Origin: Stenotrophomonas indicatrix
GTDB taxonomy: Bacteria; Pseudomonadota; Gammaproteobacteria; Xanthomonadales; Xanthomonadaceae
Length of the DNA: 64,000 nucleotides
Assembly (NCBI RefSeq): GCF_002750975.1
Contig: NZ_PEJS01000001.1
Location: 682,001 to 746,000 of the forward strand
Direction of reading: 5' to 3'
The position numbers and the translations under genes are program-made. The notes beneath the pieces are model-generated. The model was not told the DNA's origin and did no database searches. It saw nothing but the letters and a program-made list of their open reading frames with translations. Positions 1 to 64,000 of this stretch are shown in pieces. Each line of letters starts with the position of its first letter. Within the stretch, counting starts at the first letter, position 1.

Positions 1-1
1 G

Positions 2-1291
2 GACGTGGTGTTCGTGGTGGTCGGTCGCAACAACGCCGGTACCGGCCAGAATGCGGGGCAGGGCTTCCTGGCACTCAAGCCCTGGGACGAGCGCAAGGGC
101 GACAACACCGCAGCGGCGATCATCGCGCGCGCCAATGCCTATTTCCGCAAGCTGCCCGATGCCAAGGTCAACGTGCTGGCGCCGCCGGCAGTGCGCGGCC
201 TGGGGCAGTCCAGCGGTTTCGAGCTGTGGCTGCAGGACACCAGCGCGGCCGGACGCGTGGCGTTGCAGGCCGCGCAGGAGCAGGTGGTGCGCGCGGCCGG
301 CGAAGACGACGGGCTGACCTCCGTGCGATTGAACGGGCTGGGCGACAAGGCCGAGCTGCGGCTGGACATCGACCACGCCCAGGCCAGCGCGCTGGGCCTG
401 GCACAGGCCGACATCAATTCCACGCTGTCTGCCGCCTGGGGTGGCAGCTACATCAATGATTTCCTGGATCGCGGCCGGGTCAAGCGTGTCTACATGCAGG
501 GCGACCAGCCTTACCGCAGCGTGCCCGACGACATCGGCCAGTGGTACGTGCGCGGTGGCAACGGTCAGATGGCCTCGTTCGCCAGCTTTGCCAGCAGCCA
601 CTGGGCGCGTGGGCCGCAGCTGCAGCAGCGTTTCAACGGCCTGCCGGCGATGCAGATCCAGGGCAGCGCGGCGGAAGGGCGCAGCTCGGGTGAAGCGATG
701 CAGCGCATGCAGGCGCTGGTGGCCGATCAACCCGGGTTCGATCTGCAATGGAGCGGGCTGTCCTATCAGGAACAACTGGCCAGCAACCAGACGCTGTACC
801 TTTACGCCGCTTCGATTGCCTTCATCTTCCTGTGCCTGGCCGCGCTCTACGAGAGCTGGACGGTGCCGGTAGCGGTGGTGCTGGTGATTCCGCTGGGCGT
901 GATCGGTACGGTGCTGGCGACCACGGCTGCGGGCTTCGTCAATGACATCTACTTCCAGGTGGGATTGCTGACCACGATTGGATTGTCGGCAAAGAACGCG
1001 ATCCTGATCGTGGAGTTCGCCGAAGCACGCTACCGCGCCGGCAGTTCAGCGGTGGAAGCGGCACTTCAGGGCGCGCGCCTGCGCCTGCGGCCAATCGTGA
1101 TGACCTCGCTGGCCTTCGTGGCAGGCGTCATCCCGCTGGCGTTGGCCACCGGCGCCGGCGCGGTCAGCCGGCGTGAAATCGGCATGAGCGTGATCGGCGG
1201 CATGCTCTCCGGAACGGTGCTGGCGGTGGTGCTGGTGCCGCTGTTCTTCGTGCTGGTACGGCGGGTGGGCAGGGCGCGGCCGGTGCACTGA
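2..1291 (+). CDS. RND multidrug efflux permease, C-terminal part (5' end outside window)
   Basis: Inner-membrane proton-driven pump of the HAE-1 RND family, working with a periplasmic adaptor and an outer-membrane channel. The frame is open at the left edge, so only about 430 C-terminal residues of a protein usually near 1040 residues are present. The remnant begins in a periplasmic porter/docking segment containing GTGQNAGQGF and KPWDER. It ends with the last membrane helices, including the typical LCLAALYESW and GLLTTIGLSAKNAILIVEFAE segments. S. maltophilia has several Sme pumps of this family; which one this is cannot be decided from the fragment, so no symbol is given. No gene for an outer-membrane channel follows. 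Confidence 0.93.
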   Translation, partial: DVVFVVVGRNNAGTGQNAGQGFLALKPWDERKGDNTAAAIIARANAYFRKLPDAKVNVLAPPAVRGLGQSSGFELWLQDTSAAGRVALQAAQEQVVRAAGEDDGLTSVRLNGLGDKAELRLDIDHAQASALGLAQADINSTLSAAWGGSYINDFLDRGRVKRVYMQGDQPYRSVPDDIGQWYVRGGNGQMASFASFASSHWARGPQLQQRFNGLPAMQIQGSAAEGRSSGEAMQRMQALVADQPGFDLQWSGLSYQEQLASNQTLYLYAASIAFIFLCLAALYESWTVPVAVVLVIPLGVIGTVLATTAAGFVNDIYFQVGLLTTIGLSAKNAILIVEFAEARYRAGSSAVEAALQGARLRLRPIVMTSLAFVAGVIPLALATGAGAVSRREIGMSVIGGMLSGTVLAVVLVPLFFVLVRRVGRARPVH

Positions 1292-1393
1292 GGGCAGGGG
1301 CGTCGGCTGTCACCTTCCTGCCGCAACGCCATCACCCGGTCTTGGCCCGGGCATCGGTAGGGTTGATCGTCCCCGTCCCCACGGAGACCTGCC

Positions 1394-1570
1394 ATGTGGT
1401 TGCTTGACCGACTCTGGCCCTCACGCCCTGCGCTGCCCGCCGCGACGCTGCCGCCTGCAGCGGACCTGCCCGCGCGTCGAACGCCGTTGAAGCGTCCGTT
1501 GCGCGTCGGCCGGGCCAGCATGGCCCCGTGGCAGAAGGTCGCGCCGCCGCCCCGGCGCAGCCGCCACTAA
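1394..1570 (+). CDS. small basic hypothetical protein (58 aa)
   Basis: Short ATG reading frame, preceded by a GGAG motif seven bases upstream. It encodes a proline- and arginine-rich product (starts MWLLDRLWPSRP, ends PPPRRSRH) with no recognisable domain and no clear membrane helix. Its stop codon overlaps the stop of the convergent GFA-family gene by a few bases. The start context is good, but composition alone could yield such a frame in GC-rich DNA, so the call is tentative. Confidence 0.4.
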   Translation: MWLLDRLWPSRPALPAATLPPAADLPARRTPLKRPLRVGRASMAPWQKVAPPPRRSRH

Positions 1571-1971
1571 CCGGTGCGGTCGGCGGGGTGGTTCACCCCG
1601 TCATTGACCGGAATCGTTCCCAGCGCGAACGGATCGATGCCTTCCAGGCAGGCCACGTTGTAGCCGTACTGGTCCGGGTTGGAGCGGCGGCGGTGGTGCG
1701 TGTAGATGCCACAGACGTCGCAGAAGTAGTGCTCGGCCACGTGGGTGTTGAACTGGTACAGGCGCAGATGGGCCTGGCCACGCACGATATGCAGCCCGTC
1801 TTCGGCCACGCTGGCGGCGATGGCGCCGCGGCGCCGGCACATCGAACAGTCGCAGCGGCGCGGGTCGACGATGCCCTCGGGCAGGTCCAGCAGCAGCTCG
1901 ACGGTGCCGCAATGACAGCTGGCCCGGTGCTGCGCCTGCACGGCGACGCCGGCCACGGTGGTAATGCCCAT
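1567..1971 (-). CDS. GFA-family (Mss4-like fold) zinc protein
   Basis: A 134-residue protein of the glutathione-dependent formaldehyde-activating (GFA) family. The zinc-ligand cysteines are visible: SCHCGT near residues 18-23 (C19, C21), CDCSMC (C40, C42, C45) and CDVC (C84, C87), followed by the family-typical GIYTHHRRRSNP. Members bind zinc in a CENP-V/Mss4 fold; few have a proven glutathione-formaldehyde activity, so the substrate here is unknown. The gene is monocistronic and convergent with the small upstream frame. Confidence 0.87.
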   Translation of the reverse strand: MGITTVAGVAVQAQHRASCHCGTVELLLDLPEGIVDPRRCDCSMCRRRGAIAASVAEDGLHIVRGQAHLRLYQFNTHVAEHYFCDVCGIYTHHRRRSNPDQYGYNVACLEGIDPFALGTIPVNDGVNHPADRTG

Positions 1972-2120
1972 CCTCGCTCCCTGTATACCCTTGGTGGACG
2001 CCAGTATGCGCCCGCCGGCGCCAGCCTGAACCGTCGTAGATGTCGCCGTGAGGCGGCTTGTGGCTAACTATGCCGCCCCGGGACCCCGACAGGATGCCAG
2101 TGAAAGCCGCAGGACGATGG

Positions 2121-3113
2121 ATGACAGGATGTGTGATGGTGCTGCTGGCGCTGTGGGTGGCCGGTCTGCTGACCTACCAGATGCCCGGGCCAGGCTGGCT
2201 GGGCGTGACCGCGGCGATGCTGTGGCTGCTGGCCGCCGCCTGGGCGGCCTGGCAGGTGGCGCGCGGCCGTGGCACGCGCCGGCTGTGGGCGGCCTTTGCC
2301 GGCGCTCTGGCGCTGGCGGGGCTGTGGTGGCTGCTGCTGGCCCCGCGCCAGGACCGCGACTGGGCCGATGACGTGGCGCAGCGCCTGCACGTGGAATCCT
2401 TCGATGGCCGCCACGTGGTGCTGGACAACGTGCGCGATTTCACCTGGCGCACCGAGACCGACTACGACGCGCGCTGGGTGCGCCGCAGCTACGACCTGGA
2501 CCAGCTGCGTTCGGCCGACCTGGTGCTGTCGTACTGGATGGGCCCGGCGATCGCCCACACCCTGGTCTCGTTCGGATTCGAGGACGGGCGCCACCTGGTG
2601 TTCTCGCTGGAAATCCGCAAGGAGCGTGGTGAATCGTTCTCGGCACTGGGCGGCTTCTTCCGCAAGTTCGAGATGACGCTGGTCGCGTCCGAAGAAACCG
2701 ACATCATCCGCACCCGCACCAACGCGCGCGGCGAGGATGTCTACCTGTACCGCTTGCACGGCATGGACCGCAACCAGCTCAAGACCCTGTTTGCTGCCTA
2801 CATCGACCAGGCACGCCAGCTTGATGCCACGCCCGGCTTCTACAACACGCTGACCAGCAACTGCACCACGATTGTCTTCGACCTGGCGCGGCATATCGCC
2901 CCGCGCCTGCCGCTGGACTACCGGTTGCTGGCCTCGGGCTACCTGGCCGAGTACGCGCAGGAGGTGGGGGCGCTCACGCCTGGCGTACCGTACGCCGAAC
3001 TGCATGCCAAGGGCCGCATCACCGAGCGCGCGCTGAAGATGGCACCCGACGATGATTTCTCCACCGTGATCCGCCAGGGCATCCCTGGCACCGAGCAGGA
3101 CCCGCAGCAATGA
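2121..3113 (+). CDS. DUF4105 (Lnb N-terminal periplasmic domain) membrane protein
   Basis: About 330 residues. Three hydrophobic segments lie in the first 90 residues, followed by a periplasmic DUF4105 domain with SYWMGPAIAHTLVSFGF, LEIRKERGESFSALGGFFRKFE, YLYRLHGM and the conserved FYNTLTSNCTT. That last motif has a cysteine typical of the papain-like active-site region of this family. Upstream in-frame starts exist at 2058, 2070 and 2094; 2121 was chosen because CAGGA sits at ribosome-binding distance. The stop overlaps the next gene's start (ATGA), so the two are translationally coupled. The biochemical role is unknown; a peptidase or amidase activity is only an inference from the fold. 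Confidence 0.85.
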   Translation: MTGCVMVLLALWVAGLLTYQMPGPGWLGVTAAMLWLLAAAWAAWQVARGRGTRRLWAAFAGALALAGLWWLLLAPRQDRDWADDVAQRLHVESFDGRHVVLDNVRDFTWRTETDYDARWVRRSYDLDQLRSADLVLSYWMGPAIAHTLVSFGFEDGRHLVFSLEIRKERGESFSALGGFFRKFEMTLVASEETDIIRTRTNARGEDVYLYRLHGMDRNQLKTLFAAYIDQARQLDATPGFYNTLTSNCTTIVFDLARHIAPRLPLDYRLLASGYLAEYAQEVGALTPGVPYAELHAKGRITERALKMAPDDDFSTVIRQGIPGTEQDPQQ

Positions 3114-5152
3114 CCCCGATGATCCTGTTCCGCTGGCAGCGCGTGCTGCCGGCGTTGTTGGCTGCTTTCCTGCTGCTGGGCGGCAGCGGCTGCGCGATGG
3201 TCACCGTCAAGCAGGTGGCGTCCAGCGATTACCTGGTCAACAAGCGCGCCGATGTGCTCAACACCGGCAAGCTCAGCCCCGCCTCGCGCGAGACACTGAG
3301 TGCGGCCGGGCTGGACGAATCACAGTGCGAGAAGGACTTCCTGGTCTGCCGCAGCACGCTGTTGATGACCGATGACCTCAACGTCGAGCAGCGGTTGTCG
3401 ACGCTGTCCGAGCTGTGGGTGAAGGCCGCTCTGGCATTGACGCCGAAGAAGCAGGCGGCCAACGAACCGCCGATGAGCGATGCAGCGCTGGATGCATGGC
3501 TGGAGGCGGCGCGCTATGGCTATGCCTATCTGTTCTACAGCGGGCGCTCGCCCTCCGATCGCGCGTTCGAGGATCGGCAGACGCAGGTACGCGATTACTA
3601 CAACTATGCTGCCGAGAAGGCCGCCGTGGTGTTGTTCGCGCGTGCCCGTGCCGCAGCATTGGCCGGCGAGGACTACACCAAGCCGGTGTCGGCGGGCAGC
3701 TGGACGCTGGCTTCCGATTTCCAGCGCCTTTCATTGAAGAGCATCCCCAAGCAGCTGGTGCCGGCCGGTACCGTCAGCTTCGTCGGCATGCGCAGCACCT
3801 ATCGCCGCGATGGTTTCGGCGCCGAGCTGGTGATGGTGATGGACCCGCCGAAGCTGGTGGTGCCTGCCGTCGCCGCGGAAGGGGCCAAGGCCGAAACGGC
3901 ACAGGCGCAGGCCACCAAGGACGAGCAGGAGGAGGGCGTCCGCCGCGGACGCCGCCACCAGCACGATGATTCGGTGCCCGAGTACAGCGAGATGTCCTCG
4001 ATCAACGTCACGGCATTGCTGCGTTTTGAAGGCAACACGCTGGAAGACGTGATGCGCACCCGCCAGGTGCTGCTGGATGGCTATTCGCCCGAGGCCACCG
4101 AGCGCATCACCCTGCATGGCGAAGAGGTGCCGCTGGCGGGCAACTTCACCGCCGCCTACGGTCTGTGGCTGGCGCAGAGCGGGTTCGCCACGCAGTCGCT
4201 GCGTACCTTGTTCGGCATGAGCGAGGGCATCGGCGAGCCGCACATCTACCTGATGCAGCCATGGGATCCGAACCGCCGCATCATCTTCATGCTGCATGGC
4301 CTGGGCAGCAGCCCGGAAGCGTGGGTGAACCTGGCCAACGAGATCATGGGTGACCCCGAACTGCGCCAGCAGTTCCAGGTGTGGCAGGTGTACTACCCGA
4401 CCAATGCGCCGATCGCGCTGAACCGCTACGAGATCGCCAACGCATTCAACGACACGTTGCAGCACTTCGACCCCAACGGCAGCACGCGCGCCTCGAAGGA
4501 CATGGTCTACATCGGCCACAGCATGGGTGGCGTGCTGGCGCGCCTGCTGGTCAGCGATTCCGGCGATGTGCTGTGGAATGATCTGCTCGCCAACTACAAC
4601 CTGAAGGGCGAACGCCTGAAGCGGGTGCAGTCCAAGCTGGGTCCGTTGCTGCACTTCAAGGCCGAACCGAACGTGGAGCGTGCGATCTTCATCGCCGCCC
4701 CGCACCAGGGCACGGACATCGCCGGCAACAAGGTGGGCCGCCTGATCGGCCGCCTGGTGCGCCTGCCGCTGACCATCCTCGGCAAGTTCGAGGATGTGTT
4801 CCTGGCACTGGCACAGGCCGAGCAGCAGGCGGATGGCACGGCCAAGCCGAAGATTCCCAACAGCATCGACAACCTCAAGGCCAGCGACCCGTTCGTGAAA
4901 GCCGCTGCGCAGCTGCCGATCACGCCGGGCCTGAAGTACCACTCCATCATCGCCCAGCGCAAACCGGAACTGCCGGTGGAGAAATCCGACGATGGGCTGG
5001 TGCCGTACTGGAGCTCGCACCTGCCGGGCGCGTTGTCGGAGAAGGTGATCATCTCCGGCCACAGCGTGCAGGAGACGCCGCAGGCGGTGCTGGAAGTGCG
5101 CCGCATCCTGCACCAGGACATCGATGAAGTGGGTACGGTGGCGAGGCCGTAA
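3110..5152 (+). CDS. putative secreted/lipoprotein alpha/beta hydrolase (lipase-like)
   Basis: A 680-residue protein with an N-terminal signal segment ending at a possible lipidation cysteine (C28, GGSGC; an imperfect lipobox). A long N-terminal region of unknown fold, including an acidic/basic linker around residues 260-290, precedes an alpha/beta-hydrolase domain. Visible elements are the oxyanion segment MLHGLGSSPEAW, the nucleophile elbow YIGHSMGG (Ser near 471) and a C-terminal GHS histidine near 651. The gene overlaps the DUF4105 gene by four bases, so the two probably act together in the envelope. Substrate unknown; lipase, esterase or phospholipase are possible. Confidence 0.82.
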   Translation: MTPMILFRWQRVLPALLAAFLLLGGSGCAMVTVKQVASSDYLVNKRADVLNTGKLSPASRETLSAAGLDESQCEKDFLVCRSTLLMTDDLNVEQRLSTLSELWVKAALALTPKKQAANEPPMSDAALDAWLEAARYGYAYLFYSGRSPSDRAFEDRQTQVRDYYNYAAEKAAVVLFARARAAALAGEDYTKPVSAGSWTLASDFQRLSLKSIPKQLVPAGTVSFVGMRSTYRRDGFGAELVMVMDPPKLVVPAVAAEGAKAETAQAQATKDEQEEGVRRGRRHQHDDSVPEYSEMSSINVTALLRFEGNTLEDVMRTRQVLLDGYSPEATERITLHGEEVPLAGNFTAAYGLWLAQSGFATQSLRTLFGMSEGIGEPHIYLMQPWDPNRRIIFMLHGLGSSPEAWVNLANEIMGDPELRQQFQVWQVYYPTNAPIALNRYEIANAFNDTLQHFDPNGSTRASKDMVYIGHSMGGVLARLLVSDSGDVLWNDLLANYNLKGERLKRVQSKLGPLLHFKAEPNVERAIFIAAPHQGTDIAGNKVGRLIGRLVRLPLTILGKFEDVFLALAQAEQQADGTAKPKIPNSIDNLKASDPFVKAAAQLPITPGLKYHSIIAQRKPELPVEKSDDGLVPYWSSHLPGALSEKVIISGHSVQETPQAVLEVRRILHQDIDEVGTVARP

Positions 5153-5172
5153 CGGGATGCTCTCCGGGGCGT

Positions 5173-6534
5173 CTACACGCGACGTGCGATCACCGTGGCG
5201 AACACCGCCAGGCCCAGGGTGATGGCCAGGCACAGGATGTAGCCGGTATGCGGGGCGCTTTCCACGAACAGTGCGAACAGCGCGCCGGATACCGCCAGTG
5301 CGGTGGTCACCGACAGTGCTTCGCTCAACTGCAGGGCCGAGGTGTTCGCACCCTGTTCGTGTGGTGGTGACAGTGACAGCGTCAGCACCGACAGGCTGGC
5401 GTAGATCATGCCCATGCCGAAGCCGGTCAGCGTCCAGCCGACCAGGGCGACCGGCAGTGGCACCGCAGTGAACAGCACCGCCAGCGTCGCGGCGATGCCC
5501 ACGGTCATCAGCGGTGTGCCCACGCGCAGCAGTTGCTGCCGCGACCAGCCGCGCTGCTGGTGACCCTGCAGCCACGAGCCGGTGAACCAGCCCAGCGCGC
5601 CCAGGCTCAGCACTGCACCGGCCCAGCTGGGTGACAGCCCACGCTCGCGCTGCAGCAGCAGGGGCAGGTAGGCCTCGCAGGCGAAGAACGCGGCAGCGGC
5701 CACACCACGCAATGCGATCACACTGGGCAGGCCACGGCGCAGGCGCAGGGTGCCGGCGGGCAACAGGCGATGCACGCAGAACAGCAGCGCCAGCATCGCC
5801 ACGCCGATGCACAGCAGTGCAGGTACGCCCTGTTGTTGCCCGCCCAGATACAGCAGCAGGGCAGCCAGGGAGGCGCCGCTGGCCCAGCGCACGATGTTGC
5901 CGCGGCCATCATCGGCAACATCCGTGGCTGCAGCCTGCATGCGCGCCAGTGCCGGTCGCAGCAGCAGGCCGGCCGGTATCGCCAGCAGCGGCACCGCCAG
6001 GAACACCCAGCGCCAGCCAAGATGCTGCACGATCACACCGCTCAGCGCCGGGCCGATCATCGACGGCACCACCCAACCGGCAGAGAACGCGGCGAAGACC
6101 TTCGGCCGCAGATGCTCGGGATAGGTCCGCCCGACCATCACATACAGCGACACCGAAATGGCGCCTGCGCCCAGGCCCTGCAGCAGGCGTCCGGCCACCA
6201 GCATGCCCATGCGCAGGGCGAAGCCCGCCAGCAGCAGGCCCAGCACGAAGCAGGCCAGGCCCCACCATAGCGGGCGTGCGGGGCCGTGGCGGTCGGCCCA
6301 GCGGCCGGCCAGGGTCATGCCGATCACGCTGGTGGCCAAGGTGCCGCCGAAGGCCAACGCATACAACCGCAGGCCGTCCAGGGCCTCGGCCACGGTCGGC
6401 ATTGCTGCGGCCACCGCCAGTGCCTCGAAGGCATGCAGGGAGACCAGGGCGACCATGCCCAGGGTGGTGGCGCGGTAGCGCGCGGACAGGATGGAGGAAT
6501 CGACCGGATCGGCCGTGGCAGCGGGGGAGGGCAT
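5173..6534 (-). CDS. mfsA: MFS efflux transporter, MfsA type
   Basis: A 453-residue major facilitator with about 12-14 hydrophobic helices. It has the MFS loop motif GRWADRHGPARP after the second helix and GRLLQGLGAGAISVSLYVMVG (motif C-like). It is transcribed away from soxR, and a SoxR box lies between them. In S. maltophilia a SoxR-controlled MFS pump next to soxR has been described as MfsA (paraquat/redox-cycler resistance); the arrangement here matches, so the symbol rests on context plus family. The neighbourhood supports induction by redox-active compounds. Confidence 0.85.
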   Translation of the reverse strand: MPSPAATADPVDSSILSARYRATTLGMVALVSLHAFEALAVAAAMPTVAEALDGLRLYALAFGGTLATSVIGMTLAGRWADRHGPARPLWWGLACFVLGLLLAGFALRMGMLVAGRLLQGLGAGAISVSLYVMVGRTYPEHLRPKVFAAFSAGWVVPSMIGPALSGVIVQHLGWRWVFLAVPLLAIPAGLLLRPALARMQAAATDVADDGRGNIVRWASGASLAALLLYLGGQQQGVPALLCIGVAMLALLFCVHRLLPAGTLRLRRGLPSVIALRGVAAAAFFACEAYLPLLLQRERGLSPSWAGAVLSLGALGWFTGSWLQGHQQRGWSRQQLLRVGTPLMTVGIAATLAVLFTAVPLPVALVGWTLTGFGMGMIYASLSVLTLSLSPPHEQGANTSALQLSEALSVTTALAVSGALFALFVESAPHTGYILCLAITLGLAVFATVIARRV

Positions 6535-6588
6535 CGGGTTCCTGCGGGGGCGGACGGGCCGCGCTTGTCATCTGGCGGCGATGGTAGC

Positions 6589-6619
6589 AGCATGCCACCT
6601 CAACCAAAGTTGAGGTCAA
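6589..6619 (-). promoter_or_regulatory. SoxR box within a MerR-type promoter of mfsA
   Basis: The 18-bp palindrome CCTCAACCAAAGTTGAGG at 6598-6615 matches the classical SoxR-binding box (CCTCAA...TTGAGG). Read leftward toward mfsA, it lies between a TTGACC -35 (6614-6619) and a CATGCT -10-like hexamer (6589-6594). The spacer is 19 bp, the overlong spacing typical of MerR-family-activated promoters. The box ends seven bases before the soxR start codon, so binding could also repress soxR. The -10 assignment is an inference; the palindrome is directly visible. Confidence 0.85.
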
Positions 6620-6622
6620 TCG

Positions 6623-7057
6623 ATGCTGGCACAGGACATGAGCGTCGGCGATGTCGCCCGTCGCAGCGGCGTGGCCGTCTCTGCGCTGCATTTCTACGAG
6701 CGCAAGGGATTGATCAGCAGCCTGCGCACGTCGGGTAACCAGCGCCGCTACGCCCGCGACGTGCTGCGCCGGCTGGCGGTGATCCGCGTGGCGCAACGCG
6801 TGGGCATGCCGCTGGAAGCGGTGGCACGTGCGTTCGAGAGCCTGCCGCAGGGGCGGGCGCCGACCAAGGCCGACTGGGCCAAGCTGTCGGCACGCTGGCA
6901 GGTGGAGCTGGAGGAACGCATCCACATGCTGCAGCTGCTGCGCGACGAGCTGACCGGCTGCATCGGCTGCGGTTGCCTGTCACTGAAGCGTTGCCGCCTG
7001 GCCAACCCGGATGACGTGCTCGGCGAGCGCGGCGACGGCCCGATGCGCTGGGGCTGA
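6623..7057 (+). CDS. soxR: redox-sensitive transcriptional activator SoxR
   Basis: A 144-residue MerR-family regulator. The N-terminal winged helix ([25 protein letters not shown]) is followed by the dimerisation helix and the [2Fe-2S] cluster motif C113-x2-C116-x-C118-x5-C124 ([14 protein letters not shown]), diagnostic of SoxR. Oxidation or nitrosylation of the cluster switches target promoters on. The gene is divergent from mfsA with the SoxR box between them. An alternative ATG at 6638 (MSVGDVA) is possible; 6623 gives the fuller N-terminus. Confidence 0.95.
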
Positions 7058-7064
7058 CCGTGCT

Positions 7065-7089
7065 GGTGGGTGCCGACCCTGGTCGGCAC
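7065..7089. repeat. REP-like palindrome (GGTGGGTGCCGACC type)
   Basis: GGTGGGTG followed by the inverted pair TGCCGACC/GGTCGGCA. It lies between the convergent soxR and SDR genes. The same motif, with base variants in the stem, recurs at 8693, 15605, 21602, 45960, 46190 and 58817. Confidence 0.8.
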
Positions 7090-7094
7090 GCTCG

Positions 7095-7697
7095 TTACCA
7101 GACGGTGATGGTTTCGCCGCTCTGGATGCCTTCCACCGCGCGCTGGAAGGCCAGCGCCGCGCGCTGTGCGGTCACCGCTTCAAAGCCGGGGAAGTAGGGG
7201 CCGTAGGCTTCCATCGATTCCACCAGCACGTTCGGGCTGACCACGTTGATGCGCAGCCCGCGCGGCAGCAGTTCCAGCGCCGCCGCCCGCACGAAACCTT
7301 CCAGCGCATGGTTGACGGCGGTGGCGTTGGCGCCATCGCGGATCGGCTGCGCGCTGACGATGCCGCTGGTCAGGGTGATCGAGCCGCCAGCATTGAGATG
7401 GTGCTGCGCGGCCAGTGCAAGACGCACCTGGCCGAGCAGCTTGTCCTGCAGGCCGACGTTGAACTGTTCGGGTGTCATCTGCTGTAACGGGCCGAAATGC
7501 AGCTTGCCGGTGGTGGAGATCACCGCATCGACCGGGCCGGTCTGCGCGAACAGCTCGCGCACGCTGGCGTCGTCGGTGAGGTCCACGCGCAGGCTGCCGC
7601 TGTGGCGCCCGGCAGCGAGGATGTCGTGCTGCTGGCCCAGGTGGCGGGCGACCGCCTGGCCGAGGGTGCCGCTGGCACCGACGAGAAGAATCTTCAT
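7095..7697 (-). CDS. short-chain dehydrogenase/reductase
   Basis: A 200-residue SDR protein with an N-terminal nucleotide-binding glycine motif (VGASGTLGQAVARHL), the acidic segment VDLTDD and a central ISTTGKL strand. The usual YxxxK catalytic motif is replaced here by the segment around NATAVNHALEGFVRAA, as in several short atypical SDRs. The start has a good Shine-Dalgarno (AAGGAG). The gene is divergent from the LysR gene across about 98 bp, suggesting local LysR control. Substrate unknown. Confidence 0.85.
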   Translation of the reverse strand: MKILLVGASGTLGQAVARHLGQQHDILAAGRHSGSLRVDLTDDASVRELFAQTGPVDAVISTTGKLHFGPLQQMTPEQFNVGLQDKLLGQVRLALAAQHHLNAGGSITLTSGIVSAQPIRDGANATAVNHALEGFVRAAALELLPRGLRINVVSPNVLVESMEAYGPYFPGFEAVTAQRAALAFQRAVEGIQSGETITVW

Positions 7698-7795
7698 GAC
7701 AGCTCCTTGCGAGAGGGGATGGACGCAGTCTGCGCTGTCGCCGGTTGGTTTGGTAAGCGGCGTATGATTCGCATATTCCTAACCATGGGTTTGCA

Positions 7796-8671
7796 ATGGA
7801 TACCTTGCGCTGCATGCAGGCCTTCGTCGCCGTGGCCGAGCACGGTAGTTTTTCCGCCGCCGCCAGCCACCTGCAGGTGTCGGCGGTGATGGTCGGCAAG
7901 TACATCCAGCAGCTGGAAGCGCACCTGGGCGCCGCGCTGCTGCAGCGGAATACCCGTCGCCAACGCCTGACCGAAGCCGGCACTGCCTACCTGGCCGGTT
8001 GCCGGCAGGTGCTGGAACAGGTGCAGCAGGCCGAGGCGGACGTGGCCGGGCTGCAGGTGCAGCCGCGCGGGCTGTTGCGGGTCAGTGCGCCGACCACCTG
8101 GGGCAGCTGCGTGCTGGCTCCCGTGTTGAGCGATCTGCTGCGGGCACAGCCGCTGCTGAACATCGAGCTGGACCTGAGCAATCGCCGCATCGACCTGATC
8201 GAGGATGGCTTCGATGCAGCCATCCGCGTCGGTCCGCTGCCGTCGCAGGAACTGGTGGCGCGGCCGCTGCCGCCGTATGCGATGAGTCTGTGTGCATCAC
8301 CGTCGTACCTGCGCCGCCGTGGTACGCCGCGCACGCCCGCCGATCTTGAAGGACATGATTGCCTGAGCCACCTGGCCTGGCGCGGCGGTCACGGTTGGCA
8401 GCTGGCCAATGGCGAACAGGTCGATTGGGAAGCGCGGTTGACCAGCAATGACGGTTACGCGCTCCGCGAAGCAGCCGTGGCGGGCGCAGGCCTGGTGCTG
8501 CAGCCGACCGCGCTGCTTGCCGGTGAAATCGCAGCGGGACGATTGAAGCCACTGCTGCGCGACTATCTGCCCGAGCCACGGCCGATGCACCTGATCTACC
8601 TGCCCGACCGTCGCCCCCGACCGCGGCTGCAGTGTTTCGTTGATTTCGTCATGGCCGGGCTGGGCACGTAG
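7796..8671 (+). CDS. LysR-family transcriptional regulator
   Basis: A 291-residue LysR protein. The N-terminal winged helix-turn-helix (MDTLRCMQAFVAVAEHGSFS... ...LEAHLGAALLQRNTRR) is followed by a substrate-binding-like effector domain. It is divergent from the SDR gene and is probably its regulator. Its TAG stop codon (8669-8671) is supplied by the GTAG tetranucleotide of a SMAG repeat that begins at 8668. Confidence 0.93.
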   Translation: MDTLRCMQAFVAVAEHGSFSAAASHLQVSAVMVGKYIQQLEAHLGAALLQRNTRRQRLTEAGTAYLAGCRQVLEQVQQAEADVAGLQVQPRGLLRVSAPTTWGSCVLAPVLSDLLRAQPLLNIELDLSNRRIDLIEDGFDAAIRVGPLPSQELVARPLPPYAMSLCASPSYLRRRGTPRTPADLEGHDCLSHLAWRGGHGWQLANGEQVDWEARLTSNDGYALREAAVAGAGLVLQPTALLAGEIAAGRLKPLLRDYLPEPRPMHLIYLPDRRPRPRLQCFVDFVMAGLGT

Positions 8672-8718
8672 ATCCACGCATGCGTGGATGGCGGTGGGTG
8701 CCGACCGTTGGTCGGCAC
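8668..8718. repeat. SMAG element plus GGTGGGTG-type REP
   Basis: 8668-8689 is a GTAG-tailed palindrome (GTAGATCCACG/CGTGGAT, one base shorter than most copies). 8693-8718 is the GGTGGGTG REP with a TGCCGACC/GGTCGGCA stem. Together they fill the gap between convergent lysR and proC and overlap the lysR stop codon. SMAG sequences are a known S. maltophilia REP family; assignment is by GTAG head and stem. Confidence 0.85.
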
Positions 8719-8725
8719 ACTTGTT

Positions 8726-9547
8726 TCAATCATTGGCGGCAGACAGTTCCTGCCCACGCACCTGCGCGGCACGCAGTGCCTTTTCCACCAACGCTTCAAA
8801 CCCACCTGCCTGGAAGCTTTCGATCGCCGCCTGGGTGGTGCCGTTGGGTGAGGTCACCCGGCGCCGCAGTTCGGCCGGGCTTTCGCCGGCTTCATCGAGC
8901 ATGCGCGAAGCGCCCAGCAGCGTCTGCACCACCAGCGTGCGCGCCGCTTCTGCAGGCAGGCCTTGTGCGATGCCGGCCGCTTCCATTGCTTCGGCCAGCA
9001 GGAACACATAGGCCGGGCCACTGCCGGATACGGCGGTGACCGAATCCATCTGCGCTTCGTCGTCGATCCACACCGTGCGTCCCGCGCTGGCCAGCACGCG
9101 TTCGGCCTGCGCATGCTGCTGCGCATCCACCGCTGGCGTGGCATACAGGCCGGTGACCCCGGCACCGAGCAGGGCCGGGGTGTTGGGCATCGCGCGCACC
9201 ACCGGCAGCGTGCCACCCAACCAGCGCTGCAGCTGCGGGCTGGTGATGCCGGCGGCGATCGAGATCACCAACGGCTCCTGTGCCTGCGCCAACACCTGCA
9301 GTGACTGGCAGACCTCGCGCAGCACCTGCGGTTTCACCGCCAGCAGCCACGTGTTGCCCTGCGCCGCCGCAGCGGCCGCGTTGTCGTGGGTCTGCACGCC
9401 AAAATCGGCAGCCAGTTTTTCGCGCAGTTCGGCCACCGGTTCGGCCACGTGGATGTGCGCGGCCGGCACGCCCTGCCGGATCAGGCCGGCAATCAGGCTG
9501 CGGGCCATGTTGCCGCCGCCGATGAAGGTGATGGAATCAGCTGCCAT
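8726..9547 (-). CDS. proC: pyrroline-5-carboxylate reductase
   Basis: A 273-residue NAD(P)H-dependent enzyme for the last step of proline synthesis. It has an N-terminal Rossmann glycine motif (ITFIGGGNMARSLIAGL), the conserved MPNTPALLGAGVTGLYA and the C-terminal ProC signature (LRRRVTSPNGTTQAAIESF). The ATG at 9547 was chosen because AAGGAGATT precedes it at ideal distance; a longer frame upstream has no family similarity. It follows yggS in the same direction, a common bacterial pairing. Confidence 0.96.
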   Translation of the reverse strand: MAADSITFIGGGNMARSLIAGLIRQGVPAAHIHVAEPVAELREKLAADFGVQTHDNAAAAAAQGNTWLLAVKPQVLREVCQSLQVLAQAQEPLVISIAAGITSPQLQRWLGGTLPVVRAMPNTPALLGAGVTGLYATPAVDAQQHAQAERVLASAGRTVWIDDEAQMDSVTAVSGSGPAYVFLLAEAMEAAGIAQGLPAEAARTLVVQTLLGASRMLDEAGESPAELRRRVTSPNGTTQAAIESFQAGGFEALVEKALRAAQVRGQELSAAND

Positions 9548-9563
9548 GGGAATCTCCTTGGAA

Positions 9564-10259
9564 TCAGGCCGGGCGCGGACGTGCGCCGAACAGGGCGGTA
9601 CCGATGCGCACCAGGGTGGCACCTTCGGCGATCGCTTCAGCGTAGTCGCTGCTCATGCCCATCGACAGGGTGTCCACCTGGGGATGACCGGCAGCCAGCG
9701 CCTCGAAAAGTGTGCGCATGCGCACGAACGCGTCGCGCCGGCGCTCGGCGTCGGGCCACGGCGCAGGAATCGCCATCAGGCCGCGCAGGCGCAGGTTCGG
9801 CTCGGCGGCGATGGTTGCCGCCAGCGCGTCCACGTCGTCCGGCGCGCAGCCGTGCTTGCTCGACTCGTCATCGATGTTGACCTGGATGAGTACGTTCAGC
9901 GGGCCGCGTTCAGCGGGGCGGTAGCGGGCCAGCGCGGCGACCAGCTTGGGCCGGTCCACGCTCTGCACCCAGTCGAAGTGCGTGGCCACCGGTTCGGCCT
10001 TGTTCGACTGCAGGTGGCCGATCAGGTGCCATTCCAGGCCCAGCTGCTGCAGTTCCTGCATCTTGGCCAGCGCTTCCTGCACGTAGTTTTCGCCGAACGC
10101 GGTCTGGCCCTGCGCGGCAAGCGCAGCCACGGCCTCGGCCGGCTGGGTCTTGGACACCGCCAGCAGGCGCGGCGGTGGCCGCCCGGCGGCAGCGGCGGCG
10201 TTGTGCAGGTTGCTCAGGATCTGGGGCAGGGGAGTGGCCACGTAACGCGTTCCGTTCAA
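9564..10259 (-). CDS. yggS: PLP homeostasis protein, YggS/PipY family
   Basis: A 231-residue single-domain PLP-binding barrel. The PLP lysine lies in LLAVSKTQP, with FGENYVQEA, WHLIGHLQSNKA, and the C-terminal LSMGMSSDYAEAI and GTALFGAR phosphate-binding segment. The family controls free pyridoxal phosphate and amino-acid balance, without known catalysis. The longest start is TTG (10259); a GTG at 10241 (VATPLPQ) is a credible alternative. Divergent from pilT, co-directional with proC. Confidence 0.94.
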   Translation of the reverse strand: MNGTRYVATPLPQILSNLHNAAAAAGRPPPRLLAVSKTQPAEAVAALAAQGQTAFGENYVQEALAKMQELQQLGLEWHLIGHLQSNKAEPVATHFDWVQSVDRPKLVAALARYRPAERGPLNVLIQVNIDDESSKHGCAPDDVDALAATIAAEPNLRLRGLMAIPAPWPDAERRRDAFVRMRTLFEALAAGHPQVDTLSMGMSSDYAEAIAEGATLVRIGTALFGARPRPA

Positions 10260-10328
10260 TCAGGAGGCTATACTGCCGCCCGGGGAAAGATCCTTCCAGT
10301 CGAAGCCGTTATTGGGGAGTAGCCGCTC

Positions 10329-11366
10329 ATGGATATCGCCGAGCTGTTGGCGTTTTCCGTAAAGAACAAAGCGTCCGACCTGCATCTGTCCGCAGGCCTG
10401 CCGCCGATGATCCGCGTGGACGGTGATGTTCGCCGGATCAACATTCCAGCCCTGGACCACAAGCAGGTTCACGCGCTGGTGTACGACATCATGTCCGACA
10501 AGCAGCGCCGCGATTACGAGGAATTCCTCGAAGTCGATTTCTCCTTCGAGATCCCGTCGCTGGCGCGCTTCCGTGTCAATGCGTTCAACCAGAACCGTGG
10601 CGCCGGTGCGGTGTTCCGTACCATTCCGTCCGAAGTGCTGACCCTGGAAGACCTGGCCTGCCCGCCGCTGTTCCGCGAGGTGATCCAGCAACCGCAGGGC
10701 CTGATCCTGGTGACCGGCCCGACCGGTTCGGGCAAGTCGACCACGCTGGCGGCGATGATCGACTACATCAACAAGAACGAATACGGCCATATCCTCACCG
10801 TCGAGGATCCGATCGAATTCGTGCACACCTCGCAGAAGTGCCTGATCAACCAGCGCGAAGTGCACCGCGATACGCATGGCTTCAATGAAGCGCTGCGTTC
10901 GGCACTGCGTGAGGACCCGGACATCATCCTGGTGGGCGAACTGCGTGACCTGGAAACCATCCGCCTGGCGCTGACCGCCGCGGAAACCGGCCACCTGGTG
11001 TTCGGCACCCTGCACACCAGTTCGGCGGCCAAGACCATCGACCGCATCATCGACGTGTTCCCGGCCGGCGAGAAGCCGATGGTGCGCTCGATGCTGTCCG
11101 AATCGCTGCGCGCGGTCATTTCGCAGGCGCTGCTGAAGAAGGTCGGTGGCGGTCGTACCGCTGCGTGGGAAATCATGGTGGGCACCCCGGCCATCCGCAA
11201 CCTGATCCGCGAGGACAAGGTGGCGCAGATGTATTCGGCCATCCAGACCGGCCAGCAGTACGGCATGATGACCCTGGACCAGCACCTGCAGGACCTGGTC
11301 AAGCGCAGCCTGATCACCCGCAACCAGGCCCGCGAATACGCCAAGGACAAGCGTCTGTTCGAGTAA
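10329..11366 (+). CDS. pilT: type IV pilus retraction ATPase PilT
   Basis: A 345-residue hexameric secretion-type ATPase powering pilus retraction and twitching. Walker A is GPTGSGKSTT at residues 130-139. The acidic Asp box/Walker B (ILVGELRD), the His box (TGHLVFGTLHT) and the C-terminal AIRNLIRE motif required for retraction are all present. GGGGAG precedes the ATG. It is followed by pilU, the usual order in xanthomonads and pseudomonads. Confidence 0.97.
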   Translation: MDIAELLAFSVKNKASDLHLSAGLPPMIRVDGDVRRINIPALDHKQVHALVYDIMSDKQRRDYEEFLEVDFSFEIPSLARFRVNAFNQNRGAGAVFRTIPSEVLTLEDLACPPLFREVIQQPQGLILVTGPTGSGKSTTLAAMIDYINKNEYGHILTVEDPIEFVHTSQKCLINQREVHRDTHGFNEALRSALREDPDIILVGELRDLETIRLALTAAETGHLVFGTLHTSSAAKTIDRIIDVFPAGEKPMVRSMLSESLRAVISQALLKKVGGGRTAAWEIMVGTPAIRNLIREDKVAQMYSAIQTGQQYGMMTLDQHLQDLVKRSLITRNQAREYAKDKRLFE

Positions 11367-11466
11367 GGCGAGGCAATGGCGGGGCAGGGCGCGCGAATAC
11401 GTCGCTGGCCCCGCGCTGTTTCCTCCACCGACCGATTCCTGGTACATGCCCCATTGGGAGCCCGCC

Positions 11467-12609
11467 GTGAACACCACCGCGACCACCATCGATTTCACCT
11501 CGTTCCTCAAGCTGATGGCGCACCAGCGCGCCTCGGACCTGTTCATCACTGCCGGCATGCCGCCGGCGATCAAGGTCAACGGCAAGATTTCGCCGATCAC
11601 CCAGACGCCACTGACGCCGCAGCAGAGCCGCGACCTGGTGCTGAACGTGATGACGCCGGCGCAGCGCGAGGAATTCGAAAAGACCCACGAATGCAACTTC
11701 GCCATCGGCCTGTCCGGCGTCGGCCGCTTCCGCGTGAGCTGCTTCTACCAGCGCAACCAGGTCGGCATGGTGCTGCGTCGCATCGAGACGCGCATTCCCA
11801 CCGTGGAAGAGCTGAGCCTGCCGCCGATCATCAAGACGCTGGCGATGACCAAGCGCGGCATCATCCTGTTCGTCGGCGCTACCGGTACCGGTAAATCAAC
11901 CTCGCTGGCAGCGATGATCGGTTACCGCAACCAGAATTCGACCGGGCACATCATCACCATCGAAGATCCGATCGAATTCGTGCACAAGCACGAGGGCTGC
12001 ATCATCACCCAGCGCGAAGTCGGCATCGATACCGACAGCTGGGAAGCCGCGCTGAAGAACACCCTGCGCCAGGCGCCGGATGTGATCATGATCGGCGAGG
12101 TGCGTACCCGCGAGGGCATGGACCACGCCATCGCCTTCGCTGAAACCGGTCACCTGGTGCTGTGCACGCTGCACGCCAACAACGCCAACCAGGCGATGGA
12201 CCGCATCGTCAACTTCTTCCCGGAAGATCGCCGCAACCAGCTGTTGATGGATCTGTCGCTGAACCTCAAGGGCGTGGTCGCGCAGCAGTTGATTCCTTCG
12301 CCGGATGGCCGTTCGCGCAAGGTGGCGATGGAGATCCTGCTGGGCACGCCGCTGGTGCAGGACTACATCCGCGACGGCGAGATCCACAAGCTGAAGGAGC
12401 TGATGAAGGAATCGGTCCAGCTGGGCATGAAGACCTTCGACCAGAGCCTGTTCGAGCTGTACCAGGCCGGTGAGATCAGCTACGAGGACGCACTGCGCTA
12501 CGCCGATTCGCAGAACGAAGTGCGCCTGCGCATCAAGCTCAGCCAGGGCGGCGATGCCCGCACCCTGTCGCAGGGGCTGGATGGCGTGGAGATTTCAGAG
12601 GTCCGGTGA
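11467..12609 (+). CDS. pilU: type IV pilus retraction ATPase, PilU paralogue
   Basis: A 380-residue PilT paralogue that assists retraction. Walker A is GATGTGKSTS near residues 137-146; IMIGEVRT (Walker B) and TGHLVLCTLHANN (His box) follow, with a longer PilU-type C-terminal tail after the ATPase core. The GTG at 11467 is preferred because GGGAG stands six bases upstream; an ATG at 11446 lacks a ribosome-binding site. Likely co-transcribed with pilT across the 100-bp gap. Confidence 0.95.
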   Translation: MNTTATTIDFTSFLKLMAHQRASDLFITAGMPPAIKVNGKISPITQTPLTPQQSRDLVLNVMTPAQREEFEKTHECNFAIGLSGVGRFRVSCFYQRNQVGMVLRRIETRIPTVEELSLPPIIKTLAMTKRGIILFVGATGTGKSTSLAAMIGYRNQNSTGHIITIEDPIEFVHKHEGCIITQREVGIDTDSWEAALKNTLRQAPDVIMIGEVRTREGMDHAIAFAETGHLVLCTLHANNANQAMDRIVNFFPEDRRNQLLMDLSLNLKGVVAQQLIPSPDGRSRKVAMEILLGTPLVQDYIRDGEIHKLKELMKESVQLGMKTFDQSLFELYQAGEISYEDALRYADSQNEVRLRIKLSQGGDARTLSQGLDGVEISEVR

Positions 12610-12652
12610 GGGCGCCGCCCGCCGCTGGCTGACTATCGTAAATGGGGTGCAT

Positions 12653-13321
12653 ATGGATATGCCGCGTGCTCGCAACGTCGTGCTCATCGATTACGAGAAT
12701 GTGCAGCCTCCGTCTCTCAAGGAGTTGGTTGCCCCTGGTTTCACCGTGCTGATCTTCGTTGGCGCATCGCAATCGCGGATCAGCATGGATGTTGCCGAGG
12801 CAGTCCAGGCATTGGGTGGCAACGGACGCTATGTGCGTTGCAATGGTAGCGGGTCGAACGCGCTGGATTTCCATATCGCCTTTTACATCGGCGAGATGGC
12901 TGCGGTCGATCCCAGCGCATTCTTCCAGATCGTTTCGAGGGACACCGGCTTCGATCCACTGGTGGCGCACCTGCAATCGCGGCGTCTCAACGTCCTGCGG
13001 TGCGCATCCGTTGCCGATCTGCCAATGCTCCGTGGCACGCAGCTGGCTCCGGCCAAGCCACCGACGCCGGTCGTATCGAAGGCCAAGCCGCCAGCGTTGA
13101 GTGTCGACGCGCGCCTGCAACGCGTACATGCAGTGTTGGTGAAGCAGGGCAAGGCGCGGCCGGCTTCAATGAAGTCGCTCACCTGCGCGATCAACAGCCT
13201 GTTTCAGAAGGCACTTCCCGCAAAGGATGTCACTGCGCTCATCCAGCAACTGCAGCAGAAAAAATGGATCACACTGGAGGGCAGCAAAGTACGTTATCAG
13301 CTGCCGTCCAAGGTAGCGTAG
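12653..13321 (+). CDS. PIN/NYN-like domain protein
   Basis: A 222-residue protein starting MDMPRARNVVLIDYENVQPPSL. The LIDYEN motif and the later FQIVSRDTGFDPLVAHL place acidic residues as in PIN/NYN nuclease-like folds. The last 80 residues could form a winged-helix nucleic-acid-binding module (LIQQLQQKKWITLEGSKVRY). Codon usage has visibly more T- and A-ending codons than the flanking pil and AKR genes, suggesting separate acquisition. The start overlaps an in-frame GTG six bases upstream. An RNA-processing function is only inferred. Confidence 0.75.
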   Translation: MDMPRARNVVLIDYENVQPPSLKELVAPGFTVLIFVGASQSRISMDVAEAVQALGGNGRYVRCNGSGSNALDFHIAFYIGEMAAVDPSAFFQIVSRDTGFDPLVAHLQSRRLNVLRCASVADLPMLRGTQLAPAKPPTPVVSKAKPPALSVDARLQRVHAVLVKQGKARPASMKSLTCAINSLFQKALPAKDVTALIQQLQQKKWITLEGSKVRYQLPSKVA

Positions 13322-13388
13322 GTAACTCGTCCACCGGATGCAGAATTGGTGCGGGCGGCAGGACGGCATTCATGAAATCCAGTCATGA

Positions 13389-14447
<1,059 letters not shown>

Positions 14448-14449
14448 TC

Positions 14450-14576
14450 GCAGTGTGTGCGGACTTTCGTCCTGTGCTGGGTGTGGTCTTTCGATCTTTG
14501 GTGGGCGCGGACTTTCGTCCTGTGCTGGGTGCGGACTCTCGTCCTGTGGTGGGTGCGGACCGTTGGTCCGTACGCC
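14450..14576. repeat. degenerate tandem REP array (about 24-25 bp units)
   Basis: Five head-to-tail units resembling GGTGGGTGCGGAC-TTTC-GTCC-TGTG fill the gap between the convergent AKR and LysR genes. Each has the small inverted pair GGAC/GTCC; the last (GCGGACCGTTGGTCCG) keeps the full REP stem. The second unit is most diverged. The array looks like tandem duplication of the GGTGGGTG-type REP seen elsewhere in the window. Confidence 0.75.
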
Positions 14577-15476
14577 TCACCCCACCATCGGCCCGCGCAG
14601 CGCATCAAGCACCGTACGCATCGCCACGGTGACGTGCCGGCGTGACGGGTAATACGCGTAGTAGCCATCGAAGTGCGGGCACCAGTCATCCAGTGTTGAT
14701 TGCAGGCGGCCTTCCAGCAGGGCCGCCTGCACCTGGTCTTCGGGCAGCCAGGCCAGTCCGCTGCCGGCCAGCGCCGCAGCCCGCGTCATGCCCATGGTGT
14801 TGAAGGTCCATTGGCCGGAGACGCGGATGCTCAGTTCGTGGCCATCCTGACCGAAATCCCACGGCATCAGGCCGCCATGGGTGGGCAGGCGCAGGGTGAT
14901 GCAGTTGTGCGCGGCCAGATCGTGCGGATGCACCGGCGCCACGTGCTGACGGAAGTACGACGGTGCCCCCACCACGCGCATGCGCAGCGGCGGACTGATC
15001 GGCAGCGCCACCATGTCGCGTGCCAGGCGCTCACCGAGACGGATGCCGATGTCGTAGCGCTCGGCGACGATGTCGGCCAGGCCGTAATCGGTGGTCAGCT
15101 CGACCTTCAGGTCCGGGTACTGCTGCAGCAGCGGCGCCAGCCTGGGCCAGGCCAGGTATTCGGCGGCGTGGCCGGTGGCGTTGATGCGGATGGTGCCTGC
15201 GGGGCGCTCGCGGTACTCGGCCAGCGCGGCCAGTTCGTCTTCGATCTCGGCCAGGCGCGGGGCCAGGGTTTCCAGCAGGCGGGCACCGGCCTCGGTGGTG
15301 GCGACACTGCGGGTGGTGCGGGTCAGCAGGCGCACGCCCAGTCGCTCTTCCAGCCCGCGCATGGCGTGGCTGAGGGCGGACTGGGAGACGCCAAGCTGGG
15401 CAGCGGCCTTGGTGAAGCTGCCTTCGCGGGCGACATGGACGAAGGCTTGCAGGTCGTTGAGGTTTTCACGCGGCAT
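14577..15476 (-). CDS. LysR-family transcriptional regulator
   Basis: A 299-residue LysR protein: N-terminal helix-turn-helix (LQAFVHVAREGSFTKAAAQ) and an effector domain with the YDIGIRLGERLARDMVA segment common in CrgA-type regulators. The ATG at 15476 was chosen because it starts the family-typical MPRENLNDLQAF; the frame extends upstream through repeat DNA with no similarity. No divergent partner is adjacent, so the target cannot be read from context. Confidence 0.92.
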   Translation of the reverse strand: MPRENLNDLQAFVHVAREGSFTKAAAQLGVSQSALSHAMRGLEERLGVRLLTRTTRSVATTEAGARLLETLAPRLAEIEDELAALAEYRERPAGTIRINATGHAAEYLAWPRLAPLLQQYPDLKVELTTDYGLADIVAERYDIGIRLGERLARDMVALPISPPLRMRVVGAPSYFRQHVAPVHPHDLAAHNCITLRLPTHGGLMPWDFGQDGHELSIRVSGQWTFNTMGMTRAAALAGSGLAWLPEDQVQAALLEGRLQSTLDDWCPHFDGYYAYYPSRRHVTVAMRTVLDALRGPMVG

Positions 15477-15514
15477 GAGGGGATGATACGGCCGGGCTGC
15501 GCCCGGCGCCCGCG

Positions 15515-15652
15515 GTAGTGCCGGCCGCGGGCCGGCAACCGCAACAGCAACAGCCGGAGCAACAGCAACAGCGGGCTTCCTGTGGAGCGGCATGGCCTGC
15601 TCTTGGTGGGTGTCGACCTTGGTCGACACGTAGATCCGCGCCATGCGTGGAT
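15515..15652. repeat. cluster of SMAG/REP elements with a CAACAG-rich tract
   Basis: SMAG at 15515-15537 (GTAGTGCCGGCC stem). A CAACAG-rich tract covers about 15539-15572. A GGTGGGTG-type REP (stem TGTCGACC/GGTCGACA) is at 15605-15629, and a second SMAG (GTAGATCCGCG) at 15630-15652. The GCCGGGCTGCGCCCGGC hairpin just before (about 15492-15508) plus the CAACAG tract also occur beside two large palindromic elements (27.85-27.93 and 45.71-45.76 kb). Confidence 0.8.
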
Positions 15653-15753
15653 GCGTGCCCGGTGCTGCCGGGGTTGTTCGGTTAATGCGCCACGTCGATT
15701 TGTGGTTCCGTGGTTCGTCGAATGGGTACTTTCCAAACAACAGGGAGCAGCAC

Positions 15754-15966
15754 ATGAGCACCGACAGCAAACCCAAGGGCCCGGCGTCCTATTTTCCTTC
15801 CATCGAAAAGACCTACGGGCAGCCGGTGACGCATTGGCTGGGCCTGCTGGCCAAACGGCCGGGGCTGAAGCACATGGAACTGGTCAGCTTCCTGAAATCC
15901 GAGCACGGGCTGGGCCATGGCCACGCAAACGCCCTGGTCGCCCACCACCTGGCCACCCAGCGCTGA
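15754..15966 (+). CDS. DUF4287 domain protein (70 aa)
   Basis: Small soluble protein. PASYFPSIEKTYGQPVTHWLGLL and the closing EHGLGHGHANALVAHHL are the DUF4287 signature. AGGGAGCAG stands before the ATG. The function of the family is unknown; members are often found singly or fused to DUF5655. It stands alone between repeat clusters. Confidence 0.88.
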   Translation: MSTDSKPKGPASYFPSIEKTYGQPVTHWLGLLAKRPGLKHMELVSFLKSEHGLGHGHANALVAHHLATQR

Positions 15967-15980
15967 GACAACCGCTCCAC

Positions 15981-16250
15981 CGAGCGCAGCGACCCGCTTC
16001 TGCTCTTCTTTTCTCTCTACGTGGCTGGACGCGCACGGAAATTGTCCAAGGCCGGGGGAGATGGGGGCGCGGGGGTGTCCGCGGCATGGGCCCGAGGCAT
16101 GCCTCGGGCGGGTTGGGCAGGACGCCCAACCCCGGTCTTGCCGTGTGCGCAGGACAGCGCACACGAGCAAGACGCGGCCAAGCCTCCAGGGACGGATTAA
16201 CGGCGTCCCCCGCGACCCCATCTCCCCCGGCCAAGCGCGGCTTTTGCTGT
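15981..16250. repeat. large palindromic intergenic element, copy with nested hairpins
   Basis: Outer arms at 16050-16075 and 16207-16232 are complementary over 26 bp with one mismatch. Inside are a perfect 18-bp palindrome (16091-16108, CCCGAGGCATGCCTCGGG), a 7-bp hairpin (16112-16130) and a stem of about 16 bp (GTCTTGC at 16135-16141 plus CGTGTGCGC, pairing with 16157-16173). GGGACG/CGTCCC lies near the right arm. The left flank (GACCCGCTTCTGCTCTTC... GTGGCTGGACGCGCACGG) and right flank (GGCCAAGCGCGGCTTTTG) match the copy at 46218-46405. The rest of the 404-bp gap up to 16370 holds no gene. Confidence 0.8.
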
Positions 16251-16370
16251 TGGTACACCAGCCACGAGGGGCTGCGCCGTTCGCCGCAACTCCCAACTGA
16301 ACGATTTCATCTGCAACTGTCATGCAGATCGTGTCTAATACCGCTCCCCACCCGTAGTGCCCCCACCTGT

Positions 16371-17078
16371 ATGTCCCTCCAATCCCATGGCCCGGCGCCG
16401 TGCGACGACGCTGACGGCCACCTGGTCACCGCTGGCCCGCTGACCCCGCCGCCCGATGTTGCCGGCACCCCCGCCGATGAGAAGGCGCTGCGCCACTCGG
16501 TCGCCGAGGACGTGCAGGGCATGGTGCTGGCCATGCTCGTGGCCTCACTGGGCCTGGCCATCTTCGCCAAGGGCGGGCTGATGATCGGCGGCATGGCCGG
16601 CATGGCCTTCCTGCTGCACTATTCGATGGGCTGGAACTTCGGCCTGGTGTTCGTGCTGGTCAACCTGCCGTTCTACTGGGTGGCCGTGCGCCGCATGGGC
16701 TGGGAATTCACCCTGAAGACGTTCGCAGCGGTCACCGCCTGCGGCCTGCTCACCGACATCCTGCCGCGCTGGGCGGACTTTTCGCATATCGCGCCGCTGT
16801 ACTCGGCGCTGGTCGGGGGCGCGCTGTCCGGCCTGGGCATCCTGTTCTTCATCCGCCATCGCGCCAGCCTCGGCGGCATCGGCATCCTGGCGGTGTACCT
16901 GCAGCGCACCCGCGGCTGGAGCGCCGGCAAAGTGCAGATGTCCTTCGATGCGTGCCTGATGGTGGCCGCGTTCTTCGTGCTGTCGCCGTCCAAAGTGATG
17001 TACTCGGCCATCGGTGCGGTGGTACTCAGCCTGGTGCTGATGTTCAACCACCGCCCGGGCCGCTACATGGGCGTCTGA
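16371..17078 (+). CDS. YitT-family membrane protein
   Basis: A 235-residue inner-membrane protein with about 5-6 hydrophobic helices. GGLMIGGMAGMAFLLHYSMG followed by FGLVFVLVNLPFY and the later GLGILFFIRHRASLGGIGIL are typical of the YitT/DUF161 family. The usual C-terminal DUF2179 domain is absent. The ATG at 16371 is the first start after the upstream element. Transport role suspected, substrate unknown. Confidence 0.85.
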   Translation: MSLQSHGPAPCDDADGHLVTAGPLTPPPDVAGTPADEKALRHSVAEDVQGMVLAMLVASLGLAIFAKGGLMIGGMAGMAFLLHYSMGWNFGLVFVLVNLPFYWVAVRRMGWEFTLKTFAAVTACGLLTDILPRWADFSHIAPLYSALVGGALSGLGILFFIRHRASLGGIGILAVYLQRTRGWSAGKVQMSFDACLMVAAFFVLSPSKVMYSAIGAVVLSLVLMFNHRPGRYMGV

Positions 17079-17121
17079 TTCCGCATTCGGCGGATCGCCC
17101 GCCCAGGTGCCACGCGCCCCG

Positions 17122-17146
17122 GTAGCGCCGGGCCATGCCCGGCGGA
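17122..17146 (+). repeat. SMAG element (GTAGCGCCGGGC type)
   Basis: GTAG head followed by a CGCCGGGC/GCCCGGCG palindrome around CAT, lying between convergent yitT-like and tag genes. The same subtype recurs at 24995, 25036 and 37627. Confidence 0.85.
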
Positions 17147-17152
17147 TGCGCA

Positions 17153-17698
17153 TCAGCCGCGCGCTGCCTGTACCCACGGCGGTGCCAGCTTCAGCAGCGT
17201 TGCATGCACCGGGCAGTCCTCGGCATGCGCGCCCGGCAGGTAGCCCAGGCTCATCAGGAACTCGCCGGTGATCTCGCCACCGGTGAAGCGGAACGTCTTC
17301 TTGAACAGCTTCACCCAGTCGGCCTTGCTGCGCGGATGGTGTGCGTCCAGCCAGGCGGCGAAGCTGCCGTGGCTCTGGCGCAGCTGCTGGATCACTTGCG
17401 CGTTGTGGATCGCCGCCAGCACCTTCAAGCGGTTGCGGATGATGCCCGGGTTCGACAGCAGGCGCTCGATGTCCTGCTCGGCGTAGGCCGCCACGCGATC
17501 AACGTCGAACGCGTCATAGGCCGCGCGGAATCCCTCGCGCTTCTTCAGGATGGTCTCCCAGCTCAGGCCGGCCTGGTTGATCTCCAGCAGCAGGCGCTCG
17601 AACAGTTCACGCTCATCGCGCTGCGGGAAGCCATATTCATTGGCGTGGTAGTACTCGTGCACCGGATGGCCCGGGGCGATGCGGCAGTATCCGCTCAT
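17153..17698 (-). CDS. tag: DNA-3-methyladenine glycosylase I
   Basis: A 181-residue base-excision repair enzyme removing 3-methyladenine. It has the family's N-terminal cysteine/histidine zinc-snap elements (YCRI... YYHANEYGFP), ELFERLLLEINQAGLSWETILKKREGFRAAYDAFD, NRLKVLAAIHNA, and the C-terminal partner residues (GAHAEDCPVH). Its start overlaps the stop of the DUF4153 gene upstream (ATGA), so the two are coupled. Confidence 0.95.
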   Translation of the reverse strand: MSGYCRIAPGHPVHEYYHANEYGFPQRDERELFERLLLEINQAGLSWETILKKREGFRAAYDAFDVDRVAAYAEQDIERLLSNPGIIRNRLKVLAAIHNAQVIQQLRQSHGSFAAWLDAHHPRSKADWVKLFKKTFRFTGGEITGEFLMSLGYLPGAHAEDCPVHATLLKLAPPWVQAARG

Positions 17699-19506
17699 GG
17701 TGTGGCCGCCTCCGCGCGGTCGTCGCTGCGATCAATCTCCAGCTGGCCCGCCGCGCCGTCAAGCAGCAGCGTCGGCCAGCGCGGCGGCTGCATGGTCAGG
17801 CGGCCGTCGCGCAGGGCCTGCGGGGCCCCGTCCGAGGTGCGCTGGTCAACGTGCTGGAAGGAAACCTCACCCTCCTTTCTCCAGCCAGCCGGTTCACGCA
17901 CGTGCAGCTGGCAGCGCGGACCGCTGTACAGACTGGTCATGCACAGCAGCACGTCGTCTTGGCCATCGCCGTCCAGATCACGGCGCAGGGTGACGCAGCG
18001 GTTGTCGCCGGTCTTGTCGTCGTCCAGGCAATCGCCCGCATCCAAGCGACGGTCCAGTACCGCCTGCCACCAGTCATCGGCTGGCGAGGCGGTGCCCTTG
18101 GCCTGCACGATCCGGGACTTCAGGCTGGCCAGGTCGCGCACGCCATCGTCGATGTCGTTATCCCAGCGTGACTCACGCTTCTGCCGGGCCAGGGCCTGCA
18201 CGATGATGCTGGAGGCGCGGGTGTCGGCCGCCAATGACGGTGCTTTCTGCAGCGTGCGCAGCGCCTGCACACCTCGACGGCCCAGCTCGAAACGCAGCTG
18301 ATTTGCGGCGTCCGCAGTCATCAACGCCGGATCGGCGCGCAGGCGCTTCATCTGGCTGGCCAGGGTGATGCGCACCGGGTCGATCACCGGCGAGATGGCC
18401 AGCAGTGCGGTTGCCAGCACGGCCCAGCACATCCAGCGGTTGACCGTCTCAAGCCGATGCAGCCAACGCCCGTGCCGGCGCAGTGCGGCGAAGGCGTAGC
18501 CGATGGCATATCCGGCAATCAGCACTGCCACCGCCACGCCCCAGAAGCGCGAGAGGGTCCAGCCGTACTGGCTGACCCGCAGGGACATCGCATACAGCGC
18601 CAGGCCGGCGTAGATCGGCAGTGCCAGCAGGCTGGCCTCGACCAGCCGGCGCAGCCATGCCGGGTAGGGCGGGGTGCCGTCGTCGTGCTGGTAGACCGCG
18701 TTGGCCAGGCTGATCAGCAGCACCGCCAGCACCAGCAGCAGGCTGGCGGCCGAACGCGTGGCCCACAGCGGCGCCAGCCCGGTGAACGGCAGCGACAGCA
18801 CGAACAGCACCGCGATGAACGACAGCAATGGCAGCAGGCCGCGGCAGATCGCGAAGAGCACCTGGCGGGTGATCTGCATCGCGCGATGCTGGGTGCGCCC
18901 GATCAGCACGCCGAAGCCTGCCAGCATGCCGGTGGCCAAGGCGATGAAGGCATCGCTGCCGAACAGGACGTGGAAAAAGTCGACCTTGACCATCCGGAAC
19001 AGCGCCGCCCACAGCCACAGCAGCAGCCAGGTCAAGCCGGTGAACACCGCCGCCAGCACCAGGGTCAGCCCGTTCTGCCAGGCGCGTTCGAACAACGCGC
19101 CATAGTCGGCCCGCCAATGTCCGGCATGCAGGCGGAACTGCCACCACGGCAGGGCAATGAACGTGGCAACGGCCAGGCAGATCGAGAGCGGAACCTGCAG
19201 CACGGCCGCATACAGCGCGGTTTCTCCGCTCAGGTTCCAGGCGGTCCAGGCGGCCAGTGCGAGGACCAGCAACGAGGCCAACCCGGCGTGCAGCCACAGG
19301 CGCCAGGCCTTCAGATCGACCAGCGTCAATGCCACTGCGGTGGGCACGGTCAATACCCAGGCATACCAGCAGTAGCGCCAGCCGATGTCCCGGAACGGCC
19401 ATTGATCCGCCAGTTCCTGGGCCGCGAAAAGCATCAGCCCCTGCAGCAGCGCGATCAACACGATCATGCTGCGGGTGGGCCATGACAGCGTTGCATCCTG
19501 CTGCAT
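17695..19506 (-). CDS. DUF4153 multi-pass membrane protein
   Basis: About 603 residues with roughly ten hydrophobic helices in the first 370 residues (for example GLTWLLLWLWAALFRMVKVDFF and FGVLIGRTQHRAMQITRQVL, typical of DUF4153), then a soluble C-terminal domain. The C-terminal part contains a calcium/FG-GAP-like aspartate run, RRDLDGDGQDDVLLC. The ATG at 19506 is the first in the membrane region; the open frame upstream runs antisense through yqgE and ruvX and is discarded. Function unknown. Confidence 0.85.
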   Translation of the reverse strand: MQQDATLSWPTRSMIVLIALLQGLMLFAAQELADQWPFRDIGWRYCWYAWVLTVPTAVALTLVDLKAWRLWLHAGLASLLVLALAAWTAWNLSGETALYAAVLQVPLSICLAVATFIALPWWQFRLHAGHWRADYGALFERAWQNGLTLVLAAVFTGLTWLLLWLWAALFRMVKVDFFHVLFGSDAFIALATGMLAGFGVLIGRTQHRAMQITRQVLFAICRGLLPLLSFIAVLFVLSLPFTGLAPLWATRSAASLLLVLAVLLISLANAVYQHDDGTPPYPAWLRRLVEASLLALPIYAGLALYAMSLRVSQYGWTLSRFWGVAVAVLIAGYAIGYAFAALRRHGRWLHRLETVNRWMCWAVLATALLAISPVIDPVRITLASQMKRLRADPALMTADAANQLRFELGRRGVQALRTLQKAPSLAADTRASSIIVQALARQKRESRWDNDIDDGVRDLASLKSRIVQAKGTASPADDWWQAVLDRRLDAGDCLDDDKTGDNRCVTLRRDLDGDGQDDVLLCMTSLYSGPRCQLHVREPAGWRKEGEVSFQHVDQRTSDGAPQALRDGRLTMQPPRWPTLLLDGAAGQLEIDRSDDRAEAATP

Positions 19507-19587
19507 CGGGTCGTCCTCCTTGCAAGAGCGCCATCCTAGCCCATCCCTTCGCGCCCGCATCCGGTCGCAGCGGTTAGAATGGCGCCC

Positions 19588-20154
19588 ATGCCAGTAACGC
19601 CGACTTCCCTCGCCAATCACCTGCTCGTGGCGCTGCCGTCGCTGATCGACGCCACCTTCGCCCGCACCGTCGCGCTGATCTGCCAGCACGACGAGAACGG
19701 GGCAATGGGGGTGCTGGTCAACCAGCCGTCCGAGTACACCCTGGGCGAAGTGCTTGCGCAGATGGATATCGCTACCGGCGATGGCGTCCTGCAGGCGCGT
19801 CCGGTGCTCAATGGCGGACCGGTGCATCCCGAGCGTGGCTTCGTCATCCATGACGACGCGCGCGCGTGGGATTCCAGCCTCGTCGTCGGTGAGGGCCTGT
19901 ACCTGACCACCTCGCGTGACATCCTCGAGGCGATGGCGCGTGGCGAAGGTCCGGCCAATGCCGTGGTCACCCTGGGCTGCGCGGGCTGGAGTGCCGGCCA
20001 GCTGGAAAGCGAACTGTCCGAAAACAGCTGGCTGACCGTGCCGGCCGATGCCGAACTGGTGTTCCAGCTGCCGCTGGAACAGCGCTGGCAGGGCGCCGCG
20101 TCGCGCATTGGCGTCGATCTGTTCCGGCTGACCGATTACAGCGGCCATGTCTGA
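19588..20154 (+). CDS. yqgE: YqgE/AlgH (UPF0301) family protein
   Basis: A 188-residue soluble protein with [56 protein letters not shown] and [15 protein letters not shown], all family signatures. The family's molecular role is unsettled. It overlaps ruvX by eight bases, a widely conserved yqgE-yqgF pairing. An in-frame ATG at 19579 is the only other nearby start. Confidence 0.94.
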
Positions 20155-20614
20155 GCCGGCCCTCATCCGTCGCGATGGCACCGTACTCGGTTTCGATGTC
20201 GGCTCGCGCCGGATCGGCGTGGCGATCGGCAGTGCCTTCGCCGCGCATGCACGCGCGGTGGCCGTGGTCGATGTGCACGGCAATGGCCCCGACTGGGCGG
20301 CGATCGAACGCCTGCTCAAGGAATGGAAGCCCGATGGCCTGGTGGTCGGCGATCCGCTGACCCTGGACGGCCAGGACCAGCCCAACCGCAAGCGCGCGCA
20401 GGGCTTTGCCCGCCAGCTGCGGGAACGTTTCAAGCTGCCGGTGGTGATGATCGACGAGCGTTCCAGCTCGGTCGAGGCCGCCCGCCGCTTCGCCGTCGAG
20501 CGCGCCGAAGGGCGCAAGCGTCGCCGCGACGCGGCTGCGCTCGATGCCGTGGCTGCGGCGGTGATCATCGACCGCTGGTTGTCGTCGCCGGACGACGCCA
20601 TTCCCATTCCCTGA
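20147..20614 (+). CDS. ruvX: Holliday junction resolvase-like / pre-16S rRNA nuclease YqgF
   Basis: A 155-residue RNase H-fold nuclease. [16 protein letters not shown] carries the first catalytic Asp, [11 protein letters not shown] and [14 protein letters not shown] the middle elements, and [15 protein letters not shown] the last acidic pair. The family processes pre-16S rRNA ends in E. coli. Translationally coupled to yqgE and followed 16 bp later by pyrB. Confidence 0.94.
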
Positions 20615-20630
20615 CGATACGAACCCCGCC

Positions 20631-21581
20631 ATGACCGCCCAGCAACTCGATGACTCCGGCCGCCTGCGCCACCTGTTGACGCTTGAAGGTCTTCCCCGCG
20701 ACACCCTGGTGCAACTGCTCGACCGCGCTGGCCAGATCCGCGATGCCGCGGTCGGCCGTGTCGGCAACAAGCGCCACGTGCTGGGCGGATCGGCGGTGTG
20801 CACGTTGTTCTTCGAACCCTCCACCCGTACCCGCAGCTCGTTCCATCTGGCGGCGCAGCGGCTGGGTGCGGACGTGCTGAACTTCGACGCCTCCACCTCG
20901 TCCACGCGCAAGGGCGAAACCGCCTGCGACACGCTGAAGAACCTGGAAGCGATGGGCGTGCGTGGTTTCATCGTTCGCCACCCCGATGACGGCGCCGTGG
21001 CGGCGCTGGCTGCGGTGGCGGGCGAGGGCACCGCGCTGGTCAATGCCGGCGACGGCCGCAGCTCGCACCCGACCCAGGGGCTGCTGGACATGCTGACCCT
21101 GCGCCAGGCCAAGGGCCCGGACTTCTCGAAGATGAAGGTGGTGATCGTCGGTGACGTCAAGCACTCACGCGTGGCCCGCACCGACCTGCATGCCCTGCGC
21201 ACGCTGGGCGTGGGCGAGATCCGCGTATGCGGCCCGCAGTCGCTGCTGCCTGACGACGACACCCTCAAGGGCTGCGTGGTCGGTGATGATTTCGACGCGA
21301 TGCTGGAAGGCGTCGACGCGCTGATGATGTTGCGCCTGCAGCGCGAGCGCATGGAAGAAGGCCTGGTGCCGTCGCTGGAGCAGTACCACGCACAGTACGG
21401 CCTGAACACCGCACGCCTGGCCCGCGCCGGCAAGGACGCAGCCGTGCTGCACCCGGGCCCGATCAACCGCGGCGTGGAAGTGACCGATGAAGTGGCCGAC
21501 GGCCCGCAGTCGTGGGTGCTGCGCCAGGTCGCCAACGGCGTCGCCGTACGCATGGCCGTGCTGGAAACCCTGCTGGGTTGA
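20631..21581 (+). CDS. pyrB: aspartate carbamoyltransferase catalytic subunit
   Basis: A 316-residue enzyme for the committed step of pyrimidine synthesis. The carbamoyl-phosphate loop is FFEPSTRTRSSF; the aspartate-side residues appear in DGRSSHPTQGLLD, KVVIVGDVKHSRVARTD and VLHPGPINRGVE. No pyrI or pyrC follows; the operon ends in REP DNA. The yqgE-ruvX-pyrB order is common in proteobacteria. Confidence 0.97.
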   Translation: MTAQQLDDSGRLRHLLTLEGLPRDTLVQLLDRAGQIRDAAVGRVGNKRHVLGGSAVCTLFFEPSTRTRSSFHLAAQRLGADVLNFDASTSSTRKGETACDTLKNLEAMGVRGFIVRHPDDGAVAALAAVAGEGTALVNAGDGRSSHPTQGLLDMLTLRQAKGPDFSKMKVVIVGDVKHSRVARTDLHALRTLGVGEIRVCGPQSLLPDDDTLKGCVVGDDFDAMLEGVDALMMLRLQRERMEEGLVPSLEQYHAQYGLNTARLARAGKDAAVLHPGPINRGVEVTDEVADGPQSWVLRQVANGVAVRMAVLETLLG

Positions 21582-21601
21582 TTGCCTCCGATTGCTGCGT
21601 T

Positions 21602-21662
21602 GGTGGGTGCCAACCTGGGTTGGCACGTACACTGCTTTGGTAGATGCCAACCTTGGTTGGCA
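21602..21662. repeat. REP pair flanking the RAYT gene (3' side)
   Basis: 21602-21626 is a GGTGGGTG-type REP with stem TGCCAACC/GGTTGGCA. 21640-21662 is a GTAG-headed REP (GTAGATGCCAACC/GGTTGGCA). The latter abuts the RAYT stop codon (21663-21665) with no gap. The same TGCCAACC stem recurs inverted at the other side of the RAYT gene. Confidence 0.88.
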
Positions 21663-22154
21663 CTATCCGTCCGTGCTGAATGCCTCCGGTCGATCACCCA
21701 AGGCCTCAAGCTCCCACTCGCACCATGCGTGCCGATACTGCCCCAACTGCGTCGTCAGACCCGCCCTGATCGGATTGCCCATCAGGTACATCGCATGCCG
21801 GTACAACGATTCGTCCGAGCGGATCGCATGATCGTGGTAGCAGGCCTGCCAGAAGCGCCCGCCCCTTCCCAACAACCGGTTTGCCTGCTGCGCCGTGCGC
21901 GATTTGAAGCGCTTCATGACGGTTTCCAGTGTTCCCGCGCGTAGTTCGAGCAGCCAGTGGATGTGATCGGGCATGACCACGTAGGCGATCGAGCGGGTGA
22001 AGCCTTCCTGATCCAGCCTCTGGAATTCCTGGATTGCCAGGGCTGCGGCAGCGTCTTTGGCGAACAGGGGCGCGCGGCAATCCACGACGGTAGTCAGGAT
22101 GTAGCTGAGGCCGATGCTGGAGCGACGGCCGAGCAGGAGGCGGACGTTTTGCAT
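21663..22154 (-). CDS. REP-associated tyrosine transposase (RAYT)
   Basis: A 163-residue Y1/HUH-type transposase of the TnpA_REP group. The HUH metal-binding motif is in YVVMPDHIHWLLEL. The catalytic tyrosine is expected in the helix holding QACYHDHAIRSDESLYRHAMYLMGNP. Start 22154 gives MQNVRLLLGRR, which aligns with the usual RAYT N-terminus; ATGs at 22175, 22190 and 22226 are alternatives. Single copy here, no terminal repeats of an IS, and bracketed by GTAG-tailed REPs with their heads facing outward, as in typical REPtrons. Confidence 0.9.
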   Translation of the reverse strand: MQNVRLLLGRRSSIGLSYILTTVVDCRAPLFAKDAAAALAIQEFQRLDQEGFTRSIAYVVMPDHIHWLLELRAGTLETVMKRFKSRTAQQANRLLGRGGRFWQACYHDHAIRSDESLYRHAMYLMGNPIRAGLTTQLGQYRHAWCEWELEALGDRPEAFSTDG

Positions 22155-22220
22155 GGCGCAAGCTTGGGCGGACATGCTTGCGACGGACATCGGGGAACGG
22201 CTTGATCTTGGGTAGGCTGG

Positions 22221-22274
22221 TGCCAACCAAGGTTGGCATCTACCAGAATGGGGCCAACCAAGGTTGGCCTCTAC
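22221..22274. repeat. two REP elements at the RAYT 5' side
   Basis: 22221-22243 (TGCCAACC/GGTTGGCA then TCTAC) and 22252-22274 (GGCCAACC/GGTTGGCC then TCTAC) are two direct copies in the orientation opposite to the 3'-side element. The second has a compensating change at both stem ends (T-A to G-C). Confidence 0.88.
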
Positions 22275-22286
22275 CGGAGCAAGCGC

Positions 22287-23084
22287 TCAGCGCTTCTGGG
22301 CGAACAGCCACGCCCACATCGCCGCGTCGGCGTAGGTGGCATCCCAGGCATTGTGGTTGCCTTCCGCGTACTCGGTATAGCGCACGTCGCGCGCGCCGGC
22401 GGTCTGGAACGCGGCATGCAGCCGGCGATCATCATCCGGTGGCACCACATCATCCAGCGCGCCGTGGAAGATCCAGATCGGGGTGCGCTGCAACCGTTGC
22501 GCGATCACCGCATAGGGATCCGCTTCGTTCGCCACCTGCTCGACGAACAGGGTAGGGCGTACCGCACGTGGTGCCAGCACCGCACCGCAGACCGGTACGA
22601 TCGCGGCAAAGCGTTTCGGATCGTCCAGCGCGATGTTCCAGCTGCCATAGCCGCCCATCGACATTCCGGTCAGGTACTGCCTTGCCGGGTCAGCGCCGAA
22701 CTCGGCGATCGTGGCGTCCAGTGCCGCAATCGCCACGCGGTTGTTGCGGCCGCTCCATTCCTCGTCGCCGGGAACCTGCGGAAACACCGCCAGCGCGGGG
22801 AAGTCGGCCGCGTGCCGACGCAGGTACGGGCCCAGGCCTGCGTGGGTCTGCTTCACGCCATCGCCGCCGCGCTCGCCGGAGCCGTGCAGGAACAGCACCA
22901 CCGGCAGCGGACCAGCCGCGCGCGCGGCAGCGGCTGGGATGAACACCTGGTAGTAGGCGGTGTCGCCGTCCACCTTCACCGCGCGTGCCTCGAAGTGGCC
23001 GCGGGCACCGGGCGGCGTACTGGCACACCCGGTCAACATCAGCAGGGCCAGCAGCGGCAGCCAGCGCAGAAGCGATCGAAGCAT
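22287..23084 (-). CDS. lipoprotein esterase (alpha/beta hydrolase, polyhydroxybutyrate-depolymerase/Esterase D-like)
   Basis: A 265-residue predicted lipoprotein: signal helix then LTGCAS lipobox. The hydrolase core shows FLHGSGERGGDG (oxyanion), the nucleophile elbow GMSMGGYGSW, an acid in GALDDVVPPDDDRR and the histidine in EGNHNAW. An alternative ATG at 23096 adds four residues. Substrate unknown; small-ester or feruloyl-esterase-like activity is possible. Confidence 0.87.
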   Translation of the reverse strand: MLRSLLRWLPLLALLMLTGCASTPPGARGHFEARAVKVDGDTAYYQVFIPAAAARAAGPLPVVLFLHGSGERGGDGVKQTHAGLGPYLRRHAADFPALAVFPQVPGDEEWSGRNNRVAIAALDATIAEFGADPARQYLTGMSMGGYGSWNIALDDPKRFAAIVPVCGAVLAPRAVRPTLFVEQVANEADPYAVIAQRLQRTPIWIFHGALDDVVPPDDDRRLHAAFQTAGARDVRYTEYAEGNHNAWDATYADAAMWAWLFAQKR

Positions 23085-23154
23085 GGCGGTTCCCATGAGG
23101 GCGATGTCGCCTCGATGGTAGTGCGCTGCGGCCGGCCCGGCATCGTGCGCCGCA

Positions 23155-23421
23155 TCACTGCGGGCGCGGGAAGCTGGCGATGATCTCCAGCTGCTCCTGC
23201 GCTTCGGCATTGCCGCCTGCGGCCGCGGCCTGCACCTGCGCCATGTCCGGGTGTAGCACCACCAGCAACGGGTTCTCGCACACCGGGCACACATACTCGG
23301 TGGCGTCCTCGTCCAGTTCCATCACCATTGCCCGCGAACTGCCTTTCCACTCGCAGGCGGCACAGGTGTGAAGCTGGTCGCGCCAACCCGGCGCAAAGTA
23401 GTTTTCGATCGTCGTTGCCAT
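23155..23421 (-). CDS. small CxxC zinc-ribbon-like protein (88 aa)
   Basis: Two CxxC pairs (TCAACEWKG near residue 20 and YVCPVCEN near 45) suggest a zinc ribbon or rubredoxin-like knuckle. The remainder (NPLLVVLHPDMAQVQAAAAGGNAEAQEQL) looks helical. It starts only 11 bp after mgtE, so the two are probably co-transcribed. No family function recognised. Confidence 0.72.
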   Translation of the reverse strand: MATTIENYFAPGWRDQLHTCAACEWKGSSRAMVMELDEDATEYVCPVCENPLLVVLHPDMAQVQAAAAGGNAEAQEQLEIIASFPRPQ

Positions 23422-23432
23422 GGCAGTTCCAG

Positions 23433-24794
23433 TCAGTGCAGCAGGACCATGGTGGCCAGGCCGAGGAAAGTAAAGAAGCCCATCGAGTCGGTCACCGCTG
23501 TCAGGAAGATGCCGCTGGCCAGCGCCGGATCGAAGCCGAAGCGCTTCAGGCCCAGGGGCACCAGCACGCCGGCAAGCGCCGCGAACAACAGGTTGCAGGT
23601 CAGCGCGATGGCGATCACGGCCGAGAGCCCGGGCGAGTGGAACCAGGCGAGCACGATCAGGCCCAGCACCGAGCCGAGCACCACGCCATTGAGCAGGGCC
23701 ACCCGCACTTCCTTCCACAGCAGCGTGCGTGCGTTGGAGCTGCCGACCTGGCCCAGTGCCAGGCCGCGCACCATCAGCGCCAGCACCTGGGTGCCGGCGT
23801 TGCCGCCGAGGCCAGCGACGATCGGCATCAACACCGCCAGGGCGACCAGCTTGTCGATGGTGCCCTCGAAGTGGCCGACCACGCTGGAGGCCAGGAAGGC
23901 TGTGCACAGATTCACCGACAGCCACATCAAGCGGCGGCGCATCGCGCGCCAGACCGGGCTGAACAGGTCCTCGTCCTCGTCCAGGCCGGCGGCGCCCAGC
24001 GCCTGGTGCTCGGCCTGGCCACGGATGATGTCGACCACGTCATCGATGGTGATGCGGCCGATCAGGATGTTGTTGTCATCCACCACCGGCGCCGAGATCC
24101 AGTCATGGTCGGAGAACTGCCGCGCCACTTCCTGGTCGCTTTCGCCGACATCGATGGCAGGCTGCTCATCGTCGATCAGGCGGTTGATCGGGGTGGTGTC
24201 TTCGTGGGTCACCAGCGAGGCCAGCGACACCCGGCCCAGGTACTGGTGGCGGCGGCTGACCACGAACAGGTGATCGGTGTGGTCCGGCAGTTCGCCGCGC
24301 AGGCGCAGGTAGCGCAGCACCACATCGACGTTGACGTCGGCGCGTACCGTCACCACGTCCGGGTTCATCAGGCGGCCGGCGCTGTCCTCGGGGTAGGACA
24401 GCACCTGCTCCAGGCGCTCGCGGTTCTCGCGGTCCATCGACTTGAGGACTTCGTCGATGACCGTGTCCGGCAGGTCTTCAACCAGGTCGGCCAGATCGTC
24501 GATGTCGAGGTCTTCGACCGCGGCGATGATTTCGTCCGGGTCCATGTCCGCGAGCAGGCTTTCGCGCACGTCGTCGCCGACGTGGACCAGCACCTCGCCA
24601 TCGTCTTCCGGATCGACCAGGCCCCAGACGATCTCGCGTTTGCCCGGTGGCAGCGATTCGAGCAGGTTGCCGATCTCGGCCGGCGCCAGGGTATTGACCA
24701 GACGGCGTACCGGGCCCAGCCGACCGCTGTCCAGTGCATCGGACAGCATCCGCAACTGGCGCGCAGTCTTGTCGTGGCGTACGGCCTCAGCCAT
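23433..24794 (-). CDS. mgtE: magnesium transporter MgtE
   Basis: A 453-residue Mg2+ channel. The cytosolic N-domain is rich in acidic helical repeats (LVEDLPDTVIDEVLKSMD), then a CBS pair (VSRRHQYLGRVSLASLV; DDNNILIGRITIDDVVDII) and a five-helix membrane domain with the pore-lining GLGGNAGTQ. The ATG at 24794 starts the conserved region. No M-box riboswitch was recognised in the 280-bp leader, which instead carries SMAG elements near ptsI. Confidence 0.95.
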   Translation of the reverse strand: MAEAVRHDKTARQLRMLSDALDSGRLGPVRRLVNTLAPAEIGNLLESLPPGKREIVWGLVDPEDDGEVLVHVGDDVRESLLADMDPDEIIAAVEDLDIDDLADLVEDLPDTVIDEVLKSMDRENRERLEQVLSYPEDSAGRLMNPDVVTVRADVNVDVVLRYLRLRGELPDHTDHLFVVSRRHQYLGRVSLASLVTHEDTTPINRLIDDEQPAIDVGESDQEVARQFSDHDWISAPVVDDNNILIGRITIDDVVDIIRGQAEHQALGAAGLDEDEDLFSPVWRAMRRRLMWLSVNLCTAFLASSVVGHFEGTIDKLVALAVLMPIVAGLGGNAGTQVLALMVRGLALGQVGSSNARTLLWKEVRVALLNGVVLGSVLGLIVLAWFHSPGLSAVIAIALTCNLLFAALAGVLVPLGLKRFGFDPALASGIFLTAVTDSMGFFTFLGLATMVLLH

Positions 24795-24994
24795 CGCAGC
24801 TCCCGCGGGATAAGAAAAGCCGCGATCCTGGCAAGGATGCGGCAACAGGGGTGTTCAGCGCGTCATTATCGCAAGGGGATGTTTCAGCGCATACCCCGCT
24901 GGCCACAGGCCATTGGGGTCCACGCATGCCACCTCATCCCCCGCCTGTCGGCGCGCTCCTTGAACAACAAGGGGCTGCTGCCCCAGATCGAATC

Positions 24995-25058
24995 CGCCGG
25001 GCATGGCCCGGCGCTACCAAAGGTGGCACGCGGCGGTAGCGCCGGGCCGTGCCCGGCA
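24995..25058. repeat. inverted pair of SMAG elements (GTAGCGCCGGGC type)
   Basis: 24995-25017 reads leftward (CGCCGGGC ... GCGCTAC) and 25036-25058 rightward (GTAGCGCCGGGCC), 18 bp apart. Such head-to-head dimers are a usual SMAG arrangement. They lie between mgtE and the end of ptsI. The rest of the gap shows no gene. Confidence 0.85.
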
Positions 25059-25075
25059 AGCGCGTAGCGCGGGGG

Positions 25076-26845
25076 TCAGGACGCGTCCGCCACAAGCGCC
25101 AGCCAGCGCTCGATGCCGCGGCGGTCACGCATGCCCAGCAGCTTCGGTGCGCGGGCGCGCAAGGCACCGAGATCCGCATCACGGACCGCCCGGCGGACTT
25201 CCAGCAGGGTGCCCGGGTGCAGGCTGAACTCGGTCAGGCCCAGCGCCAGCAGCAGCGGGGTCATCCGTGCGTCGCCGGCGATTTCGCCGCATACCGCTAC
25301 CGGAATGCGATGGCGTGCGCCGGTCTCGATCACCATCTGCAGCAGGCGCAGCACGGCCGGATGCAGCGGCGAATACAGTTCGCCCAGTGCTTCGTTGTTG
25401 CGGTCGGCGGCCAGCAGGTACTGCACCAGATCGTTGGTGCCGATCGACAGGAAGTCGACCAGGTCGATGAAACTCTCCAGCGCCAGCGCGGCGGCGGGTA
25501 CTTCGATCATCGCACCCAGTGGCACATGCTCGGCCACCATGTGGCCCTCGGCGCGCAGTTGCTCGCCCAGTTTCAGCATGCGCCGGCGCACCGCCAGCAG
25601 TTCGTCGCGGGTGCTGACCATGGGCACCAGCACGCGCAGCTTGCCGTAGGCCGAGGCACGCAGGATCGCGCGCATCTGGGTGTCGGCCACCTTGGGCCGC
25701 GCCAGCGACAGGCGCACGCCGCGCAGGCCCAGCGCCGGGTTTTCCTCGTTGCTCAGGGTCAGGCCGGTGCGGTCGGCCTTGTCTGCACCCAGGTCGAGGG
25801 TGCGGATGGTCACCGGCCGGCCACTCATGCCCAGCGCCGCATCGCGGTAGGTCTGGAACTGTTCTTCTTCGTCCGGCAGCTCGTTGCGCTGCAGGAACAG
25901 GAATTCGGTGCGGTACAGGCCCAGGCCATGGGCGCCCAGCGCATGCGCCTGGGTCACATCTTCCAGCGATTCGGCGTTGGCCAGCAGTGCGATGTCGACG
26001 TGGTCGCGGGTACGGCTGGGCTTGCTGCGCAGGCGGCCAAGCTCGCGCTGCTCGCGTGCGTGCTCCTTCAGGCGCGCCCGGTAATCACGCAGGTTATCGG
26101 CCTGCGGGTTGACGGTGATGCTGCCGTCGGCGCCATCGATGATCAGCACGTCGCCGTCGATCACCTTGTTCAGCAGCTGCGGCACGCTGACGATCAACGG
26201 CAGGTGCAGGCTGCGGGCAAGGATCGCACTGTGCGAAAGCGCGCTGCCAGCGCTGGTGACGATGCCGACCACGCCATGCGATTGCAGCTGGGCCAGCTCG
26301 GAAGGGGCGATGTTGTCGCAGACCAGGATTTCGCCGGCCAGGCCCTTCACCACTGCGGGCCGTTCCGGCTGCAGGAACGCGTGGATGCGCCCGATCACAT
26401 GGTCGAGATCGTCCATGCGGCTCTTCAGGTAGGCATCGTCCATGCCGTCGAAGACTTTGGCCAGGCGGTCGCGCTGCAGGCGCAGTGCGTAGCCGGCACT
26501 GTAGGGGCCGCTGCGGATCAGTTCGTCCAGGCCGAACAGCAGTTCGGGATCGTCCAGCAGCAGTGCATGCAGGTCGAGGAACTCGCCCACTTCCTGGTTC
26601 AGCGCGCCATGCAGGCGCTGGCGCAGCTCGTGCATCTCCGTGCGCGCCGCGTCCACGGCGCGATGCAGGCGTGCCAGCTCGGATTCAACCTGGGAGGGGG
26701 CGACGCGCTGTTCGGCCACTTCCAGTGCATGCGGCAGGCGCACGCGGGCGCGGCCCATTGCCGTGCCGCGGGCGGCGCCGTGGCCGGCCAGCAGCTGTAC
26801 CGGCCGTTGGCCGGTAGGGGTTTGGCCGGCGCGCGCGCGCGGCAC
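25076..26845 (-). CDS. ptsI: phosphoenolpyruvate-protein phosphotransferase (enzyme I)
   Basis: A 589-residue EI that transfers phosphate from PEP to HPr. The phospho-histidine is in TSAGSALSHSAILAR (His near 205). The PEP-binding domain shows GLGLYRTEFLFLQR, GLRGVRLSL, and the C-terminal AVCGEIAGD cysteine. No N-terminal GAF domain, so it is ptsI-like rather than the ptsP type. GTG start two bases after the ptsH stop, with GAGG inside the ptsH end as ribosome-binding site. Confidence 0.95.
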   Translation of the reverse strand: MPRARAGQTPTGQRPVQLLAGHGAARGTAMGRARVRLPHALEVAEQRVAPSQVESELARLHRAVDAARTEMHELRQRLHGALNQEVGEFLDLHALLLDDPELLFGLDELIRSGPYSAGYALRLQRDRLAKVFDGMDDAYLKSRMDDLDHVIGRIHAFLQPERPAVVKGLAGEILVCDNIAPSELAQLQSHGVVGIVTSAGSALSHSAILARSLHLPLIVSVPQLLNKVIDGDVLIIDGADGSITVNPQADNLRDYRARLKEHAREQRELGRLRSKPSRTRDHVDIALLANAESLEDVTQAHALGAHGLGLYRTEFLFLQRNELPDEEEQFQTYRDAALGMSGRPVTIRTLDLGADKADRTGLTLSNEENPALGLRGVRLSLARPKVADTQMRAILRASAYGKLRVLVPMVSTRDELLAVRRRMLKLGEQLRAEGHMVAEHVPLGAMIEVPAAALALESFIDLVDFLSIGTNDLVQYLLAADRNNEALGELYSPLHPAVLRLLQMVIETGARHRIPVAVCGEIAGDARMTPLLLALGLTEFSLHPGTLLEVRRAVRDADLGALRARAPKLLGMRDRRGIERWLALVADAS

Positions 26846-26847
26846 GC

Positions 26848-27117
26848 TCAGTTGTCCTCGTCGAAGCGACGCTCGAACAGGTCGACCACCGCATCCATCG
26901 CGGCGACTTCGTCTTCGCCGTTGATGCGGATGGTGACCGGCGTGCCTTGCCCGGCCGCCAGCAGCATCACGCCCATGATGCTCTTGGCGTTGATCTCACG
27001 GCCCTTGGCGGCCATGGTCACGTTGCAGCGGAACGGCGCCAGGGTCTGCACCAGCTTGGCGGTGGCCCGGGCATGCAGGCCCAGGCGGTTGCTCACAGTG
27101 AGTTCTCGTTCAAGCAT
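26848..27117 (-). CDS. ptsH: phosphocarrier protein HPr
   Basis: An 89-residue HPr with the EI-phosphorylated histidine in RLGLHARATA (H15) and the HprK-target serine in NAKSIMGVM (S46). Both sites are intact, matching the presence of hprK nearby. It overlaps the EIIA gene upstream by eight bases and is followed at once by ptsI. Confidence 0.96.
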   Translation of the reverse strand: MLERELTVSNRLGLHARATAKLVQTLAPFRCNVTMAAKGREINAKSIMGVMLLAAGQGTPVTIRINGEDEVAAMDAVVDLFERRFDEDN

Positions 27118-27502
27118 CGTCGACTATCGCTCCATTACGGGTGCCCGCCGCCGCAGTGGCGGGCAGTTGATCCAGTCCCTGTTCCGGATAATTCATCACC
27201 CGCAGCAACATCGGCAGACTCAGCGCCGACACCCGGCGAACCGGGGTCCCCAACCGGGCCAGCTGCCCGGCAAGGTTGGCAGGACTGGCGCCGTACAGGT
27301 CGGTCAGGATCAGCACGCCATCGCCCCCATCGACCCGCCGCAGAGCGGCCGAGGCGAGCGGGAGCAGAGCATCCAGGTCTGCGTCGAACGGTACTTCGAA
27401 AGCTTCGGTCTTCAGCGGCAACTGCCGCAGAAGCCGGGTCGCCACGTCGAGCAGGGCGATCCCGACCCCAGGATGTGTTACGAGGAGAATGCCACAGGTC
27501 AT
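27110..27502 (-). CDS. PTS EIIA component, mannose (PTS-EIIA-4) family
   Basis: A 130-residue EIIA-Man-type protein. MTCGILLVTHPGVG places the phospho-histidine at residue 10; VLILTDLYGASPANLAG is the family's conserved loop. No EIIB or EIIC genes accompany it, so it is probably a regulatory phospho-acceptor. First gene of the EIIA-ptsH-ptsI unit. In other proteobacteria the same gene is called ptsM or manX-like, so no symbol is given. Confidence 0.92.
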   Translation of the reverse strand: MTCGILLVTHPGVGIALLDVATRLLRQLPLKTEAFEVPFDADLDALLPLASAALRRVDGGDGVLILTDLYGASPANLAGQLARLGTPVRRVSALSLPMLLRVMNYPEQGLDQLPATAAAGTRNGAIVDDA

Positions 27503-27580
27503 TACTGCACGTTAACAGGTCAAGGTGAATTGGCGATAGCAGCAGGAGAGGGGCACTGTGTCCCGTATTCAGCGTTGTTC

Positions 27581-27620
27581 GGGTCAGGGCCCTTTTTCAT
27601 TGAAAAAGGGATCCGACTCC
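27581..27620. repeat. GGGTCAG-type palindromic repeat
   Basis: GGGTCAGGG, then a 10-bp stem (CCCTTTTTCA/TGAAAAAGGG at 27590-27610), then ATCCGACTCC. Related copies occur as an inverted pair at 57318-57407. Its position at the 5' side of the EIIA-ptsH-ptsI unit could affect transcription. Confidence 0.7.
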
Positions 27621-27650
27621 ATCCGTTTTTTCGATGCCTGACAGAGATTC

Positions 27651-27699
27651 ATCCACGCATGGCGTGGATCTACCGTGTCGACCAAGGTCGACACCTACC
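27651..27699. repeat. SMAG element plus REP
   Basis: 27651-27673 is a leftward SMAG (ATCCACGC ... GGATCTAC). 27675-27699 is a leftward GGTGGGTG-type REP variant with stem TGTCGACC/GGTCGACA. Confidence 0.85.
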
Positions 27700-27724
27700 C
27701 ACAGTGCAACTCCGACCCGCCGCG

Positions 27725-27926
27725 ATCTGTCAGAGGCGGGGCGGTGTGGGGGTGCAGGACCGTTGGCGCCATGGATGGCGCCATCGAGCCCCCAAGGATG
27801 GGTTTACGGCGTGTCCTGCGCGCCCACACCGCCTCGCCATCCAAGGGAATCCGATGTTGCTGTTGCTTCGGCTGTTGCTGTTGACGTTGCCGTGGTTTCT
27901 GCGGGTGCCGGGCGCAGCCCGGCCGA
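27725..27926. repeat. large palindromic intergenic element
   Basis: Arms at 27735-27760 and 27813-27838 pair over 26 bp with three mismatches. They enclose a central hairpin TGGCGCCATGGATGGCGCCA (27764-27783), identical to the copy near 46.3 kb, and the core AAGGATGGGTTTACGGCGT. To the right is a CAACAG-type tract (inverted) and a hairpin GCCGGGCGCAGCCCGGC (about 27908-27924). The 430-bp gap between EIIA and rapZ holds only repeats. Confidence 0.8.
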
Positions 27927-27931
27927 CCCCC

Positions 27932-28816
27932 TCAATCCTGTTCGCGGTGGTACGTCGCCACGTCTTCCCAGCCCATCTCACGCGCATGGCGGGCCAGGCG
28001 TTCGGCCAGGAACACCGAGCGGTGCTTGCCGCCGGTGCAACCGAAGGCCACCGTCACATAGCTGCGGGTGCCATCGCCCAGCTTGGGCAGCCAGGTATCC
28101 AGGAAATCCATCAGCTGCGCCAGGTAGCGCTGCACATCCGGCTGCGCCTCCAGGTAGTCGCGCACGCCGGGTTCGCGGCCGCTCAACGCACGCAGTTCCG
28201 GATCCCAATGCGGGTTGGGCAGCACGCGCGCGTCGAACACGAAGTCGGCCTCGGCCGGCACGCCACGCTTGTAGGCGAACGATTCAAACAGCAGCGACAG
28301 GCGGCTGGCATGGCCCATCGCAAATTCAGTGATGATCCGGCGCCGCAGCTGGTGCACGTTCAACGCACTGGTATCGATCACCGCATCGGCTTCGCGGCGC
28401 AGCGGCGCGATCAGCTCGCGCTCACGGGCAATCGCTTCGGGCAGCGACAGGCCCAGCTGGCTCAGCGGGTGCCGGCGGCGGGTGTCGGCGTAGCGCTTGA
28501 GCACCGTTTCATCGCTGGCCTCGAAAAACAGCACCTTGGCGTCGACGCCGGCATCGGTGGCCAGCTGCCGCCAGCTGGACAACTGGGTCAGGTCGCTCTG
28601 CCCACGCACGTCGATGCCCACCGCCAACCGGCGCGATGCCGCGCCGTCATGGTGACTCAGCACATTGCGCACGAAATCCGGCAGCAGCTGGATCGGCAGG
28701 TTGTCCGAACAGTAGTAGTCCTGGTCCTCGAAGGTCTTCAGGGCGACGGATTTACCCGAGCCGGACAGGCCACTGACGATGATCAGGGTCGGGGCGGTGG
28801 GAATGACGGTGCTCAT
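27932..28816 (-). CDS. rapZ: RNase adapter / nucleotide-binding protein RapZ
   Basis: A 294-residue protein with an N-terminal P-loop ([10 protein letters not shown], residues 14-23) and the conserved C-terminal domain ([22 protein letters not shown]). In enterobacteria RapZ directs decay of GlmZ sRNA and controls GlcN6P synthesis. The location with ptsN, hprK and rpoN matches the conserved cluster. Whether it handles a GlmZ-like RNA here is unknown. Confidence 0.95.
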
Positions 28817-28844
28817 GGACGGGCTCTTCGAAGGACAGGGGGGG

Positions 28845-29795
28845 TCAGGGCGTTCGCCGTTCCAGCAGGTTGCTGTGGCGGGCGATGAACATCGCCGCCG
28901 GGTCGATACCCTTGGTACGCAGAATGTGCAGGCGGGTGGCCGCCTCGGTCAGGACGGCCAGGTTGCGGCCGGGCATCACCGGCAGGGTGATCAGCGGCAC
29001 GTCCAGGTCCAGCACGTGGCGTGTGCCCGAGTCGCCGGTCAGGCGCTCGTAACCATGGGGGGTGGGCTCGGTCATCGGCTTGGTCAGGTGGACGATCAGC
29101 CGAAGGTACTTGTTCTTCTTTACAGCGGTGTCGCCAAACATCTCGCGCACGTTCAGCACGCCCAGGCCGCGCACTTCCAGCAGGTCCTGCAGCAGTTCCG
29201 GGCAGGTGCCATCGAGCACGTCGGGGGCGATCTGGGTGAACTCGGGGGCGTCGTCGGCCACCAGGCGGTGACCGCGGCTCAGCAGTTCCAGGGCCAGCTC
29301 GCTCTTGCCTGATCCCGCTTCACCGGTGATCAGCACGCCGATGGAGTAGATCTCCATGAACACGCCATGCAGGATCACCCGCGGCGCCAGCGTCCGGGCC
29401 AGGTGGTAGGACAGATGGTTGAGCAGTTCGTGGCCGCGCTTGGGTGACAACCACAGCGGCGTGCCGGATTCATCGGCGGCCGCGCGCAGGTCTTCCGGGC
29501 ACGGCTGGTTGCGGGTCAGCACCAGTGCCAGCGGATGCGACTGCATGATCTTTTCGATGGTTTCCCAGCGCTGGCGTGGTTCCAGCGCGTCCAGCCAAGA
29601 CAGTTCCTCGGTACCGAGTATCTGCACCTTGTTGGGATAGATCGCATTGAGATAGCCGGCCAGCGAAGGGCGTCGCGAAACCGTATTGCCGGCCTCCAGC
29701 TCGCGCTTCTCGCCGGATTTGCCCGCTGCCCAACGCAGGCCGAGCCGCTCTCGCTGCTGTTCGAACAGTTCGCGGGCAGTGATGCTGGTATTCAT
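28845..29795 (-). CDS. hprK: HPr kinase/phosphorylase
   Basis: A 316-residue enzyme that phosphorylates and dephosphorylates HPr at Ser46. The P-loop is [15 protein letters not shown] (near 157-171), with the HprK signature [13 protein letters not shown] (residues 206-218). It overlaps ptsN by four bases. Together with HPr S46 this gives a complete serine-control loop. Confidence 0.95.
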
Positions 29796-30244
29796 GCGGC
29801 GCTCGCCGGTGGGGTCAGGTCCAGGGCCTGGCGCAGCTCCCGTGCATCACCGGCCTCGCGCAGCGCCTGGCGGATGCAGGGCGCGGAAAACAGCTCGGCC
29901 AGCTCGGACAGCAGCATCAGGTGTTGATGGGTGTAGTGGGTGGGAACGGCCATGGCGAATACCAGGTCCACCGGCTCGTCACCACCGAAATCGACCGGGG
30001 TCTGCAGGCGCAGCAGCGCGCCACGGGGGCGATCCAGGGTCGGCGCACGACCATGCGGGATGGCGATGCCGTAGCCGATCGCGGTACTGCCCAACGCCTC
30101 GCGCTGGCACAGGTTGAGATAGATCTGTTCGGCGTTGGCCTGGCGGCAGGCCAGCAATCCGGCCGCGGCCTGCAGGACGCTGTCGCGGTCGGTGGCCGTG
30201 CAGAGCTGGGTCTGCACGGCCGCCAGGAGGTCAGTCAGGGGCAT
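29792..30244 (-). CDS. ptsN: nitrogen-regulatory PTS EIIA (EIIA-Ntr)
   Basis: A 150-residue EIIA-Fru-like domain with the phospho-histidine in [13 protein letters not shown] (H64). It is a phosphate acceptor used for regulation (potassium, nitrogen, envelope stress) rather than sugar transport. It overlaps hprK and follows hpf and rpoN, the standard order. Confidence 0.94.
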
Positions 30245-30265
30245 GTCTGCGGGGAGCGGTGGCGA

Positions 30266-30583
30266 TCAGCCACCATTGTCGCCCACCGGCAGCGGTGCGT
30301 GCTGCTGTTTTTTCTCCTTGTGCTTGATCACCAGGCGGTCAAGCTTGTCCGCCAGCAGGTCGATCGCCGCATACATGGTCTGCGCATTGGCTTCAGCGTG
30401 CAGGGTCTGACCCGGAATATTGAGGCTGGCATCGACGTGGTGTTCAGTCTTCTGCAGCTTGAGCGTCACCCGCGCTTCGCAGTGCTGGTCGAAGTGTTTG
30501 CCGATCCGGGCCAGCTTCTCCTCTACATAGGACTGCAGGGCCGGGGTGACTTCGACATCTTTGCCAAACGTTTCGATGCGCAT
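30266..30583 (-). CDS. hpf: ribosome hibernation promoting factor (short HPF)
   Basis: A 105-residue HPF/YfiA protein: MRIETFGKDVEVTPALQSYVEEKLARIGKHF start, RVTLKLQKTEHHVDASL and YAAIDLLADKLDRLVIKHKEK. It binds the 30S decoding region in stationary phase. The length matches the short form (no long-HPF C-terminal domain). GGAGAAA precedes the ATG. Confidence 0.95.
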   Translation of the reverse strand: MRIETFGKDVEVTPALQSYVEEKLARIGKHFDQHCEARVTLKLQKTEHHVDASLNIPGQTLHAEANAQTMYAAIDLLADKLDRLVIKHKEKKQQHAPLPVGDNGG

Positions 30584-30641
30584 CGGGTTTCTCCTTTGAT
30601 CGGAAGTGCCAATGAACCTCTCCGCCGGGCGCGGCGGCGCG

Positions 30642-32081
30642 TCAAACGATTCTGACTCTTTCGTGCGAGGCGGAGATGTTCATGGCCTCACGATACTTCG
30701 CCACGGTGCGCCGCGCTACTGGGATTCCCGACGATTTGAGCAGGTCAGCCAGCTTGGCGTCAGAAAGCGGCTTGCGTGGGTTCTCGTCATCGATCAGGCG
30801 CCGGATCATGGCCTGGATGGCAGTGCTGGACGCTTCGCCACCGCCGTCGGTGTCGATGCCCGAGGCGAAGAAGGCGCGCAGCGGCAGGGTGCCGCGTGGC
30901 GTACGCACATGTTTGCGGGCGATCGCGCGCGACACGGTGGATTCGTGCAGGCCCAGTTCGCCGGCGATCTCGCGCAGGGTCAACGGGCGCAGTGCCTGTT
31001 CGCCGAATTCAAGGAAGCCCGCCTGCTGCTGGATCAGGCTTCGCACTACCCGCAACAGCGTCTCGCCTCGCGCCTGCAGGCCCTTCAGCAGCCAGCGCGC
31101 CTCCTGCAGCTGGCCGCGCAGATAACCGGCATCGGCGTCACCGCAGCGGCGGATCATCTGCTCGTAACCGCGGTGGATCACCAGCTTGGGGCCGGCATGG
31201 GCGGCCAGCGCGGCGCGCCAGATGCCGTTCTGCCGCCATACGACGACGTCGGGCACCACGTAGGTGTCCTGGGCGAGCGGGGCGATCTGGGTGCCGGGGC
31301 GCGGGTCCAGCGAGCGCAGCAGGGCCACGGCGGTCTCGACCTCGGCCAGCGGCTGCTTCAACTGCTGGGCCAGGCCGGTCACGCCCGAGCGCGGCAGTTG
31401 TTCCAGTGGGCCGGCGGCAACCTGCCGGGCCAGGGCCAGGCACGGGGTATCAGCAGGAAGCACGTCCAGCTGCAGTTGCAGGCATTCGCCAAGGCTGCGT
31501 GCGGCCACGCCTACGGGGTCGAAGCGCTGGATCTGGTGCAGCACGGTCAGGATTTCGTCTTCACCGGCGTGGATCGCCGGCAACAGCGCTTCGGCGATGG
31601 CCGAGAGCGGCTCGCGCAGATAGCCGTCGTCTTCCAATGAATCGATCAGCGCGGCGCCGATGCTGCGGTCGCGCTTGGACAGGTGGGTCAGGTGCAGCTG
31701 CCACAGCAGATGGTCGGCCAGGGTTTCGGTTTCGGCAACGCGTTCGGCGGCACTGCCGTTGTCGTCGTCGTCATCGAAACTACCGCCGCTGCCGCTACTG
31801 CTCCAGTCCAGCTCGGCAGGCGCCCAGTCCTCGCCGCTGCTTTCAGCGTTGTCGGGCGGGGCGTCATTGTCGTCGCCCGCGTCCTCGCTGCTGCCGTCCT
31901 TGTCGACACCGGCGCCTTCGTCGCTGCTGTCCGACCAGTCCAGCAGCGGATTGCTCTCCACCGCCTGGGCGATTTCCAGCTCCAGCTCGGTCGTGGACAT
32001 CTGCAGCAGCTTGATCGCCTGCTGCAGCTGGGGCGTAAGCACCAGCTGCTGTCCCAACGATGTCTGCAGCCGAGTCTTCAT
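30642..32081 (-). CDS. rpoN: RNA polymerase sigma-54 factor
   Basis: A 479-residue sigma-54. Glutamine/leucine-rich region I (SLGQQLVLTPQLQQAIKLLQMS), a long acidic region II (about residues 50-110, rich in Asp/Ser), the core-binding region, helix-turn-helix (LHESTVSRAIARKHV) and the C-terminal RpoN box ARRTVAKYRE. The ATG at 32081 starts region I; longer in-frame starts add unrelated residues. Pilin and flagellar genes are known sigma-54 targets in this group. Confidence 0.96.
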   Translation of the reverse strand: MKTRLQTSLGQQLVLTPQLQQAIKLLQMSTTELELEIAQAVESNPLLDWSDSSDEGAGVDKDGSSEDAGDDNDAPPDNAESSGEDWAPAELDWSSSGSGGSFDDDDDNGSAAERVAETETLADHLLWQLHLTHLSKRDRSIGAALIDSLEDDGYLREPLSAIAEALLPAIHAGEDEILTVLHQIQRFDPVGVAARSLGECLQLQLDVLPADTPCLALARQVAAGPLEQLPRSGVTGLAQQLKQPLAEVETAVALLRSLDPRPGTQIAPLAQDTYVVPDVVVWRQNGIWRAALAAHAGPKLVIHRGYEQMIRRCGDADAGYLRGQLQEARWLLKGLQARGETLLRVVRSLIQQQAGFLEFGEQALRPLTLREIAGELGLHESTVSRAIARKHVRTPRGTLPLRAFFASGIDTDGGGEASSTAIQAMIRRLIDDENPRKPLSDAKLADLLKSSGIPVARRTVAKYREAMNISASHERVRIV

Positions 32082-32121
32082 GCCTGTGCCGAACGGAAGG
32101 GAGAGGGCCCGGCGGCCGCGG

Positions 32122-32841
32122 TTACAGCTTGAAGGAATCCCCAAGGTAGACGCGGCGCACGTCGGCATTGTCCAGGATCGCCTCGGGCGAGCCCTGGGCC
32201 AGTACGGTGCCCTCTGCGAGGATATACGCGCGGTCGCAGATTCCCAAGGTCTCGCGCACGTTGTGGTCGGTGATCAGCACACCGATGCCGCGTTGCTTGA
32301 GATGGGTGACGATGCGCTGGATTTCACCGACGGAGATCGGGTCGACACCGGCGAAGGGTTCGTCGAGCAGGATCAGGCGCGGTTTGGCGGCCAGTGCACG
32401 GGCGATCTCGCAGCGACGGCGCTCGCCACCGGACAGGCTGGCGCCGAGCTGTTCGGAAACATGCCCAAGCTGCAGTTCGTCGAGCAGGCTGTTCAGTTCG
32501 CGCTCGCGGCCCGCCGAATCCAGGTCCTCGCGCAGTTCCAGCACCAGGCGCAGGTTGTCGGCCACGGTCAGCTTGCGGAACACCGACGGTTCCTGCGGCA
32601 GGTAGCCCACGCCCTGCTTGGCGCGGGTGTACATCGGGTCGCCGGTGATGTCCTTGCCGTCCAGCACGATGCTGCCGGCATCGGCACCGACCAGGCCGAC
32701 GATCATGTAGAAGCAGGTGGTCTTGCCGGCACCGTTGGGACCGAGCAGGCCGACCACTTCACCGGCGTCCAGGGTCAGCCCGAAGTCCTTGACGACTTCG
32801 CGCTGCTTGTAGCGTTTGCGCAGGCCAGTTGCGACGAGCAT
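32122..32841 (-). CDS. lptB: LPS export ABC ATPase LptB
   Basis: A 239-residue ATPase driving LPS extraction with LptFG. Walker [10 protein letters not shown], signature [15 protein letters not shown], Walker [14 protein letters not shown] and H-loop ITDHN are all intact. It overlaps lptA by one base, and rpoN starts 40 bp after it. Confidence 0.97.
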
Positions 32842-33365
32842 TACTTCTTGCCTCCAGCCGGAGCCGGAGCGGCAGCAGGCGTCTTGTTCTTCGGCGGAAT
32901 CACGGTGCGCACGCGGCTGCCATCACCGCCGGAGTTCATTTCACCGCTGCGGGTGTTGTAGACCATGCGCTGGCCCGCATTGGTACCGCGCGCGCTGGTG
33001 ACCTTGTAGTTGCCGGTCAGGGTGATGATCTCGGTGGTGATGTCGTAGTCGATCCGGTCGGCCACCGCATCCATCCAGGTGCCATCGTCGAGCTGCTGCT
33101 TCATCTTGGCCTGCTTGCCGGTGAACACCGCACGCACGGCTTCGCCGCCCTTGAGGTAGATCTCCGCTTCGGACGAGCGCAGGTCCAGGGTGCCCTGGGT
33201 GATGATCACGCCACCGGACAGCACGGTCTTGCCATCACCGGTGAGGGTGCCGGACTGCGCACCGGAATCAATGTTCATCGCTTCGTTGCGGTCCGTCGAC
33301 TTGGCAAAGGCGACAGCGGGGACAAGAAGACTGAGTGCGAGCACTGCTGCAAAGGGAATCTTCAT
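32841..33365 (-). CDS. lptA: periplasmic LPS-bridge protein LptA
   Basis: A 174-residue protein with a cleavable signal ([21 protein letters not shown]) and an OstA/LptA beta-jellyroll ([34 protein letters not shown] ... in the N-half). It forms the periplasmic filament between LptC and LptD. The Ala/Pro-rich tail is short. Between lptB and lptC, with a 105-bp gap to lptC that shows no gene. Confidence 0.94.
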
Positions 33366-33470
33366 CGGGGTCCGTTCTACCGGTGGTGGCCCTCCGGCGG
33401 GACCGGGGGCGGCGGGTGGGGGCTGCCGGCTTCGCGCCTGTCGGGAAGACGTCGCGGGCGGGCGGCGGAA

Positions 33471-34046
33471 TCAGCGCTTGGGCGTGTAACGACCCTTGGA
33501 CTGGCTGAGGAAATGATACGTGTTGTTCTTCGAATCCACCTCGAACCCGACGCCGGACTGCTCCATGCCGGGCCGGGTCATGGTCACCAGGGCATCGGTG
33601 CGGGCGCGGTTGTCCTTCGGGAATACATCCAGGTGGTCGGTGCGGAAGGTGGTCGGGACCACGCCCGGGCCGGCCGGGCTGTCGCCGGCGACGTTGCCCC
33701 GCAGCTTCATCTCGTCGCCCTTGGCACTGAGCCAGCCGGTCTGGGCGCGCAGCGTCCAGTGCTTGCCGTCCTTGTCGGGCATTTCGAACAGCGGCGTGGT
33801 GATGTTGAGCGTCTGGTCGCCACGCTGGCGTTCCAGCAGGGGCGCGCGCAGGGTGGTCGATTCCTTGCCATGTTCGTCCAGGGCGACGATCTGGAAATCG
33901 TGCAGGATGTAGTCCACACCGGCGTCCTGGCCTTCGACGGCAGGTGCCTTTTCGCGGTTGCGCAGCGCCGCCCAGCTGCTCAGCAGGGCGGCCAGCAGCA
34001 GGCCGACGCCGAGGATCATCCGCCAGTTCAGGGTGGGGGCATTCAT
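33471..34046 (-). CDS. lptC: LPS export protein LptC
   Basis: A 191-residue bitopic protein: an N-terminal membrane helix (MILGVGLLLAALLSSWAAL) then a periplasmic LptC fold (DYILHDFQIVALDEHG, LRAQTGWLSAKGDEMKLRGNV). The ATG at 34046 overlaps the kdsC stop, showing coupling; the longer frame upstream is kdsC in another frame. Confidence 0.93.
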   Translation of the reverse strand: MNAPTLNWRMILGVGLLLAALLSSWAALRNREKAPAVEGQDAGVDYILHDFQIVALDEHGKESTTLRAPLLERQRGDQTLNITTPLFEMPDKDGKHWTLRAQTGWLSAKGDEMKLRGNVAGDSPAGPGVVPTTFRTDHLDVFPKDNRARTDALVTMTRPGMEQSGVGFEVDSKNNTYHFLSQSKGRYTPKR

Positions 34047-34591
34047 GCGCCGAACCTCGCCAGCACGGCGTCCACGCGGCCCTGCGCGGCCAGCAGCACG
34101 TCGCACAGCTCGCGCGCGGCACCACGGCCACCGTCAGCACGGGTAATCCAGTGCACGCGCTCGGCGATCCACGGATGGGCATTGGCCGGAGCCACCGCCA
34201 GGCCGACCGCGCCCAGCGGCGCCAGGTCGGGCAGGTCGTCACCCATGAAGGCCACCTGCTCCAGGCCGATGCCGTGCTGGGCGCACAGCGCCTGCACGCT
34301 GGCCAGCTTGTCGCCGACGGCGATCTGGGTGTCGATGCCCAGGTCGGCGCCGCGCTTGAGCGCGGACTGGCTGTTGCGCGCGGTGATCAGCACGGGGTGG
34401 ATGCCGTGCTGCTGCAGCAGTTTCAGGCCCAGGCCATCCTGCACGAAGTACGCCTTGCTCTCGTTGCCATCCTTGTCGTAGTACAGCCGACCGTCGGTGA
34501 GGGTGCCGTCCACGTCGAAGCAGGCCAGGCGGATACCGGCCGCAACGGCATGCAGGTGGGTGGGGAAGGCGGGCAGGGGGGACCAGGGCAT
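34043..34591 (-). CDS. kdsC: 3-deoxy-D-manno-octulosonate-8-phosphate phosphatase
   Basis: A 182-residue HAD phosphatase releasing Kdo. The nucleophile motif is CFDVDGTLTDGRLYYDKDGNE; motif II is PVLITARNS, and motif IV FMGDDLPDLAPL. Supplies Kdo for LPS along with kdsD, 66 bp away. Overlaps lptC by four bases. Confidence 0.95.
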   Translation of the reverse strand: MPWSPLPAFPTHLHAVAAGIRLACFDVDGTLTDGRLYYDKDGNESKAYFVQDGLGLKLLQQHGIHPVLITARNSQSALKRGADLGIDTQIAVGDKLASVQALCAQHGIGLEQVAFMGDDLPDLAPLGAVGLAVAPANAHPWIAERVHWITRADGGRGAARELCDVLLAAQGRVDAVLARFGA

Positions 34592-34657
34592 CAGGGCATC
34601 GGACTCGGTGGTTGCGGGCTCGTTGGTACAGACTGAATGGGGTCTACGGACTGTCGG

Positions 34658-35659
34658 TTAAACCACCCGCGCCCGCAACAGGTCATGAATGTTCAGGGCG
34701 CCGACCGCGCGGCCCTGGCTGTCGACCACGATCAGGCCGGTGATCTTGTGGGTTTCCATCAGCCGCGCAGCCTCCACCGCCAGCTTGTCGGCGCTGATGG
34801 TGCGCGGTTGCCGGGTCATCACATCGGCGATCCTGGCGGTGCGCACGTCCAGGTCGGTGTCCAGGGCGCGGCGCAGGTCGCCGTCGGTGAACAGCCCGAT
34901 CAGCACGCCCTGGTCGTCGACCACGGCGGTCATGCCCAGGCGCTTGCGGCTCATCTCCATCAGCGCTTCGCTGAGGCTGGCGCCGACATCGACCTTGGGC
35001 AGGTCCTCACCGGTGTGCATGACGTCGGTGATGTGCAGCAGCAGGCGGCGGCCGAGGCTGCCGGCCGGGTGCGAACGGGCGAAATCGTCGGCGGTGAAGC
35101 CGCGTGCATCCAGCAGGGCCACCGCCAGCGCGTCACCCATCGCCAGCGAGGCGGTGGTGCTGGAGGTGGGCGCCAGCGCCAGCGGGCAGGCTTCGGCCGG
35201 CACGCTCACATCCAGGTGGAAATCGGCGGCGCTGGCCAGGCTCGACTGCGGGCGGCCGGTCATGGCGATCAGCACATTGCCCTGGCGCTTGAGCACCGGC
35301 AGCAGCATCAGCAGCTCATCCGATTCACCCGAATAGGACAGGGCCAGCACCACGTCGTCCTCGGTGATCATGCCCAGGTCACCATGGCCGGCCTCGCCCG
35401 GGTGCACGTAGAACGCCGGGGTGCCGGTGGAGGCCAGGGTGGCGGCGATCTTGCGCGCCACATGGCCGGACTTGCCCATGCCGGTGGCGACCACCCGGCC
35501 ACGGCTGCCCAGGATCGCCCGGCAGGCCTGCTGGAAGGCATCGCCGAGGCGGTCGGCCACGGCGTCCAGCGCCTGTCGTTCGATCTCGAACACGCGCCGG
35601 CCACTGGCGACCAGGGCGGCAGGGTCGGCGGAACGGGGGGGCAACAGGGATTCGGCCAT
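34658..35659 (-). CDS. kdsD: D-arabinose-5-phosphate isomerase
   Basis: A 333-residue isomerase making A5P for Kdo synthesis: N-terminal SIS domain (VVATGMGKSGHVARKIAATLASTG, LALSYSGESDELL, LAPTSSTTASLAMGDALAVAL) followed by two CBS repeats (GMTAVVDDQGVLIGLFTDGDLRR; ITGLIVVDSQGRAVGALNIHDLL). The ATG at 35659 begins MAESLLPPR. Divergent from ibaG across 54 bp. Confidence 0.95.
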   Translation of the reverse strand: MAESLLPPRSADPAALVASGRRVFEIERQALDAVADRLGDAFQQACRAILGSRGRVVATGMGKSGHVARKIAATLASTGTPAFYVHPGEAGHGDLGMITEDDVVLALSYSGESDELLMLLPVLKRQGNVLIAMTGRPQSSLASAADFHLDVSVPAEACPLALAPTSSTTASLAMGDALAVALLDARGFTADDFARSHPAGSLGRRLLLHITDVMHTGEDLPKVDVGASLSEALMEMSRKRLGMTAVVDDQGVLIGLFTDGDLRRALDTDLDVRTARIADVMTRQPRTISADKLAVEAARLMETHKITGLIVVDSQGRAVGALNIHDLLRARVV

Positions 35660-35713
35660 GCGGACGCCACGCAGCGGAAGTAGAATGGACGCACATTTTA
35701 TTAGGAAAGCCCG

Positions 35714-35944
35714 TTGGACGCCGACACCATCCGCAATCTGATCGAAACCGGCCTGCCCGGCGCCCGCGCCGACGTGCAGGGTGACGATGGCGTGCATTTC
35801 GAAGCGACCGTGGTCAGCGAGGCCTTTGCCGGCAAGCTGCCGCTGGCCCGCCACCGGATGGTGTATGCCACTCTGGGTGACCTGATGGGCGGCGCGATCC
35901 ACGCGCTCGCACTGAAAACCGTGACCCCGGCCGAAGCCGGCTGA
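35714..35944 (+). CDS. ibaG: BolA-family protein (IbaG)
   Basis: A 76-residue BolA-fold protein starting at TTG, with AGGAAA seven bases upstream. DADTIRNLIETGLPGA, DGVHFEATVVSEAFAGKLPLARHRMVY and the small glycine-rich end match IbaG/YrbA. BolA proteins partner monothiol glutaredoxins in iron-sulphur handling. 21 bp before murA, as in E. coli. Confidence 0.92.
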   Translation: MDADTIRNLIETGLPGARADVQGDDGVHFEATVVSEAFAGKLPLARHRMVYATLGDLMGGAIHALALKTVTPAEAG

Positions 35945-37551
<1,607 letters not shown>

Positions 37552-37556
37552 AAAAA

Positions 37557-37580
37557 ACGCCCGCGAAAGCGGGCGTTTTT
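37557..37580 (+). terminator. rho-independent terminator after the murA operon
   Basis: Eight-bp stem ACGCCCGC/GCGGGCGT with a GAAA loop, preceded by A-tract and followed by TTTT. It closes the ibaG-murA-EF-hand unit and can also serve the opposite strand. Confidence 0.93.
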
Positions 37581-37595
37581 GTGTGCGGGGCGTGA

Positions 37596-37649
37596 ATCCA
37601 CGCATGGCGTGGATCGACGTTGGGCGGTAGCGCCGGGCCATGCCCGGCG
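37596..37649. repeat. two SMAG elements
   Basis: 37596-37618 is leftward with a GTCG head variant (reads ...GGATCGAC). 37627-37649 is rightward, GTAGCGCCGGGC type. Between the terminator and the convergent DUF3108 gene. Confidence 0.82.
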
Positions 37650-37667
37650 AGCGCGCAGCGCGTTCGG

Positions 37668-38351
37668 TCAGTTCATTGCCTTGATGGTCAGGTCCAGCGC
37701 ATCGCGGCCGCTCTCACGCTGCAGCATGCGCGCCGGCACCGGGAACTCCGGCACGATCCAGGCGATCAGCTCCTTGTTGCCGTCGGTGCGCGAGACCTTG
37801 GTGGCCTCGTAGCTCTTGCCGCCGACGGTGACCGATTCCTTGCCCACCACGCGGTAGGTCATGTTCTTGATACGGCCTTCGTCGACCATGCGATAGGTCA
37901 GCGGCTTGCCTGCGGCCAGGTCGCGGGCGATGGCCAGGTTGATCAGCAGCGCGTCCATGTCGCCGGCCTTCAGGGCGATCGGTCCGGCGCGGTCCGGCTT
38001 GATGTCGCCGGTCCAGGTGGCCTGGTTGCTGGTCCAGTTGTAGTTGGCCTGCACATTGCGCTTCTTCACCAGCAGCGCAGAGCGGTCCTGGCTGCTGAGC
38101 GGGCGCAACTGCCCGCGCACTTCCTCGAACACCGTGGTCTGGCTCAGGTCCGCCAGCTGGTTCTTGACCTGCAGGCTGTAACGCCACTTGTTGGTGCCTT
38201 CGCTGGCCAGGGTCATGCTGCCATTGGCCTGCATGCCCATGTAGCTGGCGAGGTAGTCGGCCTTGAACGGCTGCAGGGCCATGGCCGGCAGGCTGGCCAC
38301 CGACAGTGCGGCAGCGGCGATCCAGGTCAGGGGGCGGGTCAGGGTGTTCAT
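37668..38351 (-). CDS. DUF3108 periplasmic protein, second copy
   Basis: A 227-residue protein with signal peptide (WIAAAALSVASLPAMA) and the DUF3108 fold: FKADYLASYMGMQANGSMTL, LADLSQTTVFEEV, YRMVDEGRIKNMTYRVVG and EFPVPARMLQRESG. A shorter paralogue of the neighbour at 38354; the two share motif order. Only two bases separate them. Role unknown; DUF3108 proteins are often near purine genes in this group. Confidence 0.88.
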   Translation of the reverse strand: MNTLTRPLTWIAAAALSVASLPAMALQPFKADYLASYMGMQANGSMTLASEGTNKWRYSLQVKNQLADLSQTTVFEEVRGQLRPLSSQDRSALLVKKRNVQANYNWTSNQATWTGDIKPDRAGPIALKAGDMDALLINLAIARDLAAGKPLTYRMVDEGRIKNMTYRVVGKESVTVGGKSYEATKVSRTDGNKELIAWIVPEFPVPARMLQRESGRDALDLTIKAMN

Positions 38352-38353
38352 GC

Positions 38354-39151
38354 TCAGACTCCTTGGTATTCAATCAGGCGCAGATCGACGCGATCTTCGC
38401 CGTCTTCACGTTGCAGGATGCGCACCGGGGTGGGGACACCGTTGGCGATCCAGAGAATGGTTTCATTGTTGCCGCCGTTGGTGCGATACACCCGCAGCGC
38501 GTTGTAGGACAGGTCGCCGACCTCGACGTTCTCGGTCTGCGGCGCAGCCTGGTAATCGTGCTGGCGCACCTTGCCCATGTCGACGTAGCGATAGTGCATG
38601 GCCGCGCCGGGACGGGCGTCGCGCATGATCGCCAGGTTGATCAGCAACGCGCTCTGGTCGCCGGCCTGCAGTGGAATCGGCTGGGCGCGCTTCTTTTCCA
38701 CGTCGCCGCTCCACTGCGCGGTACCGGCCTGCCAGTTGTAGGTGCCGACCGCCTTCTTGCCGAGGAACAGGCCCTTGCGCACCGTGCTCTGGCTGAGCGG
38801 CGCATACACACCGCTGCGCTCCTCGAACACCGTGCTCTGCTCGATGTTCAGGCCGAGCACGCTGGCAAAGCCGCGGCGGCCGACCACCTGCATGTCCACC
38901 CGCCACTGGCTGCCGCCGGTGTGGGTGACCTGCATGGTCGCATCGCCTGCTTCCTTGCCCTTGAAGAACGCCTGGTAGGTCGCGCTGAACGGCTGCAGCG
39001 GCGGCGGCTCCCAGGCCAGTGCAGGCAACACCGGCGGCGCCACCTCCGCAGGTGCCGGCGCAGCGGGCGCTGTTGCCTGGCCCCAGCCCGCACAGGCGAG
39101 GACGGCAAGCGGCAGCAGCAGAGTTGTACGCAGCAGGGACGTGGTCTTCAT
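38354..39151 (-). CDS. DUF3108 periplasmic protein, first copy
   Basis: A 265-residue protein with signal peptide and a Pro/Ala-rich linker, then the DUF3108 domain (FSATYQAFFKGKEAGDATMQV, NIEQSTVFEERSG, YRYVDMGKVRQHDYQA, NGVPTPVRILQREDGEDRVDLRLIEY). Paralogue of the following gene. Lies downstream of purN, co-directional. Confidence 0.88.
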   Translation of the reverse strand: MKTTSLLRTTLLLPLAVLACAGWGQATAPAAPAPAEVAPPVLPALAWEPPPLQPFSATYQAFFKGKEAGDATMQVTHTGGSQWRVDMQVVGRRGFASVLGLNIEQSTVFEERSGVYAPLSQSTVRKGLFLGKKAVGTYNWQAGTAQWSGDVEKKRAQPIPLQAGDQSALLINLAIMRDARPGAAMHYRYVDMGKVRQHDYQAAPQTENVEVGDLSYNALRVYRTNGGNNETILWIANGVPTPVRILQREDGEDRVDLRLIEYQGV

Positions 39152-39187
39152 GGCCGACAGGAACCGCAGGAGGGGAGCAGGATGCCA

Positions 39188-39206
39188 GCCCCGCAGTCAG
39201 CGGGGC
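39188..39206. other. intercistronic hairpin between purN and DUF3108 genes
   Basis: Perfect 7-bp stem GCCCCGC/GCGGGGC with AGTCA loop. No T-tract on either side, so a terminator call is not secure; it may be an RNA-stability hairpin. Confidence 0.45.
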
Positions 39207-39219
39207 GTGTGCACGGGCG

Positions 39220-39876
39220 TTACCGGTTCAGGTTTCCGGCGGAATCTAGAGCCAAGGGGCTAAACAGGGGGTGACCGTCGAACATCGGCAGGCCTTCCCG
39301 TTCAGCCAGGCGCCCTGCACAGAGCAGTTCCAGGGTGGCGATCAGCAACGGATGCTCCACCGCAAGCACGCGTTCGGCCAGGGTCTGTGCATCGTCGCCG
39401 GCAAGCACCGGAACCCGGGCCTGCGCCAGCACCGCGCCGGCATCCAGTTCCGGCACCACCAGGTGCACGCTGGCGCCGTGCTCGCTATCGCCGGCCTCAA
39501 GCGCCCGTGCATGGGTGTGCAGGCCCTTGTGCAACGGCAGCAGCGAGGGGTGGATGTTGACCAGGCGGCCAGTGAACCGCTGTACGAAATCGGCGCCCAG
39601 AATGCGCATGTAGCCGGCGCAGACGATCCAGTCCGGCGTGGATGCTGCCAGCGCATCACCCAGCGCCTGCTCGTAGGCGGCGCGGTTGCTGAATTCCTTC
39701 GGCGCATGCCCCCAGCGCCGATCCGTTGCCACCCGCTCCAGGGCGGTCGCATCGGGACGATCGGAGAACACGCCGACAATCTCGGCCTGCAGTCGCCCTG
39801 CCGCGATGGCGTCGACAATGGCCTGCAGGTTGCTGCCGCGCCCGGATGCCAGCACGGCGATTCGGCGGATGCTCAT
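39220..39876 (-). CDS. purN: phosphoribosylglycinamide formyltransferase (GART 1)
   Basis: A 218-residue enzyme converting GAR to FGAR with 10-formyl-THF. IAVLASGRGSNLQAI at the N-terminus; the catalytic region NIHPSLLPLHKGLHTHARALEAGD and GASVHLVVPELDAGAVLAQ carries the Asn-His-Asp triad. Its start overlaps the DUF2238 gene stop by four bases. Confidence 0.95.
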   Translation of the reverse strand: MSIRRIAVLASGRGSNLQAIVDAIAAGRLQAEIVGVFSDRPDATALERVATDRRWGHAPKEFSNRAAYEQALGDALAASTPDWIVCAGYMRILGADFVQRFTGRLVNIHPSLLPLHKGLHTHARALEAGDSEHGASVHLVVPELDAGAVLAQARVPVLAGDDAQTLAERVLAVEHPLLIATLELLCAGRLAEREGLPMFDGHPLFSPLALDSAGNLNR

Positions 39877-40535
39877 CGCACCACGCTCCGGCGTACCAGC
39901 GGCCACAGCAACAGGCTGCCCAGGGTCGCCAGCAGCATGTCCGCATGTGCGTCCCACATGTCGCCCTGCTGGCCGTTATAGGCCTCGGCCGCTTCCGGCG
40001 ACAGGGCAAGGGCGATGCCCCATTCCAGCCACTCATACACCAGGCTGGAACACATCACCGCCATCACCGCCAGGGTGAATGCCTGGCCGATGCGCAGCGC
40101 AGGCCAGGAATGTCGCGCCAGCTGCAGCAATGCGGGGGTGAAGCAGACGCCATAGAGGAAGTGGATCAGGCGATCGAAGTGGTTGCGCTGCCAGCCAAAG
40201 GCTGCGTCCGGCGACCACCCGAGCAGCGACTGCAGCCATGCGTCATACGGCACGTTGGAGTACAGCCAGCGCGCGGCCACGCAGTGGATGGCGATGAAGC
40301 CGCAGATGGCGATGAACGCGCCGTTGCCCAGCTGCCAGCGCCGGTCCACCCACCACAGGGCCAGCAGCCCGATCACCGTCAGCGAACTGTGCAGGGTCTG
40401 CTCGAGCGGCCACAGCGGATGGATCCAGGTGGCGGCGAAGATGCCCAGCACCGCGACCAGTGCGGCCTTCTTCGGTGCCGACAGGGAGTGGGTGGCGCGG
40501 TTGCGGGCGAGCGTGGAGGCAGCGGGCGTGGACAT
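39873..40535 (-). CDS. DUF2238 (YjdF-type) membrane protein
   Basis: A 220-residue protein with six hydrophobic helices. The conserved YGVCFTPALLQLARH, SSLVYEWLEWGIAL and the DMWDAHADMLLATLG segment identify DUF2238. Function unknown; the Asp/His-rich loop could bind metal. Sits within the purM-purN interval. Confidence 0.85.
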   Translation of the reverse strand: MSTPAASTLARNRATHSLSAPKKAALVAVLGIFAATWIHPLWPLEQTLHSSLTVIGLLALWWVDRRWQLGNGAFIAICGFIAIHCVAARWLYSNVPYDAWLQSLLGWSPDAAFGWQRNHFDRLIHFLYGVCFTPALLQLARHSWPALRIGQAFTLAVMAVMCSSLVYEWLEWGIALALSPEAAEAYNGQQGDMWDAHADMLLATLGSLLLWPLVRRSVVR

Positions 40536-40578
40536 GTCGGGGCGATCAGCAGAAGAGACGGAACATGCGCTTGCCAGC

Positions 40579-41001
40579 TCAGACGCTGACGTGGTCGCCG
40601 CGGTCGAACAGGGCGGCGATCTCCGGCTTGCGCAGGAAATACACCGCGTAGGCGGTCAGGGCCATGCCCAGTGGGCCGGCCATCACCGCTGCCCAGGCCG
40701 CGCCGCGACACCAGGCCAGATGGCTGCGCTGGCCAAGCAGCCGCGCGGTGCGCAGCTGCAGGAAACCCAAGCCGATGGCCAGCAGCGACACCGCGCCGTA
40801 CACCGTCGCCAGCACCGCGCCGTCGTCCATTCCGCGTTCGAAGGCGACGATGCCGACAAAGCCGAGGAAGACCAGCGCTGCCAGCCAATGGAAGCCGGCC
40901 AGCGTGTAGAACAGGATCTTCAGGTTGTGCAGGTGGCTTGCGGTCTGCAGGTCCGCCAGGGTCTGCCGTGGCAGCGGCGGTGGGTTCATGCCATCGCTCA
41001 T
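40579..41001 (-). CDS. small integral membrane protein
   Basis: A 140-residue protein with three or four hydrophobic helices (LFYTLAGFHWLAALVFLGFVGIVAF; ATVYGAVSLLAIGLGFLQL; AWAAVMAGPLGMALTAYAVYFL). The start at 41001 overlaps the upstream gene stop by four bases, implying coupling. No domain recognised. Confidence 0.8.
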   Translation of the reverse strand: MSDGMNPPPLPRQTLADLQTASHLHNLKILFYTLAGFHWLAALVFLGFVGIVAFERGMDDGAVLATVYGAVSLLAIGLGFLQLRTARLLGQRSHLAWCRGAAWAAVMAGPLGMALTAYAVYFLRKPEIAALFDRGDHVSV

Positions 41002-41495
41002 GCCACACCCGCCTGGCCAGCGAAGGTGGCCTTCACCTGCGGGCGCAGCAGCACGACCAGGGTGAACACGCCGAGGATGGTGCCGATGGGGGTGAACAGG
41101 CACGCCAGCCCCGCCACGATCATGCACAGCAGGTAGCGGCGCTGCTGTGACAGGCAGCGGCCGGCATAGGCCACGAAGCCTGCCAGGGTCAGCCCGCCGA
41201 GCACGATGCAGACGCCCATCACGGTGAACAGCCAGCCGACGAACTGCTGCTCTTCCGGCGATGACGGTTCACCGCCGGATTTCATCGGCAGCGAGCCGGA
41301 CAGCATGGCGATGCCCAGCACGATGTGCAGGACGAAGACCAGCGAGAACACCGCCATCAGGCCAGCGACCACATAGTGGCCGATCGCCAGCTGGCGCAGC
41401 TGGGTGGCGTCCTGCGGGCCGAACACCGGCACGGCCGGGTTCGGCGGCAGCACGGGCGGAGTCGGCGGCGTCGACAAGGGAGGAGGTGCGTCCAT
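40998..41495 (-). CDS. membrane protein with proline-rich N-terminus
   Basis: A 165-residue protein: Pro-rich cytosolic start (MDAPPPLSTPPTPPVLPPNP), DATQLRQLAIGHYVVAGLMAVF, and four hydrophobic helices. The repeated LRQLAIGHYVVAGL motif and the paired neighbour suggest related small membrane proteins acting together. Function unknown; lies 22 bp after purM. Confidence 0.8.
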   Translation of the reverse strand: MDAPPPLSTPPTPPVLPPNPAVPVFGPQDATQLRQLAIGHYVVAGLMAVFSLVFVLHIVLGIAMLSGSLPMKSGGEPSSPEEQQFVGWLFTVMGVCIVLGGLTLAGFVAYAGRCLSQQRRYLLCMIVAGLACLFTPIGTILGVFTLVVLLRPQVKATFAGQAGVA

Positions 41496-41517
41496 GCGGG
41501 TTCCTTTGTCCAGTGGA

Positions 41518-42576
41518 TCAGGCGATGTGGACGCGTTCGCCGCCCTGGGCGGTGACCACCTGGCCGATCGTCCAGTGCTCCAGGCCTTCCGCCTTCACCG
41601 CAGCGGATACGGCCTCGAGCTGGTCCGCAGCGACGATCAGCACGAAGCCGATGCCGCAGTTGAAGGTGCGCCACATCTCGCTGTCTGCCACCGCGCCTTC
41701 CTTCTGCAGCCACTGGAACACCGGCGGCAGGGTCCACGACGAGGCCTGGATGTCCAGGCCGAGGCCTTCGGGCACCACGCGGATGATGTTCTCGGTCAGG
41801 CCGCCACCGGTGATGTGGGCCATGCCGTGGATGGCATCGCCGTGCGACTTCAGCAGCGACAGGATCGGCTTGACGTACAGGCGGGTGGGGGCCATCAGCG
41901 CATCGACCAGCTTGACCCCGCCTTCCAGTTCCAGCTCCGCCGGGCGGCCGGCGCGGTCATAGATGCGACGTACCAGCGAATAGCCGTTGGAGTGCGGGCC
42001 GGACGAGGCGATGCCGATCAGCACGTCGCCGGCGGCGACATTGGCGCCGTCCTTCAGTTCGCTCTTTTCGACGGCCGCGACGGTGAAGCCGGCCAGGTCG
42101 TACTCGCCCGGCGCGTACATGTCGGGCATCTCGGCGGTTTCGCCGCCGATCAGGGCGCAGCCGGCCTCGGTACAGCCATTGGCGATGCCGCCCACGACCG
42201 CGGCGGCGGTGTCGATGTCCAGCTTGCCGGTGGCGAAGTAGTCCAGGAAGAACAAGGGCTCGGCGCCCTGCACCAGCACGTCGTTCACGCACATGGCGAC
42301 CAGGTCGATGCCGATCGTATCGTGGCGGTTCAGCTGGTGGGCCAGCTTCAGCTTGGTGCCGACGCCGTCGGTGCCCGACACCAGCACCGGCTCGCGGTAC
42401 TTGTTGGACAGGTCGAACAGGGCGCCAAAGCCACCCAGGCCGCCCATCACCTCCGGACGGAAGCTGCGCTTGACCAGGGGCTTGATCCGCTCGACCAGTT
42501 CGTTGCCGGCGTCGATGTCGACACCCGCGTCACGGTAGGTGAGGGGAGAAGGGGCGGAAGACGGGCTGTTGGTCAC
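41518..42576 (-). CDS. purM: phosphoribosylformylglycinamidine cyclo-ligase
   Basis: A 352-residue AIR synthetase. [78 protein letters not shown] and [11 protein letters not shown] are conserved. The GTG at 42576 (VTNSPSSAP) is taken as start; upstream extension has no similarity. The purine genes purM and purN are separated by three membrane-protein genes. Confidence 0.95.
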
Positions 42577-42676
42577 GGGCGTCGGCGCTGGCAGGGGTTG
42601 AATCGCCGATTTTAACAGGCCGCATTGGCGCAAAGGCCGTATTCGGGCAACAATTCCCCCCGGATACGTCGAGCCA

Positions 42677-43816
42677 ATGGATGTCCTGATGCGCCGCAGC
42701 CTGTTTTTGACCCTGCTCCTTGCGCTGTGCCTGCCGGTGGCCACGATGGCCCAGAGCGGCATGCGAACCGAGGGGGATGTTGCCACTGCCAGTGGTGCGT
42801 ACGAGGCCGAAGTGCCCGTCAACAGCCAAGCCGAGGCTGACCGCAACGGTGCACTTGCCCGCGCGTTGAGCGTTGTACTGGGCAAATTGTCCGGCGATCG
42901 CAGCGTCATGTCGCGCCCCGGCGTGGCGCAGGCGTTGCGCAATGCCAAGGACTATGTGGCCAGCTACGACTACAAGCAGGACCAGAGCGTGGGCGCCAGC
43001 GGTGCGCCGAGCTTCCGTACCCTGCTGGTCGCGCGCTTCCGCGAGGACGACGTGGACGGGCTGGTGTCGGCCCTGGGGCTTCCGCTGTGGCCTCAGCCCC
43101 GGCCGAAGCCGGTGCTGTGGCTGGCCGTCGACGACGGCAGTGGTCCGCGTCTGGTCAGCGTGCAGCAGGCCAATGCTGCGCGGCCGCTGCTGAGCCGGGC
43201 CATCGAGCGCGGCTACAAGCTTGGCCTGCCCAGTGGTGGTGCCGCCGAGCAGGCCCTGGCCGGTGCCATCTGGCGCCAGGACAGCGCCGCAGTCGCGCGG
43301 GCCTCGTCGCGCTATTCGCCGCCGATGCAGCTGATCGGCAAGCTTTACCGCGCCAATGGCGGTTGGCAGGCGGACTGGGTGTTCGTCGACAACGGCCGTG
43401 AACTGAACAAGTGGACCAGCAAGGACGCCAACGCCATGCGCGCGATGGCCGCCGGTGCCGATGGCGCTGCCGACGCGCTGGTCAAGCGTTATGCCAAGGC
43501 CGGTGCGGCCACCGGCCAGGCGGGCACCTACCGCGTGGTGGTGACCGGCATCAACAGCGCTGACGAATACCTGCGCCTGGCCGCCGGCCTGCGTGAAGTG
43601 GCCGTGGTGCGCAACGTCACCCCGCTGCGCGCGACCGCCGACCATCTGGAACTGAATCTGGAAATGACCACCGGCCTGGCCGGCTTCAACCGCATGCTCG
43701 GCGACAACGGCGTGCTGGTGCCGTCGGCGACACTGCCGGCCCTGCCGACGCCGATCGACGATACGACCGGTGCACCGGCACCGGCGCCGGTCAGCAATGA
43801 GTACCGCCTGCGATGA
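42677..43816 (+). CDS. DUF2066 secreted protein
   Basis: A 379-residue protein with a signal peptide ([22 protein letters not shown]) and the DUF2066 domain ([31 protein letters not shown]). The middle shows [19 protein letters not shown] and the C-terminus an extended region. A second ATG lies at 42689. Its stop overlaps the next gene (ATGA), so it is coupled to perM and hda. Confidence 0.87.
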
Positions 43817-44985
43817 TCCTGTCCCCGGAAGCGGAAATCGCGCAGTTCCTGCGGCGGCTGAAGTTCATCCTGCTGGCCGGCCTGATCGGCTGGGTCGTGT
43901 GGCTGCTGGCGCCGATCCTGACGCCGTTCGTGCTGGCGCTGGCGCTGGCCTGGCTGGGCGATCCGCTGGTGGACCGCATCGAAGCCACCGGCCGTTCGCG
44001 CATGACCGGCGTGGTGCTGGTGTTCGTGGCGATGGTGCTGGTGATCGTCGCGCTGCTGCTGGTGCTGGTGCCGATGATCGAGCGCCAGATCAGCACACTG
44101 ATCGCCGCGGCTCCGCAGGCGCAGGCCTGGCTGATGGAGAAGGGCATTCCCTGGTTCGAGCAGAAGACCGGGCTGGAAGTGATGCAGTGGATGGATCCCG
44201 ACCGTGTGATCGAATGGGTGCGCAGCCATTGGCAGCAGGCCGGCGGATTCGCCACGACCTTCATGGGCTACGTATCGCGTTCGGGCTTCACGGTGGTGAC
44301 CTGGGTGGTCAACCTGTTGTTGCTGCCGATCCTGGCGTTCTACTTCCTGCGTGACTGGGACAAGCTGGTCGAACGCGTGGCATCGGTGATCCCGCGCAAC
44401 CAGATCGGCACGATCACCACGCTGGCACGTGAATCCAACGAGGTGCTCGGCGCCTTCATCCGCGGGCAGTTCCTGGTGATGCTGGCGCTGGGCGTGATCT
44501 ACGCCGGTGGCCTGTCGCTGGTGGGGCTCAAGCTGGGCCTGCTGATCGGCCTGATCGCCGGCCTGATCAGCTTCATTCCCTACCTGGGCGCGACCACCGG
44601 CATCCTGATGGCGATCGTGGCTGCGCTGGTACAGGCGCAGGGGTTCGACCTGAAACTGCTGATCCTGGTGGGCGTGGTGTTCACCGTTGGCCAGCTGCTG
44701 GAGAGCTACGTGCTGACCCCGCGCATCGTCGGCGACAAGATCGGCCTGCACCCGGTGGCGGTGATCTTCGCGGTGATGGCCGGTGGCCAGCTGTTCGGCT
44801 TCCTGGGCATGCTGCTGGCGCTGCCGGTGGCGGCGGTCAGCAATGTGCTGTTGCGCTATGCGCACCAGCGTTACCGCCAGAGTGAGCTGTACGCCGGCGA
44901 GAAGCCCGCGATCGTGCTTGATGGTGTGATCGACCAGCCCCATATCATCGTGCCTGGCAATGACAAGGGTCCGGAACTGAAGTGA
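43813..44985 (+). CDS. AI-2E family (PerM-like) membrane permease
   Basis: A 390-residue protein with about eight hydrophobic helices and the family region ESNEVLGAFIRGQFLVMLALGVIYAGGLSLVGLKLGLLIGLIAGLISFIPYLGATTGI. In family members this is variously a sodium/proton antiporter or AI-2 exporter; no substrate can be read here. Coupled on both sides (DUF2066, hda). Confidence 0.91.
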   Translation: MILSPEAEIAQFLRRLKFILLAGLIGWVVWLLAPILTPFVLALALAWLGDPLVDRIEATGRSRMTGVVLVFVAMVLVIVALLLVLVPMIERQISTLIAAAPQAQAWLMEKGIPWFEQKTGLEVMQWMDPDRVIEWVRSHWQQAGGFATTFMGYVSRSGFTVVTWVVNLLLLPILAFYFLRDWDKLVERVASVIPRNQIGTITTLARESNEVLGAFIRGQFLVMLALGVIYAGGLSLVGLKLGLLIGLIAGLISFIPYLGATTGILMAIVAALVQAQGFDLKLLILVGVVFTVGQLLESYVLTPRIVGDKIGLHPVAVIFAVMAGGQLFGFLGMLLALPVAAVSNVLLRYAHQRYRQSELYAGEKPAIVLDGVIDQPHIIVPGNDKGPELK

Positions 44986-45692
44986 TTGGTGTGCCGCAAC
45001 TTCCGCTGGCCCTGCATTACCCGCGGGACCAGCGGCTGGAAAGCTTCATCGGCGCGCCGGACGGCGCGCTGGCGCAGCTGCATGCCATCGCGGTAGGGGC
45101 CAGCCACGACTGGGTGTACCTGGAAGGCGCGGCCGGCACCGGCAAGACCCACCAGGCGCTGGCGATGTGTTCCAGCGCCGAGCAGGCCGGGCGCCTGCCG
45201 ACCTACGTACCGCTGGCCAGCGTGGTCGGCCGGGTTCGGGTGGCGCTGGAAGGGCTTGAGCAGCGCGAGCTGGTGGCGCTGGATGGCCTGGATGCGGTGG
45301 CAGGCAATCGTGAGGATGAAATCGCGTTGTTCGATTTCCACAACCGCGCGCGCGCTGCCGACGTGACGGTGCTGTACACCGCACAGAAGTCGCCGGGCGA
45401 ACTGGGCCTGGTGCTGCCGGACCTGCGTTCGCGCCTGGGCCAATGCGTGCGCGTGCTGTTGCAGCCGCTGGACGAGGAAGGCCGCGCGGCGGTGCTGCGC
45501 GAGCGCGCGCTGCGCAGGGGGCTGGCGATCGACGAGGCCGCCATCGAGTGGCTGCTGTCGCACACCGGGCGCGAGCTGGGTGGGCTGATCACGCTGCTGG
45601 ACTGGCTGGATCGCGAGTCGCTGGCGGCGAAGCGGCGGATCACCGTGCCGTTCCTGCGCCAGGTGCTGGAAGAAGGCCGTCCTCGTTACTGA
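44982..45692 (+). CDS. hda: DnaA-regulatory inactivator Hda
   Basis: A 236-residue DnaA-like AAA+ protein stimulating ATP-DnaA hydrolysis at the beta clamp. The N-terminus carries a clamp-binding motif (QLPLAL, residues 6-11). Walker A is YLEGAAGTGKTHQAL; LVALDGLDAVAGN is the Walker-B region. The GTG start overlaps the perM-like stop (GTGA). The same gene trio is common in xanthomonads. Confidence 0.93.
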   Translation: MIGVPQLPLALHYPRDQRLESFIGAPDGALAQLHAIAVGASHDWVYLEGAAGTGKTHQALAMCSSAEQAGRLPTYVPLASVVGRVRVALEGLEQRELVALDGLDAVAGNREDEIALFDFHNRARAADVTVLYTAQKSPGELGLVLPDLRSRLGQCVRVLLQPLDEEGRAAVLRERALRRGLAIDEAAIEWLLSHTGRELGGLITLLDWLDRESLAAKRRITVPFLRQVLEEGRPRY

Positions 45693-45710
45693 GGGTGGGG
45701 TTTGTTTGCA

Positions 45711-45895
45711 GGGCTGCCGCCCTGCACCCGCAGAAGCAACGTCAACGTCAGAAGCTGGCTATCCGTGGGATGGCGGGGCGGCTCAGGTTGCGGGGGACGG
45801 CGCAAGTACGTCCCTGTAGCCTCGGTCGCGCCATCCATGGCGCTCACGCCCCCGCAACCTGAGCCACCCCGCCTTCGACAGGTTCCCGCGATCTG
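45711..45895. repeat. large palindromic intergenic element, inverted copy
   Basis: Arms at 45772-45796 and 45849-45873 pair over 25 bp with one mismatch. Read on the minus strand, the core is the same as in the other copies (GCGCCATGGATGGCGC, then ACAGGGACGTACTTGC). To its left are the GCAGGGCTGCCGCCCTGC hairpin (about 45716-45733) and the CAACGTCAACGTC tract, as in the 27.7-kb copy. Confidence 0.8.
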
Positions 45896-45921
45896 TCGGG
45901 TCGTCGTTCTGCACTGCTGTT

Positions 45922-45985
45922 GGTGGATGTCGACCTTGGTCGACACGTGTCTTGCTTGTGGTGGGTGACGACCGTTGGTCGTCAC
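45922..45985. repeat. two REP elements
   Basis: 45922-45946 (GGTGGATGTCGACC/GGTCGACAC) and 45960-45985 (GGTGGGTGACGACC/GGTCGTCAC). Different stems, same GGTGG(G/A)TG head. The second abuts the truncated large element. Confidence 0.82.
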
Positions 45986-45987
45986 AA

Positions 45988-46102
45988 GAGCGAAGCGACC
46001 CGCTTCTGCTTTTCCTTCTTTTCCGTGGCTGGACGCACACGCAGACTGTCAGAGGTCGGGCGGGTGGGCCATGCAGGGGCGTTGGCGCCATGATGGCGAC
46101 AA
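45988..46102 (+). repeat. truncated large palindromic element (left half)
   Basis: Left flank and left arm match the copy at 46218-46405 nearly base for base (including GGCGGGTGGGCCATGCAGGG). The sequence breaks off within the central hairpin at about 46102, where a SMAG element begins. The right arm is missing. Confidence 0.78.
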
Positions 46103-46215
46103 GTAGATCCACGCCATGCGTGGATGAGACTTTCCCAGGAAGGACTGCCTTGGATCCGATGTGCACCGCTTTGGTGGGGAACTACTTCTGGCGGGTGACG
46201 ACCGTTGGTCGTCAC
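46103..46215. repeat. SMAG element and a REP between two large elements
   Basis: SMAG (GTAGATCCACG type) at 46103-46125; a GGCGGGTGACGACC/GGTCGTCAC REP at 46190-46215. The segment between them (46126-46189) shows no gene. Confidence 0.82.
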
Positions 46216-46217
46216 CA

Positions 46218-46405
46218 GAGCGAAGCGACCCGCTTCTGCTTTTCCTTCTTTTTCGTGGCTGGACGCGCACGGAATTTGTCAGAGGTCGGGCGGGTGGGCC
46301 ATGCAGGGGCGTTGGCGCCATGGATGGCGCCATCGAGCTTACAGGGACGTACTTGCAGCGTCCCCTGCATGGCCCACCCGCCCGGCCAAGCACGGCTTTT
46401 GATTC
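46218..46405 (+). repeat. large palindromic intergenic element, complete copy
   Basis: Left flank GCGACCCGCTTCTGCTTTTC... then perfect 22-bp arms at 46288-46309 and 46362-46383. Central hairpin TGGCGCCATGGATGGCGCCA (46313-46332) and GGGACG/CGTCCC (46344-46349 with 46359-46364) next to the right arm. Ends in GGCCAAGCACGGCTTTTG. Lies between convergent hda and murU; the whole 734-bp gap is repeats without a gene. Confidence 0.82.
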
Positions 46406-46426
46406 AAGCGACCAACCACGACGGGC

Positions 46427-47137
46427 TCAGCCGTTCGCGGCCAACTCCGCATCCAGCGCATGCAGGCGATCAACGGTCCCGACATCGGTCCAGCGCCCGC
46501 GATGATGCTGCCCCGTCATCAACCCCTGTGCCATGAAATGTTTCTGCAACGGCACCACCGAAAACTTCGGTGGCACACGCTCGCTGCCCGGTGCCTCACC
46601 GATCACCGCACGCCAATCGGCCATGATCGACGGACGATAGACGCCGATGCCCGCATAGGTCAGGCACGGGCCTTCGCGGTCATGGTGCAGCACACCGTGC
46701 GCGTCCAGCCGGTAGTCGCCATTGGGGTGCTGCGCCGGGTTGTCGACCAGTACCAGATGCGCTTGGCCGGCCGGTTCACGCGGCAGCGTGGCGAAATCGA
46801 AATCGGTCCAGATATCGCCGTTCACTACCAGGAACGGATCGTCCCCCAGCGCCGGCAATGCATTGAGGATGCCGCCACCGGTTTCCAGCGGGGTATCGCC
46901 TTCGTGCATGAAATGCAGGCGCAGGCCCCATTGGCTGCCATCGCCCAATGCGGCCGGGAACTGCTCGGCGAGCCACGCGGTGTTGATCACCACGTCGTGG
47001 ATGCCGAGCGCAGCCAACCGCTGCAGATGCCACACGATCAGAGGCTTGCCAGCCACCGCCAGCAGCGGCTTGGGCGTGTGCAGGGTGAGGGGACGCATGC
47101 GCTCGCCCAGGCCGGCGGCGAAAATCAGTGCCTTCAT
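46427..47137 (-). CDS. murU: N-acetylmuramate alpha-1-phosphate uridylyltransferase MurU
   Basis: A 236-residue nucleotidyltransferase. The signature AAGLGERMRPLTLHTPKPLL binds the nucleotide; VVNGDIWTDFDFATLP holds metal-binding Asp. It is 11 bp after amgK, the pairing that defines the MurNAc recycling route to UDP-MurNAc in pseudomonads, bypassing MurA. Identity rests on this pairing and motifs; a hexose-1-phosphate transferase is the alternative. Confidence 0.88.
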   Translation of the reverse strand: MKALIFAAGLGERMRPLTLHTPKPLLAVAGKPLIVWHLQRLAALGIHDVVINTAWLAEQFPAALGDGSQWGLRLHFMHEGDTPLETGGGILNALPALGDDPFLVVNGDIWTDFDFATLPREPAGQAHLVLVDNPAQHPNGDYRLDAHGVLHHDREGPCLTYAGIGVYRPSIMADWRAVIGEAPGSERVPPKFSVVPLQKHFMAQGLMTGQHHRGRWTDVGTVDRLHALDAELAANG

Positions 47138-47148
47138 CGATGCGGCCT

Positions 47149-48174
47149 TCAGCGCAGCACGCGCATCGGCGCGGACAGCTCGGCCAGTGCCGGTTTGATG
47201 CGCGTTTCCAGCAACTGCTGCAGGGGCGCCAGTTCGCGGTAGCGCGGCAGCACTTCATCGAGGTAGGTGATGAAGCGCGGCGCATCGTCCAGGTAGTGGC
47301 CCTTGTTGTCGCGATAGCGCAGGCGGCAGAACAGGCCGAGGATCTTCACGTGGCGCTGGATGCCCATCCAGTCGGCATCGCGCAGGAAGGTGGCACGGTC
47401 GGGTACCGGCAGGCCGGCATCGCGTGCGCGCTGGTGATACTGCGCCAGCCATTCGTCCACGCGCTGCAGCGGCCAGCTCAGGAAGGCATCCTTGAACAGA
47501 CTTACTGCGTCGTACGCGATCGGGCCACGCACCAGGTCCTGGAAATCCAGCACCGCCGGGCCACCATCCACCGGCATCAGGTTGCGCGGCATGTAGTCGC
47601 GGTGGGTCATCAGCTGGGCCTGGCCCAGCGCGTTGTCCATCAGCCGACGGTGCACCAGCTGCAGGCCTTCGATCTCGCCACAGTCCAGTTCAAGGCCAAG
47701 ATGACGTTGCAGGAACCACTCGTCGAACAGGCCGGCATCACGCTGCAGCAGCGCTTCGCCGAACTGGCCGAAATCGGCCGGCACCGGAATGGCCTGCAGG
47801 CGCAGCAGCTGATCGATGGATCGGCTGAACCACGCGTCGGCATTGCGTTCGTCGAGGATCTTCGCCAGCGTCGGGCCGCCCAGGTCTTCCAGCAGCAGGA
47901 AGCCGGCGTCGAGGTCCTGGGCAAGCAGGGCGGGCACGCGCAGGCCGTGATCGTGCAGCAGGCCGCGCATGCGCAGCCACGGCGTGGGGTCTTCCAGGCC
48001 CGGCGGGGCGTCCATCACGATGTGGCTGCCGCGCTGGCTGGTGGTGCGCCAGTAGCTGCGCATGCCGGCGTCGACCGAGGCGCGTTCGACCACGGTGTTG
48101 CCGTCGTCAAGCTGGGTACGGGCCCATTGCAGGCGCTGTGCGCTGCGCTGGGGATCAGAGGCGGGTTCGGTCAT
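47149..48174 (-). CDS. amgK: anomeric MurNAc/GlcNAc kinase AmgK (APH family)
   Basis: A 341-residue aminoglycoside-phosphotransferase-fold kinase. FLLLEDLGGPTLAKIL (hinge), LMTHRDYMPRNLMP (Brenner catalytic loop with Asp) and VLDFQDLVRGPIAYDAVSL (metal Asp) are intact. Paired with murU, so the likely substrate is MurNAc. The ATG at 48174 begins MTEPASDPQ; the frame before it is spurious. Confidence 0.88.
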   Translation of the reverse strand: MTEPASDPQRSAQRLQWARTQLDDGNTVVERASVDAGMRSYWRTTSQRGSHIVMDAPPGLEDPTPWLRMRGLLHDHGLRVPALLAQDLDAGFLLLEDLGGPTLAKILDERNADAWFSRSIDQLLRLQAIPVPADFGQFGEALLQRDAGLFDEWFLQRHLGLELDCGEIEGLQLVHRRLMDNALGQAQLMTHRDYMPRNLMPVDGGPAVLDFQDLVRGPIAYDAVSLFKDAFLSWPLQRVDEWLAQYHQRARDAGLPVPDRATFLRDADWMGIQRHVKILGLFCRLRYRDNKGHYLDDAPRFITYLDEVLPRYRELAPLQQLLETRIKPALAELSAPMRVLR

Positions 48175-48238
48175 GCAGGCATATCCGGGCGCGCCGGGCG
48201 CGCCAACGTCGGGGCAGAATGGAAAAGGAGATGGCGGC

Positions 48239-48508
48239 TCAGCGGCGGCCGCTGAACAGGCGCAGGATCGCCAGCACGACGACCGCACCCAGCACCGCGC
48301 CGAGGAAGCCGGCCGGTTCACCGGGCGCGTACCAGCCCATGTACTGGCCGAACCAGCCGGCCAGCAGCGCGCCGATGATGCCCAGCACGATGGTCAGCAG
48401 GCAGCCCATGCGGTTGTTGCCGGGCATGAAGAAGCGTCCCAGCAGGCCGACGAAGAAGCCGACCAGGATGATGTAGAGCCAGCTGGTGCTGCCAAACAGA
48501 CCGTTCAT
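48239..48508 (-). CDS. GlsB/YeaQ/YmgE-family stress membrane protein
   Basis: An 89-residue protein with three hydrophobic helices; WLYIILVGFFVGLLGRFFMPGNN and LLTIVLGIIGALLAGWFGQYMGWY are the family (transglycosylase-associated) motif. Members are small stress-induced inner-membrane proteins without known catalysis. Downstream of the M20 peptidase, co-directional with amgK. Confidence 0.93.
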   Translation of the reverse strand: MNGLFGSTSWLYIILVGFFVGLLGRFFMPGNNRMGCLLTIVLGIIGALLAGWFGQYMGWYAPGEPAGFLGAVLGAVVVLAILRLFSGRR

Positions 48509-48577
48509 GCGATCAGTGCTCTGGAAGGTTGGACGCAGCCTAGCAAGGCCGGGCTGCGTCCGTCACTGCGTGCTGGA

Positions 48578-50071
<1,494 letters not shown>

Positions 50072-50269
50072 CTGAAACTCCGGTTGCATGGCTGATCCGC
50101 CCATTCTACGCCTCGGCCAAGGGTAGGGTTTTCCCTACATCACGTCGGGTATTTGGCTGGCTTTTAGAAATCCGTGAACCCTATACGCTGTGTGCATGTG
50201 GTGACGGACACTGTTTCGACCGACGGGATTGCCAGTCGGGACGGTCAGAACCACAAGGAGATACACGTC

Positions 50270-50596
50270 GTGCCTTGGTTTGTCGTGTTAAGGGTGCTGG
50301 TGCTGGGAGTGTGGATCGCGGGAGCGCAAGCTGCCGAGCCGATCGACATCAACCGGGCCGATGCCCAGGCGCTGCAGCAGGGATTGACGATGGTCGGCGC
50401 CACCAAGGCTGCGGCGATCGTCGAGCACCGGCGCAGACACGGCCCGTTTCACCGCGTCGAGGACCTGACGCAGGTGAAGGGGATAGGGACATCGATCGTC
50501 GAACGGAATCGACGACGGATCACCGTTGGCAACACGATGTTGCCTGCGGATCCGGTACCCGGATCGGTACCGGTGCGAACCGTACCCAGGCGCTGA
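50270..50596 (+). CDS. ComEA-type helix-hairpin-helix DNA-binding protein
   Basis: A 108-residue secreted protein: signal peptide (WFVVLRVLVLGVWIAGAQAA) followed by ComEA HhH repeats (PIDINRADAQALQQGLTMVGATKAAAIVEHRRRHGPFHRVEDLTQVKGIGTSIVE). Periplasmic ComEA binds incoming DNA in natural transformation; with pilT and pilU in the window a competence role fits. GTG start with AAGGAG upstream. A terminator lies about 230 bp downstream. Confidence 0.87.
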   Translation: MPWFVVLRVLVLGVWIAGAQAAEPIDINRADAQALQQGLTMVGATKAAAIVEHRRRHGPFHRVEDLTQVKGIGTSIVERNRRRITVGNTMLPADPVPGSVPVRTVPRR

Positions 50597-50826
50597 CAAC
50601 AGGAATCGTCGGAATCTGCAGGATGCAGGTTCAATGGCTGCGGACAGGATGGCTGCAGCCGCCGACCGTCGCAGGGATGCGGCACCAATCACCAGGATGG
50701 TGGCATCACAGACCTGTGGAAGGGGCTGAGATACAAACAGGACAGACGCGGCCGCGTGCAGGATGCAACGCCGCCCCCGCTTCGCAGGATGCGAGGGGGT
50801 GGCAGCAGGCCGACAGGGACGTGACG
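50597..50826. other. non-coding gap after comEA
   Basis: About 230 bp between the comEA stop and the hairpin at 50827 show no convincing gene: several CAGGATG and GCAGG repeats, but no ORF with family signature. Read-through from comEA probably continues to the hairpin. Confidence 0.6.
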
Positions 50827-50871
50827 ATTGCCCGGTACGACACATGGCTGTGTCGCCGGGCAATTTCTTTT
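50827..50871 (+). terminator. rho-independent terminator
   Basis: Nine-bp stem ATTGCCCGG/CCGGGCAAT, then a 7-bp CGACACA/TGTGTCG pair, TGGC loop, TA bulge, followed by TTCTTTT. It ends comEA transcription before the L,D-transpeptidase gene. Confidence 0.87.
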
Positions 50872-50933
50872 GGCGCGGCTGCGACGTGCCCATGGTGTAC
50901 GGTGGGGTCTTCGCATGGAATGGAACCCGCTGG

Positions 50934-52001
50934 ATGCACCTGCACCGTTTGACCTTGATGCTCGCCGTGGCCTTGGCACTGCCGTGCGCCGCACAGGCGG
51001 CCGCCCCCTCCAAGCCTGTCGTGGCCACGACTTCCGAAGTACGCGGGCCGACCGACCTCAAGCCGGGCGAGTACCTGTGGCATCCGGAAGTCTCGCCGGC
51101 CGGTCCGATCGTGCTGGTGGTGAGCCTGGATGAGCAACGGGCTTACGTGTACCGCAATGGCATTGCCATCGGCCTGACCACGATCAGCTCGGGCAAGACC
51201 GGCCATGAGACGCCGACCGGTGTGTTCACCATCCTGCAGAAGGACAAGGACCACCGCTCCAACCTCTACAACAGCGCACCCATGCCGTACATGCAGCGGC
51301 TGACCTGGGACGGCATCGCCCTTCACGGCGGCAGCCTGCCCGGGCACCCGGCCTCGCATGGCTGCGTGCGCCTGCCGCAGGCCTTCGCCCAGAAGCTGTT
51401 CAGCGAAACCAAGCGCGGCGATACGGTGGTCGTGGCCGATGCCAAGAGCGCGCCGATGACGCTGGCCTATCCGGCGGTGCTGGCGCCGGTGAATGCACGC
51501 GGCCAAGCCCTGCCGGAAAGCGAGGGCGGTGCTCCCGACAAGGCCTGGTGGGATGATGCGGCCGCACCCAGTGGCCAGGTCGGCATCCTGGTCAGCCTGC
51601 ACGACCAGCGCCTGTACGTGCTGCGCGATGGCGTGATGATCGGTGAGTCGCCGCTGAAGGCCGACGCGCTGCCAGCGTTCCAGAGCACCACCCTGTTCGT
51701 GATGGGCCAGGGCTACAGCGATACGCCCAGCCCGCTTGATGCACAGCAGCGCCTGCACCAGTGGACGGCCTATCCGCTGCTCGGCCAGGACCGCGCCCAG
51801 GCCACGCCGGACCTGCTGGCCACGCCGTCGTTGCCGATGGCCCTGCCGGCCGATTTCGCCCGCCAGCTGTACCAGGTGCTGGTGCCGGGCACGACCCTGC
51901 TGGTGACGTCGCTGCCGGCGGTGCGCCCAAGCGCGGCTGAATCGGGAATGCAGCCGGTCTTGGAATCAGAGCCGCCAGCGTCCACCCTCAAGGGATCCTG
52001 A
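50934..52001 (+). CDS. L,D-transpeptidase (YkuD) cell-wall enzyme
   Basis: A 355-residue secreted protein with signal peptide (LMLAVALALPCAAQA). The YkuD domain shows LVVSLDEQRAYVYRNGIAIGLTTISSGK and the catalytic HGGSLPGHPASHGCVRLP (Cys nucleophile). A second, degenerate copy of the strand motif (ILVSLHDQRLYVLRDGVMIG) lies later, around residues 220-245, without HxxxSHGC, so only the first is catalytic. ATG 50892 is an alternative start. Confidence 0.9.
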   Translation: MHLHRLTLMLAVALALPCAAQAAAPSKPVVATTSEVRGPTDLKPGEYLWHPEVSPAGPIVLVVSLDEQRAYVYRNGIAIGLTTISSGKTGHETPTGVFTILQKDKDHRSNLYNSAPMPYMQRLTWDGIALHGGSLPGHPASHGCVRLPQAFAQKLFSETKRGDTVVVADAKSAPMTLAYPAVLAPVNARGQALPESEGGAPDKAWWDDAAAPSGQVGILVSLHDQRLYVLRDGVMIGESPLKADALPAFQSTTLFVMGQGYSDTPSPLDAQQRLHQWTAYPLLGQDRAQATPDLLATPSLPMALPADFARQLYQVLVPGTTLLVTSLPAVRPSAAESGMQPVLESEPPASTLKGS

Positions 52002-52018
52002 GACCTCCCTACGTGCCC

Positions 52019-52744
52019 ATGTCTGCTTCCCGCCTGTGCCGGCTGGCCGCCCTTGGCCTGCTGGCAACCACTGCCAGTGCCCCGGCCGGGGCACAGACGC
52101 CCATTGCCGCCATCAGCGCCGATGACCTCGCCGCGCAGCTGGCACGCACCGCGCCCAAGGCGGACCGTCGGGTTCTGCAGTTGGCTGCCCACGCCATGCG
52201 CTGCGCACTGCAGCGGCCGGAGCTGGGAGTCAGCAGTGAACGCCTGAGCGTGATCGATTACTCGCGGCCGTCCACCGAGCCGCGGATGTGGGTCTTCGAT
52301 CTCGCCCGCCAGCGGCTGTTGTTCGAGGAGTGGGTGGCGCACGGCCGCAACAGCGGCGAGAACCGCACCGAACATTTCTCCAACCGCGATGGCAGCTTCA
52401 TGTCCAGCATCGGTGCGTTCACCGCGCAGGAAACCTACATGGGCGGCAACGGCTATTCGCTGCGCCTGGCAGGGTTGGAGCCGGGGTTCAACGATCGTGC
52501 GCGCGAGCGCGCCATCGTCATCCACGGTGCGCCGTATGTGAATCCGTCCACTGCGCAGTTGCAGGGGCGGTTGGGGCGCAGTCTGGGCTGCCCGGCGGTG
52601 CGGTTGTCGGTGGCCAAGCCGCTGATCGACGCGTTGCGAGGCGGCACGATGGTGTTTGCGTACTACCCCGATAAGGACTGGCTCAAGCACTCACAGCTGC
52701 TGGGCGGCGATTGCGGTACGGCTGCGGGTCTTGCAACGCGTTGA
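52019..52744 (+). CDS. L,D-transpeptidase-like protein, murein LD-transpeptidase catalytic (YkuD_2) family
   Basis: A 241-residue secreted protein (signal LAALGLLATTASAPAGA). RMWVFDLARQRLLFEEWVAHG, ERAIVIHGAPYVNPSTAQLQGRLGRSLGCPAVRLSVAK give the HG...GCPA catalytic segment (Cys nucleophile). A distinct subfamily from the upstream L,D-transpeptidase, yet adjacent and co-directional (17 bp). Predicted envelope cross-linking. Confidence 0.88.
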   Translation: MSASRLCRLAALGLLATTASAPAGAQTPIAAISADDLAAQLARTAPKADRRVLQLAAHAMRCALQRPELGVSSERLSVIDYSRPSTEPRMWVFDLARQRLLFEEWVAHGRNSGENRTEHFSNRDGSFMSSIGAFTAQETYMGGNGYSLRLAGLEPGFNDRARERAIVIHGAPYVNPSTAQLQGRLGRSLGCPAVRLSVAKPLIDALRGGTMVFAYYPDKDWLKHSQLLGGDCGTAAGLATR

Positions 52745-52778
52745 TGCGTTGCGGCGCGCGGCATGATGCAATGCGCGC

Positions 52779-53387
52779 ATGAACATCGACTCCCTGCTGC
52801 AGACCCCGAGCCAGGTGATTTCCAGCCTGGACTACCGCCGCGAACGCTGGCGCAACGGCCTCGGCTGGACCCGCGAGATCCTGCGGTTGCCAGCGCAGGG
52901 CGATGATTGGGCGTTGCGCCTGTCGGTGGCCGAGATCGAGCAGGACGCCGCGTTTTCCGCATTCCCGGGCGTCGAGCGCGAACTGGTGCTGCTGCAGGGC
53001 AATGGCGTGCGCCTGCGTTTCGAGGACGGCCGCGTAGCCGAGGTGCTGCCACCGCATGGGCGCGTGCGTTTTGCCGGCGAATCAGCGCTGCACGGCGAGC
53101 TGGTGGACGGCACCACCCACGATTTCAACCTGATGTGGAAGCGCGGACTGCTGCAGGCCGAGCTGCTGCATCGTCCACTGGTCGGGCCGATGTTCTTCTT
53201 CTGCGAGCCGGGCGTGGCCTGGGCCCTGCACCTGTTGGGCGGGCAGGCCACGTTCGGCGCGGACAGCGGATTGCCTGCGATGCAGGCCGGCGATACCGCG
53301 TGGTTGGCCGCCGGTGAGCGTCAGCGGCATGCATTGCAGGGCGGCGGCGAGTTGTTGGCGATACGGGTGAGCGCGGCGGGCGGCTGA
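52779..53387 (+). CDS. HutD/Ves-family cupin protein
   Basis: A 202-residue double-cupin protein: DYRRERWRNGLGWTREIL and LRLSVAEIEQDAAFSAFPGVERELVLLQGNGVRLRF are HutD family motifs, with DFNLMWKRG later. HutD proteins tend to sit near histidine-use operons; none is visible here. Function unknown. Confidence 0.85.
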   Translation: MNIDSLLQTPSQVISSLDYRRERWRNGLGWTREILRLPAQGDDWALRLSVAEIEQDAAFSAFPGVERELVLLQGNGVRLRFEDGRVAEVLPPHGRVRFAGESALHGELVDGTTHDFNLMWKRGLLQAELLHRPLVGPMFFFCEPGVAWALHLLGGQATFGADSGLPAMQAGDTAWLAAGERQRHALQGGGELLAIRVSAAGG

Positions 53388-53412
53388 GCCAGCGTCGGCG
53401 CCGGAGGCAATC

Positions 53413-53835
53413 ATCCACGCATGGCGTGGATCTACTGCAGCATGGTTGTCACCTTGGATCCGCGTAGATCCACGCCATGCGTGGATGCGGCGGCCGATAT
53501 CGCAGGTGCGGACAAGGGATCGCCGCCAGCCGTTCAGTAGATCCACGCCATGCGTGGATTTGGCAGCCGATATCGCAGCAGGGTGCGAACAAGGGATCGC
53601 CGCCAGCCGTTCAGTAGATCCACGCCATGCGTGGATACAGCAGCCGATGCCGCAGCATGGTGCGAACAAGGGATCGCCGCCAGCCGTTCAGTAGATCCAC
53701 GCCATGCGTGGATGCAGCAGCCGATATCGCAGGTGCGGACAAGGGATCGCCGCCAGCCGTTCAGTAGATCCACGCCATGCGTGGATGCAGCAGCCGATGC
53801 CGCAGCATGGTGCCAACCAAGGTTCGCACCCACCA
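53413..53835. repeat. SMAG tandem array (five units) with one inverted element and a terminal REP
   Basis: An inverted SMAG (53413-53435) is followed by five direct SMAG heads at 53464, 53537, 53614, 53691 and 53764, with periods of 73, 77, 77 and 73 bp. Spacers are nearly identical and share AAGGGATCGCCGCCAGCC. They alternate between GATATCGCAGG (first and fourth, 50 bp) and longer variants (54 bp). The array ends in a degenerate GGTGCCAACC REP. No gene in the 474-bp gap. Confidence 0.9.
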
Positions 53836-53861
53836 GGAGGCAATTCGCCCCAAACGTTCGC

Positions 53862-55466
53862 TCAATACACGTCGCGCCGGTAACGACCGGCCAGCAGCAG
53901 CGCTTCCTTGCCGTCGGCACCGAGCACCTGCTCGATCACCGCATCCACTGCCGGGGCCATGCCCTGCAGGCTGCCGCAGACCAGGATCGTCGCGCCGTCA
54001 TCGACCCACTGCCGCAGCGTGGATGCTTCGGCCAGCAGGCGATCCTGCACGTAGCGATGTGCGCCGCCATCACGGCTGAATACCGTATCCAGGCGGGTCA
54101 GCGTGCCGTTGCCGAGCATCGCCTGCAGTTCATCGCCGAAGTGGAAATCATGCGCGGCCGAGCGTTCGCCGAACAGCAGCCAGGTGCGGGCACCGCCAAT
54201 GCGTGCGCGTTCGTGCAGGTGCGCGCGCAGGCCGGCGATACCGGTGCCGTTGCCGATCAGCAGCAATGGAACGTCGGCGGCGACGCCATGGAAATTCTCG
54301 TTGCGGCGCAGGCGCATCTGTACCGGCCCGCCGATGACGGCGTGGTCGCACAGCCAGCCACTGCCGATGCCCGGCGTGCCATCGGCACGCAGCTGCCGGC
54401 GCAGCAGCAGTTCCACCGCGCCGTCGTCCATTACCGAGGCGATGGAGTATTCGCGATGTGGCAGGGGCTGTAGTGCCGCCAACAGCCCAGGCAGATCGCC
54501 TGCTGCAACCAATGACGGCAGGTGCGAGCGCGCAACGCGGGCGAGCAGCGTCGTGCCGTCGTCCAACACGGTGTCCGCATCGAAGCCCTGCGTCTGCAGC
54601 CAGTTGCGCGTGCTCTGTTCGGCATGCTGCGGACCGACCTCGGCGATGTCACCGGCCTGCCACTGCGCGTCGCTGCCGGTCGGGGGCTGCAGGCGCAGCC
54701 AATAGACCGGCCCACCGGCGCTGCCGGGGTTGAGGTGGGTACGCTGCAGCAGCGTCCACGGCTGGTACTCGGCCGGTGTCCAATCGGGAAGTTCGCTCGC
54801 GCCGCCGCCGAGCTGGCCAAGCAGTTGCTGCCAGTGGCGCAGGGCAGCTGGATCGGCGTTGTCGACTTCAATGGCATCGAACAGCGGATGTGCTCCGTGC
54901 TGGCGCAGCCAGTCGTGCAGCTGGTGGCCGAACGCGCAGAAATGCCCGTAGCTGCGATCGCCCAGTGCGAGTACCCCGTACTGCATGTGGTGCAGGGGCG
55001 GCGGCGTGCTCATCACCTTGCGCAGGAAGGGCAGGGCGTGGTCGGGTGCATCGCCTTCGCCGGTGGTGCTGACGATGAACAGTACACGCGCGCTGCCCGC
55101 CAGCAGCGTGGCATCGACCTCATGCAGACCGCGCAGGCGCACCGGCATGCCGGCCGAGCGCAGAGCCTGCGCACTGCGCTCGGCCAGTTCGCGGGCGAAG
55201 CCGGTCTGGCTGGACCAGACCAGCAGCATCGGTGGGTTGCCGCCTTCGGGCGTGTCGTCACGCGGACGGCTGCGCCACCACAGCACGCTACACGCCAGCA
55301 GATACAGCGCAGTGGCGGCCAGCGCGATGCCCCATTGCCGGGCCGGCGGTGCACCCTGCCACCACGCTTCGCCCAGGTGCAGACACAGCAGTGCCCCGCC
55401 GATCACGGCCAGCAGGGCCAGCACCATGACGTTGCCAACGGTCGCGCGCGGGAAACGCATGCTCAT
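53862..55466 (-). CDS. flavodoxin/FAD-NAD(P)H oxidoreductase (membrane-anchored diflavin reductase)
   Basis: A 534-residue protein: two N-terminal membrane helices, a flavodoxin-like FMN domain (LLVWSSQTGFARELAERSAQAL, FIVSTTGEGDAPDHALPF, ALGDRSYGHFCAFG), then a FAD/NADPH module (HREYSIASV, NGTGIAGLRAHLHE, LFGERSAAHDFHFGDEL). Predicted NADPH-driven electron donor for ferric or flavin reduction at the inner membrane. Overlaps apbE by four bases, last gene of the iron operon. Confidence 0.87.
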   Translation of the reverse strand: MSMRFPRATVGNVMVLALLAVIGGALLCLHLGEAWWQGAPPARQWGIALAATALYLLACSVLWWRSRPRDDTPEGGNPPMLLVWSSQTGFARELAERSAQALRSAGMPVRLRGLHEVDATLLAGSARVLFIVSTTGEGDAPDHALPFLRKVMSTPPPLHHMQYGVLALGDRSYGHFCAFGHQLHDWLRQHGAHPLFDAIEVDNADPAALRHWQQLLGQLGGGASELPDWTPAEYQPWTLLQRTHLNPGSAGGPVYWLRLQPPTGSDAQWQAGDIAEVGPQHAEQSTRNWLQTQGFDADTVLDDGTTLLARVARSHLPSLVAAGDLPGLLAALQPLPHREYSIASVMDDGAVELLLRRQLRADGTPGIGSGWLCDHAVIGGPVQMRLRRNENFHGVAADVPLLLIGNGTGIAGLRAHLHERARIGGARTWLLFGERSAAHDFHFGDELQAMLGNGTLTRLDTVFSRDGGAHRYVQDRLLAEASTLRQWVDDGATILVCGSLQGMAPAVDAVIEQVLGADGKEALLLAGRYRRDVY

Positions 55467-56440
55467 CCAGCCTGCTCATCCAGCAGCTGCTGGAAGGCGC
55501 TGCTGAGGGTTTCGCGTGGGCCGGTGGTGGTGCGTTCCAGGTAGCGTGCGGCCAGCCCCTCGCGCTCTGCCAGCGCGATGCCTGCATCGCGGCCGAGTAC
55601 GGTCAGTGCGGTGGCCCAGGCGTCAGCGTGCATCGCGTCGCTGGCGACCACGGTGACGGCGGCTGCGACCTGCCGTACCGGCGTGCCGCTGCGCGGGTCG
55701 AGGCTGTGGCTGTAGGCCACGTCATCGTCGTGATAGTGGTGCCAGCGATCGCCGGAGGTGGCCACCGCCTTTCCGTCCAGCGCCAGTACACGCGGTGGCG
55801 TATCGGTGTGGGCATCTTCTTCCGGCGCCGACTCCACCAGCACGCGCCACGGCTGGCCGTCGGGCTTGCGGCCGTAACCGGCCAGTTCCCCACCGACTTC
55901 AATCAGTGCGGCATCGACATCCTGGCCGCGCAGCCAAGCGGCGACGTGGTCGACGCCGAAGCCCTTGGCGATTGCCGAAAGATCCAGCTCCAGGCCACCG
56001 GGCTGCAGCAGCGCATCCTCCTGCCAGTGCAGGCGCTGCCAGCCGCAGCGTGCACGGGTTGCCTGCAACGTGGCGGCATCGGGTGCGCGCCGTGCGCCGG
56101 CATGGGCGCCGAAGCCCCACAGCGCCACCAGCGGGCCGACGGTGGGGTCGAACGCACCGCCGCTGGCTGCAGCGATGGCCTGCGCGCAGGCCAACACATG
56201 GCGTGTTTCGATGGGAAGCACGAGGTACTGACCTGCGTCGGCACGGTTGTAGCGGCTCAGGTCGGAACCCGCTTCCCAGGTGCTCATCTGCGCGACCACT
56301 TCATCCAGACGTGCCTGGATGCCAGCATGCAGTGGATGCAGGTCGCGCTGGCGCGGTACGACCAGTGACACGCTCCAGGTGGTGCCCATGGTGGTGCCGC
56401 CCAGCCGGGCGATGTCGAGTGCGGTAGAGGTCATGGGCAT
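55463..56440 (-). CDS. apbE: FAD:protein FMN transferase (ApbE)
   Basis: A 325-residue ApbE: GTTMGTTWSV start, MSTWEAGSDLSRYNRADAG, GGAFDPTVGPLVALWGF, ELDLSAIAKGFGVDHVAAWL, ALIEVGGELAGYGRKPDG and the metal/FMN loop YSHSLDPRSGTPV. It attaches FMN to a Thr/Ser of flavoprotein partners. The likely target is in the PepSY/flavoreductase neighbourhood. ATG 56434 is an alternative start. Confidence 0.93.
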   Translation of the reverse strand: MPMTSTALDIARLGGTTMGTTWSVSLVVPRQRDLHPLHAGIQARLDEVVAQMSTWEAGSDLSRYNRADAGQYLVLPIETRHVLACAQAIAAASGGAFDPTVGPLVALWGFGAHAGARRAPDAATLQATRARCGWQRLHWQEDALLQPGGLELDLSAIAKGFGVDHVAAWLRGQDVDAALIEVGGELAGYGRKPDGQPWRVLVESAPEEDAHTDTPPRVLALDGKAVATSGDRWHHYHDDDVAYSHSLDPRSGTPVRQVAAAVTVVASDAMHADAWATALTVLGRDAGIALAEREGLAARYLERTTTGPRETLSSAFQQLLDEQAG

Positions 56441-56489
56441 GCGTGGCAGGCTGCAATACCAGGGCGCGCCGGGTATCGCAGCGCTGTCT

Positions 56490-57293
56490 TTACTGCGGCA
56501 GCACTTCCAGCGTGGCGACGTAGCTGAGGCGGCGCTTGGCGGCCTGCTTGACCGAGGTCTTCTTGTCCTCGGTGCCGGTTTCCAGCCAGTACATGCCGGC
56601 TTCCGGCCAGGTCACCTTGATCTCGCCCTTGGCGTCGCTGGTCAGCTTCTGCTCGTCCTGCGCGTTGCGGTAGCGGGTGCCGCCGCGCACGATCTCGAAC
56701 TCCAGGCCTGCGGTCGGCTTGCCGTCGACCAGTACGCGGAAGGTGGCTTCCTCGCCGGCGAACAGGTCGTTCGGGTGACCGACGGCCACCAGTTCGATGC
56801 CGCGGTTGGTCGGCTTCAGCGCGGTGTCGTTCGGCGCCCCGTTGGTGACGAAGGTCTCCACGCGGCCGACCGACTGGCTCACTTCCAGCTTCTTCGCATC
56901 CTTGGGCAGTTCGCCGAAGGTGGCGGCGGTACCGCGCCAGCGCTTGCGCTCGCCGTTCAGCTCATAGGTGGCCGACAGGCCGTCGTTGACCGAGGCGATG
57001 CGGTAGGTGCCCTGCTGCTTCAGCTCGACGTCGAACACGCTGCGGTACTTGCCGGTGGCCGCGTTCTGCGCCTGCACGGTGCTGCCATCCGGGGCGGTGA
57101 TCACCACCGATTCCAGGCGCAGCGGCACGTGATTGAAGTAGAACAGGTCGTTGGAGACCGCACCGTCGACGGTGATCCACGGCGCGTTGCCGGCGATCAC
57201 GGTCTGCGAGGGCAGCAGCCAGGCCTTGTGGGCCAGGGCAGAGAAGGGAAGGGCAGCGGCCAGAGCGGCGGCGAGGACGAGCGTGCGCTTCAT
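56490..57293 (-). CDS. DUF4198 periplasmic protein (metal/NikM-like)
   Basis: A 267-residue protein with signal peptide ending AHA/K ([25 protein letters not shown]). The early AHKAWLLP segment and beta-rich rest with [29 protein letters not shown] are DUF4198. Often linked with TonB receptors; it may bind metal or a siderophore. Member of the iron operon. Confidence 0.87.
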
Positions 57294-57317
57294 GCGGAAG
57301 ACTCCAGGGTGATTGAT

Positions 57318-57407
57318 GGGGTCAGAGCCCTTCCTGCGGAAGTGATCCGACCCCTGGGGTGCTGCGATGGGGTCGGATCCCTTTCCAGCGGAAAAGGCTC
57401 TGACCCC
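57318..57407. repeat. inverted pair of GGGGTCAGA-type repeats
   Basis: 57318-57354 (GGGGTCAGAGCCCTTCC ... GATCCGACCCC) and 57369-57407 (GGGGTCGGATCCCTTTCC ... GGCTCTGACCCC) are reverse-complementary to each other. They fill the gap between the DUF4198 and DUF2271 genes and could fold into a large intra-operon hairpin. A related copy is at 27581. Confidence 0.78.
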
Positions 57408-57418
57408 GGCTCAGGCAA

Positions 57419-57937
57419 TTACGGTTTGACGGCGAGGGTGACCTGGCCCAGTTCGGTGGCGCCCTGCGCGCGGCCGTTCTGTGCGGCGGTGGCCGGCCAG
57501 GTGAAGGGAATCTTCAGCAGTTCACGGCCGCCGACTTCGCGCACCGCTTCCACCACCAGGGTGTAGTTGCCCGGGGCCAGCTGCTTCAGTGCGGGCTGCT
57601 TGTCGTTGAACGACAGCGCGTGCTTGCCGGCCGGGCGGGTCGGGCCGGTCACGCCGTCCACCGGCACCTGCAGGGTGCGGCCGCTCTTGCGCCACCACTG
57701 GCGCAGGTCGGGCAGCCACTTGGTGCCATGGCCTTCGCTGTTGCTGGTCTGCTGGTACCAGACCGACAGATTGGCGGCGACCTTCTGGTCGGCGCCTTCC
57801 AGCCACACCGCCACATACGGGCGGTGGTACTCGGCCACGTTGAGCTTGGGCACTTCGACGTTGATGTCGAGGGTGGTGGCGTAAGCCGGCGAGGTGGCCA
57901 GCAGGCCGCTGAGGGCGATGGTCAGGGTGACGCGCAT
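57419..57937 (-). CDS. DUF2271 periplasmic protein
   Basis: A 172-residue protein with signal peptide (TLTIALSGLLATSPAYA). The DUF2271 motifs are RPYVAVWLEGADQKVAANLSVWYQQ, WLPDLRQWWRKSG and NYTLVVEAVREVGGRELL. Usually encoded with PepSY proteins and flavoenzymes; molecular role unknown. Confidence 0.9.
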   Translation of the reverse strand: MRVTLTIALSGLLATSPAYATTLDINVEVPKLNVAEYHRPYVAVWLEGADQKVAANLSVWYQQTSNSEGHGTKWLPDLRQWWRKSGRTLQVPVDGVTGPTRPAGKHALSFNDKQPALKQLAPGNYTLVVEAVREVGGRELLKIPFTWPATAAQNGRAQGATELGQVTLAVKP

Positions 57938-57977
57938 GGGGCGGCTCCGGAAGAACGGATGGAAGTCACGGTGGAAG

Positions 57978-58616
57978 TCAGTGGATCAGCAGCAGGGCGA
58001 TCAGCAGTGGGATCATCAAGCCCAGGCCGACCAGTGGCCAGGTCATGCGTCGCTGCCGCGCATGCAGGTGCAGCAGGAACAGGCCGGTGATGCAGAACAC
58101 CAGGCAGGCGACGGCGAACACGTCCAGGAACCAGCCCCATGCGGGGCCGGCATTGCGGCCCTTGTGCAGGTCGTTGAGATAGGACACCGCGCCGCGCGAG
58201 GTGGATTCGTACTCCACCGTGCCGGTTTCGCGGTCGATGCTCAACCAGGCGTCGCCGCCGGGGCGTGGCAGTGACAGATAGATTTCCTCGGCCGACCATT
58301 CGGCGGGTCGACCGCCGATGGAGATGCCCAGCTGATCGTCGAGCCATTGCCGGGCCGGGCGTGGCAGTGGTGCATTGCCGTCCTCGCGGGAGCCCAGGCC
58401 GCCGAGCAGTTCGGCCGGCAGTTCCAGGTGCTGGTTCTGCACCTGTGGCTTGGCCTCGATCTTTGCTGCATGGTTCAGCGTCAGGCCGGTCACCGCGAAC
58501 AGGAGCATGCCGATCAGGCAGACCGCAGAGCTGATCCAGTGCCACTGGTGCAGGGTACGCAGCCAGAAGCCGCGGCTCTGCTGCTGCTGCACGGTGGAAG
58601 ATGCGGGACGGCTCAC
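57978..58616 (-). CDS. PepSY-associated membrane protein
   Basis: A 212-residue protein: [32 protein letters not shown] (His-containing first helix), a PepSY-like periplasmic domain ([34 protein letters not shown]), [10 protein letters not shown], and two more helices with histidine ([21 protein letters not shown]). Related to PiuB-type proteins and a plausible haem-linked ferric reductase partner. The first gene of the five-gene operon after a Fur-like site. Confidence 0.88.
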
Positions 58617-58654
58617 GGCACGGTTCGGGACGGATGAATACTGGCCATTACATC

Positions 58655-58673
58655 ATTGATGAGAATTGCTCGC
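58655..58673 (-). promoter_or_regulatory. Fur-box-like site before the PepSY operon
   Basis: ATTGATGAGAATTGCTCGC shares the GAGAAT core with the stronger Fur box at 61943. It lies about 40-60 bp upstream of the PepSY start (58616). The right half matches less well, so the call is moderate. It would make the PepSY-DUF2271-DUF4198-apbE-reductase unit iron-responsive. Confidence 0.6.
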
Positions 58674-58703
58674 AATTAGATGTCGTTGTGTATCTCTGAA
58701 GGG

Positions 58704-58842
58704 GTAGTGCCGGCCGCTGGCCGGCAATCCCATGCCACCTGAGAGCATCGCGTGGTTGCCGGCCAGCGGCCGGCACTACCACGGGTCGGTAGATCCACGC
58801 CATGCGTGGATGAAGCGGTGCCGACCAAGGTCGGCACCCACC
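58704..58842. repeat. SMAG dimer, a further SMAG and a REP
   Basis: Head-to-head GTAGTGCCGGCC elements at 58704-58726 and 58757-58779, a GTAGATCCACG element at 58789-58811, and a GGTGCCGACC/GGTCGGCACC REP at 58817-58842, the latter ten bases before the TonB-receptor stop. They separate the two parts of the iron island. Confidence 0.87.
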
Positions 58843-58852
58843 AGAGCGGCGA

Positions 58853-61273
58853 TCAGAACTTCGCGTTGAGCGAGATCCAGTAGCTGCGGCGCTGGTCCTT
58901 GGTGGCGTAGTCGTCCACGCAGTTGTACTCGCTGGGGCTGGTCAGCAGGCACGACTGCGAGACGAAGTTCTTGTCGAACAGGTTGTTGACCCGCGCGTTG
59001 ACCGTCAGCCACTGCGTGGCCTTCCAGCTGCCACCGAGGTGGAAGAGGGTGTAGTCCTCGTAGTAGCGGGTATGACTGGCACCGGCGGCATCAAGGATCG
59101 TGTCGCGGTAGCGGTCGTAGCGGCCTTCGCCGATCAGCGACAGGCTGATGGCATCGTTGAGCTGCCAGTTGAGGCTGGCGTTGGCCATGTGCTTGGCCGG
59201 CATGGTGCCGGTGATCGGCAGGCCCTTGCCGGAACCGGCGGTCTGCTCGCTCTTGGTCCAGGTGTAGTTGCCGCGCAGCTGCAGGGTGTCCAGCAGGTCG
59301 ACGTGGCCGGCCAGTTCTGCGCCACGTGTCTCGGCCTTGTCGATGTTCACGCTCTGGGTGAAGGTGCTGTAGCCCAGCGACGCCCAGCCCGGGCCGATGT
59401 CCACGCAGTAGCCACTGCCGACCGGCGCGACTTCACAGTTGGGGAACGTGCCGCCGCTGGCGATCTTGTCTTCGAACTTGTTGATGAAACCGGTGACGTT
59501 GAAGCCCCAGCGCTGGCCCTCGTAATAGGCGGCCAGCTCGTAGTTGGTGCTGGTTTCCGGCTTCAGGTTCGGCGAGCCCACCAGCGGCAGCACGCCCTGG
59601 CCACCAAAGCCGGTGATGCCGGGGAACAGCTGGTCCGGACGCGGGGTCTTGTAGCCGGTGCTGACGCCACCCTTGAAGGTCCAGGCATCGGTGGCATTCC
59701 AGACCAGGTAGCCGCGCGGGCTGAGGTGGCTGCCGAAGATGTTGTGGTCGTCGTAGCGCAGGCCGAAGGTGGCGGTCAGGGTGTCGGTCAGCGACCAGTT
59801 GTCCTCGGCGAACAGCGCCCACATGCGGTGCTTCTGTTTGGTGTTGCTGCGGTAGCCGGCACCGTCCATGCCGAACACGCCGTCCACCATGTCGGTGTCG
59901 TTGTATTGGCCGCCCACGGTCAGCTTGTGCGCACCGAAGTCGAGGTCGAGCATCGTGTCCAGCACGTAGCCTTCCAGTTCCATGGTGCGCAGCGGCCGCG
60001 GCAGGAACGCCTGCAGGCGTGCCTGTTCGCTGGCGTTGAGTGCGGCCAGGCCGTTGTTGCGGCCGGCGGCACAGTTGTTGGCGGCACCGGTGCGGCGGCA
60101 GACGTCGTTCCACAGGGTCTGCAGGCCGGCGCGCTCGTCCAGCGTCAGCGGCAGCGAGCGGCCGAGGTTGTTGCTCTTGCTGTGGGTCAGCGAGGTCTGC
60201 CAGGTGCCGAAGCTGTAGCGGCCTTGATGGGTCAGCGAGAGCTGGTCGCGCTCATAGCGCTGGTAGGCGGTGTAGCCCACGCGCGGCTGCACCACGCGGC
60301 GGGTGACGGTGCCGCTTCCATTCGGGTTCGGCACCACCGCGTTGCCCACGCGCCACAGGCTGGCCAGGCTGTCGAGGGTGCCGGTCTGGCCTTCGCTGTT
60401 GTCGTACTTCTGGCGTGAGACGTCGTAGTCCAGCCACAGTTCGTGGTCGTCGTTGACATGGAAGTTCAGGCGCACGCCGGTGTTCCAGTTGGTGTTGGCC
60501 ACCGACTTGCCGCCGCCACCGAAGCCGATGCTGCGTTCCCACAGCGTGCCGTCGGGCAGGGTCAGTGCATCCCATTCGGGATTGGATGCCTTGGCGTCGT
60601 AGTAGCTGCCGCGCACGGCCAGGCCCAGGCGATCCTTGACCAGCGGGCCGCTCAGGTACAGATCGGTGCTGCGCGCGTCGCCGAACTGGTCGTCCTGCTG
60701 CACGGTGAAGCCCTGGGTGACCGCACCGTGCCAGCTGTCCTGGTTGCGGCGGGTGATGATGTTGATGACGCCGCCCATTGCATCCGAGCCGTACAGCGTG
60801 GACATCGGGCCACGCACCACTTCGATGCGCTCGATCGCATCCAGCGGCGGCAGGTAGGCGAACTGGCCACCACCGAAGTTGTTCGGATACAGCTGGCCGG
60901 CGTTGCTCTGGCGGCGACCATCGATCAGCACCAGGGTGTACTCCGACGGCAGGCCGCGCATGGAGATGGTGGCGCGGCCGTTCTTGTCGGTGGCTTCCAG
61001 GCCGACGTCGATGCCTTCGACGTCGCGCAGGGCGTCGACCAGGCTGGTGTAAGGGCGCTTGCTCAGCTCTTCGCGGCTGACCACGCTGATGCTGGCCGGT
61101 GCATCGACTACCTTCTGCTCGAAACCGGAGGCGGTCACCACCACCTTGTCCAGCGTCTGCGGCGCGCCGCTGGCGGCACCATTGGCGTAGGCGGGCGCCG
61201 CGACCGCAGCCAGCACAGCGCTGGTCAACAGATGGCGGGACAGGGACGAACGGACACGATGGCGCTGGGCCAT
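58853..61273 (-). CDS. TonB-dependent outer-membrane receptor (siderophore/iron)
   Basis: An 806-residue receptor: signal peptide (LLTSAVLAAVAAPAYA), TonB box/plug start (TLDKVVVTASGFEQKVVDAPASISVVSREEL), plug motifs (GRATISMRGLPSEYTLVLIDGRR, PMSTLYGSDAMGGVINIITRR) and a 22-strand barrel ending in an aromatic residue (ISLNAKF). Closest in type to ferric-enterobactin/CirA-like receptors; ligand unknown. Downstream of a small secreted protein and a Fur box. Confidence 0.93.
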   Translation of the reverse strand: MAQRHRVRSSLSRHLLTSAVLAAVAAPAYANGAASGAPQTLDKVVVTASGFEQKVVDAPASISVVSREELSKRPYTSLVDALRDVEGIDVGLEATDKNGRATISMRGLPSEYTLVLIDGRRQSNAGQLYPNNFGGGQFAYLPPLDAIERIEVVRGPMSTLYGSDAMGGVINIITRRNQDSWHGAVTQGFTVQQDDQFGDARSTDLYLSGPLVKDRLGLAVRGSYYDAKASNPEWDALTLPDGTLWERSIGFGGGGKSVANTNWNTGVRLNFHVNDDHELWLDYDVSRQKYDNSEGQTGTLDSLASLWRVGNAVVPNPNGSGTVTRRVVQPRVGYTAYQRYERDQLSLTHQGRYSFGTWQTSLTHSKSNNLGRSLPLTLDERAGLQTLWNDVCRRTGAANNCAAGRNNGLAALNASEQARLQAFLPRPLRTMELEGYVLDTMLDLDFGAHKLTVGGQYNDTDMVDGVFGMDGAGYRSNTKQKHRMWALFAEDNWSLTDTLTATFGLRYDDHNIFGSHLSPRGYLVWNATDAWTFKGGVSTGYKTPRPDQLFPGITGFGGQGVLPLVGSPNLKPETSTNYELAAYYEGQRWGFNVTGFINKFEDKIASGGTFPNCEVAPVGSGYCVDIGPGWASLGYSTFTQSVNIDKAETRGAELAGHVDLLDTLQLRGNYTWTKSEQTAGSGKGLPITGTMPAKHMANASLNWQLNDAISLSLIGEGRYDRYRDTILDAAGASHTRYYEDYTLFHLGGSWKATQWLTVNARVNNLFDKNFVSQSCLLTSPSEYNCVDDYATKDQRRSYWISLNAKF

Positions 61274-61421
61274 GGCAGATACCTCGAAGGATGTAAGGCA
61301 GCGCGATGCAGGGCGCGGAGCGCGCACGGCAGGGCAGGGATGGCCCGGTCAGGGGCGGCAGGGGCGAAACAGGCAGCGGCGAGCCGTCGCAACCGCGCAG
61401 GCGGTCACGGCGTGCCGTGGA

Positions 61422-61817
61422 TCAGGCGAGCGGCGGCGCCTGGCCGCGTTGCTGGCGGCGCCCGGGCGCATCGGCCCAGGGCATGTCCGGTACGGCCAGC
61501 GGCCAGTGCGGACGCGCGCCGGAGGGAACCGACGCAGAGGGAACCAGATCAAGTTCGGTGCGCAGCCAGTGGCTGGCCAGCAACAGCGGCGGGATCGGCT
61601 TGTCCGTGGACTTGGCCGGTGCCGAGGCGCAGCGCCGCAGTTTGGCCGGCGCTTCTTCCTGCAAAGGGCCTTCGCCGCCGCGCTCTTCCAGCGGCTGCTG
61701 CAGCGCCTGCGGCGCGGCAGCGTGGGCGACCGGCAGCAGCGGCAGGGTGCCCAGCAACAGCGTCAACATCGCCACCCACGCCAGCAGGCTGGCCAGCGCA
61801 GGCCGACGGCCGCGCAT
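61422..61817 (-). CDS. hypothetical secreted protein ahead of the TonB receptor
   Basis: A 131-residue protein with signal peptide (LASLLAWVAMLTLLLGTLPLLPVAHA), a Pro/Ala/Arg-rich tail and a short Cys. The ATG at 61817 starts the signal region. Sits between the Fur box and the TonB receptor, so it is probably the first gene of that iron-regulated unit. Possibly related to DUF2946 but no clear signature; low confidence in product. Confidence 0.6.
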   Translation of the reverse strand: MRGRRPALASLLAWVAMLTLLLGTLPLLPVAHAAAPQALQQPLEERGGEGPLQEEAPAKLRRCASAPAKSTDKPIPPLLLASHWLRTELDLVPSASVPSGARPHWPLAVPDMPWADAPGRRQQRGQAPPLA

Positions 61818-61942
61818 GGCAGTGCCGAGCTGTACAAGCCGAAGCGGGCGAGGGCGGAACGGGCGACGCAAGCGGAGATCCCTGGCTGGCCGGAACATCC
61901 GGCGTCAACGGGGCGTGATTGTAATGAGACCCGTTAGCCGTT

Positions 61943-61961
61943 GCAAATGAGAATGATTGCC
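61943..61961 (-). promoter_or_regulatory. Fur box
   Basis: On the minus strand, GGCAATCATTCTCATTTGC, close to the Fur consensus (NAT-rich palindromic ATTCTCATT core). It is about 125 bp upstream of the small secreted gene and thus of the TonB receptor. It lies after the PiuC-type gene stop. Confidence 0.8.
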
Positions 61962-61989
61962 AAATTGCCGCAGGGGTGGCCTGATCGGT

Positions 61990-62667
61990 TCAGACCTCGC
62001 TCCAGCGTCGCAGCAGGTTGTGGTACACGCCGGTCAGCTGCAGCACCGCGTCGGCATCGCCATTGGTCTGCCGCAGGCGCTCGATGGAAGTATCCATCTC
62101 CCACAGCAGGCGACGCTGCACATCGTCGCGGATCATGCTCTGCACCCAGAAGAACGATGCCACGCGCGCACCGCGGGTGACCGGAGTGACCTTGTGCAGG
62201 CTGCTGGAGGGATACACGATCAGATCACCGGCCGGCAGTTTCACTTCGTGCTCGCCGTAGGTATCACTGATGATCAGCTCACCGCCGTCGTACTCGTCCG
62301 GGTCGGACAGGAACAGCGTGCAGGAGATGTCCGAACGCAGCTGCTCGCCGTTGGCCAGGTTCATCACCGCGCCATCGACGTGGAAGCCGTAGGTGCCGCC
62401 GCCGCTGTAGCGGTTGAAGCGCGGTGGCAGGTACTTCAAGGGCAGCGCGGCGGCAAAGAACAGCGGGCTGCGCTTGAGCGCGGCCAGCACCACGGAGGCC
62501 AGCGCAGCCTTCAGCGGTGAGGCATCGGGCAACTGCTCGTTGTGTTTGACCTGCGCACCCTGTGAGCCGACCGTCTCGCGTCCGTCGGTCCAGTCGGCAG
62601 CGTCCAGCCGCTGGCGGATCTGCGCCACTTCTTCAGGTGCAAGCACGTTGGGGATGTGCAGCAGCAT
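61990..62667 (-). CDS. PKHD-type Fe(II)/2-oxoglutarate hydroxylase (PiuC/YbiX)
   Basis: A 225-residue dioxygenase. The iron ligands are in [11 protein letters not shown] (His, Asp) and [21 protein letters not shown] (His; Arg for 2-oxoglutarate). The N-terminal [17 protein letters not shown] is family-typical. PiuC-type enzymes sit next to catecholate/hydroxamate TonB receptors, as here. GAGGAACC precedes the ATG. Substrate unknown. Confidence 0.92.
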
Positions 62668-62684
62668 GGCGGTTCCTCATCGAT

Positions 62685-62711
62685 GCGCGGGGGAGACGGG
62701 CTCCCCCGCGC
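62685..62711. other. intercistronic hairpin between TonB receptor 2 and the PiuC-type gene
   Basis: Perfect 11-bp stem GCGCGGGGGAG/CTCCCCCGCGC with ACGGG loop. No T-tract follows, so it is more likely an RNA-stability or attenuation hairpin that lowers or separates expression of the downstream hydroxylase. Confidence 0.7.
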
Positions 62712-62718
62712 CATGACA

Positions 62719-64000
62719 TCAGAAGCGGACGTCCGCGCTGAGCAGGAAGGTGCGCGGGGCGCCCGGGGTGTAACGGTAGCCGCTCTTGTTGATGCTGGCC
62801 ACGTACTGCTTGTCGAACAGGTTGTAACCGTTCAAGCGCAGCGAGATGGAGTCATTGATCGCCCAGGACACGACGGCGTCATAGACAACGTAGGACTTGG
62901 TGAACGATGGGGTACCCACCGCACCGTCGGTGCCACGGTGCATGCCACCGGCATAGCGCACGCCGCCACCGATGGTCAGGCCGAAGGGTAGGGTGTAACT
63001 GGTCCAGCCGGTAAACGTGTCGGCCGGGGTGTAGGTCAGGTTGGTGGTGCCATCGGCGGCTACCTTGGCACCTTCCTTCACCTCGGTGTCGAGGTGGCTG
63101 TAGCCGGCGGTGACCGACCAGTTGTCGGTCAGGCGACCGACTGCAGAGAGCTCCACGCCCTTGACCCGCTTGCTGCCGGTCTGGGTCGGGTTGCCGGCAT
63201 CGTCGAGCACGGTGGTGTTGATCTCGTTGTCAACGTCGGTCTGGAACAGCGCCAGATTCACTGCAAGCGCGTCATCCAGGAACGCCCACTTGCTGCCAAC
63301 TTCGAAGGTTTTGGCCTTCTGCGGGTCGAGCTTGGGGTTGTCTGCACTGCTGGCCGAGCTGCTCAGCTGGAAGTTCGCGCCGCCAGGAGGCTGCTGCGAG
63401 ACGGCGTAGTTGGCATAGATGCTGACCGTCTCGCCCACTTTGTACAGTGCACCGAGCTTCCAGTTCAGCAGCGTGTCGGACGCTTCCAGGGTCGGGTTGC
63501 GCAGCACGGTGCCGGTTGGATTGCTGCCGCATGCCGGGCCACCGCGACCACCGCACACCGATGCGCTTGCGTACTCGGTCTTGTAGTGGTCGGCGCGCAC
63601 GCCCGCGGTAAGCAGGAAGCTCTCGCCGAAGGACAGGGTATCGAACAGATAGGCCGAGGAGGTTGTGGTCTTGCCGTGGGCATCGGCGCCATTGTGCGCC
63701 CAGGTCAGCCCGCCCACGTTCCAGTCGGGGTTGTACAGATTCGCTGCCGGCCAGGTGGTGCCGCCGGTGGCGGCCTGCCCGTAGCTGTCCAGCTCTTCGC
63801 GGGTGAATTCCAGGCCGGTGCTAAGCGCATGACCGACGCTGCCGGTGTTGAAGTCGGCGCGCAGGTTCAACTGATCGGTGAGGATGGTGTTGCGCTGGTC
63901 CTTGAAGGTCGGCAGGCTGCGCGCGATCGCGTAGGTCGATAGATCGGCCGGATTGGTGTAGCTGATGTTGCCGGTCGGGCGGCCATTCGCACCGCGAACG
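62719..64000 (-). CDS. TonB-dependent siderophore receptor, partial (5' end outside window)
   Basis: The frame is open to the right edge; about 427 C-terminal residues of a receptor of usually 700-800. Barrel strands with VRADHYKTEYAS, YGFTVSQ-like siderophore-receptor strands (ANYAVSQQPPGGANFQLSSS), LDPQKAKTFEVGSKW and DSISLRLNGYNLFDKQYVAS, ending in FLLSADVRF. The N-terminal half, with plug and TonB box, lies outside. Paired with PiuC-type hydroxylase. Ligand unknown; catecholate or ferrichrome-type. Confidence 0.92.
   Translation of the reverse strand, partial: VRGANGRPTGNISYTNPADLSTYAIARSLPTFKDQRNTILTDQLNLRADFNTGSVGHALSTGLEFTREELDSYGQAATGGTTWPAANLYNPDWNVGGLTWAHNGADAHGKTTTSSAYLFDTLSFGESFLLTAGVRADHYKTEYASASVCGGRGGPACGSNPTGTVLRNPTLEASDTLLNWKLGALYKVGETVSIYANYAVSQQPPGGANFQLSSSASSADNPKLDPQKAKTFEVGSKWAFLDDALAVNLALFQTDVDNEINTTVLDDAGNPTQTGSKRVKGVELSAVGRLTDNWSVTAGYSHLDTEVKEGAKVAADGTTNLTYTPADTFTGWTSYTLPFGLTIGGGVRYAGGMHRGTDGAVGTPSFTKSYVVYDAVVSWAINDSISLRLNGYNLFDKQYVASINKSGYRYTPGAPRTFLLSADVRF

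Follow-up and report, generated by a model that had tools for sequence, protein, structure and literature searches.

YPAL repeats of Yersinia sit just beyond stop codons. REP palindromes are recognised by RAYT proteins as folded single-stranded DNA, and the candidate RNA TwoAYGGAY (Weinberg 2010) is said to consist of two hairpins with AYGGAY loops. The sequence of RU-2/YPAL was printed by Delihas in 2007 (PMC2759123); in the passage of a review that deals with them, YPAL units are described as mobile, with variable target duplications of 3-26 bp, and as possibly influencing the stability of upstream transcripts (PMC2229807). Ysr224 appears in the top lists of abundant sRNAs given by one survey (PMC9029176). 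The palindromes analysed here were found in a 64,000-nt stretch of Stenotrophomonas indicatrix (assembly GCF_002750975.1, contig NZ_PEJS01000001.1, positions 682,001 to 746,000), referred to below as the window. In one copy, a pair of 26-nt arms encloses a core of 52 nt that holds two hairpins, and the whole forms a three-way junction. Columns were numbered along the strand on which both loops read CANGGANG (the GGA strand), with the 26-bp arm pair as P1, columns 27-36 with 43-52 as P2, and columns 54-59 with 66-68 and 74-76 as P3, leaving a 5-nt bulge in the latter. Compared by eye with the printed sequence (PMC2759123), the 52-nt core is the RU-2/YPAL core over its whole length, in the same hairpin order and between different arms, and membership in one superfamily with YPAL/RU-2 of Yersinia is almost certain.

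A permissive Rfam scan of three loci returned 50 matches up to E 10, most of them microRNA families that fit any long hairpin. The lowest E-value belonged to RF02770, Ysr224 (32.7 bits, E 2e-4), whose alignment tracks the core letter by letter, in the same register, over core and junction. This score lies far below the Ysr224 gathering score of 70, and no Rfam family reached its gathering score within the window; the Rfam search proposed by the first-pass annotation thus gave a match, though one under threshold. The same annotation had recognised no named family and had listed a match to a described repeat as a finding that would count against it. Such a relative exists in YPAL/RU-2, together with the sub-threshold Ysr224 match. 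The family is large and partly already known.

All four palindromes noted earlier in the window are present in its inverted-repeat listing, where they rank with the longest (Table 1). Read from the sequence, copy C is oriented opposite to copies A, B and D; it lies 77 bp past a stop codon ending at 45692 and is antisense to that reading frame. The gap between the arms is 52 nt in B, C and D and 131 nt in A, because in copy A (16076-16206) a block of extra hairpins breaks the first core hairpin, with the second core hairpin following after the block. This insert lies inside the P2 loop, two of its hairpins again carry AGGA in their loops, and a block akin to it is present at another locus (L005). 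The 3' part of copy A scored 35/52 in the core scan, under the cut-off, and copy A is therefore absent from the count of 160 copies given below. The truncated copy was recovered as a partial match to the copy-D query at contig positions 728059-728101. Its P2 loop is short by one base and is followed by a short palindromic repeat of the GTAG type (46054-46135); perfect inverted repeats of 24-25 nt, belonging to two other short palindrome types, occur at 53412-53636 and 58703-58780. Positions 46255-46405 fold at -94.3 kcal/mol, 7.6 SD under dinucleotide shuffles, and 0 of 200 shuffles folded as well. The sequence elements described as shared were only partly so: GGGACG...CGTCCC, thought to be in all four copies, occurs in three, with copy B reading AGGATGGGTTTACGGCGTGTCC instead, while the flank GACCCGCTTCTGC precedes A, D and a truncated copy and GGCCAAGCNCGGCTTTTG lies beyond A and D, neither being present at B or C.

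Table 1. Palindrome copies in the window (window coordinates; + and - give the strand of the GGA loops)
Feature	Position	Strand	Left arm	Right arm	Arm complementarity	Core	GGA loops	Remark
Copy A	16050..16232	+	16050-16075	16207-16232	96%			
Copy B	27735..27838	+	27735-27760	27813-27838	88%	27761-27812	27770-27777, 27793-27800	
Copy C	45769..45876	-	45769-45796	45849-45876	93%	45797-45848	45832-45839, 45809-45816	core on minus strand
Truncated fifth copy	46054..46099	+	46054-46079					between C and D; left arm and most of first core hairpin
Copy D	46284..46387	+	46284-46309	46362-46387	96%	46310-46361	46319-46326, 46342-46349	
Pair C/D	45769..46387	-/+						divergent, the usual arrangement of the family

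The arms differ among copies and yet pair within each copy, as had been read from the four: over 56 distinct copies, mean identity between arms of different copies was 0.59 and mean complementarity within copies 0.95, with 97.2% of P1 cells paired. The top 19 background-corrected column pairs of these 56 copies were all pairs of the structure, as were 25 of the top 33. Covariance model R1 was built on an alignment of 42 copies (A2), where 95.5% of cells were paired and both sides had changed in 186 cells against a shuffled mean of 61; the number of further pair types, one of five measures, was not above shuffles in this alignment (484 of 500 as high). A separate alignment of 70 sequences from outside Stenotrophomonas (A3) combined 28 from the covariance-model search with 42 of 58 pattern-found named copies, the remaining 16 being duplicates, at edges, or having fewer than 6 of 8 arm pairs. 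In A3, where the arm-pair filter favours P1 pairing, P2 and P3 were not filtered for pairing, and the pattern behind the named copies fixes some P2 and P3 letters, 97.3% of cells were paired, 415 cells showed a change in both partners where shuffles gave 112 (none of the 500 shuffles came to 415), and all five covariation measures exceeded all 500 shuffles. On nearly every measure, the arms and the two core hairpins covaried more than shuffles and slid registers did. The first-pass annotation had suggested a covariance model from the copies and had taken the divergence of the arms as a sign of selection for the fold; the model yielded matches in the own genome, the genus and the class with covariation above shuffles, and selection on the fold is supported. 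A long variable stem, P1, carries the conserved core formed by P2 and P3, and the pairing of all three is kept while their sequence changes. Minimum-energy folds retained P2 in 114 and P3 in just 37 of 136 own copies, and P3 in 10 of 29 class copies; because so few of these folds hold P3, this helix rests on covariation.

If both DNA strands were required to fold, as in a cruciform, G.T and A.C mismatches would be tolerated equally. On the GGA strand, P1 of the own copies contained 71 G.U against 11 A.C cells of 3264 (47 against 10 when each arm cluster, position and type was counted once). The same imbalance was found in 34 class matches, which stem from 33 loci with some genomes contributing two (44 against 6), and in 42 distinct named arms (91 against 11). 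When the two strands were folded, the GGA strand was the better one in 99 of 136 own copies and in 26 of the 29 copies from the class. Since arm mismatches on this strand tend to be G.U and seldom A.C, it is the strand whose two loops read C[ANGGAN]G that has kept its pairing, and we consider it highly probable that a one-strand fold has been preserved; cruciform DNA, one of the two forms first suggested, is disfavoured. The comparison of G.U with A.C may serve as a general test of RNA or one-strand DNA against cruciform constraint in palindromic repeats. It does not discriminate between RNA and single-stranded DNA, and the asymmetry would be just as well accounted for if a recombinase recognised one of the DNA strands. 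Mutation directions in flank and unpaired columns, which are partly inherited counts, gave no C-to-T bias on the GGA strand (4 C>T, 47 G>A, 40 T>C, 15 A>G). Of the two, RNA is the form that we favour, with some reserve.

Both loops of the GGA strand match the published CsrA/RsmA hexaloop in sequence. Among the 136 own copies, which were found by likeness to core variants and are not a blind sample for loops, 133 carried CANGGANG in P2 and 133 in P3. In the 34 class model matches the P2 loop fitted in 30, and the P3 loop in all 31 with a 52-nt core. For loop conservation outside the genus we used the 28 model-found A3 sequences, and the pattern-found named copies were excluded because their pattern fixes loop letters. 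In these 28, which are the top matches of a Stenotrophomonas-built model with rows lacking the 52-nt core dropped, the two loops have 12 motif letters between them (C, A, GGA and G in each), of which 11 were invariant and the twelfth, a G, was kept in 27 of 28, and all four N columns varied. The GGA triplets of one copy lie 23 nt apart, a spacing that suits one CsrA dimer. A high-affinity Rsm/Csr site is described as an ANGGAX hexaloop directly on a stem (PMC4005645), an arrangement that the loops of the family share as far as their letters go, and the CsrA SELEX consensus, RUACARGGAUGU with a loop mostly of six nt (PMC7652899), may be set beside the commonest P3 found here, UAC[ANGGAY]GUA. 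Most SELEX hairpins had four or fewer contiguous pairs (PMC7652899); very stable stems may be unfavourable for CsrA, and the P2 stems here are longer.

Published Rsm targets offer some points of comparison. Among the RNAs pulled down with Rsm proteins in P. putida KT2440 were the flanks of ISPpu8 and a 'long palindromic region' that lies beyond PP_3547, and such intergenic sequences are named, in the relevant part of that report, as targets of all three Rsm proteins (PMC7937890); we liken this region to the present family by its description, both being long intergenic palindromes. In RsmU of Xanthomonas, altered predicted GGA motifs left both RsmA binding and function in place (PMC7694677), which counts against a CsrA/RsmA role of the loops; RsmU was weighed as a candidate family member and not adopted. 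A search of the open-access literature, at the level of titles and abstract openings, found no link of these repeats to CsrA. CsrA matches occurred in 63 of 68 carrier and 250 of 301 non-carrier class genomes (tallied by eye from match lists, as was Y1_Tnp below), which is not a significant enrichment over the 369 genomes (p 0.06); five carrier class genomes, one of them 98% complete, had no CsrA match. Judged from the loops, CsrA/RsmA may bind these repeats in cells, with chances that we put at about even.

In the own genome, a search with copy D gave 57 matches, part of them arm-only; model R1 scored 150 of 5968 candidates, all 150 with E < 1e-3; and an ungapped scan of fetched stretches, which overlooks interrupted copies (such as L158, L161 and L171), counted at least 160 distinct copies. 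Full, well-paired arms were present in 143 of the 160, and 136 of these were distinct. Neighbouring copies less than 600 bp apart (n=55) stood in minus-then-plus order in 54 cases and minus-minus in 1. Gene positions were assigned with a crude gene caller to 119 copies, leaving out 41 of the 160 (22 within a called frame and 19 between divergent frames), and in 91 of the 119 the GGA strand was antisense to the gene whose 3' end faces the copy. These antisense copies, like YPAL, lie shortly beyond the stop codon, 88 of the 91 at 30-191 bp, with medians of 83.5 and 91 bp in the two contexts. Among the 28 sense copies, 19 are 300-430 bp away, which is about where the second copy of a pair would stand. 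At named loci, where the first 80 of at least 119 matched stretches were analysed, the same crude caller placed 31 of 85 copies antisense and 16 sense, with 38 lacking a gene assignment; the antisense preference of the GGA strand exists, and it is not absolute. At L181-L199, a terminator-like GC hairpin and simple repeats of the CAACAGC type stand between stop codon and palindrome, and are absent at the empty site L183.

Such positions would also suit a function of the opposite strand, in which a hairpin at the 3' end of the gene-sense RNA caps or stabilises the upstream mRNA, or stops antisense read-through between convergent genes, as proposed for YPAL. The placement of the 88 copies past stop codons, the divergence of neighbours in 54 of 55 cases, the modelling of Ysr224 on the gene-sense strand and the possible effect of YPAL on upstream transcript stability mentioned in the review (PMC2229807) all agree with this. 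We nevertheless hold it to be improbable: the strand asymmetry favours the other strand, and a simple cap needs no two nearly invariant CANGGANG loops.

Outside the own genome, the family was found in 31 of 41 Stenotrophomonas genomes (0 to at least 125 copies), in 68 of 369 genomes of a Gammaproteobacteria sample and in 31 of 398 of a phylum sample, all 31 in that same class; with 125 candidates scored per genome for the genus and 12-13 for class and phylum, these counts and absences are lower bounds. A pattern scan gave at least 119 stretches in named genomes, and the named carriers among the matches listed include Stenotrophomonas, Xanthomonas, Marinobacter, Pseudidiomarina, Alteromonas, Methylomonas, Ectothiorhodospira, Nitrococcus and Thioalkalivibrio. 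One carrier MAG labelled Nitratireductor, outside the class, may be mis-binned. Arms in other families have no evident sequence in common with those of Stenotrophomonas, and in 32 of 34 class matches they pair over 21-38 bp; Xanthomonas copies that at first seemed armless have arms shifted by about 1 base. In one genome (G582, L372:2788-4152), six copies stand in tandem with a period of 227 bp and up to twelve GGA loops on one strand.

Partial-core copies, covering 52% of the window-copy length, were found on 15 plasmid records, 14 of them typed conjugative, while consensus queries against plasmids gave no match. On the one plasmid examined, the partial copy lies 110 bp beyond an alcohol dehydrogenase gene and antisense to it. 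A partial core by an alcohol dehydrogenase gene, near insertion sequences, was seen at L360:4001-4055 and L361:4001-4055, on a wastewater plasmid and one E. coli chromosome. In E. coli, 5 of 5426 genomes had a match, at one place each and four of them on plasmids; among phages, the sole match was weak and partial, in two records of the same phage.

Presence and absence between relatives was seen genus-wide and at two orthologous sites, for each of which 30 loci were fetched, of 40 and 41 matching genomes. The occupancy of orthologous gaps, to which the first-pass annotation had pointed, indeed differs between genomes. Beyond the gene ending at 45692, the scan found at least one copy in 15 of the 26 loci that had sufficient sequence (own included) and none in 11; by eye, one of the 11 (L171) does contain a broken copy. 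At the site of copy B, 10 of 29 loci had a copy and 19 did not. Locus L183 is empty, by eye, from just past the stop codon to the palindrome end; it hints at where the insert starts and ends, with no clear target duplication by eye, and at L193, L194, L196 and L197 only the left part is kept, in a deletion-like manner (by eye). At L010, L021, L158 and L192, which are different sites in different species, the P3 loop has taken up a recurring block, GGTGAGGGCGCTTTG... or its complement.

The 13 minus-strand copies beyond the gene ending at 45692 fall into five arm types. Because different arm types occupy one orthologous position, part of the arm variation is whole-cassette exchange and not just in-place compensation, so the earlier description of the arms as compensatory agrees with the covariation and yet covers only part of their variation; exchange between copies seems frequent. 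These arm types, along with palindromes bearing internal deletions, could be taken to mean that no selection acts on the fold, template switching correcting imperfect palindromes and recombination swapping cassettes. We regard this as very improbable, since a correcting process would have no preference for G.U above A.C, covariation extends to the short helices P2 and P3 (in P3 across its 5-nt bulge), and the loops are nearly invariant.

Patchiness, pairs, empty sites and scars speak for the mobile element that had been suggested as one possible role, although no mobilising gene was found. The folded GGA strand might be a single-stranded DNA substrate of a recombinase or HUH-type transposase, its loops being protein contacts and the family a purely non-autonomous mobile element. 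One-strand pairing fits G.T tolerance in single-stranded DNA, and the patchy copy number, empty sites and scars, the partial-core copies on largely conjugative plasmid records and the variable target duplications noted for YPAL (PMC2229807) point the same way, as does Y1_Tnp, which is commoner in carriers (57 of 68 against 184 of 301 non-carriers in the class sample, p 4e-4). On the other side, 11 of the 68 carrier class genomes have no Y1_Tnp match, and when 34 Y1_Tnp genes were taken together with at most 1.5 kb of sequence on either side (four in the own genome, 30 from a longer genus match list), none of these flanks held a core. Other short palindromes flank the four own genes, and the loop motif with its free N positions is that of CsrA. 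We know of no transposase with a CsrA-type loop motif, and judge a DNA-only role of this kind unlikely, if the best of the alternatives.

Candidates for the mobiliser were examined in turn. RAYT/TIRYT was rejected on the flanks just described; each of the four own Y1_Tnp genes (L041-L044) is accompanied by a different short palindrome type, one of them in the window at about 21834-22109. An autonomous version was sought where copies 1.6 and 2.1 kb apart bracket genes (genomes G106 and G134), and was set aside as the translations look ordinary and the copies lie near 3' ends. Spread of a SINE-like RNA by a reverse transcriptase in trans would accommodate both the single-strand constraint and the variable-length target duplications of YPAL (PMC2229807), but RVT_1 has no match in the own genome despite its at least 160 copies and showed no association with carriers in the genus (5 of 31 positive and 3 of 10 negative genomes), which leaves this explanation scarcely credible.

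In the explanation that we favour, the palindromes are Stenotrophomonas members of a superfamily of dispersed gene-end repeats to which YPAL/RU-2 belongs. Their GGA strand would act as RNA, each copy presenting two predicted high-affinity CsrA/RsmA hexaloops with GGA 23 nt apart, on which one dimer could dock. The expected effect would be titration of the regulator, or its tethering to the overlapping 3' ends of convergent transcripts. Copies would spread as non-autonomous units landing just beyond stop codons, their cassettes being exchanged by recombination. Such a mobile gene-end element, whose RNA docks CsrA/RsmA, is in our estimate an evenly balanced proposition. Counting against it, the GGA strand is antisense to the nearby gene in 91 of the 119 assigned copies and Ysr224 is modelled on the opposite strand; moreover, a copy number ranging from 0 to at least 125 within one genus resembles that of a mobile element more than that of a regulator. 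The broader statement, that mobile elements across Gammaproteobacteria each yield, from one strand, a structured RNA bearing two optimal CsrA/RsmA sites at the spacing of a dimer, is put forward more tentatively, as a possibility predicted from motif and spacing.

If this were so, a genome in which the element had burst to well over 100 copies would act as a distributed sponge that soaks up a global regulator, or the copies would bring this regulator to convergent transcripts at their 3' ends, and YPAL and Ysr224 would be single instances of a wider family. Should RsmA bind, the amount of free global regulator may be governed by mobile DNA, and the differences in copy number between related species (0 to at least 125) would constitute a natural experiment. 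The analysis brings together, as one family with a shared fold, a repeat of Yersinia, the annotation of an abundant sRNA, and palindromes from both Stenotrophomonas and Xanthomonas.

Among described systems, YPAL/RU-2 of Yersinia (and Erwinia carotovora) is the closest, with the same core order, arms around the core, an intergenic and dispersed distribution, and empty and filled sites. It differs in that its arms are unrelated in sequence and that many copies here stand in divergent pairs; the portions of the YPAL/RU-2 accounts that were compared mention neither the loop motif nor the strand asymmetry. Ysr224, in turn, models the strand opposite to the GGA strand. TwoAYGGAY, by its reported definition, resembles the family in its two hairpins with AYGGAY loops and was not among the Rfam matches up to E 10 for the three loci; the same scan included none of the CsrB/CsrC and RsmX/Y/Z families. 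The latter also carry GGA in hairpin loops, several per RNA (PMC7652899), whereas here there are two loops per copy, in scattered copies with no known promoter. REP/GTAG repeats, and REPINs with RAYT, are likewise intergenic palindromes often paired in opposite orientation, but they measure 20-40 nt against more than 100 nt here, no GTAG tag was seen in the present family, and no RAYT adjoins its copies at the loci examined. Within the literature compared, the class-wide unity of the family, its one-strand constraint and its CsrA-type loops appear to be new.
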